A stretch of DNA of 64,000 nucleotides, from the NCBI RefSeq assembly GCF_021608225.1, contig NZ_JAKIJS010000001.1:1674001-1738000 (forward strand), written 5' to 3'. The notes beneath the pieces are model-generated. The model was not told where the DNA came from. It saw only the letters and a program-made list of their open reading frames with translations, and ran no database searches. Source of the stretch: Pseudalkalibacillus berkeleyi. Its GTDB lineage: Bacteria; Bacillota; Bacilli; Bacillales; Fictibacillaceae. This document shows positions 1 through 64,000 of the stretch, in pieces (position 1 is the first letter of the stretch; each line of letters starts with the position of its first letter). Both the position numbers and the translations under genes were made by a program.

Positions 1-54
1 CTCTTCAAGTTCTTCCATGGATTCTTCAAAGGTTTGTTCTTTATTCTCTTCCAT
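1..54 (-). CDS. xseB: Exodeoxyribonuclease VII small subunit (N-terminal part only)
   Basis: Only the first 18 codons are in the window; the gene runs off the left edge. They start with an ATG at 54 and read MEENKEQTFEESMEELEE, an acidic helical start typical of XseB. XseB is the small subunit that multimerises on XseA to form the nuclease that degrades single-stranded DNA to short oligonucleotides. The start lies 14 nt inside the 3' end of xseA, so the two genes are translationally coupled. The call rests mostly on position and overlap, because the rest of the protein is absent. Confidence 0.85.
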   Translation of the reverse strand, partial: MEENKEQTFEESMEELEE

Positions 55-1399
55 TATTCTCACTCTCCTCAAGTCCCCATACTTGGCAATCTAACTTTCC
101 GTCCTTTAAACGAACAGAGATTGGATTCCCGGGCTGTACTTGTTTGACACTTTTGACGAGTTCACCTTCATGATAGGCTAAACTGTATCCCCTCTCCATA
201 ATACTTAGTGGACTGAGGGCATTTAATTGACCAATATTTTTCTGGAATCTCGCCTTAAACTGTTCAAGACGGTTTTGCATTTCCTTTTGTAACATACGCT
301 CATATGTTTTGTGCCTTTGTTTCGATAGCTCATGTAATTTTACAGGGTGATTTCTTTGTAATCGGTTGTGTACTTGCTTTAAATGATCCTGCTTTGTCAT
401 AACCGTCCTACTGCTACTTTTTTGCAGATGATCAAGCAGTCGGTCTAGCTCTTGCTCCTTCTGCTTCACAAGCTGCATCGGGTACTTAAATGCGTACGAG
501 CGTTTAAGACGATTCAGTTCATTTCGAGAACCTTTCACATGGTCTGATATAGCTCTTGTCAGACGTAACTGTCGTTGGGTGATTCGTTCCTGCAATTCAA
601 CTATATGAGGCACAGCTAGTTCAGCAGCTGCTGTTGGAGTAGCCGCTCGAACATCTGCAACAAAATCAGCAATCGTGAAGTCTGTTTCGTGCCCAACAGC
701 TGAGATAATCGGAATTTGTGACTGATCAATACTTCTCGCAACTATTTCTTCATTAAAAGCCCAGAGTTCTTCAATCGATCCACCACCGCGTCCAACAATC
801 AAAACATCCCAGAGACCTAATTCACTCGCGCGGTCAATCGCCTTCGAGATGCTCGGAGCTGCGTGTGGCCCTTGTACAAGCACCGGCATTACCGTAACCT
901 TTGCGATAGGAAAACGACGCTTTATCGTAGTTAAAATATCCCTTACTGCAGCACCAGTTGGAGAGGTAATTACACCAATTTTCTTTGGAATTGTAGGTAT
1001 GGACTGCTTTCTCTCAGTTGCAAATAACCCTTCAAATTCGAGCTTTTTCTTTAACTCTTCATAAGCAAGATATAAGTTTCCGATCCCATCAGGCTGCATT
1101 TCCTTCACATAAAGTTGGTATTGTCCATGAGGTTCATATACGGAAACTTCTCCGCGTATGAGTACCTTCATACCTTCTTCAGGTCGAAATTTAAGAAATC
1201 GATTATTCCCTGCAAACATGACTGAATTAATGCGACTATTTTGGTCTTTCACTGTAAAATACATGTGACCTCTGCTATGGAATTTCACATTTGAAAGTTC
1301 TCCACGAAGCCATATGTCTTGTAAAGTCTGGTCCCGCTCAAACTTCCTCTTAATATAACGTGTTAAGTCTGTGATACTGATATAACGATCTTGTTGCAT
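41..1399 (-). CDS. xseA: Exodeoxyribonuclease VII large subunit
   Basis: The 452-residue length is usual for XseA. Residues about 5-100 form the OB-fold DNA-binding domain (ITDLTRYIKRKFE, then WLRGELSNVKFHSRGHMYF). The catalytic core follows with GVITSPTGAAVRDIL (about 141-155), VGRGGGSIEELWAFN and SAVGHETDF, all hallmark stretches. A long charged helical region (about 270-400) fits the XseB-binding coiled coil. Its ATG directly abuts the folD stop codon, and its end overlaps xseB. It acts in the cytoplasm on single-stranded DNA ends in repair. The family assignment is secure. Confidence 0.97.
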   Translation of the reverse strand: MQQDRYISITDLTRYIKRKFERDQTLQDIWLRGELSNVKFHSRGHMYFTVKDQNSRINSVMFAGNNRFLKFRPEEGMKVLIRGEVSVYEPHGQYQLYVKEMQPDGIGNLYLAYEELKKKLEFEGLFATERKQSIPTIPKKIGVITSPTGAAVRDILTTIKRRFPIAKVTVMPVLVQGPHAAPSISKAIDRASELGLWDVLIVGRGGGSIEELWAFNEEIVARSIDQSQIPIISAVGHETDFTIADFVADVRAATPTAAAELAVPHIVELQERITQRQLRLTRAISDHVKGSRNELNRLKRSYAFKYPMQLVKQKEQELDRLLDHLQKSSSRTVMTKQDHLKQVHNRLQRNHPVKLHELSKQRHKTYERMLQKEMQNRLEQFKARFQKNIGQLNALSPLSIMERGYSLAYHEGELVKSVKQVQPGNPISVRLKDGKLDCQVWGLEESENNGRE

Positions 1400-2266
1400 T
1401 TAATGAACACCTTCTATTTGATGACTCCATTTCGCTGATAATATTGTGTTTTGTAAGAGCATTGTAATGGTCATCGGTCCTACACCCTTAGGTACTGGAG
1501 TAAGGTAAGATGCTATTTCTTCAGCTTCTTCAAATACCACATCACCAGTGAGTTTCCCATCTTCCTTTCGGTTGATGCCAACATCAATTACGACAGCACC
1601 TGGCTTGATGTAGTCTTTACCGATGAATTCCTTCTTCCCTACGGCAACAATCAATATATCAGCTTGTCTTGTGATTTCTTTCATATTTGGCGTTCTCGAG
1701 TGGCAATATGTAACGGTTGCATTTTCATTCAAGAATAACTGACCAACTGGTTTTCCTACAATATTGCTTCTTCCAATAACGACAACATGCTTTCCTTCTA
1801 TCTGAATGTTCTTTGCTTTCACCATCTCAACAATTCCAAATGGTGTGCAAGGTAAAAATGCACGCTGACCTGTCATCATTCTTCCAATATTAATTGGGTG
1901 GAATCCGTCAACATCTTTCTCAGGTGAAATAGCTTCAATGACTGATGTGTCAGAGATATGTTTTGGTAAAGGTAATTGGACGAGTATACCATGGCATGCC
2001 TCATCGTTGTTATATTGCTCAATTATAGCAAGAAGCTTTTCTTCTGTTGTCTCTTCAGCTAGCTCAATAAGCTTACCATCAATGCCAACTTGCTTGCATG
2101 CTTTTGTTTTTCCTCTAACATATGATAAAGAAGCAGGATCCTCCCCGACAATGATGACAACTAAACCGGGCACGATCCCTCCTTCTTTTAACTTTCTGAC
2201 TTCCTCTTTCATCTCGTTCCTTTTCGCTTGTGCAATTTCATTCCCCTTGATCAGCTCGGCAACCAC
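1400..2266 (-). CDS. folD: Bifunctional methylenetetrahydrofolate dehydrogenase / cyclohydrolase
   Basis: FolD interconverts 5,10-methylene-THF and 10-formyl-THF, supplying C1 units for purines and fMet. The 288-residue protein shows the substrate motif SYVRGKTKACKQVGI with the catalytic lysine (about 49-63), the loop GILVQLPLPKHI (about 94-105), and the NADP-binding signature VIGRSNIVGKPVGQLF (about 163-178). The C-terminus holds PVPKGVGPMT. The start chosen is GTG at 2266, 6 nt behind a strong GGAGGGG ribosome site; a nearby ATG is out of frame. It sits between nusB and xseA in one operon, as in Bacillus subtilis. Confidence 0.97.
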   Translation of the reverse strand: MVAELIKGNEIAQAKRNEMKEEVRKLKEGGIVPGLVVIIVGEDPASLSYVRGKTKACKQVGIDGKLIELAEETTEEKLLAIIEQYNNDEACHGILVQLPLPKHISDTSVIEAISPEKDVDGFHPINIGRMMTGQRAFLPCTPFGIVEMVKAKNIQIEGKHVVVIGRSNIVGKPVGQLFLNENATVTYCHSRTPNMKEITRQADILIVAVGKKEFIGKDYIKPGAVVIDVGINRKEDGKLTGDVVFEEAEEIASYLTPVPKGVGPMTITMLLQNTILSAKWSHQIEGVH

Positions 2267-2280
2267 TCATATCCCCTCCG

Positions 2281-2673
2281 CTATTGGATTGTTTTGCTTA
2301 TTTTTGAAAGGACCGCATTAACAAATCGGCCAGATTCATCTCCGCCGAAAATTTTCGCAAGATCAATTGCTTCGTTAAACGTGACGTTAATTGGTATTTC
2401 CTCTAAGTATTTCATTTCATAAACAGCAATACGAAGAACTGAACGGTCTATGTTACCGATTCGATCGAAGCTCCAATTCTCTAGATGCTCCCTAATGATT
2501 GAATCTATGTCTTCTAAATGTTCGATCGTCCCTTCAACCAATTGAATGAGAAACGAATCTCGCTCTTCTCCTTCTTCTAAAACATGACCAATGGCTTCAT
2601 CACGTTCCAATTGACTTACATCTATTTGGAATAAAGACTGTAACGCCTTTTCCCTCGCTATCCTTCTTTTCAT
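2281..2673 (-). CDS. nusB: Transcription antitermination factor NusB
   Basis: NusB binds boxA RNA together with S10 and helps RNA polymerase resist termination on rRNA operons. The 130-residue all-helical protein begins MKRRIAREKALQSLFQ, the standard NusB start. It ends with the family block YLEEIPINVTFNEAIDLAKIFGGDESGRFVN (about 90-120), written here as a description of its central residues. The stop lies 14 nt from the folD start. Upstream is an unusually elaborate hairpin (2785-2855) that separates nusB from the yqhY-accC-accB genes, so nusB may be made partly by read-through or from its own promoter in the 2674-2785 gap. Confidence 0.96.
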   Translation of the reverse strand: MKRRIAREKALQSLFQIDVSQLERDEAIGHVLEEGEERDSFLIQLVEGTIEHLEDIDSIIREHLENWSFDRIGNIDRSVLRIAVYEMKYLEEIPINVTFNEAIDLAKIFGGDESGRFVNAVLSKISKTIQ

Positions 2674-2784
2674 TATGAATACTTCCTTTCATTTCTTCTC
2701 TATCTGATGATAGCATAGAGCCTCTAACCTTAACAGCATACACCTTATTTTATCTTCATAATCCATCAAACCTATCAAGAACGC

Positions 2785-2855
2785 AAAAAACTGACTCGAA
2801 CGAAGGAGCCAAAGTTACCCCAGTACGGGGAGACGAGGCTTGACATTCGAGTCAG
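2785..2855 (-). terminator. Multi-stem intrinsic terminator between yqhY and nusB
   Basis: On the minus strand a 10-bp stem, CTGACTCGAA with TTCGAGTCAG (arms 2846-2855 and 2791-2800), is followed by a run of six T (2790-2785). The 45-nt loop is itself structured: AGCC pairs with GGCT, and CCCC-GTACT-GGGG forms an inner hairpin. The arrangement is more elaborate than an ordinary terminator. Confidence 0.75.
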
Positions 2856-2861
2856 CACATT

Positions 2862-3269
2862 TTAAAATTCTTCGATTTCTTCTGGTTGGTTCAGCTTATC
2901 TTCAAATTGAACGCCGACAACGTGCACATCTACACGGTTCGGCTCTAATGCCGTCATTGTGTATAATGTATGGCGGATATTCTCTTGAATCTTTTCAGCT
3001 GTATCTGGAATAGACACACCAAAATTCATCGTTACAAACACATCAATGTTAATGCCATCTTCTGATAGTTCAACTTTAACACCTTTACCTAGAGACTTTT
3101 TCCCGAATCTCTCAACTACTCCTGATGCAAAGTTACCACGCATTGATGAAACACCTTCGACTTCAGTTGCAGCTAAGCTTGAAATGACCTCAATAACCTC
3201 AGGCGAGATTTCAACCTTCCCAAGATTTGAATCCTTCTCTTCCATTTCAAATGTTTGATATTCGTTCAT
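2862..3269 (-). CDS. yqhY: Asp23/Gls24 family envelope stress protein YqhY
   Basis: The 135-residue protein belongs to the Asp23/Gls24 (DUF322) family. Its core LGKVEISPEVIEVISSLAA (about 17-35) and EGVSSM are followed by a region with repeating valines (VKVELSEDGINIDVFV) and a C-terminal NRVDVHVVGVQF strand. In B. subtilis yqhY is cotranscribed with accB-accC and affects acetyl-CoA carboxylase activity; the same order here suggests the same link. The start chosen is ATG at 3269, 8 nt after GGAGG. The upstream GTG at 3278 would overlap accC. There is no signal peptide. Confidence 0.93.
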   Translation of the reverse strand: MNEYQTFEMEEKDSNLGKVEISPEVIEVISSLAATEVEGVSSMRGNFASGVVERFGKKSLGKGVKVELSEDGINIDVFVTMNFGVSIPDTAEKIQENIRHTLYTMTALEPNRVDVHVVGVQFEDKLNQPEEIEEF

Positions 3270-3270
3270 T

Positions 3271-4644
3271 CTACTCACCTCCGCTAGAAGCTGATTTTGA
3301 TGTTAAGTCATGAATTTCCAAAAACTTTGTGTTGAAATCACCACTAATGAAACTTTCATGGTCTAACAGTCGTAGATGGAACGGAATCGTTGTATCTACT
3401 CCTTCGATGACGAATTCACTTAGTGCACGTTTCATTCGGCGGATCGCTTCGTCTCGAGTGTTTCCATACGTAATGACTTTTGCAATCATTGAATCGTAAT
3501 AGGGAGGTATGAAATAGCCTGGATAAGCAGCTGAATCAACACGAACGCCTAATCCACCTGGTGGTAAATACATTTCTATTCTACCAGCTGATGGCATGAA
3601 ATTCTTGTCAGGGTTCTCAGCATTGATTCGGCACTCGATCGACCAACCATTGAAGGTGATATCTTCTTGTGAAAAACTTAGACGTTCGCCACTGGCAACT
3701 CGTATCTGTTCCTTGATCAAGTCGATACCCGTTACCATTTCAGTTACTGGATGTTCAACTTGGATGCGTGTATTCATTTCCATGAAATAGAAATTACCAG
3801 AATGCGCCTCATAAATAAATTCTACTGTACCAGCGCCAGAATAGTCCACCGCTTTAGCGGCACGAACCGCAGCTTCTCCCATTTCTTCACGCTTTGTAGG
3901 GTCAAGTGCTGGAGAAGGCGTCTCTTCTAATAGCTTTTGGAGACGACGTTGAATGGAACAGTCCCGCTCTCCTAAATGAATGGCATTACCATAGTTATCT
4001 CCAAGAACCTGTATTTCAACGTGACGGAAATCTTCGATGTACTTCTCTATATATACTCCAGGATTTCCAAACGCTGAAGCAGCTTCTTGTTGTGTCATCT
4101 TGATGCCTTTCACTAAATCTTGCTCAGTGCGGGCAACTCGGATACCTTTACCACCGCCGCCAGCTGTTGCCTTAATGATGACTGGATAGCCCATATCTTC
4201 AGCAAGTTTAATGGCTTCTTCAGGTGATTCAATAATGCCTTTAGAACCAGGTACAATCGGAACGCCAGCTTCTTCCATTGTCGTTCGTGCTACGTCCTTA
4301 GTCCCCATTCTGTTTATTGCTTCAGGACTTGGTCCGATGAAAATGATGTTACACTCTGCACAAATTTCAGCAAAGTCAGCATTCTCTGCCAAGAACCCAT
4401 ACCCTGGGTGTATTGCATCTGCACCAGTCAAGGTTGCAACACTCATGATATTTGTAAAGTTTAAGTAGCTATCTTTTGATAAAATTGGTCCTATGCAATA
4501 GGCTTCATCCGCCATTCTTACGTGAAGGGATTCTTTGTCACCTTCTGAATAAACAGCAATGGTTTCAATATTCATTTCTTTACATGCACGGATTATACGG
4601 ACTGCAATTTCTCCTCTGTTTGCGATCAGTACTTTTTTTATCAT
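3271..4644 (-). CDS. accC: Acetyl-CoA carboxylase, biotin carboxylase subunit
   Basis: AccC carboxylates biotin on AccB using ATP and bicarbonate, the first half-reaction of malonyl-CoA synthesis. The protein (about 457 residues, usual length) starts [17 protein letters not shown]. It carries the ATP-grasp glycine loop [12 protein letters not shown] (about 158-169), [15 protein letters not shown], and the metal/biotin residues in [15 protein letters not shown] (about 285-299). The start used is ATG at 4644, where the family begins; a GTG at 4653 would add three residues. It follows accB directly and nearly touches yqhY, forming accB-accC-yqhY. Confidence 0.97.
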
Positions 4645-4654
4645 TTGCATCACC

Positions 4655-5155
4655 CTATTGTTTCTTTACAAGGAATAATGGTTGTCCATACTCAACAAGT
4701 TGACCATTTTCAACGAGAACTTCTACAATTTCTCCGTTGACCTCTGCTTCAATTTCGTTGAATAATTTCATAGCTTCAATAATACAAACAATGGAATCAT
4801 TAGATACTTTATCGCCTGTGTTAACATATACATCTTCATCAGGAGATGGAGAAGCATAGAAAGTTCCTACCATCGGTGACTCAATCTTATGTAATGTTTC
4901 ATCCATTTCTTTCACAGGTTCACTGTTTCCAGAGTTTGCTTCTTGTTTTGACTCACTTGGTTGTGATGGTTGGGCTTGAACTTGGGGAGCTGGAGCTGCC
5001 TGTTCAACACGTGGCTGAACTGTTTGTTGAACAACTTGTTCTCCTCCACCTTTTTTCAATGTAATCTTCGCATCTTCCAATTCATAATTGAATTCATTGA
5101 TAGAAGACTGATCAATTAGTTTAATTAATTCTCGAATTTCTTGGATCTTGAGCAT
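4655..5155 (-). CDS. accB: Acetyl-CoA carboxylase biotin carboxyl carrier protein
   Basis: This is the carrier protein whose lysine holds biotin for AccC and the carboxyltransferase AccAD. The N-terminal segment [16 protein letters not shown] is typical. A Pro/Gln/Ala-rich flexible linker (about 50-85) precedes the biotinyl domain (about 90-165), with the biotin-attachment motif [15 protein letters not shown] (the lysine of EAMKL). The start chosen is ATG at 5155, 8 nt after AAGGAG; the ORF also has a GTG at 5164 inside that ribosome site. A terminator at 5337-5380 separates it from spoIIIAH, so accB likely has its own promoter in 5156-5336. Confidence 0.96.
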
Positions 5156-5336
5156 TTGTTCCACTCCTTAAAATTGTCTACGATTAGAATTATTATATCA
5201 TAAATGATCACACCTAAAACGCTTCCAATATTATTACCTATTTATGGGAGCTGGTGCTAATCCGTATATATCATATCATATCCAGCTTAATGAGGACAGT
5301 TATACTAACATGATATCAAAAACATAGTGATGATAA

Positions 5337-5380
5337 AATAAAAATAAGACCAAGTAGCAATTTGCTTCTACTTGACCTTA
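5337..5380 (-). terminator. Intrinsic terminator of the spoIIIA operon
   Basis: On the minus strand a CAAGTAG/CTACTTG stem (arms 5368-5374 and 5351-5357), extended by TAAG/CTTA across a small bulge, is followed by a T-rich run (5344-5337). It lies 50 nt after the spoIIIAH stop and isolates the sporulation operon from accB. Confidence 0.8.
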
Positions 5381-5431
5381 TTTCATACGATGGACACAGT
5401 CAGTCCAACATTTCGTTATCGTTTTGGGGTA

Positions 5432-5974
5432 TTAATTCTTTGCTGTATGGAATTGTACAGCTACTTGTTTGTCACCTAGTTGTTCTTTCGCTTTTCGCAT
5501 GATTGCATTCGCTTCTTCACCGGAAAGCTTTTCCTCAACTCTGACGATGATCGTTACTTCCTTACCCATCGTGTTTACGAGCACATCCTCGTACCCCATA
5601 CTTTTAATTAACGTTTCAAGTGTGCTTTCTTTCATACCTAGTTCTTGAAGTGCCGTTAGTTTGTCTAATGCTTCCGACTGAACTTCAGCTGCTACACTCG
5701 TATTTGCAATCACTTGATCATACTGGTGCGCTAGCTTTGAACGCTGCTCATCCATTTTCATTCGAAGTTCCATAAATAGTTCGTCACTGTCAATCTGAGT
5801 AACAGATGGACCCTCTACACCATCTTGAGCACCATTCTTACTGGCTTCCTGTCCTTCCTGTTGTTTAGCAAGATCTGTTGGTGATTGCTCTGGGCTCGTA
5901 ATGTAATAAACAGACAGCACAATGATCAAACTCAACATCGTTAACAACCATACCGTTTGCTTCTTTAATAACAT
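5432..5974 (-). CDS. spoIIIAH: Stage III sporulation protein AH
   Basis: SpoIIIAH is made in the mother cell and pairs with forespore SpoIIQ, zipping the engulfing membranes and forming the intercellular channel. The 180-residue protein has one N-terminal membrane anchor (about 8-27, VWLLTMLSLIIVLSVYYI). An acidic linker follows, and then the YscJ/FliF-like ring-building domain (about 60-175, ending VTIIVRVEEKLSGEEANAIM). It is the last gene of the operon, 2 nt from spoIIIAG. Length and architecture match the family, with no visible defect. Confidence 0.95.
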   Translation of the reverse strand: MLLKKQTVWLLTMLSLIIVLSVYYITSPEQSPTDLAKQQEGQEASKNGAQDGVEGPSVTQIDSDELFMELRMKMDEQRSKLAHQYDQVIANTSVAAEVQSEALDKLTALQELGMKESTLETLIKSMGYEDVLVNTMGKEVTIIVRVEEKLSGEEANAIMRKAKEQLGDKQVAVQFHTAKN

Positions 5975-5976
5975 TC

Positions 5977-6633
5977 TTATTCCCCCTTTTGCTTTTTCGC
6001 GGTAACACTAACTTTATGGCTCGGCATATCAAACACTTTCGAAACAGCTTCTATGATCCAATTTTTCACCTGCAAGCTATCGGCTCCCTCCGCTACAATA
6101 AGAACACCAGTTACTTTGGGCTTTTCGATACTGCGTATAATGGGTTCCTTACCATTTTTCCCATCGATGATGATGACCTTTTCACTTGTCTGATCGGTAC
6201 TTGATTTGCGCTTACCCCCATTTTTGTCTGTCTCATCCGTTGTCGATATTTGCTTGTTAATTTCCTTCTCAATTACTTTGCGATAAGTAGAGTCTACAAC
6301 CACCATGACTTCTGCATTTTGTACACCAATCATTTCATCCAACAATTCCTTTAACTGATTTTCATAGTGTTCTTCTAGCTCTCGGATTAAAGAGGAAGGG
6401 TCGTCTGACTTGCCCATTGAGAATGTTGGCTTAGACTCTTGAGTTCCATCTGCCATATTCATAACAGAAGCTGGCTCAGTTGCACTCATTAAATTTTGTA
6501 CGAGCATCATGGCAATCCCGAAGCCTAAAATCAATAATATATATTGCGATTTTCGGTTAAGCTTCTTGCCATCCTTAGTAGGTTTCAATAGCGACGTAAG
6601 CCATTCATTCTTCTTTTTGTTATGATCGGACAT
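5977..6633 (-). CDS. spoIIIAG: Stage III sporulation protein AG
   Basis: SpoIIIAG builds a large ring in the mother-cell membrane as part of the feeding-tube apparatus. The 218-residue protein has a basic start (SDHNKKKNEWLTSLLKP), one membrane helix (about 30-50, YILLILGFGIAMMLVQNLM) and a periplasm-side domain with ring-building folds (LLDEMIGVQNAEVMVVVDS and PKVTGVLIVAEGADSLQVKN). A charged Lys/Asp/Thr insertion sits at about 130-150, a variable region in the family. It lies 6 nt from spoIIIAF. Confidence 0.95.
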   Translation of the reverse strand: MSDHNKKKNEWLTSLLKPTKDGKKLNRKSQYILLILGFGIAMMLVQNLMSATEPASVMNMADGTQESKPTFSMGKSDDPSSLIRELEEHYENQLKELLDEMIGVQNAEVMVVVDSTYRKVIEKEINKQISTTDETDKNGGKRKSSTDQTSEKVIIIDGKNGKEPIIRSIEKPKVTGVLIVAEGADSLQVKNWIIEAVSKVFDMPSHKVSVTAKKQKGE

Positions 6634-6639
6634 ATTTCA

Positions 6640-7248
6640 TTACGATCCTCCTTCCCCTTGTATGACAATCTGGTCTACCGGAAGCTCCCAATGCTTTGCA
6701 AGAAACTGTTCAATTTCATTTAAGTGAACAGAGTCCTCTTCTAATCTCTCAGAATCTGAGGTGTCAATTGTCACTTCTTTAACGACTGAAATTGAATGAT
6801 CACTCTCAGTTGATTCCAATGTTACGTAGACAACCCAATGACTTTCATCTGAACCGACTTTGGATTGATCCTCCACCACCACATCCTTTAAACGTTTCTC
6901 AAATTGTTCCTCAAACTGTACTTCTACTTTTTGTTTCAATAGGACAGCCATTTGTTCTAAACTATATGCATCAATTGAGGCTTGTATTTCACTTTTCTTG
7001 TTTTCGAGCAAACTTTTTACTTGATCATCGCCTATTAACGACGATTCTACTTGAAACGAAGCTAAGCGATCATTCAAATCAACTGAAAACAATTTAATGA
7101 GCGGATTCAGTATGGCAATGATCAGAAGTAGACCTATTACGACTTTGACATATTTCTGAAATCCTGAAGAAGGCAGTATGAGTTCAAGAATAGTAGCGAG
7201 CAAAATGATGAGAATAATGTTCGTAATCCATTCATATAGAAAAGACAT
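6640..7248 (-). CDS. spoIIIAF: Stage III sporulation protein AF
   Basis: The 202-residue protein has two N-terminal membrane helices (about 5-25 and 33-53), joined by the family motif LPSSGFQKYVKVVIGLLLI. A hydrophilic C-terminal domain (about 60-200) contains many acidic residues. SpoIIIAF is part of the mother-cell SpoIIIA complex facing SpoIIQ. Its start is 16 nt behind the spoIIIAE stop. The C-terminal domain is poorly conserved in the family, so the call rests on the membrane half and operon position. Confidence 0.94.
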   Translation of the reverse strand: MSFLYEWITNIILIILLATILELILPSSGFQKYVKVVIGLLLIIAILNPLIKLFSVDLNDRLASFQVESSLIGDDQVKSLLENKKSEIQASIDAYSLEQMAVLLKQKVEVQFEEQFEKRLKDVVVEDQSKVGSDESHWVVYVTLESTESDHSISVVKEVTIDTSDSERLEEDSVHLNEIEQFLAKHWELPVDQIVIQGEGGS

Positions 7249-7263
7249 TTTCCACAGTCCTCC

Positions 7264-8463
7264 TCATCTCATCATTAAGGTGAGATTCCCTGCAGCAATC
7301 ATCATGGTAACTGCTAAGAAAAACATGAAACAGACGATAGATAGTGCCGCAAAAATGAACATCACATTCTTCCCGATAATGGAGAGACATTCTATAATCG
7401 GTCCACCACCTAATGGTTGCAATACTGCAGCTGCAATTTGATAGATTAGGACGAGTGATAGGATTTTCAATGCCGGAAAAGCACACAAAAGGATTAATAT
7501 GACGACCCCAGCAATGCCGACTGTATTCTTTAATAATAAAGAAGCGCTTAATACCGTGTCAGTCGCTTCCGTAAACATCCGACCTATGACAGGGATGAAG
7601 TTACCGGTTATAAATTTTGCTGTTCGAATTGCAACGCCATCAGCTACTGCAGCTGTTGCACCCTGTACACTTATGACACCTAAGAATACAGTGAAGAAAA
7701 CAAGCATAACCCCGATGGCAACATTTCTTAATAAATTGGCTAGTTGAGTAACTTTATAATGTTCGGTAAGTGTACTTACAATGCTAAGAAGAGCAGATAA
7801 GAAGAGAAGTGGTAATACGACATGTTGTATAAGTAGACCACTTGTATTAACTAATAAAATGATGAAGGGATGAAAGAAGGCAACAGACACTAGACTACCC
7901 GAGGTTGCCATTAGAGCAAGTAATAAAGGTATAAGTGCAATAATAAATGCATTCATATTTTGAATGGCTTCTGTCGTATATGACACAGCAACATGAAAAC
8001 TATTTAATGCGATAATGATGAGGACCATGTATACCATTCCATATGCGACCCGACTGACTGCTTGGTTCTCAAAAGCATTCTGCATTGTTTGTAGAAGCAT
8101 ACTGAATAAGGTCAGCATAATTAACATACCTAGTAATTTTCCATTACTTAAGATTTCATGAAATAAGTATCTAAGTAGAGCAATAGCCCATTCTTTAAAA
8201 GAAAAATCTTTATCGCTTTGTATAAATTCAAGAATGCTCCCTTTTTGGCTTTCTGGCAGGAAGCCTCCATATTGATTTCTAATTTCGTTCCAATACTCTC
8301 TAACAGTATCTAAATGTTCATCCTCTATTTGTAAACTATCTTTCAGCGATCCCTTATCTGTAGCTTCTGCATAAGCAACCTTTACTGGTTGTCCAAGAAA
8401 CAAACTGAAAACGACTGCTACCAGGAGAAATATAAGAACTTTCGAGGTTATACCACTCAACAT
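7264..8463 (-). CDS. spoIIIAE: Stage III sporulation protein AE
   Basis: SpoIIIAE is the largest polytopic protein of the SpoIIIA complex. It starts with a signal-like hydrophobic segment (about 7-30, ending VKVAYA), then a soluble part (about 35-95), followed by about eight membrane helices to residue 399. Family motifs include GVISVQGATAAVADG and RTAKFITGNFIPVIGRMFTE (about 265-300). The start chosen is ATG at 8463 after AGGGGGAAGTG; a GTG directly upstream is also possible. It lies 9 nt from spoIIIAD. Confidence 0.95.
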   Translation of the reverse strand: MLSGITSKVLIFLLVAVVFSLFLGQPVKVAYAEATDKGSLKDSLQIEDEHLDTVREYWNEIRNQYGGFLPESQKGSILEFIQSDKDFSFKEWAIALLRYLFHEILSNGKLLGMLIMLTLFSMLLQTMQNAFENQAVSRVAYGMVYMVLIIIALNSFHVAVSYTTEAIQNMNAFIIALIPLLLALMATSGSLVSVAFFHPFIILLVNTSGLLIQHVVLPLLFLSALLSIVSTLTEHYKVTQLANLLRNVAIGVMLVFFTVFLGVISVQGATAAVADGVAIRTAKFITGNFIPVIGRMFTEATDTVLSASLLLKNTVGIAGVVILILLCAFPALKILSLVLIYQIAAAVLQPLGGGPIIECLSIIGKNVMFIFAALSIVCFMFFLAVTMMIAAGNLTLMMR

Positions 8464-8472
8464 CACTTCCCC

Positions 8473-8862
8473 CTAACTTGGCAGCAAATCTATAATGGTT
8501 TCAATAAGAACAGTAAGGATCGGTATAGCCATCACCAAGATGAGAACTTTCCCAGCTAGTTCAATTTTGGCTGCAATCGAACCTTGTCCAGCATCTCTTG
8601 TGATTTGAGCACCAAACTCTGCAATGTACGCAATACCAATGATCTTCAAGATTGTCTCAACATAAACCATGTTCAAATTCGCATTCGTCGCCAATCGCTC
8701 TAACATATCAATTACGGTTTGGATTTTACCAATCAAGAATAGAAAAACAGCTGCACCAGCAAAAAGGATGATGAGAAAAGAAAATGCAGGTTTTTGATCT
8801 TTAATTATAATGGTTAGAAAGGTCGCAATTAGACAAAACCCTACAATTTGGATGATCTCGAT
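8473..8862 (-). CDS. spoIIIAD: Stage III sporulation protein AD (no standard start codon)
   Basis: This is a short membrane protein of the SpoIIIA complex, with helices at about 5-20, 25-50, 85-105 and 108-130. The block VYVETILKIIGIAYIAEFGAQ and then DAGQGSIAAKIELAGK match SpoIIIAD strongly. The conserved start is not ATG, GTG or TTG: at the homologous position the codons read TTA-GAA-ATC-GAG. An excellent AGGAGG site lies 7 nt before the ATC at 8862, so initiation on AUC is my best reading. Alternatives are GTG or ATG further up in frame (to 8925), inside spoIIIAC, which would add unconserved residues. Confidence 0.85.
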   Translation of the reverse strand: MEIIQIVGFCLIATFLTIIIKDQKPAFSFLIILFAGAAVFLFLIGKIQTVIDMLERLATNANLNMVYVETILKIIGIAYIAEFGAQITRDAGQGSIAAKIELAGKVLILVMAIPILTVLIETIIDLLPS

Positions 8863-8875
8863 TTCTAACCCCTCC

Positions 8876-9082
8876 TCAACCCTGGAAGAGAAACACACCT
8901 CTAATTTGTTGGAACAGATCATCAAGCAAACTAATGACGATAAAGAGTACTAACACAAACCCGATCAAAGTAATCCAATGAGCAATGTCCTCTTTACCCA
9001 TCTGCTTCAACACGGTATGTAGCATTGCGATAACAATACCAATTCCAGCAATCTGAAAAATCGTGTTCACATCATATGGCAT
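8876..9082 (-). CDS. spoIIIAC: Stage III sporulation protein AC
   Basis: This 68-residue protein has two membrane helices (about 7-25 and 34-53) and the family sequence IFQIAGIGIVIAMLHTVLKQMGK and DDLFQQIRGVFLFQG, quoted here in part. SpoIIIAC is required, with AD, for the mother-cell channel that supports sigma-G activity. It lies 20 nt after spoIIIAB, and its 3' end contains the ribosome site used by spoIIIAD. Confidence 0.95.
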   Translation of the reverse strand: MPYDVNTIFQIAGIGIVIAMLHTVLKQMGKEDIAHWITLIGFVLVLFIVISLLDDLFQQIRGVFLFQG

Positions 9083-9102
9083 CTCTTCTTTCTCCTCTCT
9101 AG

Positions 9103-9615
9103 CTAAATGAGCAATATAACGATTAACAATCCCGTAAGAAGCCCGAGGCTCTTCACCATGTTTTCATATTTATGTTGGATTTCAACCGCTTCCTTTTCCT
9201 CACGCTCTAAATGCACGATGGTAAGTCGAATTTGCTTTTGTTGATGCTCTCTATCATGTCTACCTAATGTGGCTCCAAATTGCTTCAATACTTCAATTTC
9301 ACCTTTCTGAAAAGAGGTGTGTTTTTCAATTACTTGGAGGCTTTCTTCCCAAGCGATTTGTACTGTAGAATGACCCGTGTACAATCGTTTTGCTACCTGT
9401 TCAAAAAAGAGAGATAGCGGCTCTTTCAATTGTTTGGATAGATGGGTACAAGCTTCATATAACGGTGTCATTCCATATACGATCTCAGCTTCTAATGATT
9501 GGAGTGCTACTTTAAGTTGACGCAATTGCCTTGGACGATCTTGCATCCGTTTCGCCCATTCAAAACCAGCCCATGTCGTCGCCAATATGATACAAAGTGC
9601 ACCGATAATATTCAT
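9103..9615 (-). CDS. spoIIIAB: Stage III sporulation protein AB
   Basis: The 170-residue protein has an N-terminal helix (about 3-18), a cytoplasmic helical region and a C-terminal helix (about 150-168, LGLLTGLLIVILLI). The segment RPRQLRQLKVALQSLEAEI followed by YGMTPLYEA is the GspF-like SpoIIIAB signature. In type II/IV secretion systems the GspF-type protein sits on the ATPase, and here the ATPase SpoIIIAA is encoded immediately before it with a 4-nt overlap, indicating coupled translation. Confidence 0.95.
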   Translation of the reverse strand: MNIIGALCIILATTWAGFEWAKRMQDRPRQLRQLKVALQSLEAEIVYGMTPLYEACTHLSKQLKEPLSLFFEQVAKRLYTGHSTVQIAWEESLQVIEKHTSFQKGEIEVLKQFGATLGRHDREHQQKQIRLTIVHLEREEKEAVEIQHKYENMVKSLGLLTGLLIVILLI

Positions 9616-10559
9616 CTCAGCATCTGTTCCTTTATGATTTCATTTATTGGGTTTAAGTTTGAATCTAATATTCTTTTAATGCGATGATGACCTTTAGAGC
9701 GGTCCATGACTACGTACCGTTCAAATAAATCAACCTCTACTAGCTGACGAAGCGAAGGCCTTTTCAACACATTTTCAATATCGTATCCATGTGCTGTCAT
9801 TATCATTTGAACACCGGCATTTAATGCCTCGAGGATCGCAGCAGAATCCTCAGTTCTCCCAATTTCATCTACAAAGATAATTTCCGGACTCAAACTCCGT
9901 ATCATCATCATAATCCCTTCAGCTTTAGGACAGGAATCTAGTACATCAACACGAGGGCCTAAGCTATGCTGCGGAACTCCTTTTATACAACCTGCAATCT
10001 CAGAACGTTCATCCACAATCCCCACTTTTGAGCTATTAATGCTTTTGTTAGACAACCCACAGCTTGCAACTCGAGCTAAATCTCTAAGTAAAGTTGTCTT
10101 CCCGGCTTGTGGGGGACCGATGATTAAAGTGTTCAACCATTTTTTGTTATATAATATGGGCGCGATCGGTTCTGAAATGCCTATTTTCTGTCTTGCAATC
10201 CTTATATTGAACGAACTGACATCTCGAATGACTTTAACTTGTCCCTTTTCCGTAATGACTTTTCCGGCAAGTCCAACACGATGTCCACCTTTAATCGTAA
10301 TATACCCCCGCCTCATCTCCTCTTCAAAGGCGTATAAAGAGTATTGACTGAGTTTATTCATTAATTGAATACCATCCTCCGCTGTAACCATGTATCTATG
10401 GTTTACTGAAGATGGAGCGATCGGTCTGCCTCCACTTACAATTTCCAAAGGTTGGTTGATTCGAATTCTAATCTCCTCAATTCGCTCAACCACTTCTCCT
10501 TCAATAGATGCCACAACATGTTTAATTGAATCTGGTAATATGTGTAGAATTTCATTCAT
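9612..10559 (-). CDS. spoIIIAA: Stage III sporulation protein AA, secretion-type ATPase
   Basis: SpoIIIAA is the ATPase of the SpoIIIA complex. The 315-residue protein has a Walker A motif GPPQAGKTTLLRDLAR (about 150-165) and a Walker B-like segment EIIFVDEIGRTEDS (about 230-243), followed by TAHG. The N-terminal domain contains EIRIRINQPLEIV. It resembles GspE/PilB ATPases and is cytoplasmic. As first gene of the operon it follows a sigma-E type promoter at 10595-10624. Confidence 0.96.
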   Translation of the reverse strand: MNEILHILPDSIKHVVASIEGEVVERIEEIRIRINQPLEIVSGGRPIAPSSVNHRYMVTAEDGIQLMNKLSQYSLYAFEEEMRRGYITIKGGHRVGLAGKVITEKGQVKVIRDVSSFNIRIARQKIGISEPIAPILYNKKWLNTLIIGPPQAGKTTLLRDLARVASCGLSNKSINSSKVGIVDERSEIAGCIKGVPQHSLGPRVDVLDSCPKAEGIMMMIRSLSPEIIFVDEIGRTEDSAAILEALNAGVQMIMTAHGYDIENVLKRPSLRQLVEVDLFERYVVMDRSKGHHRIKRILDSNLNPINEIIKEQMLR

Positions 10560-10594
10560 TTGTTCCCACTACTTTCTCTTATGGGCTTGTTTTC

Positions 10595-10624
10595 AATGTA
10601 TGCGACATCAACTGTTTTATGACC
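10595..10624 (-). promoter_or_regulatory. Sigma-E type promoter for the spoIIIA operon
   Basis: On the minus strand GGTCATAAA (10624-10616), a 13-nt spacer and CATACATT (10602-10595) match the mother-cell sigma-E pattern (the -10 element fits CATACAnT fully; the -35 is a partial match). It lies 36 nt before the spoIIIAA ATG. Sigma-E control of spoIIIA is established in B. subtilis. Confidence 0.65.
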
Positions 10625-10634
10625 AGTGCATCAG

Positions 10635-10916
10635 TCATTTCAATACGCCAAATAAAATAAATGCTACACCAATCGCAATGAAAACCAGCTTCTGAAATGA
10701 GATGTCCTCAACAATCCCCATGAGCCCTAACGACATCGTAAAAATAAAAATGATTGGCCCGACTAGAGCTAACGAACCATTGATAACGATTGCTTTCTGT
10801 ATTGAATTGAAATACAACATCAAGATTACCGCCGTTATTTCGAACGAAGCAGATAGCAATCGAAGCCCAGCCATATTTAGTACGGTTGAATCAAATGTCT
10901 CCAAGATTTGCTTCAT
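10635..10916 (-). CDS. yqhV: YqhV family small membrane protein
   Basis: This 93-residue protein has three predicted membrane helices (about 20-38, 43-62 and 72-91). It matches the YqhV family by position (between efp and spoIIIAA) and by the block AGLRLLSASFEITAVILM. The function is unknown. In Bacillus it is expressed during sporulation. Downstream only 18 nt separate it from the sigma-E promoter of spoIIIA, so read-through is possible. Confidence 0.85.
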   Translation of the reverse strand: MKQILETFDSTVLNMAGLRLLSASFEITAVILMLYFNSIQKAIVINGSLALVGPIIFIFTMSLGLMGIVEDISFQKLVFIAIGVAFILFGVLK

Positions 10917-11002
10917 AGATTCTCACCACTTTTTTGTACAACCTATGAGTGAAAGCTTGAAAAAAGAAGGGTAATTACTACATTTACTTCAATGCAATAA
11001 AA

Positions 11003-11035
11003 AAAGCCGATTCCAAATTATTTGGAATCGGCTTT
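11003..11035 (-). terminator. Intrinsic terminator after efp
   Basis: A perfect 15-bp stem (AAAGCCGATTCCAAA with its complement, arms 11021-11035 and 11003-11017) with a short loop is followed by a T-run on the minus strand. It ends the aroQ-yqhT-efp unit. Confidence 0.9.
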
Positions 11036-11062
11036 CCTAATTCATATATTCGTCTCATTCAC

Positions 11063-11620
11063 TTATGCTCTTGAGACGTAATCTCCAGTACGTGTATCAA
11101 TAATCAGTACGTCCCCTTCATTTACGAAGAAAGGTACTTGCACTGATAAACCTGTTTGTAGAATAGCAGGCTTTGTTCCACCAGAAGCTGTATCTCCTTT
11201 AATACCAGGTTCAGTTTCTGTCACTTCAAGTTCAACCGTATTCGGCAACTCTACACCTAGAATTTCCGATTCATACATTTGAACTTGGACATTCATATTT
11301 TCTAAAAGATACTTCAATTCAGTCTCAATTTGTGCTGTTTGAAGTTCTAACTGCTCATATGTCTCTGTGTCCATGAATGTGTGCACATCACCAGATGAAT
11401 ATAAGTATTGCATACGACGATTGTCGATATGCGCTTTCGCAACTTTCTCTCCACCACGGAATGTCTTTTCTTGGATGGCACCTGTACGTAGATTACGTAG
11501 TTTCGAGCGAACAAACGCGGCACCTTTACCTGGTTTCACATGTTGGAAATCCAGTACAGTCCAAATACCATTATCCACTTCAATTGTTAAGCCTGTCTTA
11601 AAATCGTTTACTGAAATCAT
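11063..11620 (-). CDS. efp: Translation elongation factor P
   Basis: EF-P enters the ribosome E site and rescues stalling at consecutive prolines. The 185-residue length is exact for the family. Domain I has the tip loop [11 protein letters not shown] with the lysine (about residue 32) that is modified in Bacillus. The end [23 protein letters not shown] is the EF-P C-terminal signature. It lies 18 nt after the M24 peptidase gene, the conserved yqhT-efp pair. Confidence 0.97.
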
Positions 11621-11638
11621 TCATGTTCCTCCTGTTCT

Positions 11639-12706
11639 TTACTCTCCAATAATAAATAATTCTTTAGAAGATGTCGACAACTTTTCACAGCCGGTCTCAG
11701 TGATTACTACATCATCTTCTATACGGACACCACCTAAACCTGATACATAAATGCCAGGTTCGACGGTTACAACCATACCTGGTTCGAGCACAGTGTCAAC
11801 TTTAAAGGAAAGGCCAGGACCTTCGTGAACATCTAAACCAATTCCGTGCCCTGTTGAATGTCCAAAGTTTTCACCATATCCATGTTCTTTAATGTAATCT
11901 CTTGTCAGTGCATCAGCTTCTTTACCTGTCAAACCAGGCTTCAATCCTTCTAACCCTTTTAACTGAGCATCAAGGACAATTTGATGAATCTCTTTCATTT
12001 TATCGCTTGGTTCGCCAACTGCAATTGTTCGCGTGATATCTGAACAATATCCTTTATACAGCGCTCCAAAATCTAGCGTAATCATATCCCCTTTTTCAAT
12101 GACCTTTTCAGAAGCTACACCATGTGGTAATGAAGAACGAATACCAGATGCAACAATGATATCGAAGGAAGAAGATGTTGCTCCATTCTTTCTCATGAAG
12201 AATTCTAGTTCATTTGAAACATCGATCTCTCTCATGCCAGGTTGAATAAACGTTAAGATATGTTCAAAGGTTTTGTCTGCAAGCTCTGCAGCTTCTTTTA
12301 ATACTTTAAGTTCATCCTTATCCTTTACAAGACGTAACTTCTCAATAACGCCAGATATAGGAACGAGCTCAACATCCACCTTATTTTGATAAGATTGATG
12401 TCCTGCATACGTCATATAGTCTTGTTCAAAGCCTAACTTCTGTATGCCCATTTCTTTTGTTTGTTTAGCAACCTCTTCAGAAATCAAACCAGTATGTTTA
12501 ACGATTTCATAGCCTGTTGCTTGTTCATTTGCTTGATCAATATAACGGAAATCCGTAATGAGCTTAGCTTCTTTACTAGAGATCAGTACAACACCTGAAG
12601 AGCCCGTAAACGTACTCATGTACCTTCGGTTACTCGCACTTGTAATCAGCATTCCATCAATTCCGTTTTCACTAAATAATGATCTTAAGCGTTCGATTCG
12701 ATTCAT
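11639..12706 (-). CDS. yqhT: M24 family Xaa-Pro aminopeptidase / prolidase (YqhT)
   Basis: This is a metallopeptidase cleaving Xaa-Pro bonds in the cytoplasm. The 355-residue protein has a creatinase N-domain (about 1-125). The pita-bread catalytic domain carries the metal ligands in ITLDFGALYKGYCSDITRT (two Asp), GHSTGHGIGLDVHEGP (His), VTVEPGIY (Glu) and GGVRIEDDVV (Glu). Its start overlaps the aroQ stop by 4 nt. Pairing with efp is conserved in Bacillaceae. A second M24 gene of a different subtype is at 51779-52882. Confidence 0.94.
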   Translation of the reverse strand: MNRIERLRSLFSENGIDGMLITSASNRRYMSTFTGSSGVVLISSKEAKLITDFRYIDQANEQATGYEIVKHTGLISEEVAKQTKEMGIQKLGFEQDYMTYAGHQSYQNKVDVELVPISGVIEKLRLVKDKDELKVLKEAAELADKTFEHILTFIQPGMREIDVSNELEFFMRKNGATSSSFDIIVASGIRSSLPHGVASEKVIEKGDMITLDFGALYKGYCSDITRTIAVGEPSDKMKEIHQIVLDAQLKGLEGLKPGLTGKEADALTRDYIKEHGYGENFGHSTGHGIGLDVHEGPGLSFKVDTVLEPGMVVTVEPGIYVSGLGGVRIEDDVVITETGCEKLSTSSKELFIIGE

Positions 12707-13146
12707 CTGTTTTTCCCCCTTAAAAAGTGTATGAGTCCTCTTACCGCAAGTTCATAACCAATCGGTCCAAAGCCAGAAATTTGTCCAATGACAACTTCTG
12801 AAAGAACAGAGGTATGTCTAAATGATTCCCTAGCATATATATTAGATAGGTGGACTTCAATTGTTGGTGACGAAATACTAGCTATTGCGTCTCTTATCGC
12901 GTAGCTGTAATGCGTAAATGCACCAGCATTAAGAATAATACCATCATAACGATCATCAGCTTGGTGGATCCAATCAATTAGTTCTCCCTCATGATTAGAT
13001 TGTTTGTGTGCAATTTCCACCTCTAATAATTTTGCTTGTTGATCTAAATCATTCATAATTTGTTCTAAAGTCTCATTGCCATAAATCGTTGGCTCACGCT
13101 TGCCTAAGCGATTTAAATTAGGTCCGTTCAATACTAATACTTTCAT
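12703..13146 (-). CDS. aroQ: Type II 3-dehydroquinate dehydratase
   Basis: This enzyme is the third step of the shikimate pathway, converting 3-dehydroquinate to 3-dehydroshikimate. The protein (147 residues, usual size) starts KVLVLNGPNLNRLGKREP, with the catalytic Tyr in TIYG. It also has HKQSNHEGELIDWIH (Asn/His), NAGAFTHYSYAIRDAI and VHLSNIYARESFRH. The start is the ATG at 13146 where the family begins; an ORF extension of 18 codons upstream is not conserved. Together with aroK at 32606 it is one of two shikimate genes in the window. Confidence 0.95.
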   Translation of the reverse strand: MKVLVLNGPNLNRLGKREPTIYGNETLEQIMNDLDQQAKLLEVEIAHKQSNHEGELIDWIHQADDRYDGIILNAGAFTHYSYAIRDAIASISSPTIEVHLSNIYARESFRHTSVLSEVVIGQISGFGPIGYELAVRGLIHFLRGKNR

Positions 13147-13371
13147 TATGTACTTCTCTCCCTCAAGTTTAAGAAACCCTGATCTTTGGGACTTTCTCAA
13201 AGTGAAAAGTTATATACATTGGCTGTTTTTGAATACATTGTTGCTCTTGTACCAAATTGTTGAAATAAACTTCGTTTTCCACGTCGGAGTCTCGTATATT
13301 TCAACCTGTTGTTCAATTCAATTATCACCTAAGAGCAATAATCTTTTGAACTGAGCCATTGCAAAAAAAAA

Positions 13372-13394
13372 CAGAATGTTCCATTGAACATTCT
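13372..13394 (-). terminator. Intrinsic terminator after yqhR
   Basis: An AGAATGTT/AACATTCT stem (arms 13387-13394 and 13373-13380) is followed by nine T on the minus strand. It lies 26 nt after the yqhR stop. The remaining 225 nt up to aroQ hold no gene and must carry the aroQ promoter. Confidence 0.85.
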
Positions 13395-13419
13395 ATCATA
13401 GGTACATTCGTTTGAATAG

Positions 13420-13938
13420 TTAGCGCCCTTGCTTTTGAGCCTTTTGAAGCTCGTCATAATCAAATGAGATTGAGAACCCTACAAACAATCCATACAGGAC
13501 GTAAAGGCATAATGTCGTAATTAATGTATTAATCCCAAGTTCTTGGATTGGTTTCAATGTCGGAAACATCGGGTTAAAGAGAAAGAATACAATTCCCCAT
13601 AACACGATACCAAAAATAATACCGGTAACCATATGTTTAAATTTAGAAAATAGCACTTTATAGACTATAGCAACTAGCATAGATAATAACCCAATTACGA
13701 GAATTCCGATCCAATCACCTAAGGCTTTATCCTTCCAATCACCAACAGCCCATGGTGATAGTACTAAGGATGGTCTGATCCTTGTAAAGTTCAACATATA
13801 TACGGCATAGCCGATTAGACTCCAAAACAATCCACCGACAAATCCAATCGTTAATACTCTTCCTGTATACGAGTACTGCTTTTCACCTTTATTTTGTTCT
13901 AATTGTTCATTCTCATCTTGTTTGTGATCATTAGCCAT
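13420..13938 (-). CDS. yqhR: YqhR family membrane protein
   Basis: The 172-residue protein has a charged cytoplasmic start followed by four membrane helices (about 28-48, 75-92, 103-123 and 137-157). Position between aroQ and yqhQ and the general architecture match YqhR of B. subtilis, whose function is unknown. The start used is ATG at 13938, 9 nt after GGAGG, with a TTG just before it. It is a single gene with its own terminator, divergent from yqhQ. Confidence 0.85.
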   Translation of the reverse strand: MANDHKQDENEQLEQNKGEKQYSYTGRVLTIGFVGGLFWSLIGYAVYMLNFTRIRPSLVLSPWAVGDWKDKALGDWIGILVIGLLSMLVAIVYKVLFSKFKHMVTGIIFGIVLWGIVFFLFNPMFPTLKPIQELGINTLITTLCLYVLYGLFVGFSISFDYDELQKAQKQGR

Positions 13939-14175
13939 CAACGAACACCTCCAAAATTAGTATATCCGTTGAATGAATTTCTATTTTCAATTCTAGACAA
14001 ATTTTCAAATATTATATGTGTTAGATCACCTAATTTAGGGAAATTAATTTCCAAAGGTACACTACCTATTTTATTAGAAAATTAAATGACAAGAAGTCCA
14101 CACATATAGCGATATGACATACTATCATGATAGAATAAGGGTATATTGTAAACGTAAAGATAGGTTGGTGGATGA

Positions 14176-15135
14176 ATGTCAAAGCAAAAAGCTCCAGCGT
14201 ATGGCGGTCAGGCTGTAATGGAAGGTGTCATGTTTGCTGGGAAACACACATACGTAACAGCCATTAGGAGAAACGATGATTCATTAGACTACTTCGAGGT
14301 CAAAAAGACACATCGTCCTGTACTCCATACTTTGAAAAAGATACCCTTTGTCAGAGGTTTTGTTGCGATTATCGAGGCAAGTGGTAACGGTGTAAAGCAT
14401 TTAAATTTCTCAACTGAAAGATATGATGTTGCACCTGAAGATGATGAGAAAATTCTAGAGGAAAATAAACCTTCTAAACTGTCATTGATTCTAGGTACTG
14501 CTGCACTTGGTGTCTTATCTTTTCTATTCGGGAAGTTCCTGTTCACCTTATTACCAGCAATAGCAGCAGAAGCATTTCGACCAATCCCTATATTTTCGGG
14601 TCACATTGGGCAAAATGTTATTGAAGGTATATTAAAGTTAGTTCTATTGCTCTCTTATTTATATTTTATATCGATGACACCCATGATTAAAAGGGTCTTC
14701 CAGTATCATGGTGCAGAACACAAAGTCATTAACGCATATGAAAGTAATCTTCCTTTAACAGTAGAAAATGTGCAAGCCCAATCAAGATTGCACTATCGTT
14801 GTGGAAGTAGTTTCATACTTTTCACTGTAATAATTGGTTTCATTATCTATTTATTTGTTCCATCCGATCAATTATGGTTACGTCTTCTCTCAAGAGTTGC
14901 ACTGATTCCAGTTGTGCTCGGCGTATCCTATGAGGTATTACAAGCAACAAATAAATTAAGGAACATACCTATCCTTCGCTATCTTGGTTATCCAGGATTA
15001 TCGCTACAACTACTAACGACGAAAGAACCGAAAGATCCACAAGTTGAAGTGGCCATTGCTTCGTTTAATGAAATGCTCAAAAGAGATAAAGAATACGAGA
15101 AGGAAGCGATTGAAACAAGCGCGAAAGTGGTTTAA
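14176..15135 (+). CDS. yqhQ: DUF1385 family membrane protein YqhQ
   Basis: The 319-residue protein starts SKQKAPAYGGQAVMEGVMF, the DUF1385 signature, and has KVINAYE and RLHYRCGSSFI (about 185-215) plus four to five membrane helices (about 105-125, 150-170, 215-235, 240-258). In B. subtilis YqhQ is an uncharacterised membrane protein. The start ATG at 14176 has a weak GGTTGGTGG-type ribosome site. It leads the plus-strand pair yqhQ-yqhP. Confidence 0.9.
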   Translation: MSKQKAPAYGGQAVMEGVMFAGKHTYVTAIRRNDDSLDYFEVKKTHRPVLHTLKKIPFVRGFVAIIEASGNGVKHLNFSTERYDVAPEDDEKILEENKPSKLSLILGTAALGVLSFLFGKFLFTLLPAIAAEAFRPIPIFSGHIGQNVIEGILKLVLLLSYLYFISMTPMIKRVFQYHGAEHKVINAYESNLPLTVENVQAQSRLHYRCGSSFILFTVIIGFIIYLFVPSDQLWLRLLSRVALIPVVLGVSYEVLQATNKLRNIPILRYLGYPGLSLQLLTTKEPKDPQVEVAIASFNEMLKRDKEYEKEAIETSAKVV

Positions 15136-15154
15136 TCCTAAAAGGAGGTGAGTC

Positions 15155-15550
15155 TTGTTGTTTCTACGTAAATTCAACTGGATCGTATTGTTAATATTGG
15201 GGCTAGCTGCATTCGGATTTGTGATGACGTTGATTACTAACCCGATGTACCTCGTAAAAATGGCACTGATCTTTGTCGCAGTTGGTGGATTATTCTACTT
15301 CTTGTATAAGCGATTTATCGCGGGTAGATTGGGTGGTCAGGTTTCAGGTCAATATAAGCAAGCAGCTCGCTACTCTGCAAAGAAATATCAAAGCAACAAT
15401 ACGGGTCCGTTAAAATCGAAGCAAGTTAAGCCTAGCCCTAAACAGAAGGCAAATCCCTCCTTTTCAAAAGCAACTAAGAAGCGTAAAAACAATCACAACC
15501 TTAAAGTAATTGAAGGAAAAAAAGGAAAGAAAAAAAATCGAGCGCTATAA
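15155..15550 (+). CDS. yqhP: YqhP (SA1362 family) small membrane protein
   Basis: The 131-residue protein has two membrane helices (about 8-25 and 32-50) and a very basic, low-complexity C-terminal tail rich in Lys, Ser and Gln. It starts on TTG at 15155, 6 nt behind AGGAGG; the next codon is also TTG. The family is known only as a conserved Bacillales membrane protein. The final codons are part of a bidirectional terminator shared with the convergent patatin gene. Confidence 0.85.
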   Translation: MLFLRKFNWIVLLILGLAAFGFVMTLITNPMYLVKMALIFVAVGGLFYFLYKRFIAGRLGGQVSGQYKQAARYSAKKYQSNNTGPLKSKQVKPSPKQKANPSFSKATKKRKNNHNLKVIEGKKGKKKNRAL

Positions 15551-15565
15551 GATGCTCGATTTTTT
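15532..15565. terminator. Bidirectional terminator between yqhP and the patatin gene
   Basis: A perfect 12-bp stem, AAAAAATCGAGC with GCTCGATTTTTT (arms 15532-15543 and 15554-15565), gives a T-run in either direction. It overlaps the ends of both convergent genes. Confidence 0.9.
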
Positions 15566-16486
15566 TAGTGTAATTTTCGCTCTTGTATTATGGTTAGGAT
15601 AATGGCGCCAAGTCCTAAGAAATTTCTCCGTACTTTCTTTCCCAAAATCCGTCAACTGATCAATCACTTGATGTGATAAGGCGAAATTAATCATTGAGAT
15701 TTGTTGTACAGGTATAAACACGATGTCAGCACTATGCGCTTGAGAAATATGTCTTGCATCGTGTGCGTCCATCATCGTATCAAATAACCCGTGGAATAAT
15801 GTGATGGCATTTGTTATGTTATTAGGTCTTTGATCTAATTGGGAAGGTTGTAATTGAAACCCGATGACAGGTCTTTCCTGAGGCGTCTTTTCATCTTGAA
15901 ACAACCAGATTGGGAAATTACTCAACACGCCTCCATCAACGAAGATATTTTTCTTGCCAGTAGAATCATAAATTTTGATCGGATCAAAAAAATATGGAAT
16001 ACTCGCACTCATTCTAACCGCCTTTGCAATCTTAAAACGTTCTGGCAAGATGCCATAACGTTCTAAATCATCAGGCAGAACGATTAACCTCCCATTCGTA
16101 ATATCAGATGCAATGATTTTGATAGAACCTTCTTCTAAATCCGCAAATGTTCGTACCCCTTTTTCTGCTAGCTTCTCTTCAACCCATTGCTCAAGTTTCT
16201 TTCCTTTGTATAACCCAAGCTTCCAATAAAGCGTTAACCATTTCATGAACGGAAAGGCGATTGAAATTGTTCTCGGGTCCAAGAACTCTCTCAAATCAAT
16301 CTCATGCAGAAGCTCTTTTATTTCATCAGAAGTGTATCCGGCAGCAACGAATGCTGCGATGATTGCACCAGCACTTGTACCAGCAGTTCGTTTAAAGGAG
16401 ATCCCCTTCTCTTCAGCAACCTTCAACGCACCGATAAATGCTATCGCTCTAACCCCTCCACCTGAAAACACACCATCAACATCCAT
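15545..16486 (-). CDS. yqhO: Patatin-like phospholipase family protein YqhO
   Basis: This is a patatin-type serine acyl hydrolase. It has the oxyanion loop GVFSGGGVRAIAFIGAL near the start, the nucleophile elbow GTSAG (about 36-40), and the Asp of the Ser-Asp dyad in FVDGGVLSNFP (about 185-195). The substrate is unknown; family members hydrolyse phospholipids. The start at 16486 (ATG) is where homology begins, behind a purine-rich GGAGAGGGGTGA; about 25 upstream codons are open but unconserved. It is a single gene facing yqhP. Confidence 0.9.
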   Translation of the reverse strand: MDVDGVFSGGGVRAIAFIGALKVAEEKGISFKRTAGTSAGAIIAAFVAAGYTSDEIKELLHEIDLREFLDPRTISIAFPFMKWLTLYWKLGLYKGKKLEQWVEEKLAEKGVRTFADLEEGSIKIIASDITNGRLIVLPDDLERYGILPERFKIAKAVRMSASIPYFFDPIKIYDSTGKKNIFVDGGVLSNFPIWLFQDEKTPQERPVIGFQLQPSQLDQRPNNITNAITLFHGLFDTMMDAHDARHISQAHSADIVFIPVQQISMINFALSHQVIDQLTDFGKESTEKFLRTWRHYPNHNTRAKITLKKSSIL

Positions 16487-16619
16487 CCATCTCACCCCTC
16501 TCCTTTTATATATGTACGCTTGAGACGACGAATTCATATTTCCATAGTGAAGAACACACACTAGAAGTTAAAAATGGTTTGGGGCGAACCTTGGATATAG
16601 TGAATTTCACATAAAAAAA

Positions 16620-16643
16620 CAACCATAACGAAAGTCATGATTG
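16620..16643 (-). terminator. Intrinsic terminator after mntR
   Basis: A 10-bp stem with two G-U pairs, CAATCATGAC with GTTATGGTTG on the minus strand (arms 16634-16643 and 16620-16629), a TTTC loop and seven T. It overlaps the mntR stop codon. Confidence 0.85.
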
Positions 16644-17069
16644 CTCTTGTTCTTCTTCATTTTTCTTTTGTACTTTTCGAAGTCCATCGACTCGTTCAGT
16701 GTTTTCATCAAAATACTGTACGAGATCTCCAATGCGGTCAATCGCATTCCAACTTAAGTGATGTTCGATCCCTTCAACATCTTCATAAATGTTCTCTGGA
16801 TCCACTCCGATGACTTTTAAGAATTCTTCCAAAAGCTCATGTCGGTAAACAAGACGTTTACCAAGCTTCTTTCCATTAGGAGTAAGTACAAAACCACGAT
16901 ATTTTTCGTAAACGACATATTTTCCTTTGTCGAGCTTTTGCACCATTTTCGTTACAGATGATGGATGAACCTCCAATGCCTCTGCAATATCTGAAACTCT
17001 AGCGTATCCCTTTTCATTAATGAGCTGGTAAATACGTTCAATATAATCCTCCATACTTGGAGTTGGCAT
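16635..17069 (-). CDS. mntR: Manganese-dependent transcriptional regulator MntR
   Basis: MntR represses manganese uptake genes when Mn(II) is plentiful. The 144-residue DtxR-family protein has a winged helix (about 1-72) with recognition segment [26 protein letters not shown] and a dimerisation/metal domain. Metal ligands expected from the family are visible: Asp in [10 protein letters not shown] (about 8), His in HELLEEFL (about 77), and EGIEHHLSW (about 99-107). It has its own terminator. No manganese transporter gene is adjacent. Confidence 0.95.
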
Positions 17070-17171
17070 GCTTTCCCCTCCAATACCGCAGATCCTGTAC
17101 CTGTGTATTAATCAATTCAAAACATAATAAAAGGATACAATAATAATGCTAAAGTGACAAGGGCAGATCCT

Positions 17172-18200
17172 TTAAGTAAAGTATTCAACCTTTGCTTCTG
17201 GGAAGTATGCTTCAATATAATTCTCTATCGTTTCTCTCAACTCTTGTGCTTCATCCTTTTGATATACATACTTTCCAATTCCATATCTGCCCCATTTATA
17301 TTTCCGTTTTTCTTCATCCATCTCTAGTTTGCTTTTAGGATACCTTTTTTCAATGACTTTTTTAGCTGGCTTTGTGAACCTGTGTTGGATCAGTTCAAAG
17401 GTAATATTAGAGAAGTAATCGGCCGGGATTGTTTCACTCATGATCTCGAACAACTCTTTATAACCACCTTGCCAATCATCATGTAAGTATAAGGGGGCAA
17501 CAACAAAACCAAGAGGGTAGCCCGCTTCAACAACTTTCTTAGCAGCGGTTAATCGATCTTCGAGTGAAGAGGTTGCCATTTCAAAATTTTTAATAACCCA
17601 TTTGCTATTCACACTAAACCGAAACCTCGTCTTGCCATTATGTTTGGCATCTAGAAGATGATCGACATGATGATATTTTGTGGTGAATCGAAGACGTCCC
17701 AATTCTGTTTGTCCAATATATTCAATGGTTCTTTTTAAAGAATGAGTCAAATGGTCGATTCCCACAATATCAGATGTACACGATGCTTCAAAACGTGTAA
17801 TTTCTGGGGCACGTTCATCCATGTATTTTTGGGCTTGTGCGAAAATTTCATCCAAGTTGACATACGTTCGGATATAAGGTTTTGAACCAAGGGTTGTTTG
17901 TAAATAACAATAGTGGCAATGGCCCATACAGCCTGTTGCTAAAGGTATAGCATATTCTGCAGACGGTTTTGACGTATCAAATTTAAGTGTTTTCCTAATT
18001 CCGATTACAAGTGTTGATTTCGCGTTACGGTATTTTTGGAGTTCATTATCCCCAGGGAGATCACGTACTTGGTTATGTGAAGTTGTTTCACGAATTTCTA
18101 AACCCATATCTTCAAATTTCTTCTTTAATTCACGTGCTAAAGGATATTTCTCAAGCGCTTTAGGCTCAATATATACTAATTGTGGAACAAACGGTTTCAT
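17172..18200 (-). CDS. splB: Spore photoproduct lyase
   Basis: SplB is a radical-SAM enzyme that directly reverses spore photoproduct (thyminyl-thymine dimers) during germination. The 342-residue protein has the radical-SAM cluster motif CMGHCHYCY (CxxxCxxC, about 91-99) and the SplB-specific block ASCTSDIVGIDH with an important cysteine. No DNA-photolyase-type FAD motif is present. The gene stands alone, and a CATACTA sequence about 30 nt upstream could be a forespore sigma-G -10 element. No splA is visible. Confidence 0.96.
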   Translation of the reverse strand: MKPFVPQLVYIEPKALEKYPLARELKKKFEDMGLEIRETTSHNQVRDLPGDNELQKYRNAKSTLVIGIRKTLKFDTSKPSAEYAIPLATGCMGHCHYCYLQTTLGSKPYIRTYVNLDEIFAQAQKYMDERAPEITRFEASCTSDIVGIDHLTHSLKRTIEYIGQTELGRLRFTTKYHHVDHLLDAKHNGKTRFRFSVNSKWVIKNFEMATSSLEDRLTAAKKVVEAGYPLGFVVAPLYLHDDWQGGYKELFEIMSETIPADYFSNITFELIQHRFTKPAKKVIEKRYPKSKLEMDEEKRKYKWGRYGIGKYVYQKDEAQELRETIENYIEAYFPEAKVEYFT

Positions 18201-18281
18201 TTACATTCACCTCAAGATTAGTATGAGCGAGGTGATGTAAAATAGTCTAAATGCACAATGGAAGATTTAAGAAGATTAAAA

Positions 18282-18310
18282 AACCTACCCGTTGATAAAA
18301 CAGGTAGGTT
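18282..18310 (-). terminator. Intrinsic terminator after nrdJ
   Basis: An AACCTACC/GGTAGGTT stem (arms 18303-18310 and 18282-18289) with a T-run on the minus strand, 12 nt after the nrdJ stop. Confidence 0.85.
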
Positions 18311-18321
18311 CCATTCAAATA

Positions 18322-19440
18322 TTAAATTCCACACTTCAACTGAGCATTACAGTTTGTACATGTGTTACAACCACCAATTTCTTTCACTTGTCCTTTTCTA
18401 CATACTGGGCAAGTGTTGCCTACTTCATTTCCAATCGTGACGTCTGTTGAGCGAAGGTCTGCGATCGTATCGACGAGAACAACTTTTTGACGTTCTTCTT
18501 TTTGCGTTGCCTCAGTTTCATCAAATGTATTTTCTTCTGCACTAAGCGTTAACACTTGAGAGTCGCGACTTCCATCCACATAAACGGTACCACCTTTAGC
18601 ACCACCGTTATATAAGCGTTCATAAACACCTTGAACTTGTTCCACTGTATATCCTTTTGGAGCATTTACCGTCTTACTGATTGAACTATCGATCCATTTT
18701 TGAATAACACATTGTGTATCAGCATGAGCTTCTGGAGACAGTTCCATAGCAGAAACGAACCATTCCGGTAGGTTTTCAGCGTCAGCATTTTCGTTTCTAG
18801 ATACGTAATCGTTCACAATATCTGCTTTCACTTCAATAAACTTACCAAGTCGTCCACTTCTAAAGTAAGAGAACGAGAAGTAAGGCTCAAGCCCAGTACT
18901 CACGCCAACCATAGTTCCAGTTGATCCTGTGGGAGCTACAGTCAACAAGTGAGAGTTACGAATACCGTGTTGAAGGATACCTTCTCGAATATCTTCAGGC
19001 ATCTTTTTCATGTATCCTGTATTGATAAACGCTTCACGGAGTTCTCTTGTTTCTTTTTCCGTTTTTCCTTCTAAAAATGGAAAGCTTCCTTTTTCTTTCG
19101 CTAATTCAATCGACTCACGATAGGCAGTTGTCGCCATCGTTTCGAAGATCTCATCAACCAATTTGTTACCTTCCTCAGATCCATATTTCGTCTCACAGTA
19201 AATGAGTAAGTCATGAAGACCCATAACACCTAATCCGACACGTCGTTCTCCAAGAGCTTGAACTCGATTATCTTCTAGGAAATATGGCGTAGCATCTATA
19301 ACGTTATCCTGCATTCTAACACCAGTGCGAACGGTTTGTTTCAGCTTATCGAAGTCTACCTGTTTCGTTTCTTTGTCAGCAACATTGGCTAGGTTGACGG
19401 CAGCTAAGTTACAAACAGAATAAGGTGCGAGCGGTTGTTC
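18322..19440 (-). CDS. nrdJ: nrdJ exon 4 (C-terminal part)
   Basis: This exon encodes residues 482-853, starting EQPLAPYSVCNLAAVNLA. It holds catalytic Glu482 and redox Cys491, the block TVAPTGSTGTM that contacts substrate phosphate, and the C-terminal cysteine relay that passes electrons from thioredoxin. As an isolated reading frame it would begin at a TTG inside the intron end, so gene callers may report it as a separate truncated protein starting at 19443. Confidence 0.93.
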   Translation of the reverse strand, partial: EQPLAPYSVCNLAAVNLANVADKETKQVDFDKLKQTVRTGVRMQDNVIDATPYFLEDNRVQALGERRVGLGVMGLHDLLIYCETKYGSEEGNKLVDEIFETMATTAYRESIELAKEKGSFPFLEGKTEKETRELREAFINTGYMKKMPEDIREGILQHGIRNSHLLTVAPTGSTGTMVGVSTGLEPYFSFSYFRSGRLGKFIEVKADIVNDYVSRNENADAENLPEWFVSAMELSPEAHADTQCVIQKWIDSSISKTVNAPKGYTVEQVQGVYERLYNGGAKGGTVYVDGSRDSQVLTLSAEENTFDETEATQKEERQKVVLVDTIADLRSTDVTIGNEVGNTCPVCRKGQVKEIGGCNTCTNCNAQLKCGI

Positions 19441-22400
19441 CAATTTTGTTATCCTACCGGCTTTTTATCCGATAGTTCTTACAGTTGTATTCCTGTAAGT
19501 TCAGCATACCTTTTCATCACAAACACTTTTCATAAACTTCAGAAGTTCTTTTCTACCTTTATCTTCTCCAAAAACAGCTTTTGAGATTATCCTATAGTCC
19601 TTTACTCCATATTGTTTTTGGATAGTATCTGTTAACGGTTTAATAGTGGAATTGATTTTGTTTAACGGTGTTCCTAGAATTAAGTCTTTATTATCCTTAG
19701 ACCACTGAATAACGTATTGTTTAATTCGATAGTGCACTTGTTTTCGTTTATTAACGTATGTTTCTGTAGCAAGTTTTATAGCTACATTTCCAGAACAAGT
19801 ACGACTGCAAAATTTATTTTGAGCGGTTACGATAACATTAAAAGGTCTTTTACAAAGTTGACAGATTCTCGTTTCCCTAGGCTTTTTTAATTTACCTTTC
19901 TGTACCAACCCTGTTTTTCTTAAACCTTCTATCATCTTTTGTTTAGCGATACTATCAGAAGCCCACAATTTTTTAGTATGGTTACCAATTTCTCTTTTTG
20001 TCTTTTCATTATGCTTTAAATTGTAGTGACCATTCAACTTACCAACAGCAACTTTATTAACCGTGGTATCTTTGGAGTTTATCCATTCGGTTATTACTGA
20101 ATTTAATGAAATTGGCATTACTTTGTATAATTGTAGAAGCTCTTCATATGATATTAATTCCCACTCTAAAGAGTTTAGCAGTCCTATGGTTCTTAAAGCT
20201 TTTCTTGCTCTTTTCTTTTCTTCTTCGTTTCTTGATTTAATCTCCACTATTTTATTTAATACACCGTTTTTATTATAGAAAAAAAAGTCTGGTTTATAAA
20301 TGCGGTAACCAATGTCATATACATCGTCTTCATAACTCCATTGAATAGAATGGTGATCAAGATATTTGGCATATGCGTATTCGTAGGAACTTCTTAAATA
20401 GTATCCTTTGTAAAAGCCCGCATACCCTCTATTCATGAACACCCACCTCTAATTCAATTTGTTAAAAAGACCTTTAAATCGTATTTGGTTTGTGATGTTG
20501 CGGTCTCGTGGGCAGGTTATATTCTCTTTCGAGGTTCACTGCCTATGCGTTGCCCCTGACTAAGGCTTTACCCTTAGCCTTCGGTTCGGATTCCCATCTC
20601 AGGGTTCCCGCTTTATCCCGCAATTTTTTACGTGAGGCAAATCAAGCTGCTCTACCACACGGATTCGTTGCTACTACTTTCTGTCCATATGCTTTTGCGT
20701 TTGTCATTTCGTTTGCATTATCGATAAAGAAAATGCCTGGTTCTGCTGAGTATGTTGCACAAATGTTGATCAGGTTCCATAGTTCACGTGCTTTCACACG
20801 CTTGTAAACACGGATCCCATACCCTTTCGCTTCCCATTCACGAACGTCACCACATTCTTGCCACTTGTTGTTATACTCAAGCATCTCTTCAAACGTGTAG
20901 TTTTCTACATCAGGGAAACGAAGTTCATACTCTTCGTCGTTCTCGACTGCTTCCATGAATTCTTTGGTCACACATACCGAAATATTTGCCCCAGTTAAAA
21001 ATTCTGGATTATGAACACTATATGTTCCACCTACACGAAGTTTTTCTTCTGCTTCTTTAATTGCCTTGTCAGTAAATCCACCTTGACCTGGGATACTCTT
21101 ATAATTGACGATACCTTGATACATCGTTTGTTCCGTCTCAGTAAGAGGAGTAAATTTCAATTTATCAAGAGCTAATTGTTTAATTCGATCGTCCGTAGTC
21201 GTTTCAACTAAGAATCTAAGAATTCTCGGATTTTGCATTTTTGAAATGATGAATTCAATAATGTCTGGATGCCACGTTTATACCGTCCTTTTCAGGATAC
21301 TTAAACTCTGCTAAAAGCAGACGGTCTAGACTATATCATCACCCTCAGCATGACCTGTTAGGGGCCGGGCGCTTCGAGGATCTAACTCCCCTACTCTACT
21401 CGCTTACAATCTTGTAAGTTTTCGATAGTCGTTGAACCTTCACCTGATTAGGTGCTTGGCTGCTGATTGTCCAATCCGATCAATTTTTAAAGCATTCACG
21501 CTCACCGTTCCCAGTCACGTTGTAGCTTGATCGTCTCTAAGGATTTTTCAGCAATTCACCCGATTTTCTAGTCATTCATTGTCTGAATGACGCGGACTAG
21601 AATTAATCCGCCAGCATAATCATTTGAGCTCCACGCTGTTTGTTACGCACTCCATATTGAGTGGGTGTGGTCATTTCTGCCACACTCTCATGCTTTCACA
21701 TGAGATCAGACTATATCATCAAAGAAGAAAATTCATATTAATTCGCTATTTTCTACTTTGTCTCGTGCCTCATAACCACGTTGCCGCTTGTTATGATTTA
21801 CTTCTTCCTTAATTTCCATTTACATTCCTCCATGTTTTAGGAAACCTTAGGAAGTTTTAATAGTCGTTGAACGTTTATCTCAGTTTCCTAAGATACTTCG
21901 CTGCTGATTGCCCATTGTTTTATCCTTGAAATTTTTGAGCATTCACGTTCGCCGTTTCCGGCCGCGTTGTAGCTTTCAAGGCTTTAGGGTGTTCCAGCAA
22001 TTCACGAGATTTTATTCCCGCCGATTGGAGCCATTTAACGGGATCCACCTTGTTCTACAAGGTGCGTTAACTTCGCAATGTCATCTAGCCATGATACAGA
22101 CCCTGATGATTTTCCGTTCACGCCTTTTGCAAGTGTGTTCCTTGGTCGTAATGTTGATCCGTTCGTCCCAACACCACCACCGCGACTCATGATTTCCATC
22201 ACTTGCTTCCGGTGGTCTGAGATACCTTCTCTAGAATCTTGAACGAAAGGCATTACATAACAATTGAAGTAGGTGACCTCAGTACCTGCACCGGCACCGT
22301 ATAATACTCGTCCAGCTGGAACGAAGTTTAAATTAACTAGCTCATGGTAGAATTTTTCGAAGGATTCTTGCTTTCTTTCCTCAGTTTCTTCCACTTCCGC

Positions 22401-22829
22401 AAGACCTGTCGCATTCCGTTTAGCAATTTGCTCATAATATATTTCTAATGGCTTATCAATCGTATCAAGAGGTCGTTTAACTATTCCTGTCTTCACTTCC
22501 TCTGGTTTATCAAGTACACCTCGATAATCCTCGTCTACTTTCACTTCCGCCATCTTCTTTTCTTGATCAATGGAAACGATGAATCCGACACCTCTAGCTG
22601 GAAACTTCGGGTCGTCTTTGACCGTCAGTACAACAAAGTCTCCTACCTTTAAAGTCCTTTTCTCAGTATCCTTGAAAGAATACCGATCCAACATGACCAA
22701 TCTCGATACACCTTTGTGTGTCGTATGCATGTCCGATGTGATCGGATGCACCTGTTCAAATTTCGCAATATCGTCATTCAACTGGTCTATGTTGATATGA
22801 TGTCGTTGCTCCCCTGTTACAATCGCCAT
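18322..22829 (-). CDS. nrdJ: B12-dependent (class II) ribonucleotide reductase, gene split by three group I introns
   Basis: NrdJ reduces ribonucleotides to deoxyribonucleotides with adenosylcobalamin as radical source, independently of oxygen. Four exons join in frame: 22829-22038, 21635-21606, 21274-20654 and 19440-18322, giving 853 residues, a normal length. Joining restores the class II sequence GGSR-RGAQMIMLAD-WHPD and NPCG-EQPL. Key residues are redox Cys190 and Cys491, thiyl-radical Cys480 (NPC), Glu482, and a C-terminal cysteine cluster (CPVC, CNTCTNC). Each break shows group I hallmarks: the exon ends in T, the intron ends in G, and a guide sequence pairs with the 5' exon. Inference: it is functional only after RNA splicing. 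A pseudogene is unlikely because every exon is intact. Confidence 0.93.
19441..20653 (-). ncRNA. Group I intron C in nrdJ, carrying a homing endonuclease gene
   Basis: This 1213-nt intron interrupts nrdJ between the codons for Gly481 and Glu482. The 5' exon ends GTGTGGT, and GCCTCAC about 12 nt into the intron can pair with it, with a U-G pair at the splice site and one U-U mismatch. The last base is G. By eye, P3 (TTGCGG with CCGCAA), P4 (CGGG with TCCG) and P7 (AGACC with GGTCT) can form before the endonuclease gene, placing that gene in the P9 region. Two hairpins (CTTACAG/CTGTAAG and CTATCGG/CCGGTAG) close the 3' end. The core type is uncertain, and it is unlike introns A and B. Confidence 0.85.
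19501..20436 (-). CDS. Intron-encoded PD-(D/E)XK homing endonuclease
   Basis: This is likely the enzyme that spreads intron C by cutting intronless nrdJ. The start ATG at 20436 follows GAGGTGG by 6 nt; a GTG lies two codons upstream. Of 311 residues, the first 70 hold a PD-(D/E)XK-type active site: Glu19 in SSYEYAYAKYL, Asp50 in YKPDFFFYN, and Glu65-x-Lys67 in VEIKS. Around residues 190-215 CQLC and CSRTC form a probable zinc finger, followed by a basic DNA-binding tail. It is not of the LAGLIDADG, HNH or GIY-YIG types. The family resembles the Vsr-like I-Bth0305I group found in Bacillus phage introns, but that exact kinship is inference. It is intact. Confidence 0.8.
   Translation of the reverse strand: MNRGYAGFYKGYYLRSSYEYAYAKYLDHHSIQWSYEDDVYDIGYRIYKPDFFFYNKNGVLNKIVEIKSRNEEEKKRARKALRTIGLLNSLEWELISYEELLQLYKVMPISLNSVITEWINSKDTTVNKVAVGKLNGHYNLKHNEKTKREIGNHTKKLWASDSIAKQKMIEGLRKTGLVQKGKLKKPRETRICQLCKRPFNVIVTAQNKFCSRTCSGNVAIKLATETYVNKRKQVHYRIKQYVIQWSKDNKDLILGTPLNKINSTIKPLTDTIQKQYGVKDYRIISKAVFGEDKGRKELLKFMKSVCDEKVC
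20654..21274 (-). CDS. nrdJ: nrdJ exon 3 (central catalytic part)
   Basis: This exon encodes residues 275-481, from WHPDIIEFI through the barrel to VVATNPCG. It ends one codon after the thiyl-radical cysteine (Cys480), so the active-site loop NPCGE is assembled only by splicing intron C. Its 207 codons run without a stop. An ORF finder would begin it at the internal ATG at 21238 and end it in the intron at 20642. Confidence 0.93.
21275..21605 (-). ncRNA. Group I intron B in nrdJ (331 nt, no ORF)
   Basis: This intron sits between the codons for Asp274 and Trp275. The 5' exon ends GCGGAT and pairs with GTCCGC 9 nt into the intron (six pairs, U-G at the splice site). The intron ends in G before TGGCAT. 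Core elements are readable: P element AATTGCTGAAAAA, Q element AATCAGCAGCCAAG, R element GTTCAACGACTA (21437-21423) and S element GATATAGTC (21337-21328). This is a canonical small group I intron. The P8/P9 segments are GC-rich and fold locally. Much of the core matches intron A. Confidence 0.93.
21606..21635 (-). CDS. nrdJ: nrdJ exon 2, a 30-nt micro-exon
   Basis: Ten codons reading RGAQMIMLAD, the exact class II reductase sequence that must join GGSR and WHPD. It lies between intron A (ending in G at 21636) and intron B (starting at 21605). Its last bases GCGGAT are the guide target for intron B. There is no stop, and the frame is kept across both junctions. Confidence 0.93.
21636..22037 (-). 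ncRNA. Group I intron A in nrdJ (402 nt)
   Basis: This intron sits between the codons for Arg264 and Arg265. The 5' exon ends TCCCGT and pairs perfectly with GCGGGA about 15 nt into the intron, with U-G at the splice site; the final base is G. Core elements: P AATTGCTGGAA, Q AATCAGCAGCGAAG, R GTTCAACGACTATT (21874-21861), S GATATAGTCTGATC (21717-21704). A 28-codon remnant reading frame (21733-21819) lies between R and S, in the P8 region, a usual site for intron ORFs. Confidence 0.93.
21733..21819 (-). CDS. Short ORF inside intron A, possible endonuclease-gene remnant
   Basis: A 28-codon frame starts at ATG 21819, 7 nt behind GGAGG, and reads MEIKEEVNHNKRQRGYEARD before a stop at 21733. The good ribosome site and position in P8 suggest the start of a former intron-encoded endonuclease whose body was deleted. 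The peptide is charged and matches no domain I recognise. It may simply not be functional. Confidence 0.4.
   Translation of the reverse strand: MEIKEEVNHNKRQRGYEARDKVENSELI
22038..22829 (-). CDS. nrdJ: nrdJ exon 1 (N-terminal part)
   Basis: This exon encodes residues 1-264, starting MAIVTGEQRH at ATG 22829 behind AAGGAGGA. Residues 40-110 form the N-terminal extension seen in Bacillus class II reductases. GRVLYGAGAGTEVTYFNCYV carries redox Cys190, and RGGGVGTNGSTLRPR follows. It ends HLVEQGGSR; the next codon is a TAA that belongs to intron A, so an unspliced message would stop here. Confidence 0.93.
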
Positions 22830-22918
22830 CCAGGATCCTCCTTTATTATTTTTTCATTTTTTATGTTAATTTCATTTGCATATGAGTTACTAAGATAATA
22901 GCATATCTAGGGCTCGTT

Positions 22919-22934
22919 TATCAATATATAGTGT
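22919..22934 (-). promoter_or_regulatory. NrdR box 1 upstream of nrdJ
   Basis: On the minus strand this reads ACACTATATATTGATA, matching 13 of 16 positions of the NrdR consensus ACACwATATATwGTGT. It starts 32 bp from box 2, i.e. three helical turns, the spacing expected for cooperative NrdR binding. Confidence 0.75.
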
Positions 22935-22950
22935 ACATTATATTTAAATA

Positions 22951-22966
22951 ATACAATATATTGTGT
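22951..22966 (-). promoter_or_regulatory. NrdR box 2 upstream of nrdJ
   Basis: On the minus strand this reads ACACAATATATTGTAT, matching 15 of 16 NrdR consensus positions. It overlaps the expected transcription start of nrdJ. NrdR is the ATP/dATP-sensing repressor of reductase operons, so this pair puts the intron-bearing gene under normal dNTP control. Confidence 0.82.
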
Positions 22967-22968
22967 GT

Positions 22969-22997
22969 TTTAGAACGAATATATTTAATCTTGTCAA
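22969..22997 (-). promoter_or_regulatory. Candidate sigma-A promoter of nrdJ
   Basis: On the minus strand TTGACA (22997-22992), a 17-nt spacer, and TCTAAA (22974-22969). The -10 is imperfect (4 of 6), but the -35 is exact and the start would fall inside NrdR box 2. The rest of the 370-nt gap to lipM (23000-23166) is AT-rich with nothing else recognisable. Confidence 0.5.
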
Positions 22998-23167
22998 AAT
23001 CACAATCATATAAAATAAGTAGAATGTTAAAGGAAATTGTATATTTCTCGCTTCTAAATCCCCCATATAAGAAATTCATCCATTTGCATCAAGTAACATT
23101 TTTTGAGCTTCGCATGTGGCTTACACTCATTTAAAAACCTATAACCTATTTCGAAAAAAAAATAAAA

Positions 23168-23190
23168 ACTACGACAGCATTTGTCGCAGC
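23168..23190 (-). terminator. Intrinsic terminator after lipM
   Basis: A 9-bp stem with two G-U pairs, GCTGCGACA with TGTCGTAGT on the minus strand (arms 23182-23190 and 23168-23176), followed by a T-rich run. Confidence 0.85.
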
Positions 23191-23200
23191 TTTTCATATC

Positions 23201-24034
23201 TTAACGTCTGTACGTCCATTCATCGTTCGCATATCGTCTATCAACGATTTGATCTACATATTGTTTTTGCTCTTCCGTTAATTCAAGTGGTATAAATTCA
23301 ACATCAAGTCCTTCAGCAAAACTACGTTTGAATGCTATCTTTGATTCTTCAATCGTAACTCTTTCTGCACGTAACTCATTAATCGCAACCGCTTTTTTAC
23401 TAAATGCCTTTTGCATCCGATCGCGGACTCTGTCATTTGAGAATTTAAAGCAATCAAATAGTTTGTCTTCATCGATATCAAGCAATATTGAACCGTGTTG
23501 GAGAATCACACCCTTTTGTCTCGTTTGTGCACTCCCTGCAACCTTACGTCCTTCAACAACCAATTCATACCAGGATGGAGCATCAAAGCAAACGGCTGAT
23601 CGCGGATTTTTAAGACCTGCTTTTTCTTCGTCTGTTCTAGGAACAGCAAAGTACGCATCCAAACCTAAGTTTCTAAATCCACCTAGTATGCCTTCTGATA
23701 TAACGCGGTATGCTTCAGTAACAGATTGTGGCATCTTTGGATGCTCTTCCGAAACGATCACACTATACGTCAATTCTTGATCGTGCAATACCGCTCTTCC
23801 TCCAGTTGGGCGTCTAACAAACCCGTATCCGTGCTTTTCCACGGCATCCAAATTGATCTCTTTCTCTACTTTTTGGAAGTATCCAACTGATAGCGTTGCT
23901 GGATTCCACTCATAAAACCGTACAACTGGTTTTATCTCGCCTTTACTATGCCATTCCAATAGCGCTTCATCAAGCGCCATATTATAAGCTGGTGAACAAG
24001 CACCAGAATCAATAAAATACCATTGCTCTTTCAT
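23201..24034 (-). CDS. lipM: Octanoyl-[GcvH]:protein N-octanoyltransferase precursor enzyme LipM
   Basis: LipM moves octanoate from acyl carrier protein to the glycine cleavage H protein, the first step of lipoate assembly in Bacillus. The 277-residue protein has the lipoate ligase/BPL fold: [31 protein letters not shown] (about 75-91), the nucleophilic Cys149 in [15 protein letters not shown], and [20 protein letters not shown], cited in part. No ligase adenylation C-domain is present. The product is needed by the GcvPA/PB/T system encoded about 2 kb away. Confidence 0.93.
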
Positions 24035-24210
24035 ACGACTTGTACGCCTCTTTCCTTACAATCATCTGTATGTAACGTTCATAGTTTAACAGATTTCAAC
24101 TTAGGCGTACAACGTATCGAATTTTGAAAACTTTATTTTGCGAATACCTCTAATCCTGTATATAATGGACATGGAATATTTTTTTTAGAAAGAAATAGGG
24201 GGAAATCGAA

Positions 24211-24588
24211 ATGGATTGGATTCTATGGGCTTTACCAGTAGGCCTATTGCTATATATGTTGATTGCTGGTCTATATCAACGTCGAAATTTGAAGACGTTG
24301 ACTGAAGAAGAATTCCGCAGTGGTTATAGAAAGGCTCAGTTAATTGATGTCCGTGAAACGAAAGAATATGAAAATGGACATATTTTAGGAGCAAGAAACA
24401 TCCCATTGTCTCAGCTTCGCATGCGTCATAAAGAAATTCGTCAGGATCAACCCGTTTACCTATATTGTGAAAGTGGCATGCGAACAGTAAGAGCTGCTGC
24501 CGTGTTAAGAAAGAAAGGCGTTAAAGACCTTTATAACCTTAAAGGCGGATTTAAAAAATGGGGCGGAAAAATTAAGAAAGCTAAATAA
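24211..24588 (+). CDS. yqhL: Rhodanese-like domain protein YqhL
   Basis: The 125-residue protein has an N-terminal membrane helix (about 3-20) and a cytoplasmic rhodanese domain (about 30-120). The active-site loop is YCESGMRT with the sulfur-accepting Cys (about 91), and RETKEYENGHILGARNIP is the CH2 motif. The sulfur substrate is unknown. The ribosome site GGGGG lies 8 nt before the ATG. It is a single gene with its own terminator, convergent with cwlJ. Confidence 0.92.
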   Translation: MDWILWALPVGLLLYMLIAGLYQRRNLKTLTEEEFRSGYRKAQLIDVRETKEYENGHILGARNIPLSQLRMRHKEIRQDQPVYLYCESGMRTVRAAAVLRKKGVKDLYNLKGGFKKWGGKIKKAK

Positions 24589-24597
24589 ACCAATATA

Positions 24598-24631
24598 AAG
24601 AGTGTGATCAGTTTATACTGATTACACTCTT
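24598..24631. terminator. Bidirectional terminator between yqhL and cwlJ
   Basis: A 14-bp stem with one mismatch, AAGAGTGTGATCAG with CTGATTACACTCTT (arms 24598-24611 and 24618-24631), with T-run on the plus strand. It probably serves both convergent genes. Confidence 0.85.
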
Positions 24632-24662
24632 TTTTAATGCTGAGTTCCATTTTAGTACCCAC

Positions 24663-25100
24663 TCAATAATAAACACTTGCACATGTTCCAGCTGCTGGTT
24701 CATAAAAACAATGTTTTTTGTATTGACCAGCAAATGGTTGGCCGAACCATGTTTGAGGACAGGGAGCGTATGGGTTGAAATACCAAAGACCATATTTCGC
24801 TGGATGCTCCCTCCAATAATCCAAGTTCTTTTTTGCTAACTTTTTCTCTGCAGCTCTCGCTCTGTTATAAAATACATTTCCCTTTTGAACAGCTTCAAAA
24901 GAATAGTTTCCTCCTTGTACTTGATAAATGACTTGTGGAATTGTCCTTATGTTTTTGAAGTCTAAACAATCTGCATTAGCACGATTAACAATTATATTAC
25001 CGACATATAACATGCCTTGTTTTCCCTCACCTACGGCTTCTGCTCTCATCATTCTAGCCATTAAATCAATGTCTGAATTTGTGTATTTTATTCTTGGCAT
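24663..25100 (-). CDS. cwlJ: Cell wall hydrolase CwlJ (spore cortex lysis)
   Basis: CwlJ degrades spore cortex peptidoglycan during germination and sits in the coat. The 145-residue protein has the SleB/CwlJ hydrolase domain: LMARMMRAEAVGEGKQGMLYVG with the catalytic Glu, NIIVNRA, and the C-terminal WYFNPYAPCP and GQYKKHCFYEP. The absence of a signal peptide and of a binding domain points to CwlJ rather than SleB. The start is ATG at 25100 after GAGGTGAG. CATACAAT (25126-25119) is a good sigma-E -10 element 19 nt upstream. The partner gene gerQ is not adjacent. Confidence 0.9.
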   Translation of the reverse strand: MPRIKYTNSDIDLMARMMRAEAVGEGKQGMLYVGNIIVNRANADCLDFKNIRTIPQVIYQVQGGNYSFEAVQKGNVFYNRARAAEKKLAKKNLDYWREHPAKYGLWYFNPYAPCPQTWFGQPFAGQYKKHCFYEPAAGTCASVYY

Positions 25101-25220
25101 ATTTCTCACCTCTACAATATTGTATGAGAAGAGCCTATTCACATTTCATGATAATTCACATTGTTCTAGCCATAGTACTAGAAAGGTTATGACATGTCTT
25201 TAGTAGGATCATTTTACTAA

Positions 25221-25346
25221 AATGGCGAGAAAATGCGATCAAATGTCAGGATTAACCGTTAGAATGTCGAGATTAATTCAGGAAATGTCTAGATAAATAC
25301 GGGAAATGTCTAGATTATATGTTGAAATGTCGAAATCATTGGAGAA
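25221..25346 (+). repeat. Degenerate 21-bp tandem repeat, six copies
   Basis: Copies begin at 25221, 25242, 25263, 25284, 25305 and 25326, always 21 bp apart. They share AATGTC followed by AGATTA-like bases, most clearly in the four central copies. No copy codes for a protein because stops occur in the frames. The array fills the gap between cwlJ and the gcvPB terminator; nothing else is seen there. Confidence 0.75.
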
Positions 25347-25369
25347 GAAGGTTAGATTTTGATCTAAAA

Positions 25370-25398
25370 AAGATGCCCAAGAATTTCTAGGGCATCTT
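25370..25398 (-). terminator. Intrinsic terminator after gcvPB
   Basis: An AAGATGCCC/GGGCATCTT stem (arms 25390-25398 and 25370-25378) followed by a T-run on the minus strand, ending the gcv operon. Confidence 0.88.
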
Positions 25399-25407
25399 CT
25401 TCTAATA

Positions 25408-26871
25408 TTATTGTTTTTGGTAACGTAGAATCGGTTTACGTGCAGCTGTTGTTTCATCCATACGTTTAATGACTGTCGTGTGTGGTGCTTGTTGGACCAC
25501 TTCTGGTGATTCTTCAGCTTCTTTCGCGATTTGTATCATAGCTTCTATAAACTCATCCAGTGTTTCTTTCGATTCCGTTTCCGTTGGCTCGATCATCATA
25601 CCTTCCTCGACGTTTAGTGGGAAGTAGATGGTCGGTGGATGGTAACCGAAATCAAGCAAGCGCTTTGCCATATCTAATGTGCGGACGCCTAACTTCTTCT
25701 GACGCTTACCTGAAATGACAAACTCATGCTTACAATGCTGTGCATACGGTAGCTCGAAGTGAGGCGCTAATTTACGCATCATGTAATTCGCATTTAATAC
25801 AGCATAGTCACTGACCTTCTTCAAGCCATGTCTACCCATCGTCAAAATGTACGTATACGCACGGACATTTATACCGAAGTTTCCGTAGAACGGTTTAACA
25901 CGTCCAATCGAATCAGGGCGGTTGTAGTCAAACACATAGCCTTCTTCTGTCTTTGCAAGAATTGGCTTAGGTAAATATGGAAGTAATTCTTTCTTAACTC
26001 CAACTGGTCCTGATCCTGGTCCACCGCCTCCATGAGGTCCTGTGAACGTCTTATGCAAGTTCAAGTGAACAACGTCAAAGCCCATATCTCCAGGACGTGT
26101 ACGGCCCATGATTGCATTCATGTTTGCTCCGTCATAATAAAGCTTTCCGCCTGCTTCATGGACAATTCTCGCCATATCTAGAATATGCTCTTCAAAAAGT
26201 CCAAGCGTATTCGGATTCGTCAGCATGAGGGCTGCAGTATCTTCACCGACTACACGCTTCAAATCTTCGAGATCGACAAGACCATTGTCATCTGATTTTA
26301 CAGTGACGGCTTCAAAGCCTGCAACGGTTGCAGATGCTGGGTTTGTTCCATGAGCAGAGTCAGGGACGATCACTTTTGTACGCTTGTGGTCGCCATTCTT
26401 TTCATGGAATGCACGGATCATCATCAAACCTGTCCACTCACCGTGAGCACCAGCAGCTGGTTGAAGTGTAACCTCATCCATACCTGTGATCTGTTCCAGA
26501 GTTGTTTGAAGGTCGTAAAGCATTTCCATTGCACCTTGCACAGTTTCTTCATCTTGGTATGGGTGAATATGTGCAAATCCAGGAATACGTGCAACATCTT
26601 CATTGATCTTCGGATTGTATTTCATCGTACAAGAACCTAAAGGATAGAATCCTGAGTCGACTCCATGGTTACGTTTCGATAATGCTGTATAATGACGCAT
26701 GATTTGCAGTTCAGAAACCTCTGGAAGTTCAGGTTCTACTTCTCGAATATAATCAGCATCAATCATTTCTTCAATGGGAGTTTCAGGAACATCTAATTTC
26801 GATAGGCTATATCCTTCTCGTCCAGGTTTAGAGATTTCAAATATGAGTGCTTGATCTTTTTCGTGACTCAT
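25408..26871 (-). CDS. gcvPB: Glycine dehydrogenase (decarboxylating) subunit 2
   Basis: This is half of the PLP-dependent P protein that decarboxylates glycine and loads the aminomethyl group on GcvH. In Bacillus P is split, and this 487-residue chain carries the PLP lysine in [18 protein letters not shown] (about 265-282). It also has [12 protein letters not shown]-like residues near 75 ([12 protein letters not shown]) and [10 protein letters not shown]. The start overlaps the gcvPA stop by 4 nt. It is cytoplasmic and forms a dimer of heterodimers with GcvPA. Confidence 0.97.
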
Positions 26872-28211
26872 TGGACTCCCCCCAATTCTTTTGCGAATGT
26901 ATCGATTTCTTCTTTTGTACGTTGCTCAGTTACCGCAACCAACATATGATTGCTCAATTCAGGGTAGTATTGACCGAGGTCATATCCCCCGATAAATCCT
27001 TTTTGAAGGAGTGCTTTGTTGATGTCTTTAACAGGCTTCGTCACTTTAACGACTAACTCATTAAAGAACTTTCCTTGGAATTCAACTTCAAGTCCATTTG
27101 CTTCTAGCTGCTTTTTGGCATAATGTGCTTTTTGTAGATTTTGAATTGCAATCTCTTTGATTCCTTTTTTACCAAGTGCTGTCATCGCAACAGATGCTGC
27201 TAAAGCGTTCAATGCTTGGTTTGAACAGATGTTGGAAGTCGCTTTATCTCGACGGATATGCTGTTCACGAGCCTGCAATGTCAGTACGAATCCACGTTGT
27301 CCTTCTTCATCTGTCGTTTGACCAACTAATCGGCCCGGAACTTTACGCATCAATTTCTTCGTCGTTGCAAAATATCCACAATGTGGACCACCAAATGCAG
27401 CTGGAATACCGAATGGTTGTGCATCACCAATGACGATATCTGCACCGAACTGTCCAGGTGGCTTAAGTGCACCTAACGAAAGTGGGTTACTGGATACAAC
27501 GAACATCGCTTTTTCTTGATGAACAATCTCTTCAATCTCTTTCAATGGCTCTATTTGACCATAAAAGTTAGGATATTGAACGATAACACAAGCTGTGTCG
27601 CCATCAACCGCTTCTCGTAATGCATTTAAATCGGTTGTTCCATTAGAAGTGTCAATTTCAACGACTTCAAGGTTCGGACCCTTCGCATACGTATGAAGTA
27701 CACTTAACGCTTCAGGATGAACACTCTTTGAAACGACAACCTTTTTCTTTTTCGTATGAGCACCACTTAAGAAAGCGGCTTCGCCGAGGGCTGTTTGGCC
27801 ATCGTACATAGAGGAGTTCGCTACTTCCATTCCTGTCAGTTCACAGATCATTGTCTGGAATTCAAAGATCGCTTGAAGCTCCCCTTGAGAAATTTCAGGC
27901 TGATAAGGCGTATAAGCAGTATAAAACTCTGAACGAGAGATAACGTGATTTACGATCGAAGGTATATAGTGATCATATACACCTGCACCTAAAAACGATG
28001 CGTAATCCTTCGTATTCACATTTTGTGCAGCGAGCTTCGTCATCTTCTTCATAAGATCTGGCTCAGGGATGGCTTCGGTAATATTCAAGTCCCCTTTAAA
28101 ACGTACATTTTCAGGGATATCCTCAAATAATTCGTCTATGCTGTCAATGCCGATCTCGGCCAACATATCCTTTTCATCTTGCTCTGTCATTGGTAAGTAA
28201 CGAAATTGCAC
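26868..28211 (-). CDS. gcvPA: Glycine dehydrogenase (decarboxylating) subunit 1
   Basis: This is the other half of the split P protein. The 447-residue protein has the N-terminal block [30 protein letters not shown] (about 75-89), [20 protein letters not shown], and [21 protein letters not shown]. It lacks the PLP lysine, as expected for subunit 1, although it helps shape the active site. It lies 19 nt after gcvT and overlaps gcvPB, so the three are one transcript behind the glycine riboswitch. Confidence 0.97.
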
Positions 28212-28230
28212 TCTACATTCCTCCTTATAA

Positions 28231-29325
28231 TTAGCGTTTATAGAAAGGCGTTTTCACGACTTCTGCTTTTAAGCGTCTTTTACGAACTTGTACTTCTACT
28301 TCTGTACCTAATTCTGTGTATTGGGTATCGATGATGGCAAGACCTAAGTTTCTCCCTAATGTTGGGGATTGCGTTCCAGTCGTAACCTCACCAATCTTCT
28401 CATCATTTTTGAAAACCTCGTAATGCGTTCTTGGAATCCCCTTGTCAATCATTTCGATTCCGACGAGCTTGCGCTTTAGACCTTCTTCCTTTTGCTTCAC
28501 TAAAGCTTCTTTACCTATGAAGTCAGATTCCTTCTTCAATTTAACTGCGAATCCGATTCCAGCTTCTAATGGTGAAATGTCTGCAGTGAGCTCTTGTCCG
28601 TATAGAGCAAGACGAGCTTCAAAGCGCAGTGTATCTCTTGCACCCAACCCAATTGGTAATACTCCATCTTCTTGACCAGCTTCCAAAATCTTCTTCCAAA
28701 GCGTTGGTGCATCTTTACTTTCAATATAAATTTCAAAACCGTCTTCACCTGTATATCCTGTACGAGAAACAAGCGCTTTCGTGCCTGCAATTTCTACATC
28801 TTCAGCAAATTTGAAGAAACCAATTCCACTGAGATCGTAGTCTGTCAGTTTCTGAAGTACGGATTCTGCAACTGGACCTTGCAATGCTAATTGAGCAATA
28901 TCTTCAGAAATGTTCTTAATTTCTACATTTCCTTTTTCATTTTTCAGGAGCCACTCGAAGTCTTTCTCAATGTTAGCTGCATTGACAACGAGTAGATAAT
29001 CCTCATCTCCGCGCTTATAAACGAGTAGATCATCTACTGTACCACCCGTTTCATAACACATCGCTGTGTATTGTGCGCCGCCATCCTTCAACTTGGAAAC
29101 GTCATTTGTCATGACATACTGAAGGTAACTTTCTGCATCTGGGCCTTTGACCGTAATTTCTCCCATATGTGATACGTCAAATAAACCTGCTTTCGTACGT
29201 ACTGCTTCATGCTCTTCTTTAATACTTGAGAACTGGACTGGAAGCTCCCAGCCACCGAAATCAATTACCTTCGCTCCATATTCTTTGTACACTTCAAATA
29301 ATGGTGTTCGTTGTAAAGTTGACAT
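28231..29325 (-). CDS. gcvT: Glycine cleavage system aminomethyltransferase (T protein)
   Basis: GcvT releases ammonia from the aminomethyl-lipoyl arm of GcvH and makes 5,10-methylene-THF. The protein (364 residues) starts [18 protein letters not shown] and has [13 protein letters not shown], the catalytic Asp region [10 protein letters not shown] (about 48-57), [10 protein letters not shown] and [17 protein letters not shown]. The start chosen is ATG at 29325, 8 nt after AAGGAG; an ATG two codons upstream lies too close to that site. It leads gcvT-gcvPA-gcvPB and provides folate C1 units shared with FolD. Confidence 0.97.
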
Positions 29326-29401
29326 GAGCATCTCTCCTTCTATTAAAAAAATTCGTCAATCAGCTGCTAGATTTGTCTTTATAAACAAATAAAAAAATAA
29401 A

Positions 29402-29434
29402 GGACAAAGAAGACTATAAATGTCTTCTCTGTCC
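29402..29434 (-). terminator. Riboswitch-controlled terminator before gcvT
   Basis: A 13-bp stem (GGACAGAGAAGAC with GTCTTCTTTGTCC on the minus strand, arms 29422-29434 and 29402-29414) is followed by a T-rich run. Its 5' arm overlaps the last pairing strand of the second glycine aptamer, so glycine binding would open the terminator and allow gcvT transcription. Confidence 0.88.
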
Positions 29435-29600
29435 TTGTACCTGAAAGTTTATCGTAGTAAATCAATATACTACGAATGTCCCCGTTGGTGGCCCATTAAA
29501 TGGACACTCTCCAGAGCTGCGTCTAACAAGAGTCCATTTGCCTGAGAGATTCGTATACACTTGCTCCTTCGGCGCTACTATCGAAGTAGACTCTCCCCTT
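29431..29600 (-). ncRNA. Tandem glycine riboswitch
   Basis: Two gcvT-type aptamers lie in series on the minus strand. The first runs from GGGGAGAG (29598-29591) through CGCCGAAGGAGCAAG to CTCTCAGGCAAA. The second starts CTGGAGAGTGTCC (about 29515), contains CACCAACGGGG and ends with CTTTCAGGTACAAGG. Both conserved cores are intact. This class senses glycine and, in Bacillus, turns on the glycine cleavage operon. The 260 nt beyond it (29601-29858) contain the divergent promoters of gcvT and yqhH but no gene. Confidence 0.93.
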
Positions 29601-29858
29601 GTTATCACTCGCCTCTATGTAATTAAAAGAACTATTAAGCGTGTCTTCTAAGATCAAATCAATCGCAACTATTATATTTCTATGTTTGCTTGTTCATACT
29701 AAGTATGAAACTAGTTCTATATTATCATCGAACGACGTAAATTGACAATTATCTTTTCAATGAAAGCGTTATATTCATCACATTTAACGAACAATGCCCA
29801 ATCTCTTATTTCAATTGTTCGTCATTCATACTATTTTTCTCTAGAAAGGGTTTTCGAT

Positions 29859-31538
29859 ATGACGTATACGATCCATCATGATCAAAACTGGACAAATGAT
29901 TTCTTGAAACGGTTAGACGAGGATGGTCCGTGGTCTAATTGGGAATTGTATAAGCTTGCATTAGAAGCTGAGAAAAGCATCATCATCCCAGAATTTCTTG
30001 GTTTACAAGCACCTAGGCACATCCCTCATGTGCAAATCCTCCCCCATCAATTAGAGGTTGCACGAAAAGTCATTGAAGATATGAACGGAAAAGGGATTCT
30101 AGCAGACGAAGTAGGACTTGGGAAAACAATTGAAGCCGGTCTCATCATGAAGGAATATATGATTAGAGGACTGGCAAAGAAGATTCTTATTCTAGTACCT
30201 GCCTCACTTGTCCTTCAGTGGACCCATGAATTAAATACAAAATTTTTAATTCCAGCGATTCCACAAAAGAAGTCGTATGTTTGGGAACAGTGTGATGTTG
30301 TCGTCTCTTCTATCGATACTGCCAAACGTAACCCTCATCGTGATATAGTCTTAAATCAAGACTATGATTTAATTGTCATCGATGAGGCACATAAATTAAA
30401 AAACAAGAAAACGAAAAACTATGAATTTGTCCAACATTTGAAGAAGAAGTATTGTTTATTGTTGACCGCAACGCCTATTCAAAATCGAGTTGAAGAGGTA
30501 TTTAATCTTGTTTCACTTTTGAAACCAGGACATCTTGGAAATGAAGAAAACTTTGATGAATCGTATCGCTCGGGTAAATATAACGTCCAAAACGAAGAAG
30601 TGCTGAAACAGCTCATTAACAAGGTCATGGTGCGAAACCGCCGCGAAGATACTGGACTTAAGTGGCCGAAGCGAATCGTAAATACGGTACCGATTACGCT
30701 TTCTCCGTCTGAACGTAAATTGTATGAATCTATTACAAATACACGAAAGAACCCTACCATTTCTCAGCAACACGCATTTTCGACGATAACTCTTCAAAGA
30801 GAAGTGTGTAGCAGTCGCGAAGCTGTATTCTTAACACTCAAGGGTATGTCTGAAAAAGAGGGTATATCTGAAGAAGCTAGAAATGCAGCATATTCACTCA
30901 TGCAGGAAATTGAAAATGTCGATCGAAATTCGAAAGCTGAAAAAGCACTAGAAATCATTCAGTCTATTGATGATAAGGTGATCATTTTCACTGAATACCG
31001 AGCAACACAGTTGTATTTACAATGGTATCTCAAACAACACGGCATCAGTTCAGTCCCTTTCCGAGGTGGTTTCAAAAGAAACAAGAAGGATTGGATGACC
31101 CACCTGTTTAAAAATCATGCGAAGGTATTGATTGCAACAGAAGCGGGTGGTGAGGGGATTAATCTACAATTTTGTCAGCACATCATCAATTATGACTTAC
31201 CTTGGAATCCAATGAGAATTGAACAAAGAATTGGACGGGTTCATAGAATTGGTCAAGAACACGATGTACACATTTACAATTTCGCTACCCAAGATACGAT
31301 TGAGGAACATATTCTCCGACTATTATACGAAAAGATAAATTTATTCGAAAACGTAATTGGAGACCTGGATGAAATCCTTTCACGAGTAGGTATGAAAAAT
31401 ATAGAACAGCATATTCGTGACATATTCTATGACTCTGATACAGATGGGGAAATCCGGATTAAAATGGACAATTTAACATCATTAATACAGTACCCAGATG
31501 AAGGAGGAAATTCGATTGCTTCAGAAGGACATTCATAA
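29859..31538 (+). CDS. yqhH: SNF2-type DEAD/DEAH helicase YqhH
   Basis: This is a Swi2/Snf2 family ATPase of about 559 residues. Motif I is LADEVGLGKTIEAGLIMKEY (Walker A), motif II VIDEAHKLKN (DEAH), and motif III LTATPIQNRVEE. The C-terminal helicase domain has TEAGGEGINLQFCQHIINYD and IGRVHRIGQ. Such enzymes translocate on DNA and remodel bound protein; the specific role is unknown. The start chosen is ATG at 29859, where homology begins; an ORF extension to 29742 is not conserved. It overlaps yqhG by 23 nt. Confidence 0.93.
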   Translation: MTYTIHHDQNWTNDFLKRLDEDGPWSNWELYKLALEAEKSIIIPEFLGLQAPRHIPHVQILPHQLEVARKVIEDMNGKGILADEVGLGKTIEAGLIMKEYMIRGLAKKILILVPASLVLQWTHELNTKFLIPAIPQKKSYVWEQCDVVVSSIDTAKRNPHRDIVLNQDYDLIVIDEAHKLKNKKTKNYEFVQHLKKKYCLLLTATPIQNRVEEVFNLVSLLKPGHLGNEENFDESYRSGKYNVQNEEVLKQLINKVMVRNRREDTGLKWPKRIVNTVPITLSPSERKLYESITNTRKNPTISQQHAFSTITLQREVCSSREAVFLTLKGMSEKEGISEEARNAAYSLMQEIENVDRNSKAEKALEIIQSIDDKVIIFTEYRATQLYLQWYLKQHGISSVPFRGGFKRNKKDWMTHLFKNHAKVLIATEAGGEGINLQFCQHIINYDLPWNPMRIEQRIGRVHRIGQEHDVHIYNFATQDTIEEHILRLLYEKINLFENVIGDLDEILSRVGMKNIEQHIRDIFYDSDTDGEIRIKMDNLTSLIQYPDEGGNSIASEGHS

Positions 31539-32319
31539 TTTTCTTGACCGATATTTTGCAGCAAATGATTGTGAGTTACTAGAACGGCATGAACATTTAT
31601 TACACGTGCAATTGACGATAGAACTGGATAAACACCTTATGAATCGCCCATTTTATTGGCATTATCAAGAAATGACAGGCGCTGAACCTAATCCTATGAA
31701 ATTGATGTTAAGAACTGAACAATCAGAGGAGGGCAATAACGAGGGTGAATTTATTCATTTCGGCTCTCCTAGGCTCCACCAAATATTTCAATCTACACAG
31801 CAACTAGGGGCATATATTCGACTATATGAAGATGTTGTCCAAAACAACCAATCCTACGTGCCATTAGTACCTTGGCTTGCCTTAAATATTAAAGTGTCTT
31901 ACCAATGTGACCGCAAAAAAGATTTCCTTCACTCAATCGGGTTAAACCTCATAAATGGGATGATGATTAGTGAATTCCAGTCTATGCTTGAGTCTAAATC
32001 ATTGACACGGAAAATACCTGATTACTGCTATACGATGAGCTCATTGATCAAACCAGTAAGCGGCATCAAGAGAATTGAGTCATATATTGAGCAAACTATA
32101 CATTCCGATGACCCACAATGGTCGATAGACGCTCGGAAAAGATGGCAAGAAGATGAAGCGTTGCTTGATCACTTTTACCAAGATGCTGAAGTATTACCAG
32201 AAAGCTATCATGTTGAAAAACAAGCATTAAAAGACCTATATGAACCTAAAGTTGTCATGAAAATCGTAAATGGTGGCATGTTCTTCCTAGCCAATGATAC
32301 AGGCTCACATTTACAATGA
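31516..32319 (+). CDS. yqhG: YqhG family protein
   Basis: The 267-residue protein is always found beside the YqhH helicase in Bacillaceae. It starts on TTG at 31516, 8 nt behind AAGGAGG (which lies inside yqhH); the ORF also has an in-frame ATG at 31498. There is no membrane segment, signal peptide or known motif. It is rich in Leu, Glu and His. The overlap and constant pairing suggest a partner of YqhH, which is inference only. Confidence 0.85.
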   Translation: MLQKDIHNFLDRYFAANDCELLERHEHLLHVQLTIELDKHLMNRPFYWHYQEMTGAEPNPMKLMLRTEQSEEGNNEGEFIHFGSPRLHQIFQSTQQLGAYIRLYEDVVQNNQSYVPLVPWLALNIKVSYQCDRKKDFLHSIGLNLINGMMISEFQSMLESKSLTRKIPDYCYTMSSLIKPVSGIKRIESYIEQTIHSDDPQWSIDARKRWQEDEALLDHFYQDAEVLPESYHVEKQALKDLYEPKVVMKIVNGGMFFLANDTGSHLQ

Positions 32320-32335
32320 TGCCACATCATAAAAC

Positions 32336-32365
32336 AAACCCAAGTAGGACTCTCTACTTGGGTTT
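32336..32365. terminator. Terminator between yqhG and yqzE
   Basis: A perfect 12-bp stem, AAACCCAAGTAG with CTACTTGGGTTT, loop GACTCT. A modest T-rich tail follows on the plus strand. It probably stops both convergent genes. Confidence 0.82.
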
Positions 32366-32401
32366 GCGTTTGTCTTATTATTGAGACCATCCAGTCACTA
32401 G

Positions 32402-32578
32402 CTACTTTCGCTTGATGAGCATGGTGATCGCCATCGGAACGAGTCCGAACCATTTTACTGATAGAGGTGATTTTTCTTCTTTCCGTGCCTTCTTCTTTCT
32501 CTTCCGGTCTTCCTTTGGCTGATCAACATAACTTACAAATTGTTGCGTGATATATTTTACTAGGTCGTTCAACGACAT
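32402..32578 (-). CDS. yqzE: YqzE family small protein
   Basis: This short gene encodes 58 residues, starting SLNDLVKYITQQFVSYVDQP at ATG 32578 behind GGTGATC. It has a highly charged middle (DRKRKKKARKEEK) and a C-terminal hydrophobic segment WFGLVPMAITMLIKRK that could anchor it in the membrane. The pattern and its place after comGG/aroK match YqzE of B. subtilis. In B. subtilis yqzE is part of the ComK-regulated comG transcript; the function is unknown. Confidence 0.88.
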   Translation of the reverse strand: MSLNDLVKYITQQFVSYVDQPKEDRKRKKKARKEEKSPLSVKWFGLVPMAITMLIKRK

Positions 32579-32605
32579 TCAGATCACCTGTTTTTATTAC
32601 TCATT

Positions 32606-33112
32606 TTAGGCAATCTCAACTGATTTTATCCATGTGGAAATTTCTTCGACGATTTCTTCTATAGATTTTTTGTCCGTTTCTATTGAAGCATGTGCATCTA
32701 AATACATAGGTTTCCTCTCATCAACCATTTGAGCAATCTCTCGTTTAGATTTCCCGTTCGCAAGAGGTCGCCCACCCTCTGACAATCGATCAAAAATCGT
32801 ATCCACGGTAGCCTCTAAATGAATGACAATTCCATTTGCTTTCATATGTGAACGGTTTACTTCACGCAGAACGACGCCACCACCTGTTGTAATAACAAGA
32901 TCTGATGTCGGTAGTTCTTGTAATGCAAGCTGCTCTTGGTCCCGAAAATACGCTTCCCCTTTTTTTTGGAAAATAGAAGGGATGTCAGCTGAAAGCTTTT
33001 CTTCAATATAATCATCCAAGTCAATGACATTCAAATTCAAATTGTCAGCTAATGCTTTTCCAACCGTTGTTTTCCCGACTCCCATGAAGCCAGTTAAGTA
33101 TATTGCTTTCAC
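32606..33112 (-). CDS. aroK: Shikimate kinase
   Basis: Shikimate kinase phosphorylates shikimate with ATP. The 168-residue protein has the P-loop TGFMGVGKTTVGKALA (about 6-21), DLDDYIEEKLS (substrate Asp), IVITTGGGVVLRE-type glycine motif (about 74-84), and the lid SEGGRPLANGKS. The start used is GTG at 33112, which shares one base with the comGG stop (TAGTG); another GTG lies five codons upstream. The position directly behind comG implies some transcription from the competence promoter. Confidence 0.94.
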   Translation of the reverse strand: MKAIYLTGFMGVGKTTVGKALADNLNLNVIDLDDYIEEKLSADIPSIFQKKGEAYFRDQEQLALQELPTSDLVITTGGGVVLREVNRSHMKANGIVIHLEATVDTIFDRLSEGGRPLANGKSKREIAQMVDERKPMYLDAHASIETDKKSIEEIVEEISTWIKSVEIA

Positions 33113-33489
33113 TACACCACCACCCACTGAATGACTTCTTGGTTTGCATAATCATAATATAATAAACTTGTACCTTTTCCGTTTCTTTTTCCTACGGCTT
33201 CAAAACGTATTCTAAATACACCTTGTTGTTCTTCAGTAATATAATAAGAAACCTTACCGTTCGAATAGGTGAAAATGCCTTCATCACCAGATTGTAACGT
33301 ATTCGCTCTTAGTTGGTCCATCAGTTCTTCTCGAGCCAATTGTATCATAATGTTTGTTTGAAACCAGCTCATTCTAGTCTCAATCAGCGCTCTTTCACTA
33401 TTTAATATTCGAATGTTCGCAACTAATACTGAAACGAGGATAAACGAGAGCATGACTGAGAGTGCGGTCATATAGCCAGCTTGTTTCAT
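33112..33489 (-). CDS. comGG: Competence type IV pilus minor pilin ComGG
   Basis: This small pilin-like protein (125 residues) has one N-terminal hydrophobic helix (about 6-27, YMTALSVMLSFILVSVLV). It lacks the Glu at position 5 and the usual peptidase-cleaved leader, as ComGG often does. The rest, rich in Gln and Glu, would lie outside the membrane as part of the pseudopilus. It overlaps comGF by 4 nt. The call rests mainly on place in comG, since ComGG proteins diverge. Confidence 0.85.
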   Translation of the reverse strand: MKQAGYMTALSVMLSFILVSVLVANIRILNSERALIETRMSWFQTNIMIQLAREELMDQLRANTLQSGDEGIFTYSNGKVSYYITEEQQGVFRIRFEAVGKRNGKGTSLLYYDYANQEVIQWVVV

Positions 33490-33944
33490 TGGTTGGCATA
33501 AGGCTGATAAAGAATCGATTGATGTGTGAAGGACTGTTCTCCTATTTGTACGGTGATCGATACTGTCGTGTTTGTACTTGTGAATGTAACACTCTGCACG
33601 TGCTGAAGAATGACCTCAAACCCCTTTCCATCAACTTTTCTGATGATTCGATTGCCATTGGTTTCATAAGAAATAATTGTTCCATTCTGTTGTTCTAAGT
33701 AAAGCTTATCCGACTGAACCACTGCGGATATTGAACCCTGAAGCTCCTTATCGGCTTGCTCGAAAAATATGCCGACTTCTTGTGCATATAGGACTTGTTC
33801 ATCGGTTGAAAAGAGTACAAAGTAAAAGTGAGGTACGATAGAAACAATTGCTAAGAGAATGATTAAAGATAGCATCGTTTCTAGAAGTGTATGCCCTCTT
33901 TCATTTTGCTTCCCCGCATATTGATTGTGACCTCCCATTTGCAC
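33486..33944 (-). CDS. comGF: Competence type IV pilus minor pilin ComGF
   Basis: This is a prepilin-like protein of 152 residues (first possible start GTG at 33944; a shorter start near residue 10 is equally possible). The cleavage motif is ERGHTLLETMLSLIILLAIV (about 15-34), with the Glu at +5 intact. The C-terminal half is a beta-rich domain with FEVILQHVQSVTF, typical of ComGF. It overlaps comGE by 44 nt and comGG by 4 nt, indicating tight coupling. Confidence 0.88.
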   Translation of the reverse strand: MQMGGHNQYAGKQNERGHTLLETMLSLIILLAIVSIVPHFYFVLFSTDEQVLYAQEVGIFFEQADKELQGSISAVVQSDKLYLEQQNGTIISYETNGNRIIRKVDGKGFEVILQHVQSVTFTSTNTTVSITVQIGEQSFTHQSILYQPYANQ

Positions 33945-34236
33945 CCGTCCAATCTAGACATAGTTCCACAGTCGACGATTCGCGTGATGACCACCTGACA
34001 TGATATTTCGTTCCGTTTGGTCCTGTTAAAGTAGTAGAATCCATGTTGTTATGGGATAAAATCCAGTTTTGTAGCATGTAATGACACGTATCAATTGCAA
34101 AAGACTTTTCTTGAACGGCGATTCGCTCATTGTATACAGTACTAAGCTGCGGCACCATATACGTAATTGCAAGCATTAGAATACTTATGCCTAGCATAGC
34201 ATCAAGCAACGTCATGCCTTTACAGCTTTTCAACAT
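33901..34236 (-). CDS. comGE: Competence type IV pilus minor pilin ComGE
   Basis: This 111-residue prepilin starts at ATG 34236, after AAAGGGA. The leader is KSCKGMTLLDAMLGISILML. The +5 residue is Asp instead of the usual Glu, a mild departure that may still allow assembly. Cysteines at about 43, 83 and 98 could form a disulfide. It lies inside the comG operon, overlapping comGD by 17 nt and comGF by 44 nt. Confidence 0.84.
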   Translation of the reverse strand: MLKSCKGMTLLDAMLGISILMLAITYMVPQLSTVYNERIAVQEKSFAIDTCHYMLQNWILSHNNMDSTTLTGPNGTKYHVRWSSRESSTVELCLDWTGANGRSQSICGEAK

Positions 34237-34672
34237 AGAATCGTCCCTTTCCCAATAGAAAGACAAATTTGTACGATTCTCGTTTCGTTCGGAGTATAAT
34301 CGTTCCGCCCTTTTTAATTGTTCCGTTTCCGTTATATTCGATTACCAAGCCTGTGGAAACTTCTTGGAAATGAACACCCTCTAAATAGTTGACAGATTTA
34401 ATCTTTCGAAGTGGTCCGGATTGAATTGTATACTGCTCACTTGCATTGTTAAATTTAAATTGAACTTGAGCTCTTTCCGTCAGTGCATATTGTTGGGCGT
34501 AGTGTAAATCCGAAGTGAGTAGCTGAATAAATTGTTGTATTTGTCTCGATTCTTGTACTGGTTTCACATTCACGACAACTATGCCCATCATGGTCACCAA
34601 TATAAACAAGACCATCATCATTTCTATGAGTGTATATCCACCATCAAGAACCCGTCGTTGCTTCACTAGCAC
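34220..34672 (-). CDS. comGD: Competence type IV pilus minor pilin ComGD
   Basis: This 150-residue prepilin has the motif DGGYTLIEMMMVLFILVTMM (about 10-29), including Gly-1 and Glu+5. Downstream is the ComGD-like YAQQYALTERAQVQFKF. The likely start is GTG at 34672 or the next in-frame GTG at 34666; no strong ribosome site is visible because it lies inside comGC. It helps initiate the transformation pilus. Confidence 0.88.
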   Translation of the reverse strand: MLVKQRRVLDGGYTLIEMMMVLFILVTMMGIVVVNVKPVQESRQIQQFIQLLTSDLHYAQQYALTERAQVQFKFNNASEQYTIQSGPLRKIKSVNYLEGVHFQEVSTGLVIEYNGNGTIKKGGTIILRTKRESYKFVFLLGKGRFYVEKL

Positions 34673-34964
34673 GCATGACTTTTCCGTTTTCTAACACAAG
34701 TGCTTCTCCATCAGCACATGTGATCGTATCTACGTAATCTGTCAGATCACTCATATCTGTAGGTGGAGTCCCTTTTTCCACTTCGTAAACCGCAACCTGA
34801 CTTTGAATGAGTTCTATCGTCGCCTCACAGCTTTTATCCTTTACGACGGCTGTGTTTTTTGACATGTTAGGCACTGCAATTAATAACAAAATCGATATGA
34901 TCAAGATCACGATCAACATCTCAATTAAAGTAAATCCCTTTTCATTTTTTAAAATTTTAGACAT
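34644..34964 (-). CDS. comGC: Competence type IV major pilin ComGC
   Basis: ComGC is the main subunit of the transformation pilus that binds and pulls in DNA. The 106-residue protein starts at ATG 34964 behind AAAGGGG and has the cleavage/assembly motif NEKGFTLIEMLIVILIISIL (Gly then Phe-Thr-Leu-Ile-Glu). The mature domain has two cysteines (about 47 and 84) able to form the usual disulfide. The peptidase ComC is not in the window. Confidence 0.94.
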   Translation of the reverse strand: MSKILKNEKGFTLIEMLIVILIISILLLIAVPNMSKNTAVVKDKSCEATIELIQSQVAVYEVEKGTPPTDMSDLTDYVDTITCADGEALVLENGKVMRASEATTGS

Positions 34965-34984
34965 GACATACCCCTTTCTATTAA

Positions 34985-36016
34985 TCAAACCGATTGGAAT
35001 AGATGAAAAACAGGAAGCATGACTGACAAAAATAATGTGAGTACAATTAAAGCAATGAATCCAAACATGATAGGCTGAATCAAGGCCAAATATTTCTCTA
35101 GCTTGCCTTCCGTTCTTTCAAATAGCATTTCACTATACAAAACGAGCTCTTCTCCAAGCTTGCCGTTCGATTGACCGAATTGGACAATTTGAGATAGCTC
35201 AGGTAAGTAGAAAGAACGATTGAATAAAGTTTCACTTAATGGCTCTCCATTCCTTAATGATGCATTTAAGGCGGAAGCTTCTACCTGGAAGAATGATAAA
35301 TACCCTTGCTCTTCAAACAATTGTAATGCAAGCCCGATCGATAAGCCTCCCGATAGGAGCTGTCCAAATTGAAAAGCGAAATAATGGGTCAAGAAGGTTT
35401 GAATCCCGCCTTTCAAAAACGGAAATCTTACGAGGTAGGTCAAAATCTCATGAGATGAACGATGTCTAAAACGAAAATAGAGAAAAATAAATAAAAATAG
35501 ATGCAAAACAACGATGATGTAAAAGATGGTAGGAAAATACGAGAGGAGGGTCATCATAACTTGGGTTAACAAAGGTAGCGGGAGGTCAACGGAGTTGAAT
35601 AAAGCACTGAATTGTGGAAAAAGGAATTGCAGCAAGAAAAACAACATTAAACTAAGAATACCTAATAAAACAATCGGATAACGAAGTTGCTTTAAAAAGG
35701 CTTTCTTTAATTGTTCACGTTTTCTAAGCATGTCACCTCCTTCCATTAAACCTATGGCTAGACTTCCATTTTCTGTGGCGAAATACAAATACCCTAATAC
35801 ATCAGCGGGTAAACGGTAACGACCTAACACTTCAGTTAACGTTAGACCTTGCTGCAAGGAGGTTTTGATTGCTTTAACAGGAATTTGGGTGTCAGATCGA
35901 TATTGTAATTCCAATAATGTTAAAGATTGCGAGATGGAATAACCCTTCTCTAATAAAACACCTAACCCCCTCAGAAATGCAGCTTGCTCAAGTGTTGTCC
36001 ATCTACGCCTTTTCAT
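34985..36016 (-). CDS. comGB: Competence type IV pilus assembly protein ComGB
   Basis: This is the polytopic platform protein of the pilus machine, a GspF/PilC homologue. The 343-residue protein has two T2SSF domains (about 10-125 and 200-330) with membrane helices at about 110-132, 155-180 and 315-338. The pattern LLEKGYSISQSLTLLE and YLYFATENGSLAIGLMEGGDML is typical. It overlaps comGA by 14 nt and works directly with that ATPase. Confidence 0.94.
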   Translation of the reverse strand: MKRRRWTTLEQAAFLRGLGVLLEKGYSISQSLTLLELQYRSDTQIPVKAIKTSLQQGLTLTEVLGRYRLPADVLGYLYFATENGSLAIGLMEGGDMLRKREQLKKAFLKQLRYPIVLLGILSLMLFFLLQFLFPQFSALFNSVDLPLPLLTQVMMTLLSYFPTIFYIIVVLHLFLFIFLYFRFRHRSSHEILTYLVRFPFLKGGIQTFLTHYFAFQFGQLLSGGLSIGLALQLFEEQGYLSFFQVEASALNASLRNGEPLSETLFNRSFYLPELSQIVQFGQSNGKLGEELVLYSEMLFERTEGKLEKYLALIQPIMFGFIALIVLTLFLSVMLPVFHLFQSV

Positions 36017-37085
36017 ATGGAAAACCCTTGTATGAGGTTGTCTGGCTCAATGGAATATACCCCATAGCCATTGCTCGTTTCAGATAATCATTCATTTTCG
36101 GAAAATACACATCTTCACCACTATTATTTAATATGGTTTTCATTACATCATTTAATTGAGAACCACACAATGTTTCGTATACGCCAGTTCGTCGCTGTTT
36201 TCTTCTCACTAAGCATTGGATTGAACATTCTGATCCGCAGTAAGGACAGACTAAATCACAAAGCTGTTGAGACACGACACCTAAGAGCGTTTGATGCATT
36301 TCCTCAAACTTCACACCAAATTCTAACAATCGGTAGAGACAGCTAATCGTATCCTTCGCATGAAGGGTCGATAGAACAAGGTGACCAGTGAGGGCAGCGC
36401 GGATCGCGAGATGTGCGGTAGATTCATCTCGGATTTCACCAATCATGATTACGTCCGGATCATGGCGTAAGATCGATTTAAAGCCATCCAGGTACGTAAC
36501 CCCAGCAGGCTCATTAATCTCAATCTGCAAAAAATGGTCGACTCTTTTTTCAATCGGATCTTCTAATGTGATAATCTGCCTTTTGGACTGGATTTGTGCT
36601 TGTTTCAGAAGGGAGTATAGTAGGGTTGTTTTACCTGAACCTGTCGGACCAACAAATAGTAATAGTCCTTGTTGTTTGTTCAGTAATTCATAAATTTTCT
36701 TAAGTGGTTTCGGGAAAATCGTGAGGTGTTCATATTGATTGGAGGTTTCTTGAGGTAAAATACGGATCGCTAAAGCTTCGTTATAAGCTGAGGGGAGTGT
36801 GGACAGTCTTAAATGAACATTACCACTTGAGGCTAAATAATGGTGAATCGACCCATTTTGTGGCCTTCGTTTTTCTCCGATATCCATTCCAGCCAAAAAT
36901 TTAAAATGTGAAATCAATCTTGTACTTTGTGAAAGAGGGATCTCTTCGAGGGTGAACAAACGTTGATCGATTCTCGCTTGAATCGTAGTCGTATTGAGTC
37001 TTGGTATGACGTGGAGGTCCGTTGCTTTTAATGTTAATGCCTTGGTAATCAGCTTTTCACTCTTGCTTTCGACATTTATCTCTAT
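36003..37085 (-). CDS. comGA: Competence type IV pilus ATPase ComGA (no standard start codon)
   Basis: ComGA is the hexameric ATPase that extends the transformation pilus. The frame contains Walker A GPTGSGKTTLLYSLL, the Asp box TLEDPIEKRVDHFLQIEI, Walker B DPDVIMIGEIRDEST, the His box TGHLVLSTLHAKD and a zinc-type CPYCGSEC. Homology continues upstream of the first usual codon (TTG at 36959) through KATDLHVIPR to DSIE, matching the N-terminus of B. subtilis ComGA. That stretch has no ATG, GTG or TTG. I place the start at ATA 37085, 7 nt after AAGG. If TTG 36959 is used, 42 conserved residues are lost. Confidence 0.82.
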   Translation of the reverse strand: MEINVESKSEKLITKALTLKATDLHVIPRLNTTTIQARIDQRLFTLEEIPLSQSTRLISHFKFLAGMDIGEKRRPQNGSIHHYLASSGNVHLRLSTLPSAYNEALAIRILPQETSNQYEHLTIFPKPLKKIYELLNKQQGLLLFVGPTGSGKTTLLYSLLKQAQIQSKRQIITLEDPIEKRVDHFLQIEINEPAGVTYLDGFKSILRHDPDVIMIGEIRDESTAHLAIRAALTGHLVLSTLHAKDTISCLYRLLEFGVKFEEMHQTLLGVVSQQLCDLVCPYCGSECSIQCLVRRKQRRTGVYETLCGSQLNDVMKTILNNSGEDVYFPKMNDYLKRAMAMGYIPLSQTTSYKGFPYEKA

Positions 37086-37357
37086 AGAATCACCTTCTTT
37101 CGGGAAGTATATGTACTATTCGACTTTCATGAAACATATCCTTCTTTCTCAAATAAATACTTGTATATTTTTTTCACTAGCCTTTATACTATGAGTAGTA
37201 TACTATGCGACACAAAATTGACATAGCAATAGTAATTTACTTTTATTGTTCATTTGATTTATAATACTAAAAGAGTCCATTTTTTAGTATGAGTGGAATA
37301 CGCTCAGATTTAGCACTTATTTATCCGTATGATCATTGCTGCAAAGGAGGAATACAT

Positions 37358-37603
37358 ATGGCAAGAATGTATCGCATGATGGGATTCTGGACAGCTGTCA
37401 TTGCTATTATGGCTTATGTAGGTGGCATGGAAGCGTTCGCCCTATTGTTTGTTGGTCAAACAGTCATGTTCGTTGCACTTGGCTACTTAAACTTATCTGA
37501 AAGATTGTATATTTATATTTTCGGTGCATACTTAACAGTCTTCTTCATCGGCTTTACGTATTGGACCACTTTCATGATGACCCCTGGATCAGGCGGACAT
37601 TAA
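37358..37603 (+). CDS. yqgY: DUF2626 family small membrane protein YqgY
   Basis: The 81-residue protein starts ARMYRMMGFWTAVIAIMAY at ATG 37358, 7 nt behind AAAGGAGGA. It has three membrane helices (about 8-25, 30-48 and 52-72) and ends in PGSGGH. The sequence LNLSERLYIYIFGAYLTVFF is the DUF2626 signature, here quoted up to its central part. The function is unknown; the family is conserved across Bacillus. It is divergent from comGA. Confidence 0.88.
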   Translation: MARMYRMMGFWTAVIAIMAYVGGMEAFALLFVGQTVMFVALGYLNLSERLYIYIFGAYLTVFFIGFTYWTTFMMTPGSGGH

Positions 37604-37616
37604 AAAAATGTATGCA

Positions 37617-37648
37617 AAAAAAGCTGTCCGTAGTCGGACAGCTTTTTT
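37617..37648. terminator. Bidirectional terminator between yqgY and the MidA-type gene
   Basis: A perfect 14-bp stem, AAAAAAGCTGTCCG with CGGACAGCTTTTTT and loop TAGT, gives T-runs in both directions and serves both convergent genes. Confidence 0.92.
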
Positions 37649-37651
37649 AGT

Positions 37652-38767
37652 TCATTTTATATTGCCGGTATTCTTTTGCTGAATAAGGACACGAAATGCA
37701 TCACTTATCCCTCCTGGTGTTGCAAAAGAACGGATCGCCCGGTTTAACTTACTTTCCTTTGAAAATGGATCGGGTTGCTGATGATCGATTAGGTGGTTAA
37801 ATAAACCGTGATCAACAAGAAAATCCCTTTGTCTTTGTAAGGTGACATATTCAAGACCGACTTCGTTTCCTTTCTGAATGAGCGCATCAAACGGAATATG
37901 TACAGTCAAGTCCATCTCCCCTGCATGGTGCAATGGATCAGTGACCATTTGATGCTTATAATACCCTCTTAACGTACCATTCTTTAGTGCAGGGTCTTGG
38001 AACTCTTCCTTCGTATAGCCATAATCTACTGTCACCAATGCCCCTTCACAAAGTAGGTTGGACATTTGCTTGAGCCAACTATCCATTATGAGTGGAACTT
38101 CAATACGATGCCCTTCAGGTATATCGACTTTGTAGTCATGAATCCAGACTCGAACCTGTTCGTTATGCAAGGGTTCGGTGATTTCTTTTAACTGATCATG
38201 GTCATCAACTGTGATCATGACCTCAAATAATTGGCCGTTATTTTTCATAACGACATGGACAGGAAATGCATCTAACAATTCATTTGAAAAGATCACACCT
38301 TTAAAATTCGCATCCATTCTTTCAAAGTCCTCGATTGACTCAAAATAGGAAACATTTTCGTGCTCCCTTAGCGTGCTTTTGGCTACTTCAATATGATCTT
38401 TACTGACGTCAACAAACATATACTTCAAACGCTTATAACGGTCAGGGCTCGTTTCACGTAAGTAATCGAGCACCTGTTTAGCAAAATCACCTTTCCCTCC
38501 ACCTAGCTCACAAATATGGAGGGGTACATCATTACTTTCACAATAAGCTACAAAGTAGTCTGCAAATACCCATGCAAAGACAGGATGAACAGAACTCGAC
38601 GTATAGAAGTCGCCTTCTTTTCCAATTTTCATTCTCTTACGCTGATAATAACCTTGTTGGTGGTATAAAGCGTTTTCCATAAAAGTAACATAATCGATAC
38701 GCCTATACTCAGATGACATTATCCTCTGCTTTATTACCTCTATAATCGCTAATTGTTGTTTGGTCAT
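37652..38767 (-). CDS. SAM-dependent methyltransferase, MidA/NDUFAF7 family
   Basis: The 371-residue protein belongs to the DUF185 methyltransferases (NDUFAF7 in mitochondria methylates a complex I arginine). Visible are MENALYHQQGYYQ, the glycine-rich SAM loop ICELGGGKGDFAKQVL (about 83-98), FSNELLDAFPVHVV (about 153-166), and VTVDYGYTKEEF. The bacterial substrate is unknown. The start chosen is ATG at 38767, right after the stop of the metallo-hydrolase gene, so the two are cotranscribed. The ORF also has a TTG two codons earlier. Confidence 0.9.
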   Translation of the reverse strand: MTKQQLAIIEVIKQRIMSSEYRRIDYVTFMENALYHQQGYYQRKRMKIGKEGDFYTSSSVHPVFAWVFADYFVAYCESNDVPLHICELGGGKGDFAKQVLDYLRETSPDRYKRLKYMFVDVSKDHIEVAKSTLREHENVSYFESIEDFERMDANFKGVIFSNELLDAFPVHVVMKNNGQLFEVMITVDDHDQLKEITEPLHNEQVRVWIHDYKVDIPEGHRIEVPLIMDSWLKQMSNLLCEGALVTVDYGYTKEEFQDPALKNGTLRGYYKHQMVTDPLHHAGEMDLTVHIPFDALIQKGNEVGLEYVTLQRQRDFLVDHGLFNHLIDHQQPDPFSKESKLNRAIRSFATPGGISDAFRVLIQQKNTGNIK

Positions 38768-38769
38768 AA

Positions 38770-39405
38770 TCAAAAGCCGTTTAGGAACGGGTTCGTATTC
38801 ATCTCTTCACCAATCGTCGTTGAAGGACCATGTCCTGAAAGGACTTCAGTTTCTTCATCTAGAGTTAGGAGTTGTTCATGAATACTCTCAATTAATTGTT
38901 CATGATTCCCCCCTGGAAGGTCTGTACGACCAATACTTCCCATAAACAATGCATCACCACTCACGACAAGTCCGCTCTCTTCAAAAGAAAAAGATACACT
39001 ACCAGGTGAGTGACCAGGGGTATGTAGGACTTTACATGTAAATGTTCCTATTCTTAAGTCCTCCCCTGGATTTAATTTATGATCCGCTTTCTTTACAGAC
39101 ACAGCATCAATCATTGGAAAGAAGCTTGAACCGTTCAGATCCGGATTTTCAAGCCAATCAAATTCTTCTTGATGTAAATAGACGGGTAATGACCAATTCT
39201 CCCGCACCACATCAAGTGCACCAATATGATCAAAATGCGCATGGGTTAACAATATCGCAATTGGTGTGAAGCCCTCTGCTTCAACCTCCTTTATGATACG
39301 TTCACCCTCACTCCCAGGATCGATGATTAACCCTTCTTTATCTTCGTTCCATAGTAAATAACAATTTGCTTGTACAGGTCCAACTGATATTCGTTTCCAT
39401 TCCAT
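38770..39405 (-). CDS. yqgX: Metallo-beta-lactamase fold hydrolase YqgX
   Basis: This is a glyoxalase II-like hydrolase of 211 residues. The zinc ligands are in LTHAHFDHIGALD (HxHxDH, about 53-65), LHTPGHSPGSVSF (His, about 129), VSGDALFMGSIGRTDLPGG (Asp) and LSGHGPSTTIG (His). The start ATG at 39405 lies 9 nt after GGAGG, where the family begins (EWKRISVGPVQANCYLL). YqgX of B. subtilis is linked to bacillithiol/methylglyoxal metabolism, which is plausible but unproven here. Confidence 0.9.
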   Translation of the reverse strand: MEWKRISVGPVQANCYLLWNEDKEGLIIDPGSEGERIIKEVEAEGFTPIAILLTHAHFDHIGALDVVRENWSLPVYLHQEEFDWLENPDLNGSSFFPMIDAVSVKKADHKLNPGEDLRIGTFTCKVLHTPGHSPGSVSFSFEESGLVVSGDALFMGSIGRTDLPGGNHEQLIESIHEQLLTLDEETEVLSGHGPSTTIGEEMNTNPFLNGF

Positions 39406-39534
39406 TTTTGTATCCCTCCATTGCCACACAGCATCATTTAATCTACACTAATAGTAATTCATTTCAATTGAGAACATCAACATCAATACTCTTACAATAT
39501 CAAATTCTATGGTGGTTTTGAAAGCGAGGGTGCT

Positions 39535-40008
39535 ATGCAAATTGTATTTGGTGTAGAACATTGTGAATTACGCGATCAAGGATCGAATTATTTAAATGAA
39601 TTCCTTCAAAAGATCACGAGTACAGCCAATGTCGTTGATCGGGATGATCGACTCTGTATTGTTCAGACAGAATCTGACTTTCAAGCACTTAAAGAACTCT
39701 TTCAATCAGAAAAAAGACTTGAGGAAACCTATGAACTATACCCATTGCAGTCTCCATCCACAAAATTCAATACTGATTACGGATTTGTCTCATCTTCTAA
39801 ACATGCATACTTATTTAAGGAAATGACAATCCCGTTTCGTTTGAACGAAGAAAATGAACGTGCAAAAATGGCGATGCTGCAGATGGAAGAACACCTTGTC
39901 GCTACAGATGATTCTACAAGTCCACTTCTTTATTTTGCAGATAGACAGCAAAGGGAACTCATCGAGCAAATCGCTTCTGCTTATCAAGTTACCGTCACAT
40001 TTTTGTAA
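39535..40008 (+). CDS. Hypothetical protein
   Basis: I do not recognise this 157-residue protein. It starts MQIVFGVEHCELRDQG at ATG 39535 after GAGGGTGCT. It has no signal peptide, membrane helix or clear motif, and is acidic with an alternating helix/strand look. It lies alone between yqgX (divergent) and yqgW (same direction, 137 nt away). It may be a lineage-specific cytoplasmic protein. Coding is supported by length and by a ribosome site. Confidence 0.65.
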   Translation: MQIVFGVEHCELRDQGSNYLNEFLQKITSTANVVDRDDRLCIVQTESDFQALKELFQSEKRLEETYELYPLQSPSTKFNTDYGFVSSSKHAYLFKEMTIPFRLNEENERAKMAMLQMEEHLVATDDSTSPLLYFADRQQRELIEQIASAYQVTVTFL

Positions 40009-40145
40009 GGAATGGATTCTCGACACAGAGCAAAAAAACAGGTACAATAGGATAGGCAATCATTCTCTTACATAGATTGTTTTGTTCATAACAGGATATA
40101 GTAATACTAACTAGAAATTTTCCAATACTAAGGGGGGGAAATCTT

Positions 40146-40331
40146 ATGGCATTGGCTATTATGTTTGGCCTTGTAACCCTTTTTGCACTATGGGCTTTAT
40201 TTAGAGAAATGAAAAAGAAGAATTTATTTGCAGTGGGCTTTGCATTCTTGACACTCGCAGTGTTTGGATGGTTTACGGTGATGACAGTCATCGATCTATT
40301 CCACTCTGGCGGTTGGGGTGCTGGACACTAA
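40146..40331 (+). CDS. yqgW: DUF2759 family small membrane protein YqgW
   Basis: This 61-residue protein has two membrane helices (about 3-18 and 28-50) and a Gly/His-rich end (SGGWGAGH). It starts at ATG 40146 behind AAGGGGGGG. The sequence and its place near yqgV and yqgX match YqgW (DUF2759). The function is unknown. Confidence 0.85.
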   Translation: MALAIMFGLVTLFALWALFREMKKKNLFAVGFAFLTLAVFGWFTVMTVIDLFHSGGWGAGH

Positions 40332-40341
40332 TAACGACCAA

Positions 40342-40380
40342 CTAAAAAGAACCCGGCAATGTTTGCTGGGTTCTTTTTAG
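40342..40380. terminator. Bidirectional terminator between yqgW and yqgV
   Basis: A long stem, CTAAAAAGAACCC with GGGTTCTTTTTAG (arms 40342-40354 and 40368-40380), extends inward through GGCAA/TTGCT. T-rich flanks occur on both sides. Confidence 0.9.
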
Positions 40381-40439
40381 TCCATTCATTTCTTTATTTC
40401 TATTCACAAATATCTAGTATTGAAGGACTTGCCGTCCAA

Positions 40440-40748
40440 TTATCTTCTCAATTTCGCTTGGATCGTATTTACTTTGTCAGTCATTCGTACCTTCTTATCT
40501 CTTCGATCATCTATACGAATATTCGTAGCCACACGTTCAATCCCATGGTTAAAAGGAACTTCGTGGACTTGCTTGATCACATGTAGTAAGTCGTCCATCT
40601 CTCCTTCAATTAATGTACTCATAGGGGTAAGTTCATAATTGATTTTATCTTTGTTTTCCTCAAGTACTTTTTGAACTTCAACAACGTAGTCACTTACACT
40701 CGGACTTTTTGTTCCAATCGGTATCACTGTAATATCAACAATTGCCAT
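40440..40748 (-). CDS. yqgV: MTH1187 family thiamine-binding protein YqgV
   Basis: The 102-residue protein has the DUF77 ferredoxin-like fold: VDITVIPIGTKSPSVSDYV at the start and INYELTPMSTLIEGEMDDLL (about 37-56, trimmed). YqgV-type proteins bind thiamine and form tetramers. It is 15 nt downstream of an ABC permease gene, so it may share a transcript with the FetAB-like exporter; a functional tie is not established. Confidence 0.9.
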   Translation of the reverse strand: MAIVDITVIPIGTKSPSVSDYVVEVQKVLEENKDKINYELTPMSTLIEGEMDDLLHVIKQVHEVPFNHGIERVATNIRIDDRRDKKVRMTDKVNTIQAKLRR

Positions 40749-40763
40749 TTATATAACCTCCAA

Positions 40764-41534
40764 CTATGTATTTAACTCCATCAACTGCATTTTATCATTG
40801 TAGAATGCTTGGTATAAAATAATGGTTACGAACATCGCACTAACCGCAACCGAAACAAAAATACTTAACGAAATGACAATTTGATAACGGACGGCATCCA
40901 TCGGTGATACGCCTCCCAATATCAAACCTGTCATCATACCAGGTAATTGTACCAACCCTATCGTTTTCAGTCCATCAATATTCGGTATCATCGCTGCTCT
41001 CAATGTTTTTCTAATAATATGAATAGAAGCTTGTCTAGGCGTTGCCCCTAAAGATAATGCAGCAAGTATCCTGCCCTTCTCCTCACGAAATTGACTGAGA
41101 AGTCTTTCTAATGCAAGTCCGATGGCAACCATACTATTTCCAATAATCATACCGCTGACTGGTATTACTTTTTCCACCGTAAATGGTATGTATCCGAACA
41201 ATAACCATAGAGAAATAATTGAAACTTCAATGAGTGCGATTACAACAAATACAATCAACCTAACTCTCGGAATGCCTTTTGCCTTCCTAGAAGCATTTAA
41301 CGTTGCAACTAAAATCATAACGGATACCCATAATCCGATTCCTTGCCAGTTAGGTAAATTAAATAGAAACGTTAGCACATAACCGATGAGAAAAAGTTGC
41401 GCTACACCTCTCACAGATGACCATATTACCGTTTTCGAAAGGTTGAGTGAAAATAAGTACGATAGCGAAACAGGGACCATTACAAATACAATAATAAATA
41501 GTAAAGATAAATTTGATATTTCTGTAGACTGCAT
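40764..41534 (-). CDS. ABC transporter permease, FetB/UPF0014 family
   Basis: The 256-residue membrane protein has seven predicted helices. It carries the UPF0014 signature VARTLNASRKAKG-like VATLNASRKAKGIP (about 94-107), MIIGNSMVAIGLALERL and SLGATPRQASIHIIRKTLRAAMIP in part, and GLVQLPGMMTGLILGG (about 205-220). FetB in E. coli exports iron under oxidative stress; the substrate here is inferred. The gene lies 2 nt after its ATPase partner. Confidence 0.87.
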   Translation of the reverse strand: MQSTEISNLSLLFIIVFVMVPVSLSYLFSLNLSKTVIWSSVRGVAQLFLIGYVLTFLFNLPNWQGIGLWVSVMILVATLNASRKAKGIPRVRLIVFVVIALIEVSIISLWLLFGYIPFTVEKVIPVSGMIIGNSMVAIGLALERLLSQFREEKGRILAALSLGATPRQASIHIIRKTLRAAMIPNIDGLKTIGLVQLPGMMTGLILGGVSPMDAVRYQIVISLSIFVSVAVSAMFVTIILYQAFYNDKMQLMELNT

Positions 41535-41536
41535 GC

Positions 41537-42238
41537 TTAATCCTCCAAAAATTGCTTGAGTTCAACCGTTTGGGGCTTGTGAAACAGTTGTGTAGAAGGC
41601 CCTTTTTCAACGAGTCTCCCATTTTGTATGAAGAAGGTTTGATCGCTTATCTTTTTTGCTTGCTTGAGGTTATGAGTAACCATCAAGATCGCCATTGATT
41701 TTTCATCTCTCAATTTGGCTAAAACGGATTCAATATGATCTGCCGTTTTGATGTCTAAAGCACTTGTCGCTTCATCAAGTAAGAGGAGGGACGGTTTATT
41801 TGCCAGCGTCCTCGCAATTGCAACCCTTTGCTGTTCTCCCCCTGATAGAGAGTTCACATTTCTTGTAAGAAATGACTGAGGCAGTTCAACCAGATCTAAC
41901 AATTGTTTCGTTTCAGATGGATCCCATTTCCCATGCAATTGTGGTCCATACTCAATATTCTCTTCCGTTGTCCCGTCAAATAGGTGAGCAGACTGAAATA
42001 CCATTCCGATTTCGCGTCTAAGCTTTGTAATTGGTAGGCCCATTATATTTTGACCTTTGAAATGAATCGTCCCGCTAGACGGTTCCTTTAATCGATTCAG
42101 AAGTAACAATAGGCTACTTTTACCAGCACCAGATGGCCCAATAATGGTCGTGATTTGTTTATCCTTTAATTCAAATGTGAGCTCAGAGAGTATATCTGAA
42201 GTAACCCGTTCAGATTTTAAAACTGTTTTTGTATCCAT
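41537..42238 (-). CDS. ABC transporter ATP-binding protein, FetA-like
   Basis: The 233-residue ATPase has Walker A IGPSGAGKSSLLLLLNRL (about 33-50), Q-loop MVFQSAHLFD, signature LSGGEQQRVAIARTLA (about 133-148), Walker B LLLLDEATSALD and the H-loop His in MVTHNLKQ. It resembles the FetA/YbbL type, and its permease (40764-41534) follows immediately. A metal efflux role is inferred from the permease family. Confidence 0.88.
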   Translation of the reverse strand: MDTKTVLKSERVTSDILSELTFELKDKQITTIIGPSGAGKSSLLLLLNRLKEPSSGTIHFKGQNIMGLPITKLRREIGMVFQSAHLFDGTTEENIEYGPQLHGKWDPSETKQLLDLVELPQSFLTRNVNSLSGGEQQRVAIARTLANKPSLLLLDEATSALDIKTADHIESVLAKLRDEKSMAILMVTHNLKQAKKISDQTFFIQNGRLVEKGPSTQLFHKPQTVELKQFLED

Positions 42239-42338
42239 GATTAGGTCTCCATAGTCGTTTTGTATTTAATATTGTTTACCTCATCCTGTACATTTACTTA
42301 GCCGATATTGTTTTGCTGATTCAAACTATATCAAAAAA

Positions 42339-42362
42339 CCTCCGCAAAGTGTTAAGCGAAGG
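42339..42362 (-). terminator. Intrinsic terminator after the HIT gene
   Basis: CCTTCGC pairs with GCGGAGG on the minus strand (arms 42356-42362 and 42339-42345, one G-U pair) and is followed by six T. It separates the HIT gene from the ABC genes. Confidence 0.82.
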
Positions 42363-42380
42363 CAAAGACAAAATATAATC

Positions 42381-42710
42381 TCATATCAACTTCTTTCCTG
42401 AAACGATATGAAAGTGCAAGTGCTTAGAATCTTGGTAACGCCCTAAATTCGTTATCACACGACATGCCCCATGCTTTTCCTCAACCTGCTTCGCAACGAT
42501 TTGTACAGTGTCCATTAATTCAGCAAAATCCCTTTGATCTTGTTTCTCAATCTGAGTCAATGATGGAATATGTTTTTTTGGGATTGCCACAATATGTACT
42601 TCATAAGATGGTTTAGTGTGGTAATAAGCTAGTGTGTGTTCAGTTTCGTATACTTGCTCAATTTCTGTCTTTCCATTCAGTACTTCATTGCAATAAAAAT
42701 CGCTCGTCAA
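42381..42710 (-). CDS. HIT family nucleotide hydrolase/transferase
   Basis: The 109-residue protein has the histidine triad HLHFHIVSG near its end (about 98-106) and the N-terminal FYCNEVLNGKTEIEQV. HIT proteins cleave nucleoside phosphoramidates and dinucleotides. The start chosen is TTG at 42710, 8 nt behind GGAGG; the ORF extends 22 further codons upstream through the ribosome site, but those are unlikely to be translated. No recognised partner is adjacent. Confidence 0.88.
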   Translation of the reverse strand: MTSDFYCNEVLNGKTEIEQVYETEHTLAYYHTKPSYEVHIVAIPKKHIPSLTQIEKQDQRDFAELMDTVQIVAKQVEEKHGACRVITNLGRYQDSKHLHFHIVSGKKLI

Positions 42711-42763
42711 ATCCAATTCCCCTCCTTTATTTTGGTTCAAATTAAATTTATCATAACATAAAA

Positions 42764-42790
42764 AAACCAAATCCAAACTCGATTTGGTTT
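42764..42790 (-). terminator. Intrinsic terminator after the LysM-M14 peptidase gene
   Basis: An AAACCAAATC/GATTTGGTTT stem (arms 42781-42790 and 42764-42773) followed by seven T on the minus strand, 4 nt after the yqgT stop. Confidence 0.88.
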
Positions 42791-42793
42791 TCC

Positions 42794-43984
42794 TTACATA
42801 TACAAACTGGCCAGCATGATACCCAAGCTTTCTTCATAAATCTCATCATATTGTTCAATCGGTAATGGATTGACGCCTTCACCTAGTTCTACGGTGTACC
42901 CTGGCCTTTTCCATTCCTGGATAAACCAGTCTTTGTATCCCGCATAACTATCAATGTATTGTATGGGTTTATAACCGCTCACTCTTTCATATTCTTGTAC
43001 GATCGTTTCAGCATATGATGGCTCAAGTCCTTCATATCCCCAATAAATTTCTTCCCCTTGGGTATGAAAGGCAATCACTCGATCAAAATTTTCTTTTCTC
43101 GTTAAGTCAGCCATTGCAATCGCTTCTGGTTCACTTAATGGTTTTGTACCTGGATAATCCCGTGGAGCAGGTTCTTTTGGTTTTCTCTCCTTTTCTATCT
43201 CCCACTTCGCAGGGTACTGATTGTTTAAATCAACCCCTCGTATGTTAGCTTTCCAACTGGAGAAATCCTTGCTACCATTATTCAAATCAAGCACATATTC
43301 ATCATAATATTCATGATCTGGCGGGCCGTTTAACACTAGATCCACACCATCAGGATTTACCATAGGTACAATGGATAATGTTACGCCATCGTAGAAAGGT
43401 GACATGTTCAATCCACGTATGGTCCATTGATTCGTTAAAGATAACAAATAGTCATTTATGAAATTCATCAACACAGAGGTCGTGATCCATTCTTGCGCAT
43501 GGAACGCTCCATTAAAATGTACTTTTTTACGTCCATTACCTATTTGAATTTCTGGAATGGATTGACCTAATACGGACCGACCTATTGTTTTCATTTTAAT
43601 AAAGGGGTAGATTTCGTTCAACCTTTTCAATTGGTGCATCATCAACGCATAATCATAATTCTCCTTTGGCGTTACAACTTCTCTTAATACTCTTACAGGT
43701 AATTCAATCACCTGACCAATTTGCAAATTACTTGGTGATACATTTTGGTTAAGTATAGTTAAAGCTTCTAGAGGTAGTTTTCTACGTTGTGCAATTTTAT
43801 AAAATGTATCCCCTTTTTGGATTGTATATTTCCCTATTACATATCCAGGAATATTGACTTGCTGTCCGACTTGTAATTGTGATGGGTCTACCGACCGGTT
43901 CGAGTCGATCACCAATCTCAATGGTATATTAAACACTTTTGCAAAATACCAAAGGCTATCTCCTGATCGTATCCTTACCCTCAT
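42794..43984 (-). CDS. yqgT: LysM-M14 gamma-D-glutamyl-meso-diaminopimelate peptidase YqgT
   Basis: This is a cell-wall peptide hydrolase of 396 residues. Two LysM peptidoglycan-binding modules occupy about 1-47 (IRSGDSLWYFAKVFNI) and 52-97 (IQKGDTFYKIAQRRKL). The M14 carboxypeptidase domain (about 110-390) has zinc ligands in GAFHAQEW (HxxE), a later FHTQGEEIYWGYEG (His), and the catalytic Glu in GYTVELGEG. No signal peptide is seen, so export may be unconventional, as noted for spore endopeptidase I relatives. It has its own terminator. Confidence 0.9.
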   Translation of the reverse strand: MRVRIRSGDSLWYFAKVFNIPLRLVIDSNRSVDPSQLQVGQQVNIPGYVIGKYTIQKGDTFYKIAQRRKLPLEALTILNQNVSPSNLQIGQVIELPVRVLREVVTPKENYDYALMMHQLKRLNEIYPFIKMKTIGRSVLGQSIPEIQIGNGRKKVHFNGAFHAQEWITTSVLMNFINDYLLSLTNQWTIRGLNMSPFYDGVTLSIVPMVNPDGVDLVLNGPPDHEYYDEYVLDLNNGSKDFSSWKANIRGVDLNNQYPAKWEIEKERKPKEPAPRDYPGTKPLSEPEAIAMADLTRKENFDRVIAFHTQGEEIYWGYEGLEPSYAETIVQEYERVSGYKPIQYIDSYAGYKDWFIQEWKRPGYTVELGEGVNPLPIEQYDEIYEESLGIMLASLYM

Positions 43985-44072
43985 AGCAACAAACCTCCAA
44001 AAAACATTCTCCTATAAAATGTATGGACATTAGAAGTGGGTTATGATTAGCATAACGAATTTGAATATAAAA

Positions 44073-44102
44073 AACCGTGCCAACAATAGTGTTGACACGG
44101 TT
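44073..44102 (-). terminator. Intrinsic terminator after the LTA synthase gene
   Basis: A 12-bp stem, AACCGTGTCAAC with GTTGGCACGGTT on the minus strand (arms 44091-44102 and 44073-44084; one mismatch or G-U), followed by a T-run. Confidence 0.87.
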
Positions 44103-44112
44103 CTTTTGAGGA

Positions 44113-45990
44113 TTATTTATCTGTTTTAATTTGGCCTGTTTTAGGATCAAAGAATCGTAACAAATCTCCATAGATGATTCGATCGGAGTAATCCAATTCT
44201 TTTTCAGCTTTCTCTTTAAATGATTCACAAGAAGACTTTTCAGTCGGCTCGCCCGTCTCTTTGTCATAACATGTGTTATCTGTATAAACATGATCTTTAG
44301 TGATAAAGCTACCATCACGTAATACCGCAAAGTCTTGACGTTCTTTAGAGAACAAGTCTGATCCGAATTGAATAGAATTCTTAGTCTCAATACCTAACAA
44401 GTGCATAATCGTCGGTCTAAGGTCTACTTGACCACCAACTGTATCCATTACTTTCCCGTTACCATCACCTGGAATGTGGATATACAATGGAACTTGTTGT
44501 AATTGAGTTGATTCGAATGGCGTAATCTCTTTACCGAGATATTCTCCCATTGCTTTATTATGGTTCTCAGAAATACCATAGTGATCACCATAAAGTACAA
44601 ACATCGTGTCCTCATACATACCTTCATTCTTCAAACTATCGAAGAACATTTTTACAGATTCATCCATGTAACGAACTGTAGTGAAATAACGGTTAACAGT
44701 ACCATCATTCGAGTTCCACTCAGGAATAAATTCATCTTCTTTTTCAAGACTGAATGGGAAATGGTTCGTTAATGTAATGAACTTCGTGTAATAAGGTTCA
44801 GGCATTTCCTTCATATGATCAACAGATTGCTGGAAGAAGAATTCATCTTTCAATCCCCAACCAATAGATTGTTCTGGTGTAACTTCATAATCAGCTAATG
44901 AATAAAACTTCTCATAACCAAGAGAATTATACATGATGTCACGGTTCCAGAAACTCTTATTGTTAGCGTGTAAATTTGCTGTAAAGTATCCTTTTTCCTT
45001 TAGTGTTTCAGGTGAAGCTTGGTATTCATTTTGTGAATGAGTGAAGAATACTGCCCCACTCGGTAATGGATACATTGAGTTCGCTAATAAGAATTCTGAA
45101 TCAGAAGTTTTCCCTTGTCCTGTCTGATGGTAGAAGTTAGGGAAGTAATACGTATCCTTATCCTCTTTCAGTTGGTTTAAGAACGGTGTAATCTCATTGC
45201 CTTCTACGTCATTGTCAAGCACAAAATTCTGGATCGACTCCATAGAAACCATTACAACGTTTTTACCTTCCGCAGCACCAAACATTTCAGGGTCTGGCTT
45301 CTTATAGTCTGCTTTCACATAGTTCTCGATATCTGCAATTTCACTACCATCAGCAAGCGCTCGTTGTGCCTTCGCTTTTGACTGAATAATTGCATCGTAT
45401 GCATGGTAGTTGTACGCCCCAATATTTTTGATTAACATTTCACGGTCGAATGAACGAGTCAACAACTGTGGACGTTCCGTCTCCGCAATCCCAACGTTTA
45501 CGATAAAAATAATTAAACTAGATGCAAACACAATTCCAATTTTCTTAGATGAAACTTTCGGTGCTTCTAATTTGCGCATTTTCATAAATACTGCAAAGAA
45601 AATTAAATCAGCGAATAAGAGCAAGTCATATGGGTAAATTAATGATGTAATACTGCTTCCTAAGTCGCCCATATTACTAGTCTGGAATAATACCGGAATG
45701 GTAATAAAGTCATTAAAGAATCGGTAGTATACCATATTCGCAAACAGTACAAATGACGCTACTAAATTCAATATTAAAGTGGCAATATTACGTGCACGCC
45801 CGGAGAAAAACAAGGCAAATGCCATAATGAATACCACTGAGCTTAATGGGTTTATTAGTAAAATAAGTTCCTGAACTGCATTTTCAATTTTTAAATCAAA
45901 TGATATTTTGTAAACAAGATACGATTTAATCCATAGTAAAACACCTGTTAAGATGATGATTTGGTATTTTGTAAGGGTGTTTTTCAACAT
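44113..45990 (-). CDS. Lipoteichoic acid synthase family protein
   Basis: LtaS-type enzymes polymerise glycerol phosphate from phosphatidylglycerol on the outer membrane face. The 625-residue protein has five N-terminal membrane helices (about 10-30, 42-62, 68-90, 120-140, 155-172) and an extracellular sulfatase-like domain. Metal/catalytic residues are VVMVSMESIQNF (Glu), GQGKTSDSEFLLANS (catalytic Thr), FVLYGDHYGIS and NHFPFS. A motif KAKAQRALADGS (about 208-219) is a likely signal peptidase site. Bacillus has several paralogues (LtaS, YqgS, YfnI, YvgJ); position points to YqgS. Confidence 0.92.
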   Translation of the reverse strand: MLKNTLTKYQIIILTGVLLWIKSYLVYKISFDLKIENAVQELILLINPLSSVVFIMAFALFFSGRARNIATLILNLVASFVLFANMVYYRFFNDFITIPVLFQTSNMGDLGSSITSLIYPYDLLLFADLIFFAVFMKMRKLEAPKVSSKKIGIVFASSLIIFIVNVGIAETERPQLLTRSFDREMLIKNIGAYNYHAYDAIIQSKAKAQRALADGSEIADIENYVKADYKKPDPEMFGAAEGKNVVMVSMESIQNFVLDNDVEGNEITPFLNQLKEDKDTYYFPNFYHQTGQGKTSDSEFLLANSMYPLPSGAVFFTHSQNEYQASPETLKEKGYFTANLHANNKSFWNRDIMYNSLGYEKFYSLADYEVTPEQSIGWGLKDEFFFQQSVDHMKEMPEPYYTKFITLTNHFPFSLEKEDEFIPEWNSNDGTVNRYFTTVRYMDESVKMFFDSLKNEGMYEDTMFVLYGDHYGISENHNKAMGEYLGKEITPFESTQLQQVPLYIHIPGDGNGKVMDTVGGQVDLRPTIMHLLGIETKNSIQFGSDLFSKERQDFAVLRDGSFITKDHVYTDNTCYDKETGEPTEKSSCESFKEKAEKELDYSDRIIYGDLLRFFDPKTGQIKTDK

Positions 45991-46373
45991 CGTATTGTTA
46001 CCTCCTCGACAATGATGTCCTTTTTTATAGTTCGTTAATTTTATTCAAAAATAAAACAATTATAAAATCACAATTTTTTCTTCACTCGTTTTTCACATGA
46101 TGATTATATTACTCCCTTTCACACATAATTTCAAGTGAAAATCTAACTTTTTCAAAATAATGTAAAATAGCCTGTCACACAATATCTATTATTACCCTTA
46201 AATAAATAATCCTTAAACCTATAGACGAATGAATAAGAAAAAAGTTTTGTTTTTATGTGTTTTCTTGGTAATGGTAAATTCACACTTTATTCACACTTAC
46301 CGTGCTTAACCAAGGACTAGCTTACTATGAACTCTTGTCCTCCACTCAACTTTATTACTAAGAAATAAAGAAA
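45991..46373. other. Gene-free AT-rich gap upstream of the LTA synthase gene
   Basis: I see no open frame with a ribosome site and no repeats here. The part next to 45990 contains the LTA synthase leader with GAGGAGG. The rest is long A/T runs that may hold its promoter. Confidence 0.5.
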
Positions 46374-46393
46374 AAGGATCTTAACAGACCCTT
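46374..46393 (-). terminator. Intrinsic terminator after glcK
   Basis: AAGGGTCT pairs with AGATCCTT on the minus strand (arms 46386-46393 and 46374-46381, one G-U) with loop GTTA and a T-rich tail. It is modest in strength. Confidence 0.7.
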
Positions 46394-46448
46394 CTTCATG
46401 AGTTGGTATACTATTCGCATAAACTTCTCAGTATAAGAGGATAATCCA

Positions 46449-47420
46449 TTACCTTTCAAAAGACTGAATCTCGATGAGTCGTGCAGCTCCAATCACGCCT
46501 GCATCATTTCCTAAACTAGCTACAGCGAATTCGGCACCTTGAGAAACTCTAGGTAATGCAAACCTTGAAAAGACTTCCTTAAGAGGGGTCATCAGTTGAT
46601 CACCTGCTCTTGAAACGCCACCACCAATGACGATTCTCGACGGATTCAGCACATTCGACATATTCGCAATCGCTATCCCTAAATGCTTAGAAATATATCG
46701 AATGACCTCGTTTGCCCACTCGTCACCTTGATTGGTTGCAGTAAAAACATCCTCTGAGGTAATTTGCCCGTTTTCTTTCAGAACTTTTGATAACGCGCTA
46801 TCTGGGTTACAATCGATTCCTTCTGCCGCTATCCTAGAAATTCCGGTTGCTGAAGCGATCGTTTCTAAACAACCTGTCTTCCCACAATTACAAGGTGCAC
46901 CATTTTCCATAATAGAAGTGATGTGACCAATTTCTCCTGCCATCCCGTTCACACCATGCAATATTTGTCCATTTAATATGATTCCGCCACCTATTCCAGT
47001 GCCTAATGTGATGCAGATTAAATTGGAAACTTGATTACCAGCACCTTTCCACATTTCCCCTAGTGCCGCTAAGTTTGCATCATTATCGATCATGACCGGG
47101 TATCCTGATCTTGCTTCCAAATCATCTTTTAAAGGATAGTTTTCCCACCCGATATTAATTGCCCCGTATATAAATCCGCTTTCGATATTAATAAACCCTG
47201 GAACCCCAATTCCAATCCCTTCAATATCTGAAGGACTCATATTCAATTGGTTTATGGTTTCAGTTATTGTCGCATTTATGTCCGAAGAGATGTTTCTACC
47301 CTTCTCGCTCGTATCCGTTCGTATGTTCCATTTATGAACGATATTACCTCTAGAATCAACAACGGCTAATTTTATCGAAGTACCACCTATATCTACACCT
47401 ATAGACAACCGCTCTTTCAT
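46449..47420 (-). CDS. glcK: ROK family glucokinase
   Basis: This enzyme phosphorylates glucose with ATP. The 323-residue ROK protein has the phosphate loop GVDIGGTSIKLAVVD (about 7-21), catalytic Asp in VMIDNDANLAALGE, LGTGIGGGIILNG, and the zinc motif GHITSIMENGAPCNCGKTGCLE, cited in part, with CNCGxxGC. The start chosen is ATG at 47420, 8 nt after AAAGGA; an ATG three codons upstream is also possible. It lies 12 nt after yqgQ, the conserved yqgQ-glcK pair. Confidence 0.95.
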   Translation of the reverse strand: MKERLSIGVDIGGTSIKLAVVDSRGNIVHKWNIRTDTSEKGRNISSDINATITETINQLNMSPSDIEGIGIGVPGFINIESGFIYGAINIGWENYPLKDDLEARSGYPVMIDNDANLAALGEMWKGAGNQVSNLICITLGTGIGGGIILNGQILHGVNGMAGEIGHITSIMENGAPCNCGKTGCLETIASATGISRIAAEGIDCNPDSALSKVLKENGQITSEDVFTATNQGDEWANEVIRYISKHLGIAIANMSNVLNPSRIVIGGGVSRAGDQLMTPLKEVFSRFALPRVSQGAEFAVASLGNDAGVIGAARLIEIQSFER

Positions 47421-47432
47421 GTGACTCATCCT

Positions 47433-47633
47433 TTAATGTATATTCTTATATTTTGATTGCTCTCTTCTAATAATTAAGATAGCTTGACGATATTCGTCGC
47501 TTTGTATCAAGCCACCCTCATAAAGCTCCTGCAGTTCCCCGCGCATCAAATCTAAATCGGCACTACGATCACCAGTATAAATAAATGTACCAAAACGTTT
47601 TAAAAGATTTTGTATGTCGAATAAAGTTTTCAT
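47433..47633 (-). CDS. yqgQ: YqgQ family small protein
   Basis: The 66-residue protein starts KTLFDIQNLLKRFGTFIYTG and contains DRSADLDLMRGELQELYEG, the DUF910 signature. It is a small helical cytoplasmic protein of unknown function, always next to the ROK glucokinase in Bacillaceae. The start is ATG at 47633, 8 nt behind GGGTGA; a GTG four codons upstream lies inside that site. Confidence 0.9.
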   Translation of the reverse strand: MKTLFDIQNLLKRFGTFIYTGDRSADLDLMRGELQELYEGGLIQSDEYRQAILIIRREQSKYKNIH

Positions 47634-47771
47634 ATACGATTTCACCCATAGATATTATATCATTTCACATATATATAGGAAGACATTCGGTTAAGAAAAA
47701 AAGGGAAGGGTGTCTGTAAAGCGATCGTAAGCAGACATTGCGACAATATTTTCGATTATTTAAGCCTATAA

Positions 47772-47807
47772 AAAACCAGACCAAGTAGAGCGCTACGAGG
47801 TCTAGTT
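47772..47807 (-). terminator. Intrinsic terminator after the SpoVAF-like gene
   Basis: AAACTAGACC pairs with GGTCTGGTTT on the minus strand (arms 47798-47807 and 47772-47781, one G-U), followed by six T. Confidence 0.85.
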
Positions 47808-47833
47808 TTGAGGAGGAACTATTCAGAAAGCTT

Positions 47834-49294
47834 CTATCTATCTGGATCTTTAGGATGTAGTACAGTGGGTCGTCGATTTTTCAGTGGTATTGGTGTACGG
47901 ATCAAAACATCTCTGAATCCTTTGTATGAGAATGGAATGAAGGGCCATAAGTAAGGAATGTGAAATGATTTCAACCTTACAAGCATTATCAACCATAACG
48001 TAGCTCCTAACACATACCCTAATACCCCAAGGAGAGCGGTTACGATTAAGAGCACTAACCTAACAAGTCGATTGGCTAAACTTAATTCATAGGTTGGTGT
48101 TGCAAATGACCCAAGAGCAGCAATGGCGATATATAGGATAACCTCATTTATAAACAGGCCGACCTCAACTGCAACTTGACCGATTAATATCGCTGCTACT
48201 AACCCTAAAGCCGTTGCAAGCGAGGATGGTATATGAACTGTCGCCATCCTTAAAATGTCTAGACCTATTTCAATTATAATAAACTGGAAGATTAACGGCA
48301 CATCCCCAACCTCATTAGGTCCAATAAAAGCTAACGGATCAGGCATAAGGGACGGATTTGTCGCAAATAAGTACCATAGAGGTAGTGAAAAGATTGATAA
48401 GAAAACAGCAAGAAATCGAACGAGTCTCAAATACGCTCCAACTACCGGCTTTTGACGATATTCCTCCATATGTTGAAGGTGATGCCAAAATGTAGCCGGT
48501 GTAATCAGTACACTTGGTGAACCGTCGACAAATATCAGCACATGTCCTTCATATAAATGGACAGCTGCTGTATCTGGTCTCTCTGTATAACGAACTAAAG
48601 GATACGGGTTCCAATGTTGTCCACAAACAAACTCTTCAATTGTTTTCTCAGCCATTGGGAGCCCATCAGTATCAATTTTTGAAATTGAGTCTTTAATTTT
48701 ATTAACGATCTTGGGATCAGCAATATCTTCAATGTAGGATACACAAACGTCAGTTTGAGATCGTCTTCCTACTTTCAAATATTCCATTCTAAGTGAACGG
48801 TCTCGTACTCTTCTTCGCGTTAAGGCTATGTTAAATATTATCGTCTCTACAAATCCGTCCCTTGAGCCACGTACAACTCTTTCAAGGTCCGGCTCTGAGG
48901 GTCCTCGGACTGGGTAAGTACGAGCATCTATAACAATGACTGTATCAATACCTTCTACTATTAGTAAGGTTGGTCCACCCAATGAAAAATCAATGGCTTT
49001 ATCGAGATCTGGTTCCTGATCAATTTCAACATATGGAAGGTAAGTTTTCATTAATTTAATTAAAGGGTCCGGCTCTAATTGACTAGGTTCCAATTCAGAT
49101 AAAAACTTCATTAAGTAGTGCATTATATCATCTTTCACAAATCCATCAATCATAAAGAAACTCATCTTTCTACCGGCGTATTCCATATCAAGATGAATTT
49201 GATCGAAACTAATGCCAATCCCTAATTGTTCTTTACAATAGGAAACGGTTGCATCATAATCTTTTATTTTAGGTACATTGTTATCGTTTGACAT
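47834..49294 (-). CDS. GerA-type spore germination protein, SpoVAF-like
   Basis: The 486-residue protein has a soluble N-terminal domain (about 1-285) and at least four membrane helices (about 300-440) of the GerA alpha-subunit family. The stretch LKVGRRSQTDVCVSYIEDIADP and PVRGPSEPDLERVVRGSRDGF (cited in part) is typical of SpoVAF, which sits with FigP in spore membranes and amplifies ion release during germination. It is not inside a spoVA operon here and has no FigP-like neighbour. The start used is ATG at 49294; a TTG lies six codons upstream. The choice between SpoVAF and another GerAA paralogue is inference. Confidence 0.85.
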   Translation of the reverse strand: MSNDNNVPKIKDYDATVSYCKEQLGIGISFDQIHLDMEYAGRKMSFFMIDGFVKDDIMHYLMKFLSELEPSQLEPDPLIKLMKTYLPYVEIDQEPDLDKAIDFSLGGPTLLIVEGIDTVIVIDARTYPVRGPSEPDLERVVRGSRDGFVETIIFNIALTRRRVRDRSLRMEYLKVGRRSQTDVCVSYIEDIADPKIVNKIKDSISKIDTDGLPMAEKTIEEFVCGQHWNPYPLVRYTERPDTAAVHLYEGHVLIFVDGSPSVLITPATFWHHLQHMEEYRQKPVVGAYLRLVRFLAVFLSIFSLPLWYLFATNPSLMPDPLAFIGPNEVGDVPLIFQFIIIEIGLDILRMATVHIPSSLATALGLVAAILIGQVAVEVGLFINEVILYIAIAALGSFATPTYELSLANRLVRLVLLIVTALLGVLGYVLGATLWLIMLVRLKSFHIPYLWPFIPFSYKGFRDVLIRTPIPLKNRRPTVLHPKDPDR

Positions 49295-49381
49295 ATCTTC
49301 CCGCCCTTTCAATTACCATCATTAACCATTTGTAGGTGATACATACTTTGAAAGGAGCTTTAAATATTTGATCGTGCAAAA

Positions 49382-49428
49382 AAGGACTACCTACAATGAA
49401 GACGTCTCGTCTCCCATAGGTAATCCTT
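49382..49428 (-). terminator. Intrinsic terminator after the M42 peptidase gene
   Basis: AAGGATTACCTA pairs with TAGGTAGTCCTT on the minus strand (arms 49417-49428 and 49382-49393, one G-U). The 23-nt loop contains a GAGACG-AGACGTC self-pairing segment, and six T follow. Confidence 0.82.
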
Positions 49429-49444
49429 ATAAGCTACTGTAATC

Positions 49445-50497
49445 TTAGTTTTTCATATCAGATTTCAAATAATGATAAATTAATTGACCTGTATGATAGA
49501 GAGAAGTTTCATGCGTACGTTCAAACGCATGAGAAGCATCGATTCCAGGTCCGATTAATCCGTGCTTTATATCAAATCCTGCACGAATGGCAGCCGAGGC
49601 ATCTGAACCATAATAAGGGTAGATGTCCATTTTGTACTCAATTTCATTCTTTTTCGCCAGATTTTCTAGATGTTTTCTTAACCCTAGGTGATAAGGGCCG
49701 CTTGAGTCTTTCGCGCATATGGATACGGTATATTCATCTGTTGATTGTCCGTCACCGATCGCACCCATATCAACTGCTAAATATTCTTCAGTTTCTACTG
49801 GGATATTTGAATTTCCGCCATATCCGATTTCTTCATTATTAGAAATGAGGAAATGAGTCGTATGCGGTAAAGAAGATCCCTCTTCTTTCAACTGTTTAAT
49901 GACATGCATCAATATCGCTACGCTTGCCTTATCATCTAGATGTCTGGATTTAATGAAACCACTCTTAGTTGTTTCTACACGAGGATCGAACGAAACGAAA
50001 TCCCCTACTGAAATTCCAAGTTCCTTCACGTCATCAATTGAAGTTACCCGCTCGTCCAAGCGAATCTCTATATTGTTTTCATCCCTTTTCGCTTCACCAG
50101 AATCTTTATAAACATGGACGGATGTTTGATGCATTAAGATTGTGCCGCTATATTTTTTATGATCTGAAGTTTCTACTTCACAATACTCACCTTCAACGTG
50201 ATTCCATCGAAATCCACCTATCATTGACAGCTTTAGTCTACCATTTGGCTTAATTTCCTTAACCATCGCTCCTAGTGTATCTACATGTGCTGTCAAAAAA
50301 CGATGTTGCTCATTGTTTTGTCCTGGCAAGGTGATTAATAGACCACCTTTATGATTTCTTCGAGTCTCGATATTTAATTTTGTAAAGTATTCATCAACGT
50401 GTTGAATCACAGCGTCGGTATTACCAGATGGACTTGGAATGGATACCAACTCCCTGATTAATTCCATTATTTCTGTAGTATTGATGCTTTTCTTCAT
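49445..50497 (-). CDS. M42 family metallopeptidase
   Basis: This is a co-catalytic di-metal aminopeptidase of 350 residues. Metal ligands are in TAHVDTLGAMVKEI (HxD), SRHLDDKASVAILMHV (Asp), SNNEEIGYGGNSN (catalytic Glu pair), VDMGAIGDG (Asp) and the final HAFERTHETSL (His). M42 enzymes form tetrahedral dodecamers and trim short peptides from the N-terminus. It is a single gene with own terminator, divergent from the next hypothetical. Confidence 0.92.
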   Translation of the reverse strand: MKKSINTTEIMELIRELVSIPSPSGNTDAVIQHVDEYFTKLNIETRRNHKGGLLITLPGQNNEQHRFLTAHVDTLGAMVKEIKPNGRLKLSMIGGFRWNHVEGEYCEVETSDHKKYSGTILMHQTSVHVYKDSGEAKRDENNIEIRLDERVTSIDDVKELGISVGDFVSFDPRVETTKSGFIKSRHLDDKASVAILMHVIKQLKEEGSSLPHTTHFLISNNEEIGYGGNSNIPVETEEYLAVDMGAIGDGQSTDEYTVSICAKDSSGPYHLGLRKHLENLAKKNEIEYKMDIYPYYGSDASAAIRAGFDIKHGLIGPGIDASHAFERTHETSLYHTGQLIYHYLKSDMKN

Positions 50498-50590
50498 ATT
50501 AAAAACTCCCCCTGTTTAGAACTATACCTTCTAAATCCATGTACATCCTCATACTTTATATTGAGAGTTGTCCATGGAGGTCTAAAAGAT

Positions 50591-51466
50591 ATGAAAAGAA
50601 AACAATACATGTTCGCCATTCTTGTCATCATAACTTCATTGTTCCTCTTCTTTTATTTTAACCATTCATCAGATGTAAAAGAAAGCATTATCTATTTTCC
50701 TATTGATCCGAAAATCTTTTTTGAAAAGACTGACACTGTTCTGAATGTCCCTAAAAAGCACGATGAGGATGAATACACCATTCAATGGGATGTGGAATCG
50801 ACCCTTGGAAAAAAGGCATATTTACGACAGGATATTTCGCTACTTTTCGAGGATGGCATGTTAAAGGAGACACTTTCGAAATGGGGAGAAAATACAAATC
50901 AAATCCTACAGGAGAAAACGATTAATAATGAAGATAGCGGTCACTTTGAGGCCATTAGTTTTCACCATGCGGAATTACATTATCCGAATGACGTGATTAG
51001 AAGCGCTCAATCGATGAGCTATGATCAGTTGTATGTAATTGATTCGCCGTTAAAACCGTTAGAATCATTTAAGGATCCAGAAACGGAAGAAGATAAAATA
51101 AATAAAAAGATATTAGATCATGCTACAAACCAACAATTAAAAGTGATTTGGCATAATCTCATCAAATACTTTAATGTTCCGGTTGATAACTATTACATGA
51201 TTCCATTGACGAAGATATATGATTATTCGTATATTCCTCTCCCCGGACTGACAAAAGAAAAAACCGATCAAATCATCGGCGGATTATGGGAAGGAATTTA
51301 CAAGAATTATTTCTTAGGGATTAAAAATGATAAAGGAGAAATCGAACCACCTAACGGCAGCAGTTTACCACTCATATTATTGAGTAAAGATATGACACAT
51401 TTACTGTTCTTAACTGAAACAAAATCCGGCTCAAATATACAACTCGTTCAGTATTTAAATCAGTAG
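50591..51466 (+). CDS. Membrane-anchored hypothetical protein
   Basis: I do not recognise this 291-residue protein. It starts KRKQYMFAILVIITSLFLFF at ATG 50591 (after GGAGG), giving a basic tip and one membrane helix (about 7-24) with the remainder outside the cell or between membranes. There is no lipobox cysteine. The exposed domain is acidic and Lys-rich with no known motif. It stands alone between the M42 peptidase (divergent) and a small convergent gene. Coding is supported by length and ribosome site. Confidence 0.65.
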   Translation: MKRKQYMFAILVIITSLFLFFYFNHSSDVKESIIYFPIDPKIFFEKTDTVLNVPKKHDEDEYTIQWDVESTLGKKAYLRQDISLLFEDGMLKETLSKWGENTNQILQEKTINNEDSGHFEAISFHHAELHYPNDVIRSAQSMSYDQLYVIDSPLKPLESFKDPETEEDKINKKILDHATNQQLKVIWHNLIKYFNVPVDNYYMIPLTKIYDYSYIPLPGLTKEKTDQIIGGLWEGIYKNYFLGIKNDKGEIEPPNGSSLPLILLSKDMTHLLFLTETKSGSNIQLVQYLNQ

Positions 51467-51476
51467 TTCCTTAATG

Positions 51477-51653
51477 TTAAAACATATCTTGTACGATCTT
51501 CTCTCTCACACCTGGCATTTTGAGAAATCCTCGGATGGCAATGGTACGGAGAAGTTTCATACCTAGTATCATATTTAGAAGCTTATAACGGTTTTGGTAG
51601 ATCAACATTGCTGCAATACTCAAAATCATCCATTTAATAAGTCCGTTTCTCAT
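51477..51653 (-). CDS. Small basic membrane protein
   Basis: The 58-residue peptide has one N-terminal membrane helix (about 5-20, LIKWMILSIAAMLIYQ) and a basic end (LRTIAIRGFLKMPGVREKI). The start is ATG at 51653, 8 nt behind AAAGGTGG. It may belong to a conserved family of short Bacillus membrane proteins but I cannot name it. It lies 10 nt from the convergent hypothetical gene. Confidence 0.6.
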   Translation of the reverse strand: MRNGLIKWMILSIAAMLIYQNRYKLLNMILGMKLLRTIAIRGFLKMPGVREKIVQDMF

Positions 51654-51745
51654 GTTATTTACCACCTTTCTTCTATACTATCTGATAATGTACGAAGAAT
51701 TATACTGGTTTCTTAAACTTTTCGAGGTCATGATCACATAAAAAT

Positions 51746-51771
51746 GCCCGGAAGCATACATGCTTCCGGGC
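51746..51771 (-). terminator. Intrinsic terminator after the second M24 peptidase gene
   Basis: A perfect 11-bp GC-rich stem, GCCCGGAAGCA with TGCTTCCGGGC, followed by a T-run on the minus strand, 7 nt after the peptidase stop. Confidence 0.92.
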
Positions 51772-51778
51772 TTTTTAT

Positions 51779-52882
51779 TTAGTTCCCTACAATTTGTAGT
51801 TCCTTAGGATATTTCGTTAACGTTTCATAACCATCTTTTGTGACAAGCACGTCGTCCTCTATACGGACACCGCCGACTTCTGGCAAGTAGATACCTGGTT
51901 CAATGGTATAAGTCATTCCTGTTTTAAGGACGTGATCATTATCCTCACTCATAGAAGGATATTCGTGGACATCAATTCCAATTCCATGTCCGATTCTATG
52001 AGGGAAGAATTCACCGTACCCTGCATTTGTAATCACTTCACGCGCTTTTTTGTCGAGGTCACCAAGTCGTGTTCCTGGCTCTGATATGTCTAAAGTAAGT
52101 AGTTGTGCTTTAAGAACGATATCATAAATTTCCTTTTGCTTATCATTTACTTCTTGGAAAGCTACCGTACGTGTGATGTCAGAGCAATACCCGTCTAGGA
52201 CAACACCTAGATCAAATAAGACAAGGTCGCCTTTTTTAAGTTTACGGCTTCCCGGATTACCATGAGGTTGTCCTGACTTTTCACCAAATAGAACCATTGT
52301 TGAGAAAGACATTTCGCGAATACCCTTTTTCTTTAGTTCATATTCGATTGTGGCTAGAACCTCCATCTCGGTACAACCCTCACGTAGCGCATTAACGCCC
52401 GTCTCGACTCCGAAGTCTGCTAGTTCAGCAGCTTTTCTGAGGATGGCTAGTTCTTCTTCATCTTTTATAAGTCTAAGTTCATTCAATTTATCTTCTGCGT
52501 TGTTGAACTTGACAGAAGGATATCTCTTCATCAATTGCTCTGCTCGTCCATATGATAAGGTTTCTTTCTCAATTGAAACTTGCTTTGCATCATCAATGCC
52601 ACGTTTCTTCAATGCCGAATGAATGAGATCCCAAGGCTGGTCCGCATCACCGTGACCGATAATATCATACTTCCAACCCGCATCTCTTACTTGAGAAACT
52701 TCCATACCCGGACAAACAAGAAATGGATCTTGATCAGGAAATACGAAAAGTCCTAGTAAACGCTCATGAGGCTCACAATTGAAGTTTGATAAATAAAACA
52801 CATTAGCTGAAGTATGAACAAAAGCAAATGTTTGCTCCGTTTCTTTCAACCAGTTTGAAAATTGTTCGAGACGTTGATTCAA
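51779..52882 (-). CDS. M24 family Xaa-Pro peptidase (second copy, YkvY-type)
   Basis: This 367-residue protein has a creatinase N-domain (about 1-130) and a pita-bread catalytic domain. Metal ligands are in VLFDLGVVLDGYCSDITRT, HRIGHGIGIDVHEYP, YTIEPGIYLPE and GGVRIEDDV. It differs from the YqhT copy (11639-12706) in length and in the N-domain. It lies 40 nt downstream of a sodium:solute symporter gene in the same direction, suggesting uptake and cleavage of proline-containing compounds; this is inference. Confidence 0.9.
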   Translation of the reverse strand: MNQRLEQFSNWLKETEQTFAFVHTSANVFYLSNFNCEPHERLLGLFVFPDQDPFLVCPGMEVSQVRDAGWKYDIIGHGDADQPWDLIHSALKKRGIDDAKQVSIEKETLSYGRAEQLMKRYPSVKFNNAEDKLNELRLIKDEEELAILRKAAELADFGVETGVNALREGCTEMEVLATIEYELKKKGIREMSFSTMVLFGEKSGQPHGNPGSRKLKKGDLVLFDLGVVLDGYCSDITRTVAFQEVNDKQKEIYDIVLKAQLLTLDISEPGTRLGDLDKKAREVITNAGYGEFFPHRIGHGIGIDVHEYPSMSEDNDHVLKTGMTYTIEPGIYLPEVGGVRIEDDVLVTKDGYETLTKYPKELQIVGN

Positions 52883-52922
52883 TTAAAACACAACCTTTTT
52901 CCAAAAATTCGATTTTACAATT

Positions 52923-54317
52923 TTATCGCTGAGCTGTCTTGTTTGAAGTTACTAAAGTAACAACTATGAGTACGATAACCGCGACTGGTACTGCGAAAAG
53001 AACACTGTTCAATTCAAATGGTTTCGCTAGAGGGATTTCCCATACTAAGGTCGTTACGACACCCGCTACCATTGATGATACACCACCATAGATATTCACG
53101 CGTTTCCAGAAGAAGACAGCTAGTACAGCTGGCGTGATACCTGCACCATATACGGTGTACGCATACATTTGTACAGACAGAACCGTCGGGAAGAAGCTAA
53201 TGATGACATATGCAAGCACCCCAAGGATGACGATAAACCATTTCGTCATTTTCAGTAATTGTTGATCTGTAGCTTCATTTTTCATATACTTCCCAACAAT
53301 ATCATACGTTACGTTCGTAGCCGCTGACAACAGATATGAATTTCCTGTCGTCACGATAAAAGCGGTGGACGCTGCTAGAAGAATACCGCCTACAAAAGTA
53401 GGCATCGCTACTGTAGTAGCCATTAATGCCATTCCTGGATCGATATTCGGGAACAACGATCTTGAAGCAAAGGCAATAAATCCAATTGTAGGAGAAATTA
53501 ATAGCATAGCGACAAGCCAACCGATTTGAGCTTTTTTGGATGAGTTGTTCCCTTTTGATGATGCTAGACGTTGATACATGTTTTGATCTGCCAATAATAA
53601 GAACAGTGATGGCAACAAATAGCCTAATAGTTGAATATTCGTCAAAGAACCACTGAAAGTCAGGTGTTCTGCCGGTACATTCGCCACGATACTGTCCCAG
53701 CCTCCTGCGATAACAAAGATCGTAGGTAAAGTGATACCAAGACCTGCGACCATCAAGAATGCACTGATTGCATCCGTAGGTGCCACAGAACGGAGCCCAC
53801 CTATTGTAGCTAAGAATATAATGAGTGCTGCGCCGATAATCGTTCCTACTTCTACAGAGATGCCTGTCGTAAGGTTAAGAATGAATCCGAAACCTTTCAT
53901 TTGATAGGATACGATACCAACGTATGCAAGGATAATAATAATTCCAGCCAGCATCCTCGCGAACGGACCGTATTTTTCTTCTAGAATCGAAGAAACTGTA
54001 TATTTACCGAATGCTCTAATTCTAGGAGCAATAACATAAAGAACAAGTATTCCAATCAAAGTCGGTATCGCCATTAGTAGCGATGGAATAATTCCATAAC
54101 TATAAGCCATTGAAGTTTCTCCACCAGAGATACTTCCGCTTCCTGTCCATGTCGCTAGCAATGTTCCGGTAAGTACTACTGCACCCAGACCCTTACCTGC
54201 CAGGATGAAGTCTTCACTATTTGAAACTTTCTTTGAGAAATAAACGCCTAAACCTACCATGAGAATCCCATATGCAATGACATACCATAGTAAATTTGGA
54301 TTATGTGTAATTTCCAT
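52923..54317 (-). CDS. Sodium:solute symporter family (SSS) transporter
   Basis: The 464-residue protein has about 13 membrane helices and SSS hallmarks: SNSEDFILAGKGLGAVVLTGTLL in part (about 32-54), ATWTGSGSISGGETSMAYSYG in part, GGLRSVAPTDAISAFLM (about 175-190, the sodium-site region) and DQNMYQRLASSKG. The substrate cannot be read from sequence; solutes of the family include proline, pantothenate and carboxylates. Adjacency to an Xaa-Pro peptidase hints at proline or dipeptide uptake. Confidence 0.9.
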   Translation of the reverse strand: MEITHNPNLLWYVIAYGILMVGLGVYFSKKVSNSEDFILAGKGLGAVVLTGTLLATWTGSGSISGGETSMAYSYGIIPSLLMAIPTLIGILVLYVIAPRIRAFGKYTVSSILEEKYGPFARMLAGIIIILAYVGIVSYQMKGFGFILNLTTGISVEVGTIIGAALIIFLATIGGLRSVAPTDAISAFLMVAGLGITLPTIFVIAGGWDSIVANVPAEHLTFSGSLTNIQLLGYLLPSLFLLLADQNMYQRLASSKGNNSSKKAQIGWLVAMLLISPTIGFIAFASRSLFPNIDPGMALMATTVAMPTFVGGILLAASTAFIVTTGNSYLLSAATNVTYDIVGKYMKNEATDQQLLKMTKWFIVILGVLAYVIISFFPTVLSVQMYAYTVYGAGITPAVLAVFFWKRVNIYGGVSSMVAGVVTTLVWEIPLAKPFELNSVLFAVPVAVIVLIVVTLVTSNKTAQR

Positions 54318-54615
54318 TACGTTATATTCACTTCCTTGTCTAAGTTGTCGTTTCTTGTGATGCGCACCGTTTTGTATCCTAACACAATTTGTAAGACAGC
54401 AAATTCAAGAAATCAAAAATGATTGGTATAACCTAGTAACATTTGTTATTTTCTTCATAAAAACAACCACTATCATCACCTTAATATGGGAATTAAAGTG
54501 TGATAATGGTTATATATAGCATTTCCGTAGTAAGTATATACTGAATTGTTCTTCTCATAAATGTCTAAAACGCGTTATTATTATGAATATTCTTGTTCTT
54601 CATTCATAACTTCCA

Positions 54616-54708
54616 TTATAAACGATGTCTTCTTCTAGGAAGTATAGCTTTAATAAGTGACCGTGGTATAAATGTAACTAGTCTAAATATACGACTAATG
54701 ATTCTCAT
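54616..54708 (-). CDS. Possible 30-residue basic peptide gene
   Basis: A short frame starts at ATG 54708, 6 nt behind a very strong GAAGGAGGAGC site. It reads MRIISRIFRLVTFIPRSLIK and ends with arginine/histidine-rich residues before TAA at 54616. The peptide is strongly basic and amphipathic. It is the only feature seen in the 530-nt gap between the SSS transporter and the next small gene. A protein product is plausible because of the ribosome site, but unproven. Confidence 0.45.
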   Translation of the reverse strand: MRIISRIFRLVTFIPRSLIKAILPRRRHRL

Positions 54709-54849
54709 ATTGAAGCTCCTCCTTCATACGTGGTTACTCCCGGTTTACACGTTTTGGAGGATTTTTAAACATTAGGCTGAGTAATCATTCCATGTCACCA
54801 TTACAGGTAGACATAAAGATTCGACCATTTAGATAGAGTAATCCACCTC

Positions 54850-55050
54850 TCATTCTTTCTCATGCTCCATTTTCGCTTCTAATTCCCGTTCAATTTCTTC
54901 ATTTGATACCCGATTTAAGCTATCCTCATCAATTTCGAACTGTTTCATAAGCTTATTTAACTTATCATTCATAACGGCAAGGCTGAAGATGACATATAGA
55001 ATAATTAAAATCTGGATGATGAGAAAAATAAATTCTAATACATTTTCCAT
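54850..55050 (-). CDS. Small membrane protein with charged tail
   Basis: The 66-residue protein has one N-terminal membrane helix (about 5-27, LEFIFLIIQILIILYVIFSL) and a charged, probably coiled-coil tail with EIDEDSLNRVSNEEIERELE. The start ATG at 55050 follows GGGAGG. It lies 97 nt downstream of the nhaC-family gene, beyond its terminator. I know no function. Confidence 0.65.
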   Translation of the reverse strand: MENVLEFIFLIIQILIILYVIFSLAVMNDKLNKLMKQFEIDEDSLNRVSNEEIERELEAKMEHEKE

Positions 55051-55087
55051 CCAAACGCCTCCCTTAAGAAAATGGACTACTTAATCA

Positions 55088-55130
55088 AAAAAAGCTGTTT
55101 GGAACATGTTATGAACCAAACAGCTTTTTT
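55088..55130 (-). terminator. Intrinsic terminator after the NhaC-family gene
   Basis: A perfect 15-bp stem, AAAAAAGCTGTTTGG with CCAAACAGCTTTTTT (arms 55116-55130 and 55088-55102), T-run on the minus strand. Confidence 0.92.
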
Positions 55131-55147
55131 ACATCTATTTTTCATAA

Positions 55148-56536
55148 TTACTCGTTTTCTAATGCCTTGTTTTTCTTACCAACTCCAACACCTAAGTAAC
55201 CAAATAAAATCGTAAATAACGGTGACAAGAAGAGGAAAAAGACATATGGCATATAATCGAGCACACTGATTTCTAGCGTCGACGCGAAGAAAGCACCACT
55301 TACTCCCCACGGGATCAACGGATTCACTAGTGTACCTGCATCCTCTAATGTTCGTGATAGATTCCGAGGATCAATGTTCTGTTTTTCGAAATGTGGTTTA
55401 AAAGTTTGACCTGGAATGAGGATCGACAAATATTGTTCTCCAGTTAGCACATTTACACCTATAGCTGACATTGCAGTTGTTGCAATCGTGTTCCCTCTGC
55501 TACGGATCTTATTTTTCATAAGATTGACGAAGGAGTCAAGCATGCCGAGACCTCTAACAAGTCCACCAAGTGCAAGAGCAATCCAAATGAGTGAAATGGA
55601 CCACATCATTGATTGAATCCCACCACGGTTAATGATTTTATCAACAGTCGCTTCTCCTGTCTCTAATTCAAATCCATTTTGCAACATATTAAAGATTGCA
55701 CTAATGGAACCTTGGCCTTGTACACCCCATATTGTCAGAACACCTGTTATGACACCTATGATTAAAGCAGGAATTGTTGGAAAGCGTACAATTGCTAATC
55801 CAATCACAACGAGTGGCGATAATAGCGTCCAAAAACTGATGTTAAAGGCGCTTTGTAGTTGCGTTTGTACGGATTGAATAGAAGTAAGTGCTTGGTCTCC
55901 ATTAACTCCGCTGCCCATCATCAGAAATATGAAAATCGTGATAATTAAAGCCGGAACAGTTGTCCACATCAAATGCTTTATATGACTGAAAAGCGGAACG
56001 CCAGCAACAGCGGGGGCAAAGTTTGTCGTATCCGATAGAGGAGACATCTTGTCCCCAAAACACGCTCCACTAATAATTGCTCCAGCTGCAAGCCCTGGAT
56101 GCACACCTAGACTTGTTGCGAGCCCCATCAAAGCTACACCTACTGTTCCAATTGTCGTAAATGAACTTCCCGTAAACGTGGAAACAATGATCGTGAGAAC
56201 TAAAGCGCTCAGCGTAAACCAGCTTGGATCAATCACATTTGTCCCGTAAAAAAGCATGGTAGGAACGGTCCCGCTCATCATCCAGGTGCCTATCAACATT
56301 CCGATGATCATCAGAATTAGAACCGGTTTTATTCCAATTGAAATACCGTCGATTAAGCCTTTCTCCATTCGCTCCCATTTATAGCCGAATGCTTTTGCCA
56401 AAATTGCAATGGCTACTAGTGATATGAGCAACGGAATGTGTGGTTCTGTCTTCAATATCAACATTGAATACAATATGATGCCGATTAATAATACAAATGA
56501 TATCAATGAAAACGTCTGTTGTTTCTTTGCTGCCAT
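55148..56536 (-). CDS. NhaC-family antiporter/transporter under T-box control
   Basis: The 462-residue membrane protein has 11-12 helices and the NhaC signature: GIKPVLILMIIGMLIGTWM, STFTGSSFTTIGTVGVALMG (about 120-139), and GACFGDKMSPLSDTTNFAPAVAGV in part (about 155-178). The family is named for Na+/H+ exchange, but members controlled by T-boxes have been proposed to transport amino acids such as tyrosine. The T-box leader directly upstream (56585-56800) makes an amino-acid transporter the better guess here. This is inference. Confidence 0.85.
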   Translation of the reverse strand: MAAKKQQTFSLISFVLLIGIILYSMLILKTEPHIPLLISLVAIAILAKAFGYKWERMEKGLIDGISIGIKPVLILMIIGMLIGTWMMSGTVPTMLFYGTNVIDPSWFTLSALVLTIIVSTFTGSSFTTIGTVGVALMGLATSLGVHPGLAAGAIISGACFGDKMSPLSDTTNFAPAVAGVPLFSHIKHLMWTTVPALIITIFIFLMMGSGVNGDQALTSIQSVQTQLQSAFNISFWTLLSPLVVIGLAIVRFPTIPALIIGVITGVLTIWGVQGQGSISAIFNMLQNGFELETGEATVDKIINRGGIQSMMWSISLIWIALALGGLVRGLGMLDSFVNLMKNKIRSRGNTIATTAMSAIGVNVLTGEQYLSILIPGQTFKPHFEKQNIDPRNLSRTLEDAGTLVNPLIPWGVSGAFFASTLEISVLDYMPYVFFLFLSPLFTILFGYLGVGVGKKNKALENE

Positions 56537-56584
56537 TTTTTAAACCTGCCTTTGTTTTCTTATATTCTAGCTTATCCATAAAAA

Positions 56585-56800
56585 AAACTGTCAACACTAA
56601 CACAGGGGCGATTGAATCGCGGTACCACCCTGCTTGATGTGTTTAACAGCATCTTCTCTACATAGATAAAGGTATGTGACCGATTAAGCTCCACGAATGT
56701 AATTTCGTCTAACCTCTTCCTTAGCTTCCACCAGCCGCCAAGTCTCTAATGTTTGAAGAAATCGACTACTCATTTCGCTTCAACGCTTTTGTGCTTTTGT
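56585..56800 (-). ncRNA. T-box riboswitch upstream of the NhaC-family gene
   Basis: The conserved T-box AGGGTGGTACCGCG lies at 56631-56618 on the minus strand. Upstream are stem I elements (ATGAGTAG, AGAGA, GGCTGGTGG), a hairpin GACGAA-ATTACA-TTCGT, and stem III ACATA/TATGT. Downstream the terminator pairs CTGTTAAACACA...CAGGG with CCCCTG...GTGTTGACAG and ends in eight T. The likely specifier loop reads AATTACATT: UAC (Tyr) followed by A is my preferred reading, AUU (Ile) an alternative. Such leaders read through when the matching tRNA is uncharged. Confidence 0.9.
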
Positions 56801-56877
56801 GCGGTTAAGTAATAATGTATATCTACTATAAAATCAAATCAATCATTCGTCAAGAAGTTTTAACTAAAAAACAAAAA

Positions 56878-56907
56878 AACTGACACCTTTCTGTTAGCGT
56901 GTCAGTT
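56878..56907 (-). terminator. Intrinsic terminator after mobA
   Basis: AACTGACAC pairs with GTGTCAGTT (arms 56899-56907 and 56878-56886), followed by a long T-rich run on the minus strand. It overlaps the mobA stop. Confidence 0.87.
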
Positions 56908-57490
56908 CAATATAATCTCCTGGTGTATTCACATTCTTAAAGCAACTCATTCGTTCTTCAGACGTGTAGTGAAGATAAGCGCAGTTCGTTTGTTGAAGCA
57001 AATCCGTCAGCCTACGTTTATCAGACTTCAGTATCTTTGGGATCAACTCAGTAATTGACGCAGAGTATATAGCAGCTAACGGTTGAATTCGTCCATCCAC
57101 ACAAGGAATGATTGTACAATCTGATGTGAGCATCTTTTTCACCGCATATTGTTGCTGAAAAACGGATGACCTCATAATCGGCATATCACTTGCAAGCACA
57201 AAATAATCTGCAGCAGGCAAGTACTTTATCCCACTATAAATGCCGGCTAGCGGACCCATTCCTTTATATTCAACCACATCTGTTATGACGTCAATCTGGT
57301 CATCCAATTCATTTAACTGATTTTCGATAGACGGGTGCGCAACAATCACAATCCTCTCTACTAAAGGGCGTAGTACGTCAACTGCTCTTAAATAAAAAGG
57401 GATGCCATTTAACTTCTCTAGCGCTTTTGGTGTACCATACCTTCTAGACTCGCCCCCAGCAAGTATGATACCGACCTTATTCAAGTTCAT
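56894..57490 (-). CDS. mobA: Molybdenum cofactor guanylyltransferase MobA
   Basis: MobA attaches GMP to molybdopterin to form the guanine dinucleotide cofactor. The 198-residue protein has the nucleotidyltransferase loop GIILAGGESRRYGTPKALEKL (glycine-rich loop with SRRxGxxKA; residues about 8-27), GMGPLAGIYSGIKYL and VLASDMPIMR (metal Asp). The start overlaps the yqgN stop by 4 nt. No other molybdenum cofactor genes are in the window, so its partners lie elsewhere. Confidence 0.92.
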   Translation of the reverse strand: MNLNKVGIILAGGESRRYGTPKALEKLNGIPFYLRAVDVLRPLVERIVIVAHPSIENQLNELDDQIDVITDVVEYKGMGPLAGIYSGIKYLPAADYFVLASDMPIMRSSVFQQQYAVKKMLTSDCTIIPCVDGRIQPLAAIYSASITELIPKILKSDKRRLTDLLQQTNCAYLHYTSEERMSCFKNVNTPGDYIELTR

Positions 57491-58065
57491 ATTCTTGCTT
57501 CCGTTGCATGTACTTTTTTAGGTAGAATGAGATAATCTACAGGTTTATCAAATGACTCTCTCGGGATATCATTATTGAGTTGAACCGGGTGTAGTAAAGA
57601 GACTGTTGTGCCCGTATAACGCTCTAAATATCTGTCGTAAAAACCGCCCCCAAATCCAATTCGGAAACCTTCTTCATCAAAAAGGAGACCTGGTACGATA
57701 AGGAGATCGATTTCATCTGGTGTGATGAGCTCGGTTTTTTCAACGACCGGTTCTTTAAGTCCAAAATAGACGACTTCAAGCTGCTCAAATGAATCAATTT
57801 TACGAAAATCCATTGAAAAATCCTTCGCATGACATTTCGGGACAACGACTGTTTTCCCTTCTTCCCAAGCCTTCTCAATAATCGGATATGTATTTATTTC
57901 GTTGCCTCTAGAGACGGTCACTCCAATTGTATCGGATTTTTTCCAGTCATCAGTTTGAAACAGCTGCTCTCTAATTTGTACGGATTCTTGATCGCGGGTT
58001 CCATCAGACAGATTAGATAGCTTTTTTTGTATATCCATTCGCATTTTCTTCTTTAATTCCTTCAT
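57487..58065 (-). CDS. yqgN: 5-formyltetrahydrofolate cyclo-ligase
   Basis: This enzyme salvages 5-formyl-THF to 5,10-methenyl-THF with ATP. The 192-residue protein has the N-terminal KKKMRMDIQKKLSNLS, the substrate stretch TVSRGNEINTYPII, and the signature FRIGFGGGFYDRYLERY (about 138-154). It fits with FolD and the glycine cleavage enzymes in folate C1 metabolism. The ATG at 58065 follows GGAAGGTGA. In B. subtilis yqgN is next to rpmGA; here a NERD gene and repeats have come between. Confidence 0.93.
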   Translation of the reverse strand: MKELKKKMRMDIQKKLSNLSDGTRDQESVQIREQLFQTDDWKKSDTIGVTVSRGNEINTYPIIEKAWEEGKTVVVPKCHAKDFSMDFRKIDSFEQLEVVYFGLKEPVVEKTELITPDEIDLLIVPGLLFDEEGFRIGFGGGFYDRYLERYTGTTVSLLHPVQLNNDIPRESFDKPVDYLILPKKVHATEARI

Positions 58066-58181
58066 ACTATCACCTTCCGTTACAACCTATGTATAACGAT
58101 TTTAACATAAATGTCTTGCGGTCGAGCTTTATTCAATTTATGATTATGTAAAAAGATGGTAAGGGGAGATGGTTATTGCTC

Positions 58182-59096
58182 ATGAAAGTAAGAACAGTGC
58201 CCGAGGAATTGCAAATATTACGTGCTCTAAACTACCGTAAGTTGCTTTCAAATAAAGATAAGAATAAGTATATAAACGCAGAAAAAGGATATGAAGGAGA
58301 ATGTAAGTTTGATGAATGGCTATCACCATTAATAAGTGGAAAAATTGTTTTGAATGACTTGTTACTGGAGTATAACAATTCTATTTTTCAAATTGATTCT
58401 CTCCTGCTTACTACTGAAAATATCATACTCTTTGAAGTGAAAAATTTCGAAGGCGACTATTATATTAATGGTAGTGAATGGTATTCGATGAAAGGTAAAG
58501 TAATCAACAATCCCCTACATCAATTACACCGAAATACTGTATTGTTACGAGGACTCTTAAATGAATCTGGACTAAAGCTGCAGATTGAACCCCAACTAAT
58601 TTTTATGAATCCCCTCTTCCAACTCTATCAAGCACCAATTGAACCACCAATTATTTTTCCAAACCAGTTAATTCGATACAGAGCAATTTTGAAAAAAGAC
58701 CGTTCATTTATTAATGACAAAATGAAAAAAATTGCCAAACATCTCTTATCTCTGCACCTCGATAAGAATCCCAACTCCCGCTCACCTAAATATCATTATA
58801 ATGAGCTTCAAAAAGGAACCATCTGTCCAAGTTGTCACCAAATGTATAGAGAACTTACAAAAACTATATTAGTGTGTGGCAGTTGTGGCGGCACTGAACA
58901 TTACGAGCCCGCTATATTAAGAACGATTGCAGATCACCAACTTCTTTTTCCAGACAAGAAAATTACTACTGACGAAATACACCAATGGAGTGGTAAAACA
59001 GTGTCTAAAATCACCATTCGGAAACTTTTAAATAAGAACTTCAAACAAGTGAAGTGTGGACCATCAACGTATTATGAGATTAGAGTTCAAACGTAA
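58182..59096 (+). CDS. NERD (nuclease-related) domain protein
   Basis: The 304-residue protein has an N-terminal NERD domain (about 35-150) with GYEGECKFDEWL, NSIFQIDSLLLTT and the active-site-like IILFEVKNFEGDY (Glu-x-Lys of the PD-(D/E)XK fold). A C-terminal zinc ribbon has CPSCHQMY and CGSCGGTEHY (about 215-240). The function is unknown; NERD is thought to act in DNA processing. The start is ATG at 58182 or TTG two codons upstream. It lies between yqgN and rpmG, where B. subtilis has no such gene, and next to a repeat array, consistent with insertion. Confidence 0.87.
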   Translation: MKVRTVPEELQILRALNYRKLLSNKDKNKYINAEKGYEGECKFDEWLSPLISGKIVLNDLLLEYNNSIFQIDSLLLTTENIILFEVKNFEGDYYINGSEWYSMKGKVINNPLHQLHRNTVLLRGLLNESGLKLQIEPQLIFMNPLFQLYQAPIEPPIIFPNQLIRYRAILKKDRSFINDKMKKIAKHLLSLHLDKNPNSRSPKYHYNELQKGTICPSCHQMYRELTKTILVCGSCGGTEHYEPAILRTIADHQLLFPDKKITTDEIHQWSGKTVSKITIRKLLNKNFKQVKCGPSTYYEIRVQT

Positions 59097-59154
59097 ATCA
59101 AGAAGATTGTTTTTACTCATCCTACAGATATTTAGCTTAATCTTATCCTCATAT

Positions 59155-59605
59155 CGGGGTTTTTCCTATTTTGAGAGAGGATAGAGCCCTTATCTTAACC
59201 TCATAACGGCGGTTTTCCTATTTTGAGAGAGGATAGAGCCCTTATCTTAACCTCATAACGGCGGTTTTCCTATTTTGGGAGAGGATAGAGCCTTTATCTT
59301 ATCCTCATAACGGCGGTTTTCCTATTTTGGGAGAGGATAGATCACTTATCTTAACCTCATAACGGCGGTTTTCCTATTTTGGGAGAGGATAGATCACTTA
59401 TCTTAACCTTATAACGGCGGTTTTCCTATTTTGGGAGAGGATAGATCACTTATCTTAACCTCATAACGGCGGTTTTCCTATTTTGAGAGAGGATAGAGCG
59501 CTTATCTTTCCCTCAAATCCAGTGATTCTCTTTTTCGGGGAGGATAGAGCGCTTATCTTTCCCTCAAATCCAGTGATTCTATTTTTAGGGGAGCATAGAG
59601 CGTTA
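59155..59605 (+). repeat. 52-bp tandem repeat array, about eight and a half copies
   Basis: Seven near-identical units start with TCCTATTTTG at 59164, 59216, 59268, 59320, 59372, 59424 and 59476, exactly 52 bp apart. Two diverged units of about 51 bp follow near 59527 and 59578. Each unit carries AGAGAGGATAGAG..., CTTATCTTAACCTC and ATAACGGCGG; GATAG and TTATC within a unit can pair. The period prevents a continuous frame across the main array. There are no spacers and no cas genes. Confidence 0.9.
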
Positions 59606-59616
59606 AGAAAAAGAAA

Positions 59617-59644
59617 AAAACAGCAGGAGATGTCCTACTGTTTT
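59617..59644 (-). terminator. Intrinsic terminator after rpmG
   Basis: AAAACAGTAGGA pairs with TCCTGCTGTTTT on the minus strand (arms 59633-59644 and 59617-59628, one G-U), followed by a T-rich run. It overlaps the rpmG stop codon. Confidence 0.88.
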
Positions 59645-59792
59645 ACTTCGTCTCACGATGTAGTGTGTGACGCTTCAATCTTGGGCTATATTTCTTAAGC
59701 TCCATGCGATCTGGATTTGTACGTTTGTTCTTAGAAGTGATGTAATTACGGTCACCAGTTTCTGTGCAAGCTAATGTAACTTGTACGCGCAT
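59643..59792 (-). CDS. rpmG: Ribosomal protein L33, zinc-free (C-) form
   Basis: The 49-residue protein starts [19 protein letters not shown] and ends [19 protein letters not shown], the L33 pattern. Three of the four zinc cysteines are replaced (CTET for CTEC, KYSPR for KYCPR), so it is the zinc-independent form. The start ATG at 59792 follows TGGAGG; an ORF extension upstream is not L33. It is in the usual neighbourhood of yqgN. No Zur box is evident in the 59793-60120 gap, which otherwise contains only AT-rich promoter sequence. Confidence 0.93.
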
Positions 59793-60120
59793 ATCGTTTC
59801 CCTCCAAACTATCTACGATGTTTAAGCGTACGAAAGAATCACCCCTGTTGGATGACCGATCGCTTAACAATAATGAATAATTTCTTTAGTCGAAATGACA
59901 CCTTTGTATAATATCAAATTCGCACGGAATAATCAAGATGTAACCTCAACAGAACACACATGATTTTGCATATATTTTACCACTATTTTAAAGGAGATTG
60001 TTCAATCGGCAAAAAATGTCGAATTTTAATAGGAAGAACGTTTCAAATTTGCCCAAAATACTATCATGACGACATAGACTGTGATATAAAAGAATAGGAA
60101 AACTATTAAGGAGGAGCATA

Positions 60121-60324
60121 ATGGAATTTACAATTATTACGTTATTGATAGCGGGCATAGCATTGATCGTTCTTTCATTCTTCAAGCAAAATAAAACACA
60201 ACAGATCGAAACGCAATTAGAGAACGTATCTATACAATTAATGAAAGAATTATATCAGATCAATAAGAAGATCAAAGTTCTAGAAGAAGAAATGATGATC
60301 ACTGATCGAAAAGAGATACGATAA
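60121..60324 (+). CDS. Small membrane/coiled-coil protein (YqzD-like position)
   Basis: The 67-residue protein has an N-terminal membrane helix (about 3-21, FTIITLLIAGIALIVLSFF) and a charged coiled-coil tail (QIETQLENVSIQLMKEL, NKKIKVLEEEM). The start ATG at 60121 follows AAGGAGGA. Its place between rpmG and the pst genes and pairing with the next gene resemble yqzD-yqzC of B. subtilis. The function is unknown. Confidence 0.7.
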   Translation: MEFTIITLLIAGIALIVLSFFKQNKTQQIETQLENVSIQLMKELYQINKKIKVLEEEMMITDRKEIR

Positions 60325-60338
60325 AAGGAGTAATCACC

Positions 60339-60824
60339 ATGTTTAATAGCGGGTTAAGGGGTTTTGGAGCAGGCCTGATCGTTGCTGCAGGGGTACTTGC
60401 ATTGGTCTATTACCAAGGGGCAGATGACCAAAGTAATGAAGCGGATGCTGCAAATTCAAAATCTATTACATATGAAGAAGTGAACCACTTCTTAGAAAAT
60501 GAAGGTTTGGTAGCTGTAGGCCAGAACGAGCTTGATCAGTTAAAAGCAGACCAAGACAAACAAGCTGATTCTAAAAAGAATGATGAAAAAACAGAACAGC
60601 CTAAAGAAGAAAAAGTAATTGAAACAACTGTGGTTATATCAAAAGGGACATCCACTGGACAGGTTACAGACTATTTAGAGAGTAAGAAGATTATTAAAAA
60701 TAGCGATGATCTCCTGAGCTACCTCCGTTCAAATAACTTAGAATCTAAAGTAAGATTCGGCAATTATAAGGTCAATAACAAAATGACGCTCGCAGAAATT
60801 GCCAAGATTATCACGTCACCATAA
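60339..60824 (+). CDS. Membrane-anchored protein with MltG-like LysM-type region (YqzC-like)
   Basis: The 161-residue protein has an N-terminal membrane helix (about 10-27, GAGLIVAAGVLALVYYQG), an acidic Lys/Asp/Glu linker (about 65-100) and a C-terminal domain with TTVVISKGTSTGQVTDYLE and FGNYKVNNKMTLAEIAKII. The latter resembles the LysM-like part of endolytic transglycosylase MltG, but the catalytic domain is absent. It starts 14 nt after the previous gene, with AAAGGAG. The position matches yqzC. Confidence 0.72.
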   Translation: MFNSGLRGFGAGLIVAAGVLALVYYQGADDQSNEADAANSKSITYEEVNHFLENEGLVAVGQNELDQLKADQDKQADSKKNDEKTEQPKEEKVIETTVVISKGTSTGQVTDYLESKKIIKNSDDLLSYLRSNNLESKVRFGNYKVNNKMTLAEIAKIITSP

Positions 60825-60833
60825 ACCATAAAA

Positions 60834-60860
60834 AAAGAGCAGCCAAATTGGTTGCTCTTT
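60834..60860. terminator. Terminator after the YqzC-like gene
   Basis: AAAGAGCAGCCAA and TTGGTTGCTCTTT (60834-60846 and 60848-60860) form a stem with one G-U pair. T-runs occur on both sides, longest on the minus strand. Confidence 0.82.
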
Positions 60861-60876
60861 TCATTATTATAAAAAA

Positions 60877-60903
60877 GGGAACTGATTTGCATCCTCAGTT
60901 CCC
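60877..60903 (-). terminator. Intrinsic terminator after phoU
   Basis: GGGAACTGA pairs with TCAGTTCCC (arms 60895-60903 and 60877-60885), followed by six T on the minus strand. It ends the pst-phoU operon. Confidence 0.9.
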
Positions 60904-60914
60904 TCGCTATTTTT

Positions 60915-61574
60915 CTATTCGTTTAAGTCATAGTGTTTGCCTTTGACAAGGTATACGATGTTTTCACCGATATTTGTTGCATGGTCTGCTGCACGTTCAA
61001 TATAGCGACAGATGAAGCTTAATTGTATGATTTGGTTCGTTGAGTCTGGATAGTCCTTCATACTGCCGAGTAACTCCTGAATCAACTGACCATATTTTTC
61101 ATCGACAAGATCATCACGATCTGCCATTTTTTTAGCGAGTACAATATCCTCATCATTGTATGCTTGGATTGCTTCTACCAACATCGTCTTAGCTGATTCA
61201 GCGAGCTCAGGTATATCCACTAATTCTTTAATCAGAGGCTCTTTACCGATCCGAATGACAGATTTAGCAATGTTAACAGCAAAGTCTGCGATACGTTCAA
61301 CATCAGAGGAGATCTTGATGGCAACGATAATTCTGCGCAAATCACTTGCTACAGGCGCTTGTTTCGCAATCAGCAAAATCGCTTTGTCGTTAATTTCTTC
61401 CTCTAAATTGTTTATACGAAAATCATTGTCAATAATGCGGAGTGCTTTATCTACATCTTGCGTTTTCAATGAATCGATCGCGTCATCTAGTGCACTTTCC
61501 GCTTGGCGACCTAAGTCAACCAACATATCTCTTAACTCATCAAGCTGGGTTTGAAAACTTTCTCTTACAACCAT
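60915..61574 (-). CDS. phoU: Phosphate signalling/transport regulator PhoU
   Basis: PhoU moderates Pst transport and, in many bacteria, Pho signalling. The 219-residue protein is two three-helix bundles with duplicated metal-binding motifs: DVERIADFAVNIAK (about 86-99) and RYIERAADHATNIGENI (about 190-206). The start ATG at 61574 follows AAGGGAGG; an ORF extension of 36 codons upstream belongs to the pstB end region. It is the last gene of pstC-pstA-pstB-phoU. Confidence 0.95.
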   Translation of the reverse strand: MVVRESFQTQLDELRDMLVDLGRQAESALDDAIDSLKTQDVDKALRIIDNDFRINNLEEEINDKAILLIAKQAPVASDLRRIIVAIKISSDVERIADFAVNIAKSVIRIGKEPLIKELVDIPELAESAKTMLVEAIQAYNDEDIVLAKKMADRDDLVDEKYGQLIQELLGSMKDYPDSTNQIIQLSFICRYIERAADHATNIGENIVYLVKGKHYDLNE

Positions 61575-61587
61575 TCTATTCCCTCCC

Positions 61588-62412
61588 TTATCCGAAACGT
61601 CCAGTAATATAGTCTTCTGTTCTCTTATCTTCTGGGTTTGAGAACAGCTTGTCCGTATCAGAGAATTCAACGACCTCACCATTTAAAAAGAATGCTGTCT
61701 TATCTGAAATGCGGGCTGCTTGTTGCATGTTATGCGTTACGATGATGATACTGTATTCTTTCTTTAAATCCTGTACGAGTTCCTCTACTTTCAACGTCGA
61801 AATAGGGTCCAATGCAGAAGTAGGCTCATCCATTAAGATGACATCAGGTTCAATTGCGAGACAACGTGCAATACAAATTCGTTGCTGTTGTCCACCTGAA
61901 AGACCGTATGCATTTTCATTCAATCGATCCTTAACCTCATCCCAAATTGCTGCTCCTTTCAAGCTTTTCTCTACAATTTGGTCGAGTGTTTTTTTATCTC
62001 GGATCCCATGAATTCTTGGTCCATAGGCAATGTTTTCATAGATCGATTTAGGAAACGGATTCGGTTTTTGGAAAACCATCCCTACTTGTGTTCTTAATTC
62101 TTCCACTTTATATTTCGGTTCAAAAATATTTCGCTCTTTGTAACTGATCGCTCCTGATACTTTTACAATCGGAATCGTTTCTACCATACGGTTTAACGTT
62201 TTTATGAATGTTGATTTTCCGCACCCTGATGGTCCAATGATCGCTGTTACTTGTTTTTCAGGAATCTGAAGATTGACATCTTTTAGTGCATGATCTTCAC
62301 CGTACCAAAGGTTCAGCTGGTCTACACCATACACTGTCTTTGCAGGTTCTTTCGCTTCGTTTTCCACTTTATTTACTGGAGCACTTTTGCGCTCATCGAC
62401 TACTGTTTTCAT
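61588..62412 (-). CDS. pstB: Phosphate ABC transporter ATP-binding protein PstB
   Basis: PstB powers high-affinity phosphate uptake. The 274-residue protein has Walker [19 protein letters not shown] (about 59-76), the Q-loop [21 protein letters not shown] in part, signature [16 protein letters not shown] (about 171-186), Walker [17 protein letters not shown] and H-loop VTHNM. An N-terminal extension of about 28 charged residues is variable. It lies 37 nt after pstA and 13 nt before phoU. Confidence 0.97.
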
Positions 62413-62449
62413 TAAAGAAACCTCCTCAATTTATCATCAACGCGCTAAA

Positions 62450-63328
62450 TTAGTATCGCTTCTGAAATTTGTTTCTTATTATGACTGCGATTGAGTTTAA
62501 AATAATTAGCATGACAAGTAACACGAGAATACCTGATGCTGCGAGTTCTTGGAATTCTGCTTGTGGTCGGGACACCCAGTTATAAATTTGAATCGGCATA
62601 ACCGTAAATCCTGAATAAACACTCTCAGGTAAGAATGCGATAAAAGTTAACGCACCAATCATGATAAGAGGTGCTGTTTCACCAATCGCACGCGAAAAGG
62701 CTAAAATAGATCCCGTTAAAATACCTGGAACTGCAGCCGGTAGTACAACTCTTCTGATTGTCTGCCACTTGGTAGCTCCCATCGCAAAGGATGCGTCCCT
62801 CAACTCTTGTGGAACAGATCGAATCGCTTCTTGAGCGGCTACTACTATAACAGGTAAAATTAACAAGCTTAACGTATATCCACCAGCTAACACACTTCTG
62901 CCCATTTCAAGTAACCGAACAAATATCGTAAGACCTAGCAAACCAAATACGATAGAAGGAACACCTGCTAAATTTGAAATGTTGATTTGAATGAGTTTCG
63001 TAAATTTATTTTTTGGTGCATATTCTTCTAAATAAATCGCCGTTCCTACCCCTAGGATAAAGGATACGGGTGCTGTTACAGCCATGACCCATAAAGTCCC
63101 GACGATCGCTGCTTTAATTCCAGCCTTTTCAGGGAATCGAGAGGCGAAATTCATGAAAAATTCCGGAGTAATGTAACCGATCCCTTGTGTGACGATTCGA
63201 TAAATCAAAATCCCTAATACGACAAGTCCAAATAATGTAGCCATTAACAGAATCGCTCGCTGTACATTGTTCATAATGAGTCGGGAGGTCATTTTCTTTT
63301 CGACGGTTTCTTGATTGATTAACTTCAT
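62450..63328 (-). CDS. pstA: Phosphate ABC transporter permease PstA
   Basis: PstA is one of the two channel-forming permeases. The 292-residue protein has six membrane helices (about 25-45, 80-105, 120-140, 145-165, 210-235, 265-285). The EAA loop is AIRSVPQELRDASFAMGATKWQT (cited in part), and SFILGVGTAIYLEEYAPKN is typical. The start ATG at 63328 follows GGGAGG and lies 1 nt after the pstC stop, indicating coupling. Confidence 0.95.
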   Translation of the reverse strand: MKLINQETVEKKMTSRLIMNNVQRAILLMATLFGLVVLGILIYRIVTQGIGYITPEFFMNFASRFPEKAGIKAAIVGTLWVMAVTAPVSFILGVGTAIYLEEYAPKNKFTKLIQINISNLAGVPSIVFGLLGLTIFVRLLEMGRSVLAGGYTLSLLILPVIVVAAQEAIRSVPQELRDASFAMGATKWQTIRRVVLPAAVPGILTGSILAFSRAIGETAPLIMIGALTFIAFLPESVYSGFTVMPIQIYNWVSRPQAEFQELAASGILVLLVMLIILNSIAVIIRNKFQKRY

Positions 63329-63329
63329 C

Positions 63330-64000
63330 TTAGTAAACCTCCCTGAAACGTTTTGAGATATATTGAGCAAGTAAATTCATAATAAGTGTAAAGACGAACA
63401 AGGTCATCCCTACTGCATAAATACTGTAATAAATGGTTGTTCCATATCCAGCATCACCTAGACTGACTTGAACGATATAAGCTGTCATCGTTTGAATGGA
63501 TTCAGTAGGATCTAACGTTGCTTTAGGCGATGAACCCGCTGCTACTGCGACAATCATCGTTTCACCGATTGCTCTAGAGATTCCTAATACAACAGATGCG
63601 ATAATTCCTGACATCGCTGCTGGTAAAACAATTTTAGTTGCAACTTCAAACTTTGTAGCACCCATCGCGTATGCACCATCTCGAATCGAGTTTGGTACTG
63701 AGTTCATTGCATCCTCAGAAAGTGATGCAATCATCGGAATGATCATGATCCCTACAACAAGTCCAGCACTAAGTGCGTTGTAAATCATTACTCCGTCTAT
63801 AAAAGTTCTGAGAATAGGTGTAACGAAAGTTAGTGCAAAGAATCCGTATACGATTGTTGGTATTCCTGCTAATACTTCAAGGACTGGTTTAATGATTTGC
63901 CTCGTTCTTTGGGATGCATATTCACTTAAGTAAATCGCAGAGCCTATCCCAATTGGAACAGCTACAATCATCGCAATCCCTGTAATCAATAACGTTCCAG
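63330..64000 (-). CDS. pstC: Phosphate ABC transporter permease PstC (5' end outside the window)
   Basis: The C-terminal 223 residues of PstC are visible. The frame stays open to the right edge, reading [19 protein letters not shown]. Motifs include [30 protein letters not shown] and the EAA loop [20 protein letters not shown]. PstC of full length has about 300 residues, so roughly 80-90 residues and the start are missing. PstS should lie beyond the edge. Confidence 0.95.

Follow-up and report, generated by a model that had tools for sequence, protein, structure and literature searches.

Results

A class II ribonucleotide reductase gene in four exons

The window analysed here is a stretch of 64,000 nucleotides from the chromosome of Pseudalkalibacillus berkeleyi. 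On its minus strand, from position 22829 to 18322, lies nrdJ, a class II ribonucleotide reductase gene with three introns, A, B and C, inside it. Exon 1 (22038..22829) has 264 codons, exon 2 (21606..21635) is a micro-exon of 30 nt encoding RGAQMIMLAD, exon 3 (20654..21274) has 207 codons with the NPCG motif at its end, and exon 4 (18322..19440) has 372 codons and a stop. Scanned unjoined, exons 1, 3 and 4 matched consecutive parts of the NF005991 family (B12-dependent RNR, length 858), namely positions 3-263, 274-480 and 481-858, with 491, 393 and 732 bits; the cut-off of 854 bits applies to the whole protein and the exons were scanned singly. Since the exons were matched before they were joined, the in-frame joins are independent of the joining itself. 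Together the four exons form 853 codons and a stop, in frame, with no stop codon or frameshift across the joined codons and with phase 0 at every junction. The sequence-only reading of this DNA had proposed four exons giving an 853-residue class II reductase, which the in-frame join and the NF005991 matches bear out; its exon and intron coordinates were exact. The same ten-codon exon 2 was present in 6 of the 80 best relatives among at least 581 nrdJ loci.

The NPCGE motif of the joined protein aligned with that of the Thermotoga maritima enzyme (1XJE), and we classify the protein as a class II (B12-dependent) reductase. Counted by hand in 1XJE numbering, the insertion site of intron C falls between G323 and E324, adjoining C322, and that of intron A between R207 and R208. 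We take C322 to be the radical cysteine and site A to be the edge of the specificity loop.

Introns A and B match the Rfam group I model

Intron A (21636..22037, minus strand, 402 nt) and intron B (21275..21605, minus strand, 331 nt) were found with the Rfam group I model RF00028 at 75.7 and 62.8 bits, both above its gathering score of 50. The guide GCGGGA of intron A (22021-22016) pairs with the exon end TCCCGT, and the guide GTCCGC of intron B (21597-21592) pairs with GCGGAT. P7 is GACUA/UAGUC in both. The first codon of intron A is a stop (TAA), and an in-frame stop at intron codon 1 occurs in all 12 A introns and all 15 B introns of the window and its relatives. Intron B is without an endonuclease gene, its longest open stretch being 27 codons. 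No intact LAGLIDADG gene was found in intron A of the window, where only a fossil N-terminus was detected: the start of a LAGLIDADG homing endonuclease (21733..21819, minus strand) runs for 28 codons to a stop, overlaps the ribozyme core and shows 79% identity over 19 amino acids to the endonuclease of locus L011 (E 1.7e-6). Over half of its length, the core of intron B shares 82% identity with a stretch of Bacillus phage vB_BpuM-BpSp, and intron A also has phage matches.

Covariation and a held-out model identify intron C

Intron C (19441..20653, minus strand, 1213 nt) was missed by RF00028, which gave no match to it at E up to 1. The sequence-only reading had named an Rfam intron search as a check on all three introns; this search detected A and B, and a model of its own was needed for C. 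The nuclease-free C introns of relatives were likewise missed by RF00028 in 5 of 5 cases at E up to 5, whereas all four A and B introns scanned in those loci were found; membership in RF00028 reflects the reach of one model and is not a property of the ribozyme class. Read from the sequence, the guide GCCTCACG lies at 20638-20631, P3 at 20623-20618 / 20503-20498 and P7 at 20548-20544 (GCATA) / 19508-19504 (TATGC). The guides of the earlier reading are all present, the third pairing having an internal U.U mismatch.

We aligned 13 C introns (alignment A2). L026_C and L031_C were omitted because they nearly duplicate L025_C, and L046_C because it is a distinct intron. In a hand-built P1-P9 core of 66 pairs, 97.3% of the cells were paired. 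Double changes occurred in 33 of the 66 pairs vs 18.0 in shuffled alignments, and none of 500 shuffles reached any of the five covariation measures. Sliding the alignment by 1-3 columns lowered pairing to 31-39%, a control that favours the structure because the structure was drawn from the same sequences. The core includes pseudoknotted P3 and P7, with helices P3-P9 and the guanosine site in P7 in place. P7 is GCAUA/UAUGC with a bulged base, in contrast to GACUA/UAGUC in A and B, and in 2 of the 13 introns the bulge changes and, with it, the flanking pair, from A-U to G-C.

A model, R1, was built from 7 of the 8 nuclease-free C-lineage introns of relatives (L043_C was left out) and contained no window sequence. 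It matched both halves of intron C, with 180.5 bits (E 1.4e-53) and 58.8 bits, and nothing else in the window's genome at E up to 1. The earlier proposal that a single class II reductase gene holds three group I introns is supported, for A and B by RF00028 and for C by covariation and the held-out model.

An intron occupies site C in 15 relatives and in the window, and 15 of these 16 introns belong to one lineage. Locus L046 carries a distinct group I-like intron of 176 nt at this nrdJ site (5325-5500) with the same guide, which suggests replacement or convergence at one target.

Introns recur at five codon positions in nrdJ of relatives

We scanned one genome per species and kept the best 80 of at least 581 confirmed nrdJ stretches. 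The nearest of these were from Pseudalkalibacillus salsuginis (91%, exon 4) and Bacillus sp. Marseille-Q3570 (90%). In 47 of the 80 loci the gene was open and in 32 it was interrupted; one locus, truncated by a contig end, was open across all five sites. In total, 49 introns were placed in 33 nrdJ genes (the window and the 32 relatives) at five codon positions: 12 introns at site A, 6 at site a, which lies two codons downstream of A, 15 at B and 16 at C. The intron of L035 is inserted one codon downstream of A and was counted with A in the totals, the tree and the guide test. Three introns each were present in the window and, among the best 80 loci, in L007 and L058. The rule stated in the sequence-only reading, that T is the last exon base and G the last intron base, holds for its three introns and for all 49 placed introns; boundaries were set from the protein frame, and for L035 the site was chosen with the T/G rules themselves.

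When the carriers were mapped on an exon 4 tree, the minimum number of changes was 9 for the 12 carriers at A, 6 for the 6 at a, 11 for the 15 at B and 13 for the 16 at C; the tree has 81 rows, 29 of its 78 inner branches are weak, the change counts are without a shuffled control, and the counts for sites A and a leave out L032. Such patchy presence on the nrdJ tree is as expected of homing introns. Guides at site A paired on average with 6.67 of 7 bases of their own exon vs 5.08 with the exons of other alleles, the own-exon figure being favoured because each guide was picked as the best fit to its own exon. The same swap was uninformative at site B (own 5.80, swapped 5.83), weak at site C (6.06 vs 5.60) and gave no information at site a, where there is one exon allele only. 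In three nuclease-bearing B introns a good guide was not found in the first ~40 bases. A matched change of exon and guide was observed at site C in the relative L071.

Predicted nuclease genes differ between the insertion sites

The P8 loop of intron C holds a putative endonuclease gene (19501..20436, minus strand, 311 aa), a member of a six-member family in which PD and ExK are invariant. By eye, the protein has an N-terminal KPDFF...VEIKSR motif and a four-cysteine finger. Its stop codon starts on the last P7-paired base. The protein matched PHROG 21138 (function unknown) with E 1.9e-9. In Pfam no match was found for the window protein, and a weak match to PDDEXK_14 (E 0.035) was obtained for its L025 relative only; a PDB scan returned no convincing match. 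A phage origin of this nuclease was considered and rejected, as the viral scan gave no relative and the phage tblastn one weak match.

Open frames of more than 150 codons were present in 14 of the 49 introns. These were of the LAGLIDADG kind at A (L011, L028, L051), HNH at B (L019, L045, L048), DUF559/Vsr-like at a (L013) and PD-(D/E)XK-like at C (the window, L025, L026, L031, L035 and L067, with a shortened frame in L007). One member per kind was scanned against Pfam, with E 8e-11 for L011, 5e-5 for the HNH frame of L019, 6e-7 for L013 and 0.035 for L025, and the other frames were assigned by similarity. By these predicted assignments, some of the relatives' introns at each of four sites carry a nuclease kind of their own, and in the window a putative full-length nuclease gene is kept by C only, A having a fossil and B none.

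Reach of the intron C lineage in Bacillales and viral contigs

R1 matched at E 0.01 or better in 74 of 397 genomes drawn from the order, and in 2 of 3 genomes of the window's genus. All of the best-scoring 30 loci listed were nrdJ genes split at residue 486/487. A further 20 R1 regions, 18 of them below 110 bits, included one nrdJ (L137), one recA (L139, genome G032, 152 bits, identified by eye) and at least three flagellin genes (L130, L131 and L138, by eye). The idea that R1 and RF00028 are mutually blind was rejected: an RF00028 match overlapped the R1 match in 9 of 19 second-tier loci, and R1 gave 25 bits to one intron at site a and to L046_C. The overlap means that R1 reaches other group I introns and that lineage C has no sharp limit.

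A short pattern of the C core was found in at least 120 stretches of viral contigs. This set was chosen by a DNA pattern and therefore gives no frequency. In 80 of these loci R1 gave 99 matches, 92 of them distinct, with 96.2% of cells paired in an alignment fitted to R1; only the 5' strand of P7 is fixed by the pattern, and the 3' strand pairs with it in most rows. RF00028, run on 16 of these 80 loci, had no match at its threshold at any of the 19 R1 places there and found two other introns. One viral contig (L190, 1409-2287) has three successive R1 matches, ~34 and ~110 nt apart.

Other introns and RNA elements

Elsewhere in the same genome, RF00028 matched a group I intron with 89.2 bits in what we judge by eye to be thyA (L001, ~1511-1779, G000:C1 near 1186009), the split halves reading ...CQLYQR and SADTFLGVPF..., and another with 84.9 bits near the 3' end of a flagellin gene, also named by eye (L002, minus strand, match 1832-1501, G000:C1 near 2578400). 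A match of 42.6 bits, below the cut-off, lies in an apparent tmRNA gene (by eye) seemingly split in the T arm (L004, minus strand, match 1801-1501, G000:C1 near 2479062), a place at which ARAGORN found no tmRNA. Counted with those of nrdJ, the thyA, flagellin and tmRNA candidates would bring this chromosome to six introns. RF00028 also placed, in two further genomes of Bacillales, five introns across two tandem flagellin copies (L130, 744-3543) and three in one flagellin gene (L131, 2017-3939), the genes again being named by eye. Within the window, Rfam matches above the cut-off marked a T-box leader (56601-56792) and a glycine riboswitch (29520-29608), both on the minus strand.

Discussion

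We conclude, with a probability of roughly 94%, that a functional chromosomal nrdJ is interrupted, at homing sites within conserved codons, by three group I introns that are predicted to be self-splicing. Each intron would fold so that its internal guide holds the last exon bases; a guanosine bound in P7 would then be used in a cut after the final U of the exon, and the exons would be joined after the final G of the intron, yielding the inferred 853-amino-acid class II reductase. Introns A, B and C probably arrived as homing elements with site-specific nuclease kinds.

A different account of why the introns persist is that they are kept as regulators of nrdJ, through growth- or cofactor-dependent splicing or through skipping of exon 2 to give an 843-amino-acid isoform. 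The length of exon 2 is a multiple of three and stop codons stand at or near each 5' splice site, as such regulation would have it, but the patchy presence among relatives resembles that of parasites rather than conserved regulators. By eye, the last bases of exon 1 are not matched by the guide of intron B, and skipping through choice of guide is hence not favoured; we regard a regulatory role as improbable.

We give still less credence to the reading of nrdJ as a pseudogene, disrupted by insertions that have lost splicing, in a cell whose DNA synthesis is served by a class I enzyme. Uninterrupted matches to the large and small subunit families of class I reductase are indeed present in the genome, in which no class III reductase match was found. 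The class I enzyme rules out the argument that nrdJ splicing must be essential because nrdJ is the sole reductase, and essentiality of this splicing is not implied. The ribozyme cores, however, are conserved, the 853 joined codons are intact, and dN/dS of the joined protein was 0.029 and 0.031 for the window vs L007 and L008 (0.036 for L007 vs L008), values that are rough because dS is near 2 in the window pairs and exon 3 alone is saturated at silent sites. At a dN/dS of about 0.03 the joined protein appears to be under purifying selection, and because of this dN/dS we reject the pseudogene reading.

The least credible alternative, that intron C is an insertion of another kind, either a ribozyme of a different class or a nuclease gene that has no role as RNA, draws on the failure of RF00028 at C and its nuclease-free relatives, and is set against by the P1 and P3-P9 topology, the co-change of the P7 bulge and flanking pair that accompanies a covariation equalled in no shuffle, the U before and G at the end of the intron, the same pairs in the 92 distinct viral matches (in the alignment fitted to R1), and the RF00028-positive group I introns that R1 picks up elsewhere.

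For the preferred reading, of three self-splicing group I introns in a working nrdJ, several related systems are known; the comparisons below draw on excerpts of the cited texts. Introns are described in phage ribonucleotide reductase genes, with two in nrdE of Twort, three in nrdE of Brochothrix phage A9 and others in SPbeta nrdE (PMC3653736). The phage genes resemble nrdJ in being reductase genes with several introns at conserved sites and with homing endonucleases; unlike them, the gene here is a chromosomal class II nrdJ whose sites recur across many species. Chromosomal group I introns are reported in Bacillus recA, nrdE and flagellin genes (PMC3984707). Those hosts too are bacterial protein-coding genes, and here R1 reached recA of G032 (152 bits, by eye); the genes differ, however, and here a single gene has three introns, while its family shows insertion at five codon positions and nucleases of four kinds. 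A group I intron in a cyanobacterial ribonucleotide reductase gene (Meng et al. 2007, cited in PMC12702839 and PMC3984707) likewise sits in a bacterial reductase gene, although the organism there is a cyanobacterium and the title mentions an insertion element in the intron. The more than 100 group I introns curated from RNRdb entries (PMC2795772) similarly mark reductase genes as intron hot spots; the excerpt names no nrdJ sites, and overlap with that set is possible.

We found no report of nrdJ introns in Bacillaceae among the titles and abstract openings listed from the open-licence literature, nor in the excerpts of PMC3653736, PMC2795772 and PMC12702839. For protein genes of bacteria, one source calls group I introns less frequent (PMC3984707) and another very rarely reported (PMC4853749). 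The sequence-only reading had called three introns in one such gene unusual, which fits this literature as excerpted; it fits genomes less well, in that 32 of the 80 best relatives are interrupted (two by three introns each) and that two or three introns also occur in some flagellin genes (by eye) of Bacillales. The mechanism and the kind of element are already known, and the novelty lies in lineage C and in an nrdJ hot spot with several insertion sites.

It is possible, though we hold it to be unlikely, that intron C belongs to an undescribed and widespread group I subgroup with a GCAUA/UAUGC P7, present in many phages and in nrdJ and recA of Bacillales, which escapes RF00028 and hence the collections seeded with that model, and that genes so split are filed as frameshifted. 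The odds of this reading are lowered by the RF00028 matches that overlap R1 matches. The introns of Bastillevirinae phages fall into nine clades, mostly IA-like, and the excerpt of that study describes an incomplete Rfam model and phage introns that no longer fit within the older subgroups (PMC11878797). Lineage C is of the same phage type and could equal one of those clades. A group I database of 2025 was, by its excerpt, seeded with RF00028 (PMC11835236), so lineage C may be absent from it.

Intron C and its relatives, where tested, go undetected by the standard Rfam model, and genes that carry such introns risk being labelled 'broken'. The nrdJ family displays every stage of intron life, with empty sites and with introns that are nuclease-bearing, fossil-bearing or bare, and it provides natural replicates in which homing, loss and domestication could be tested.
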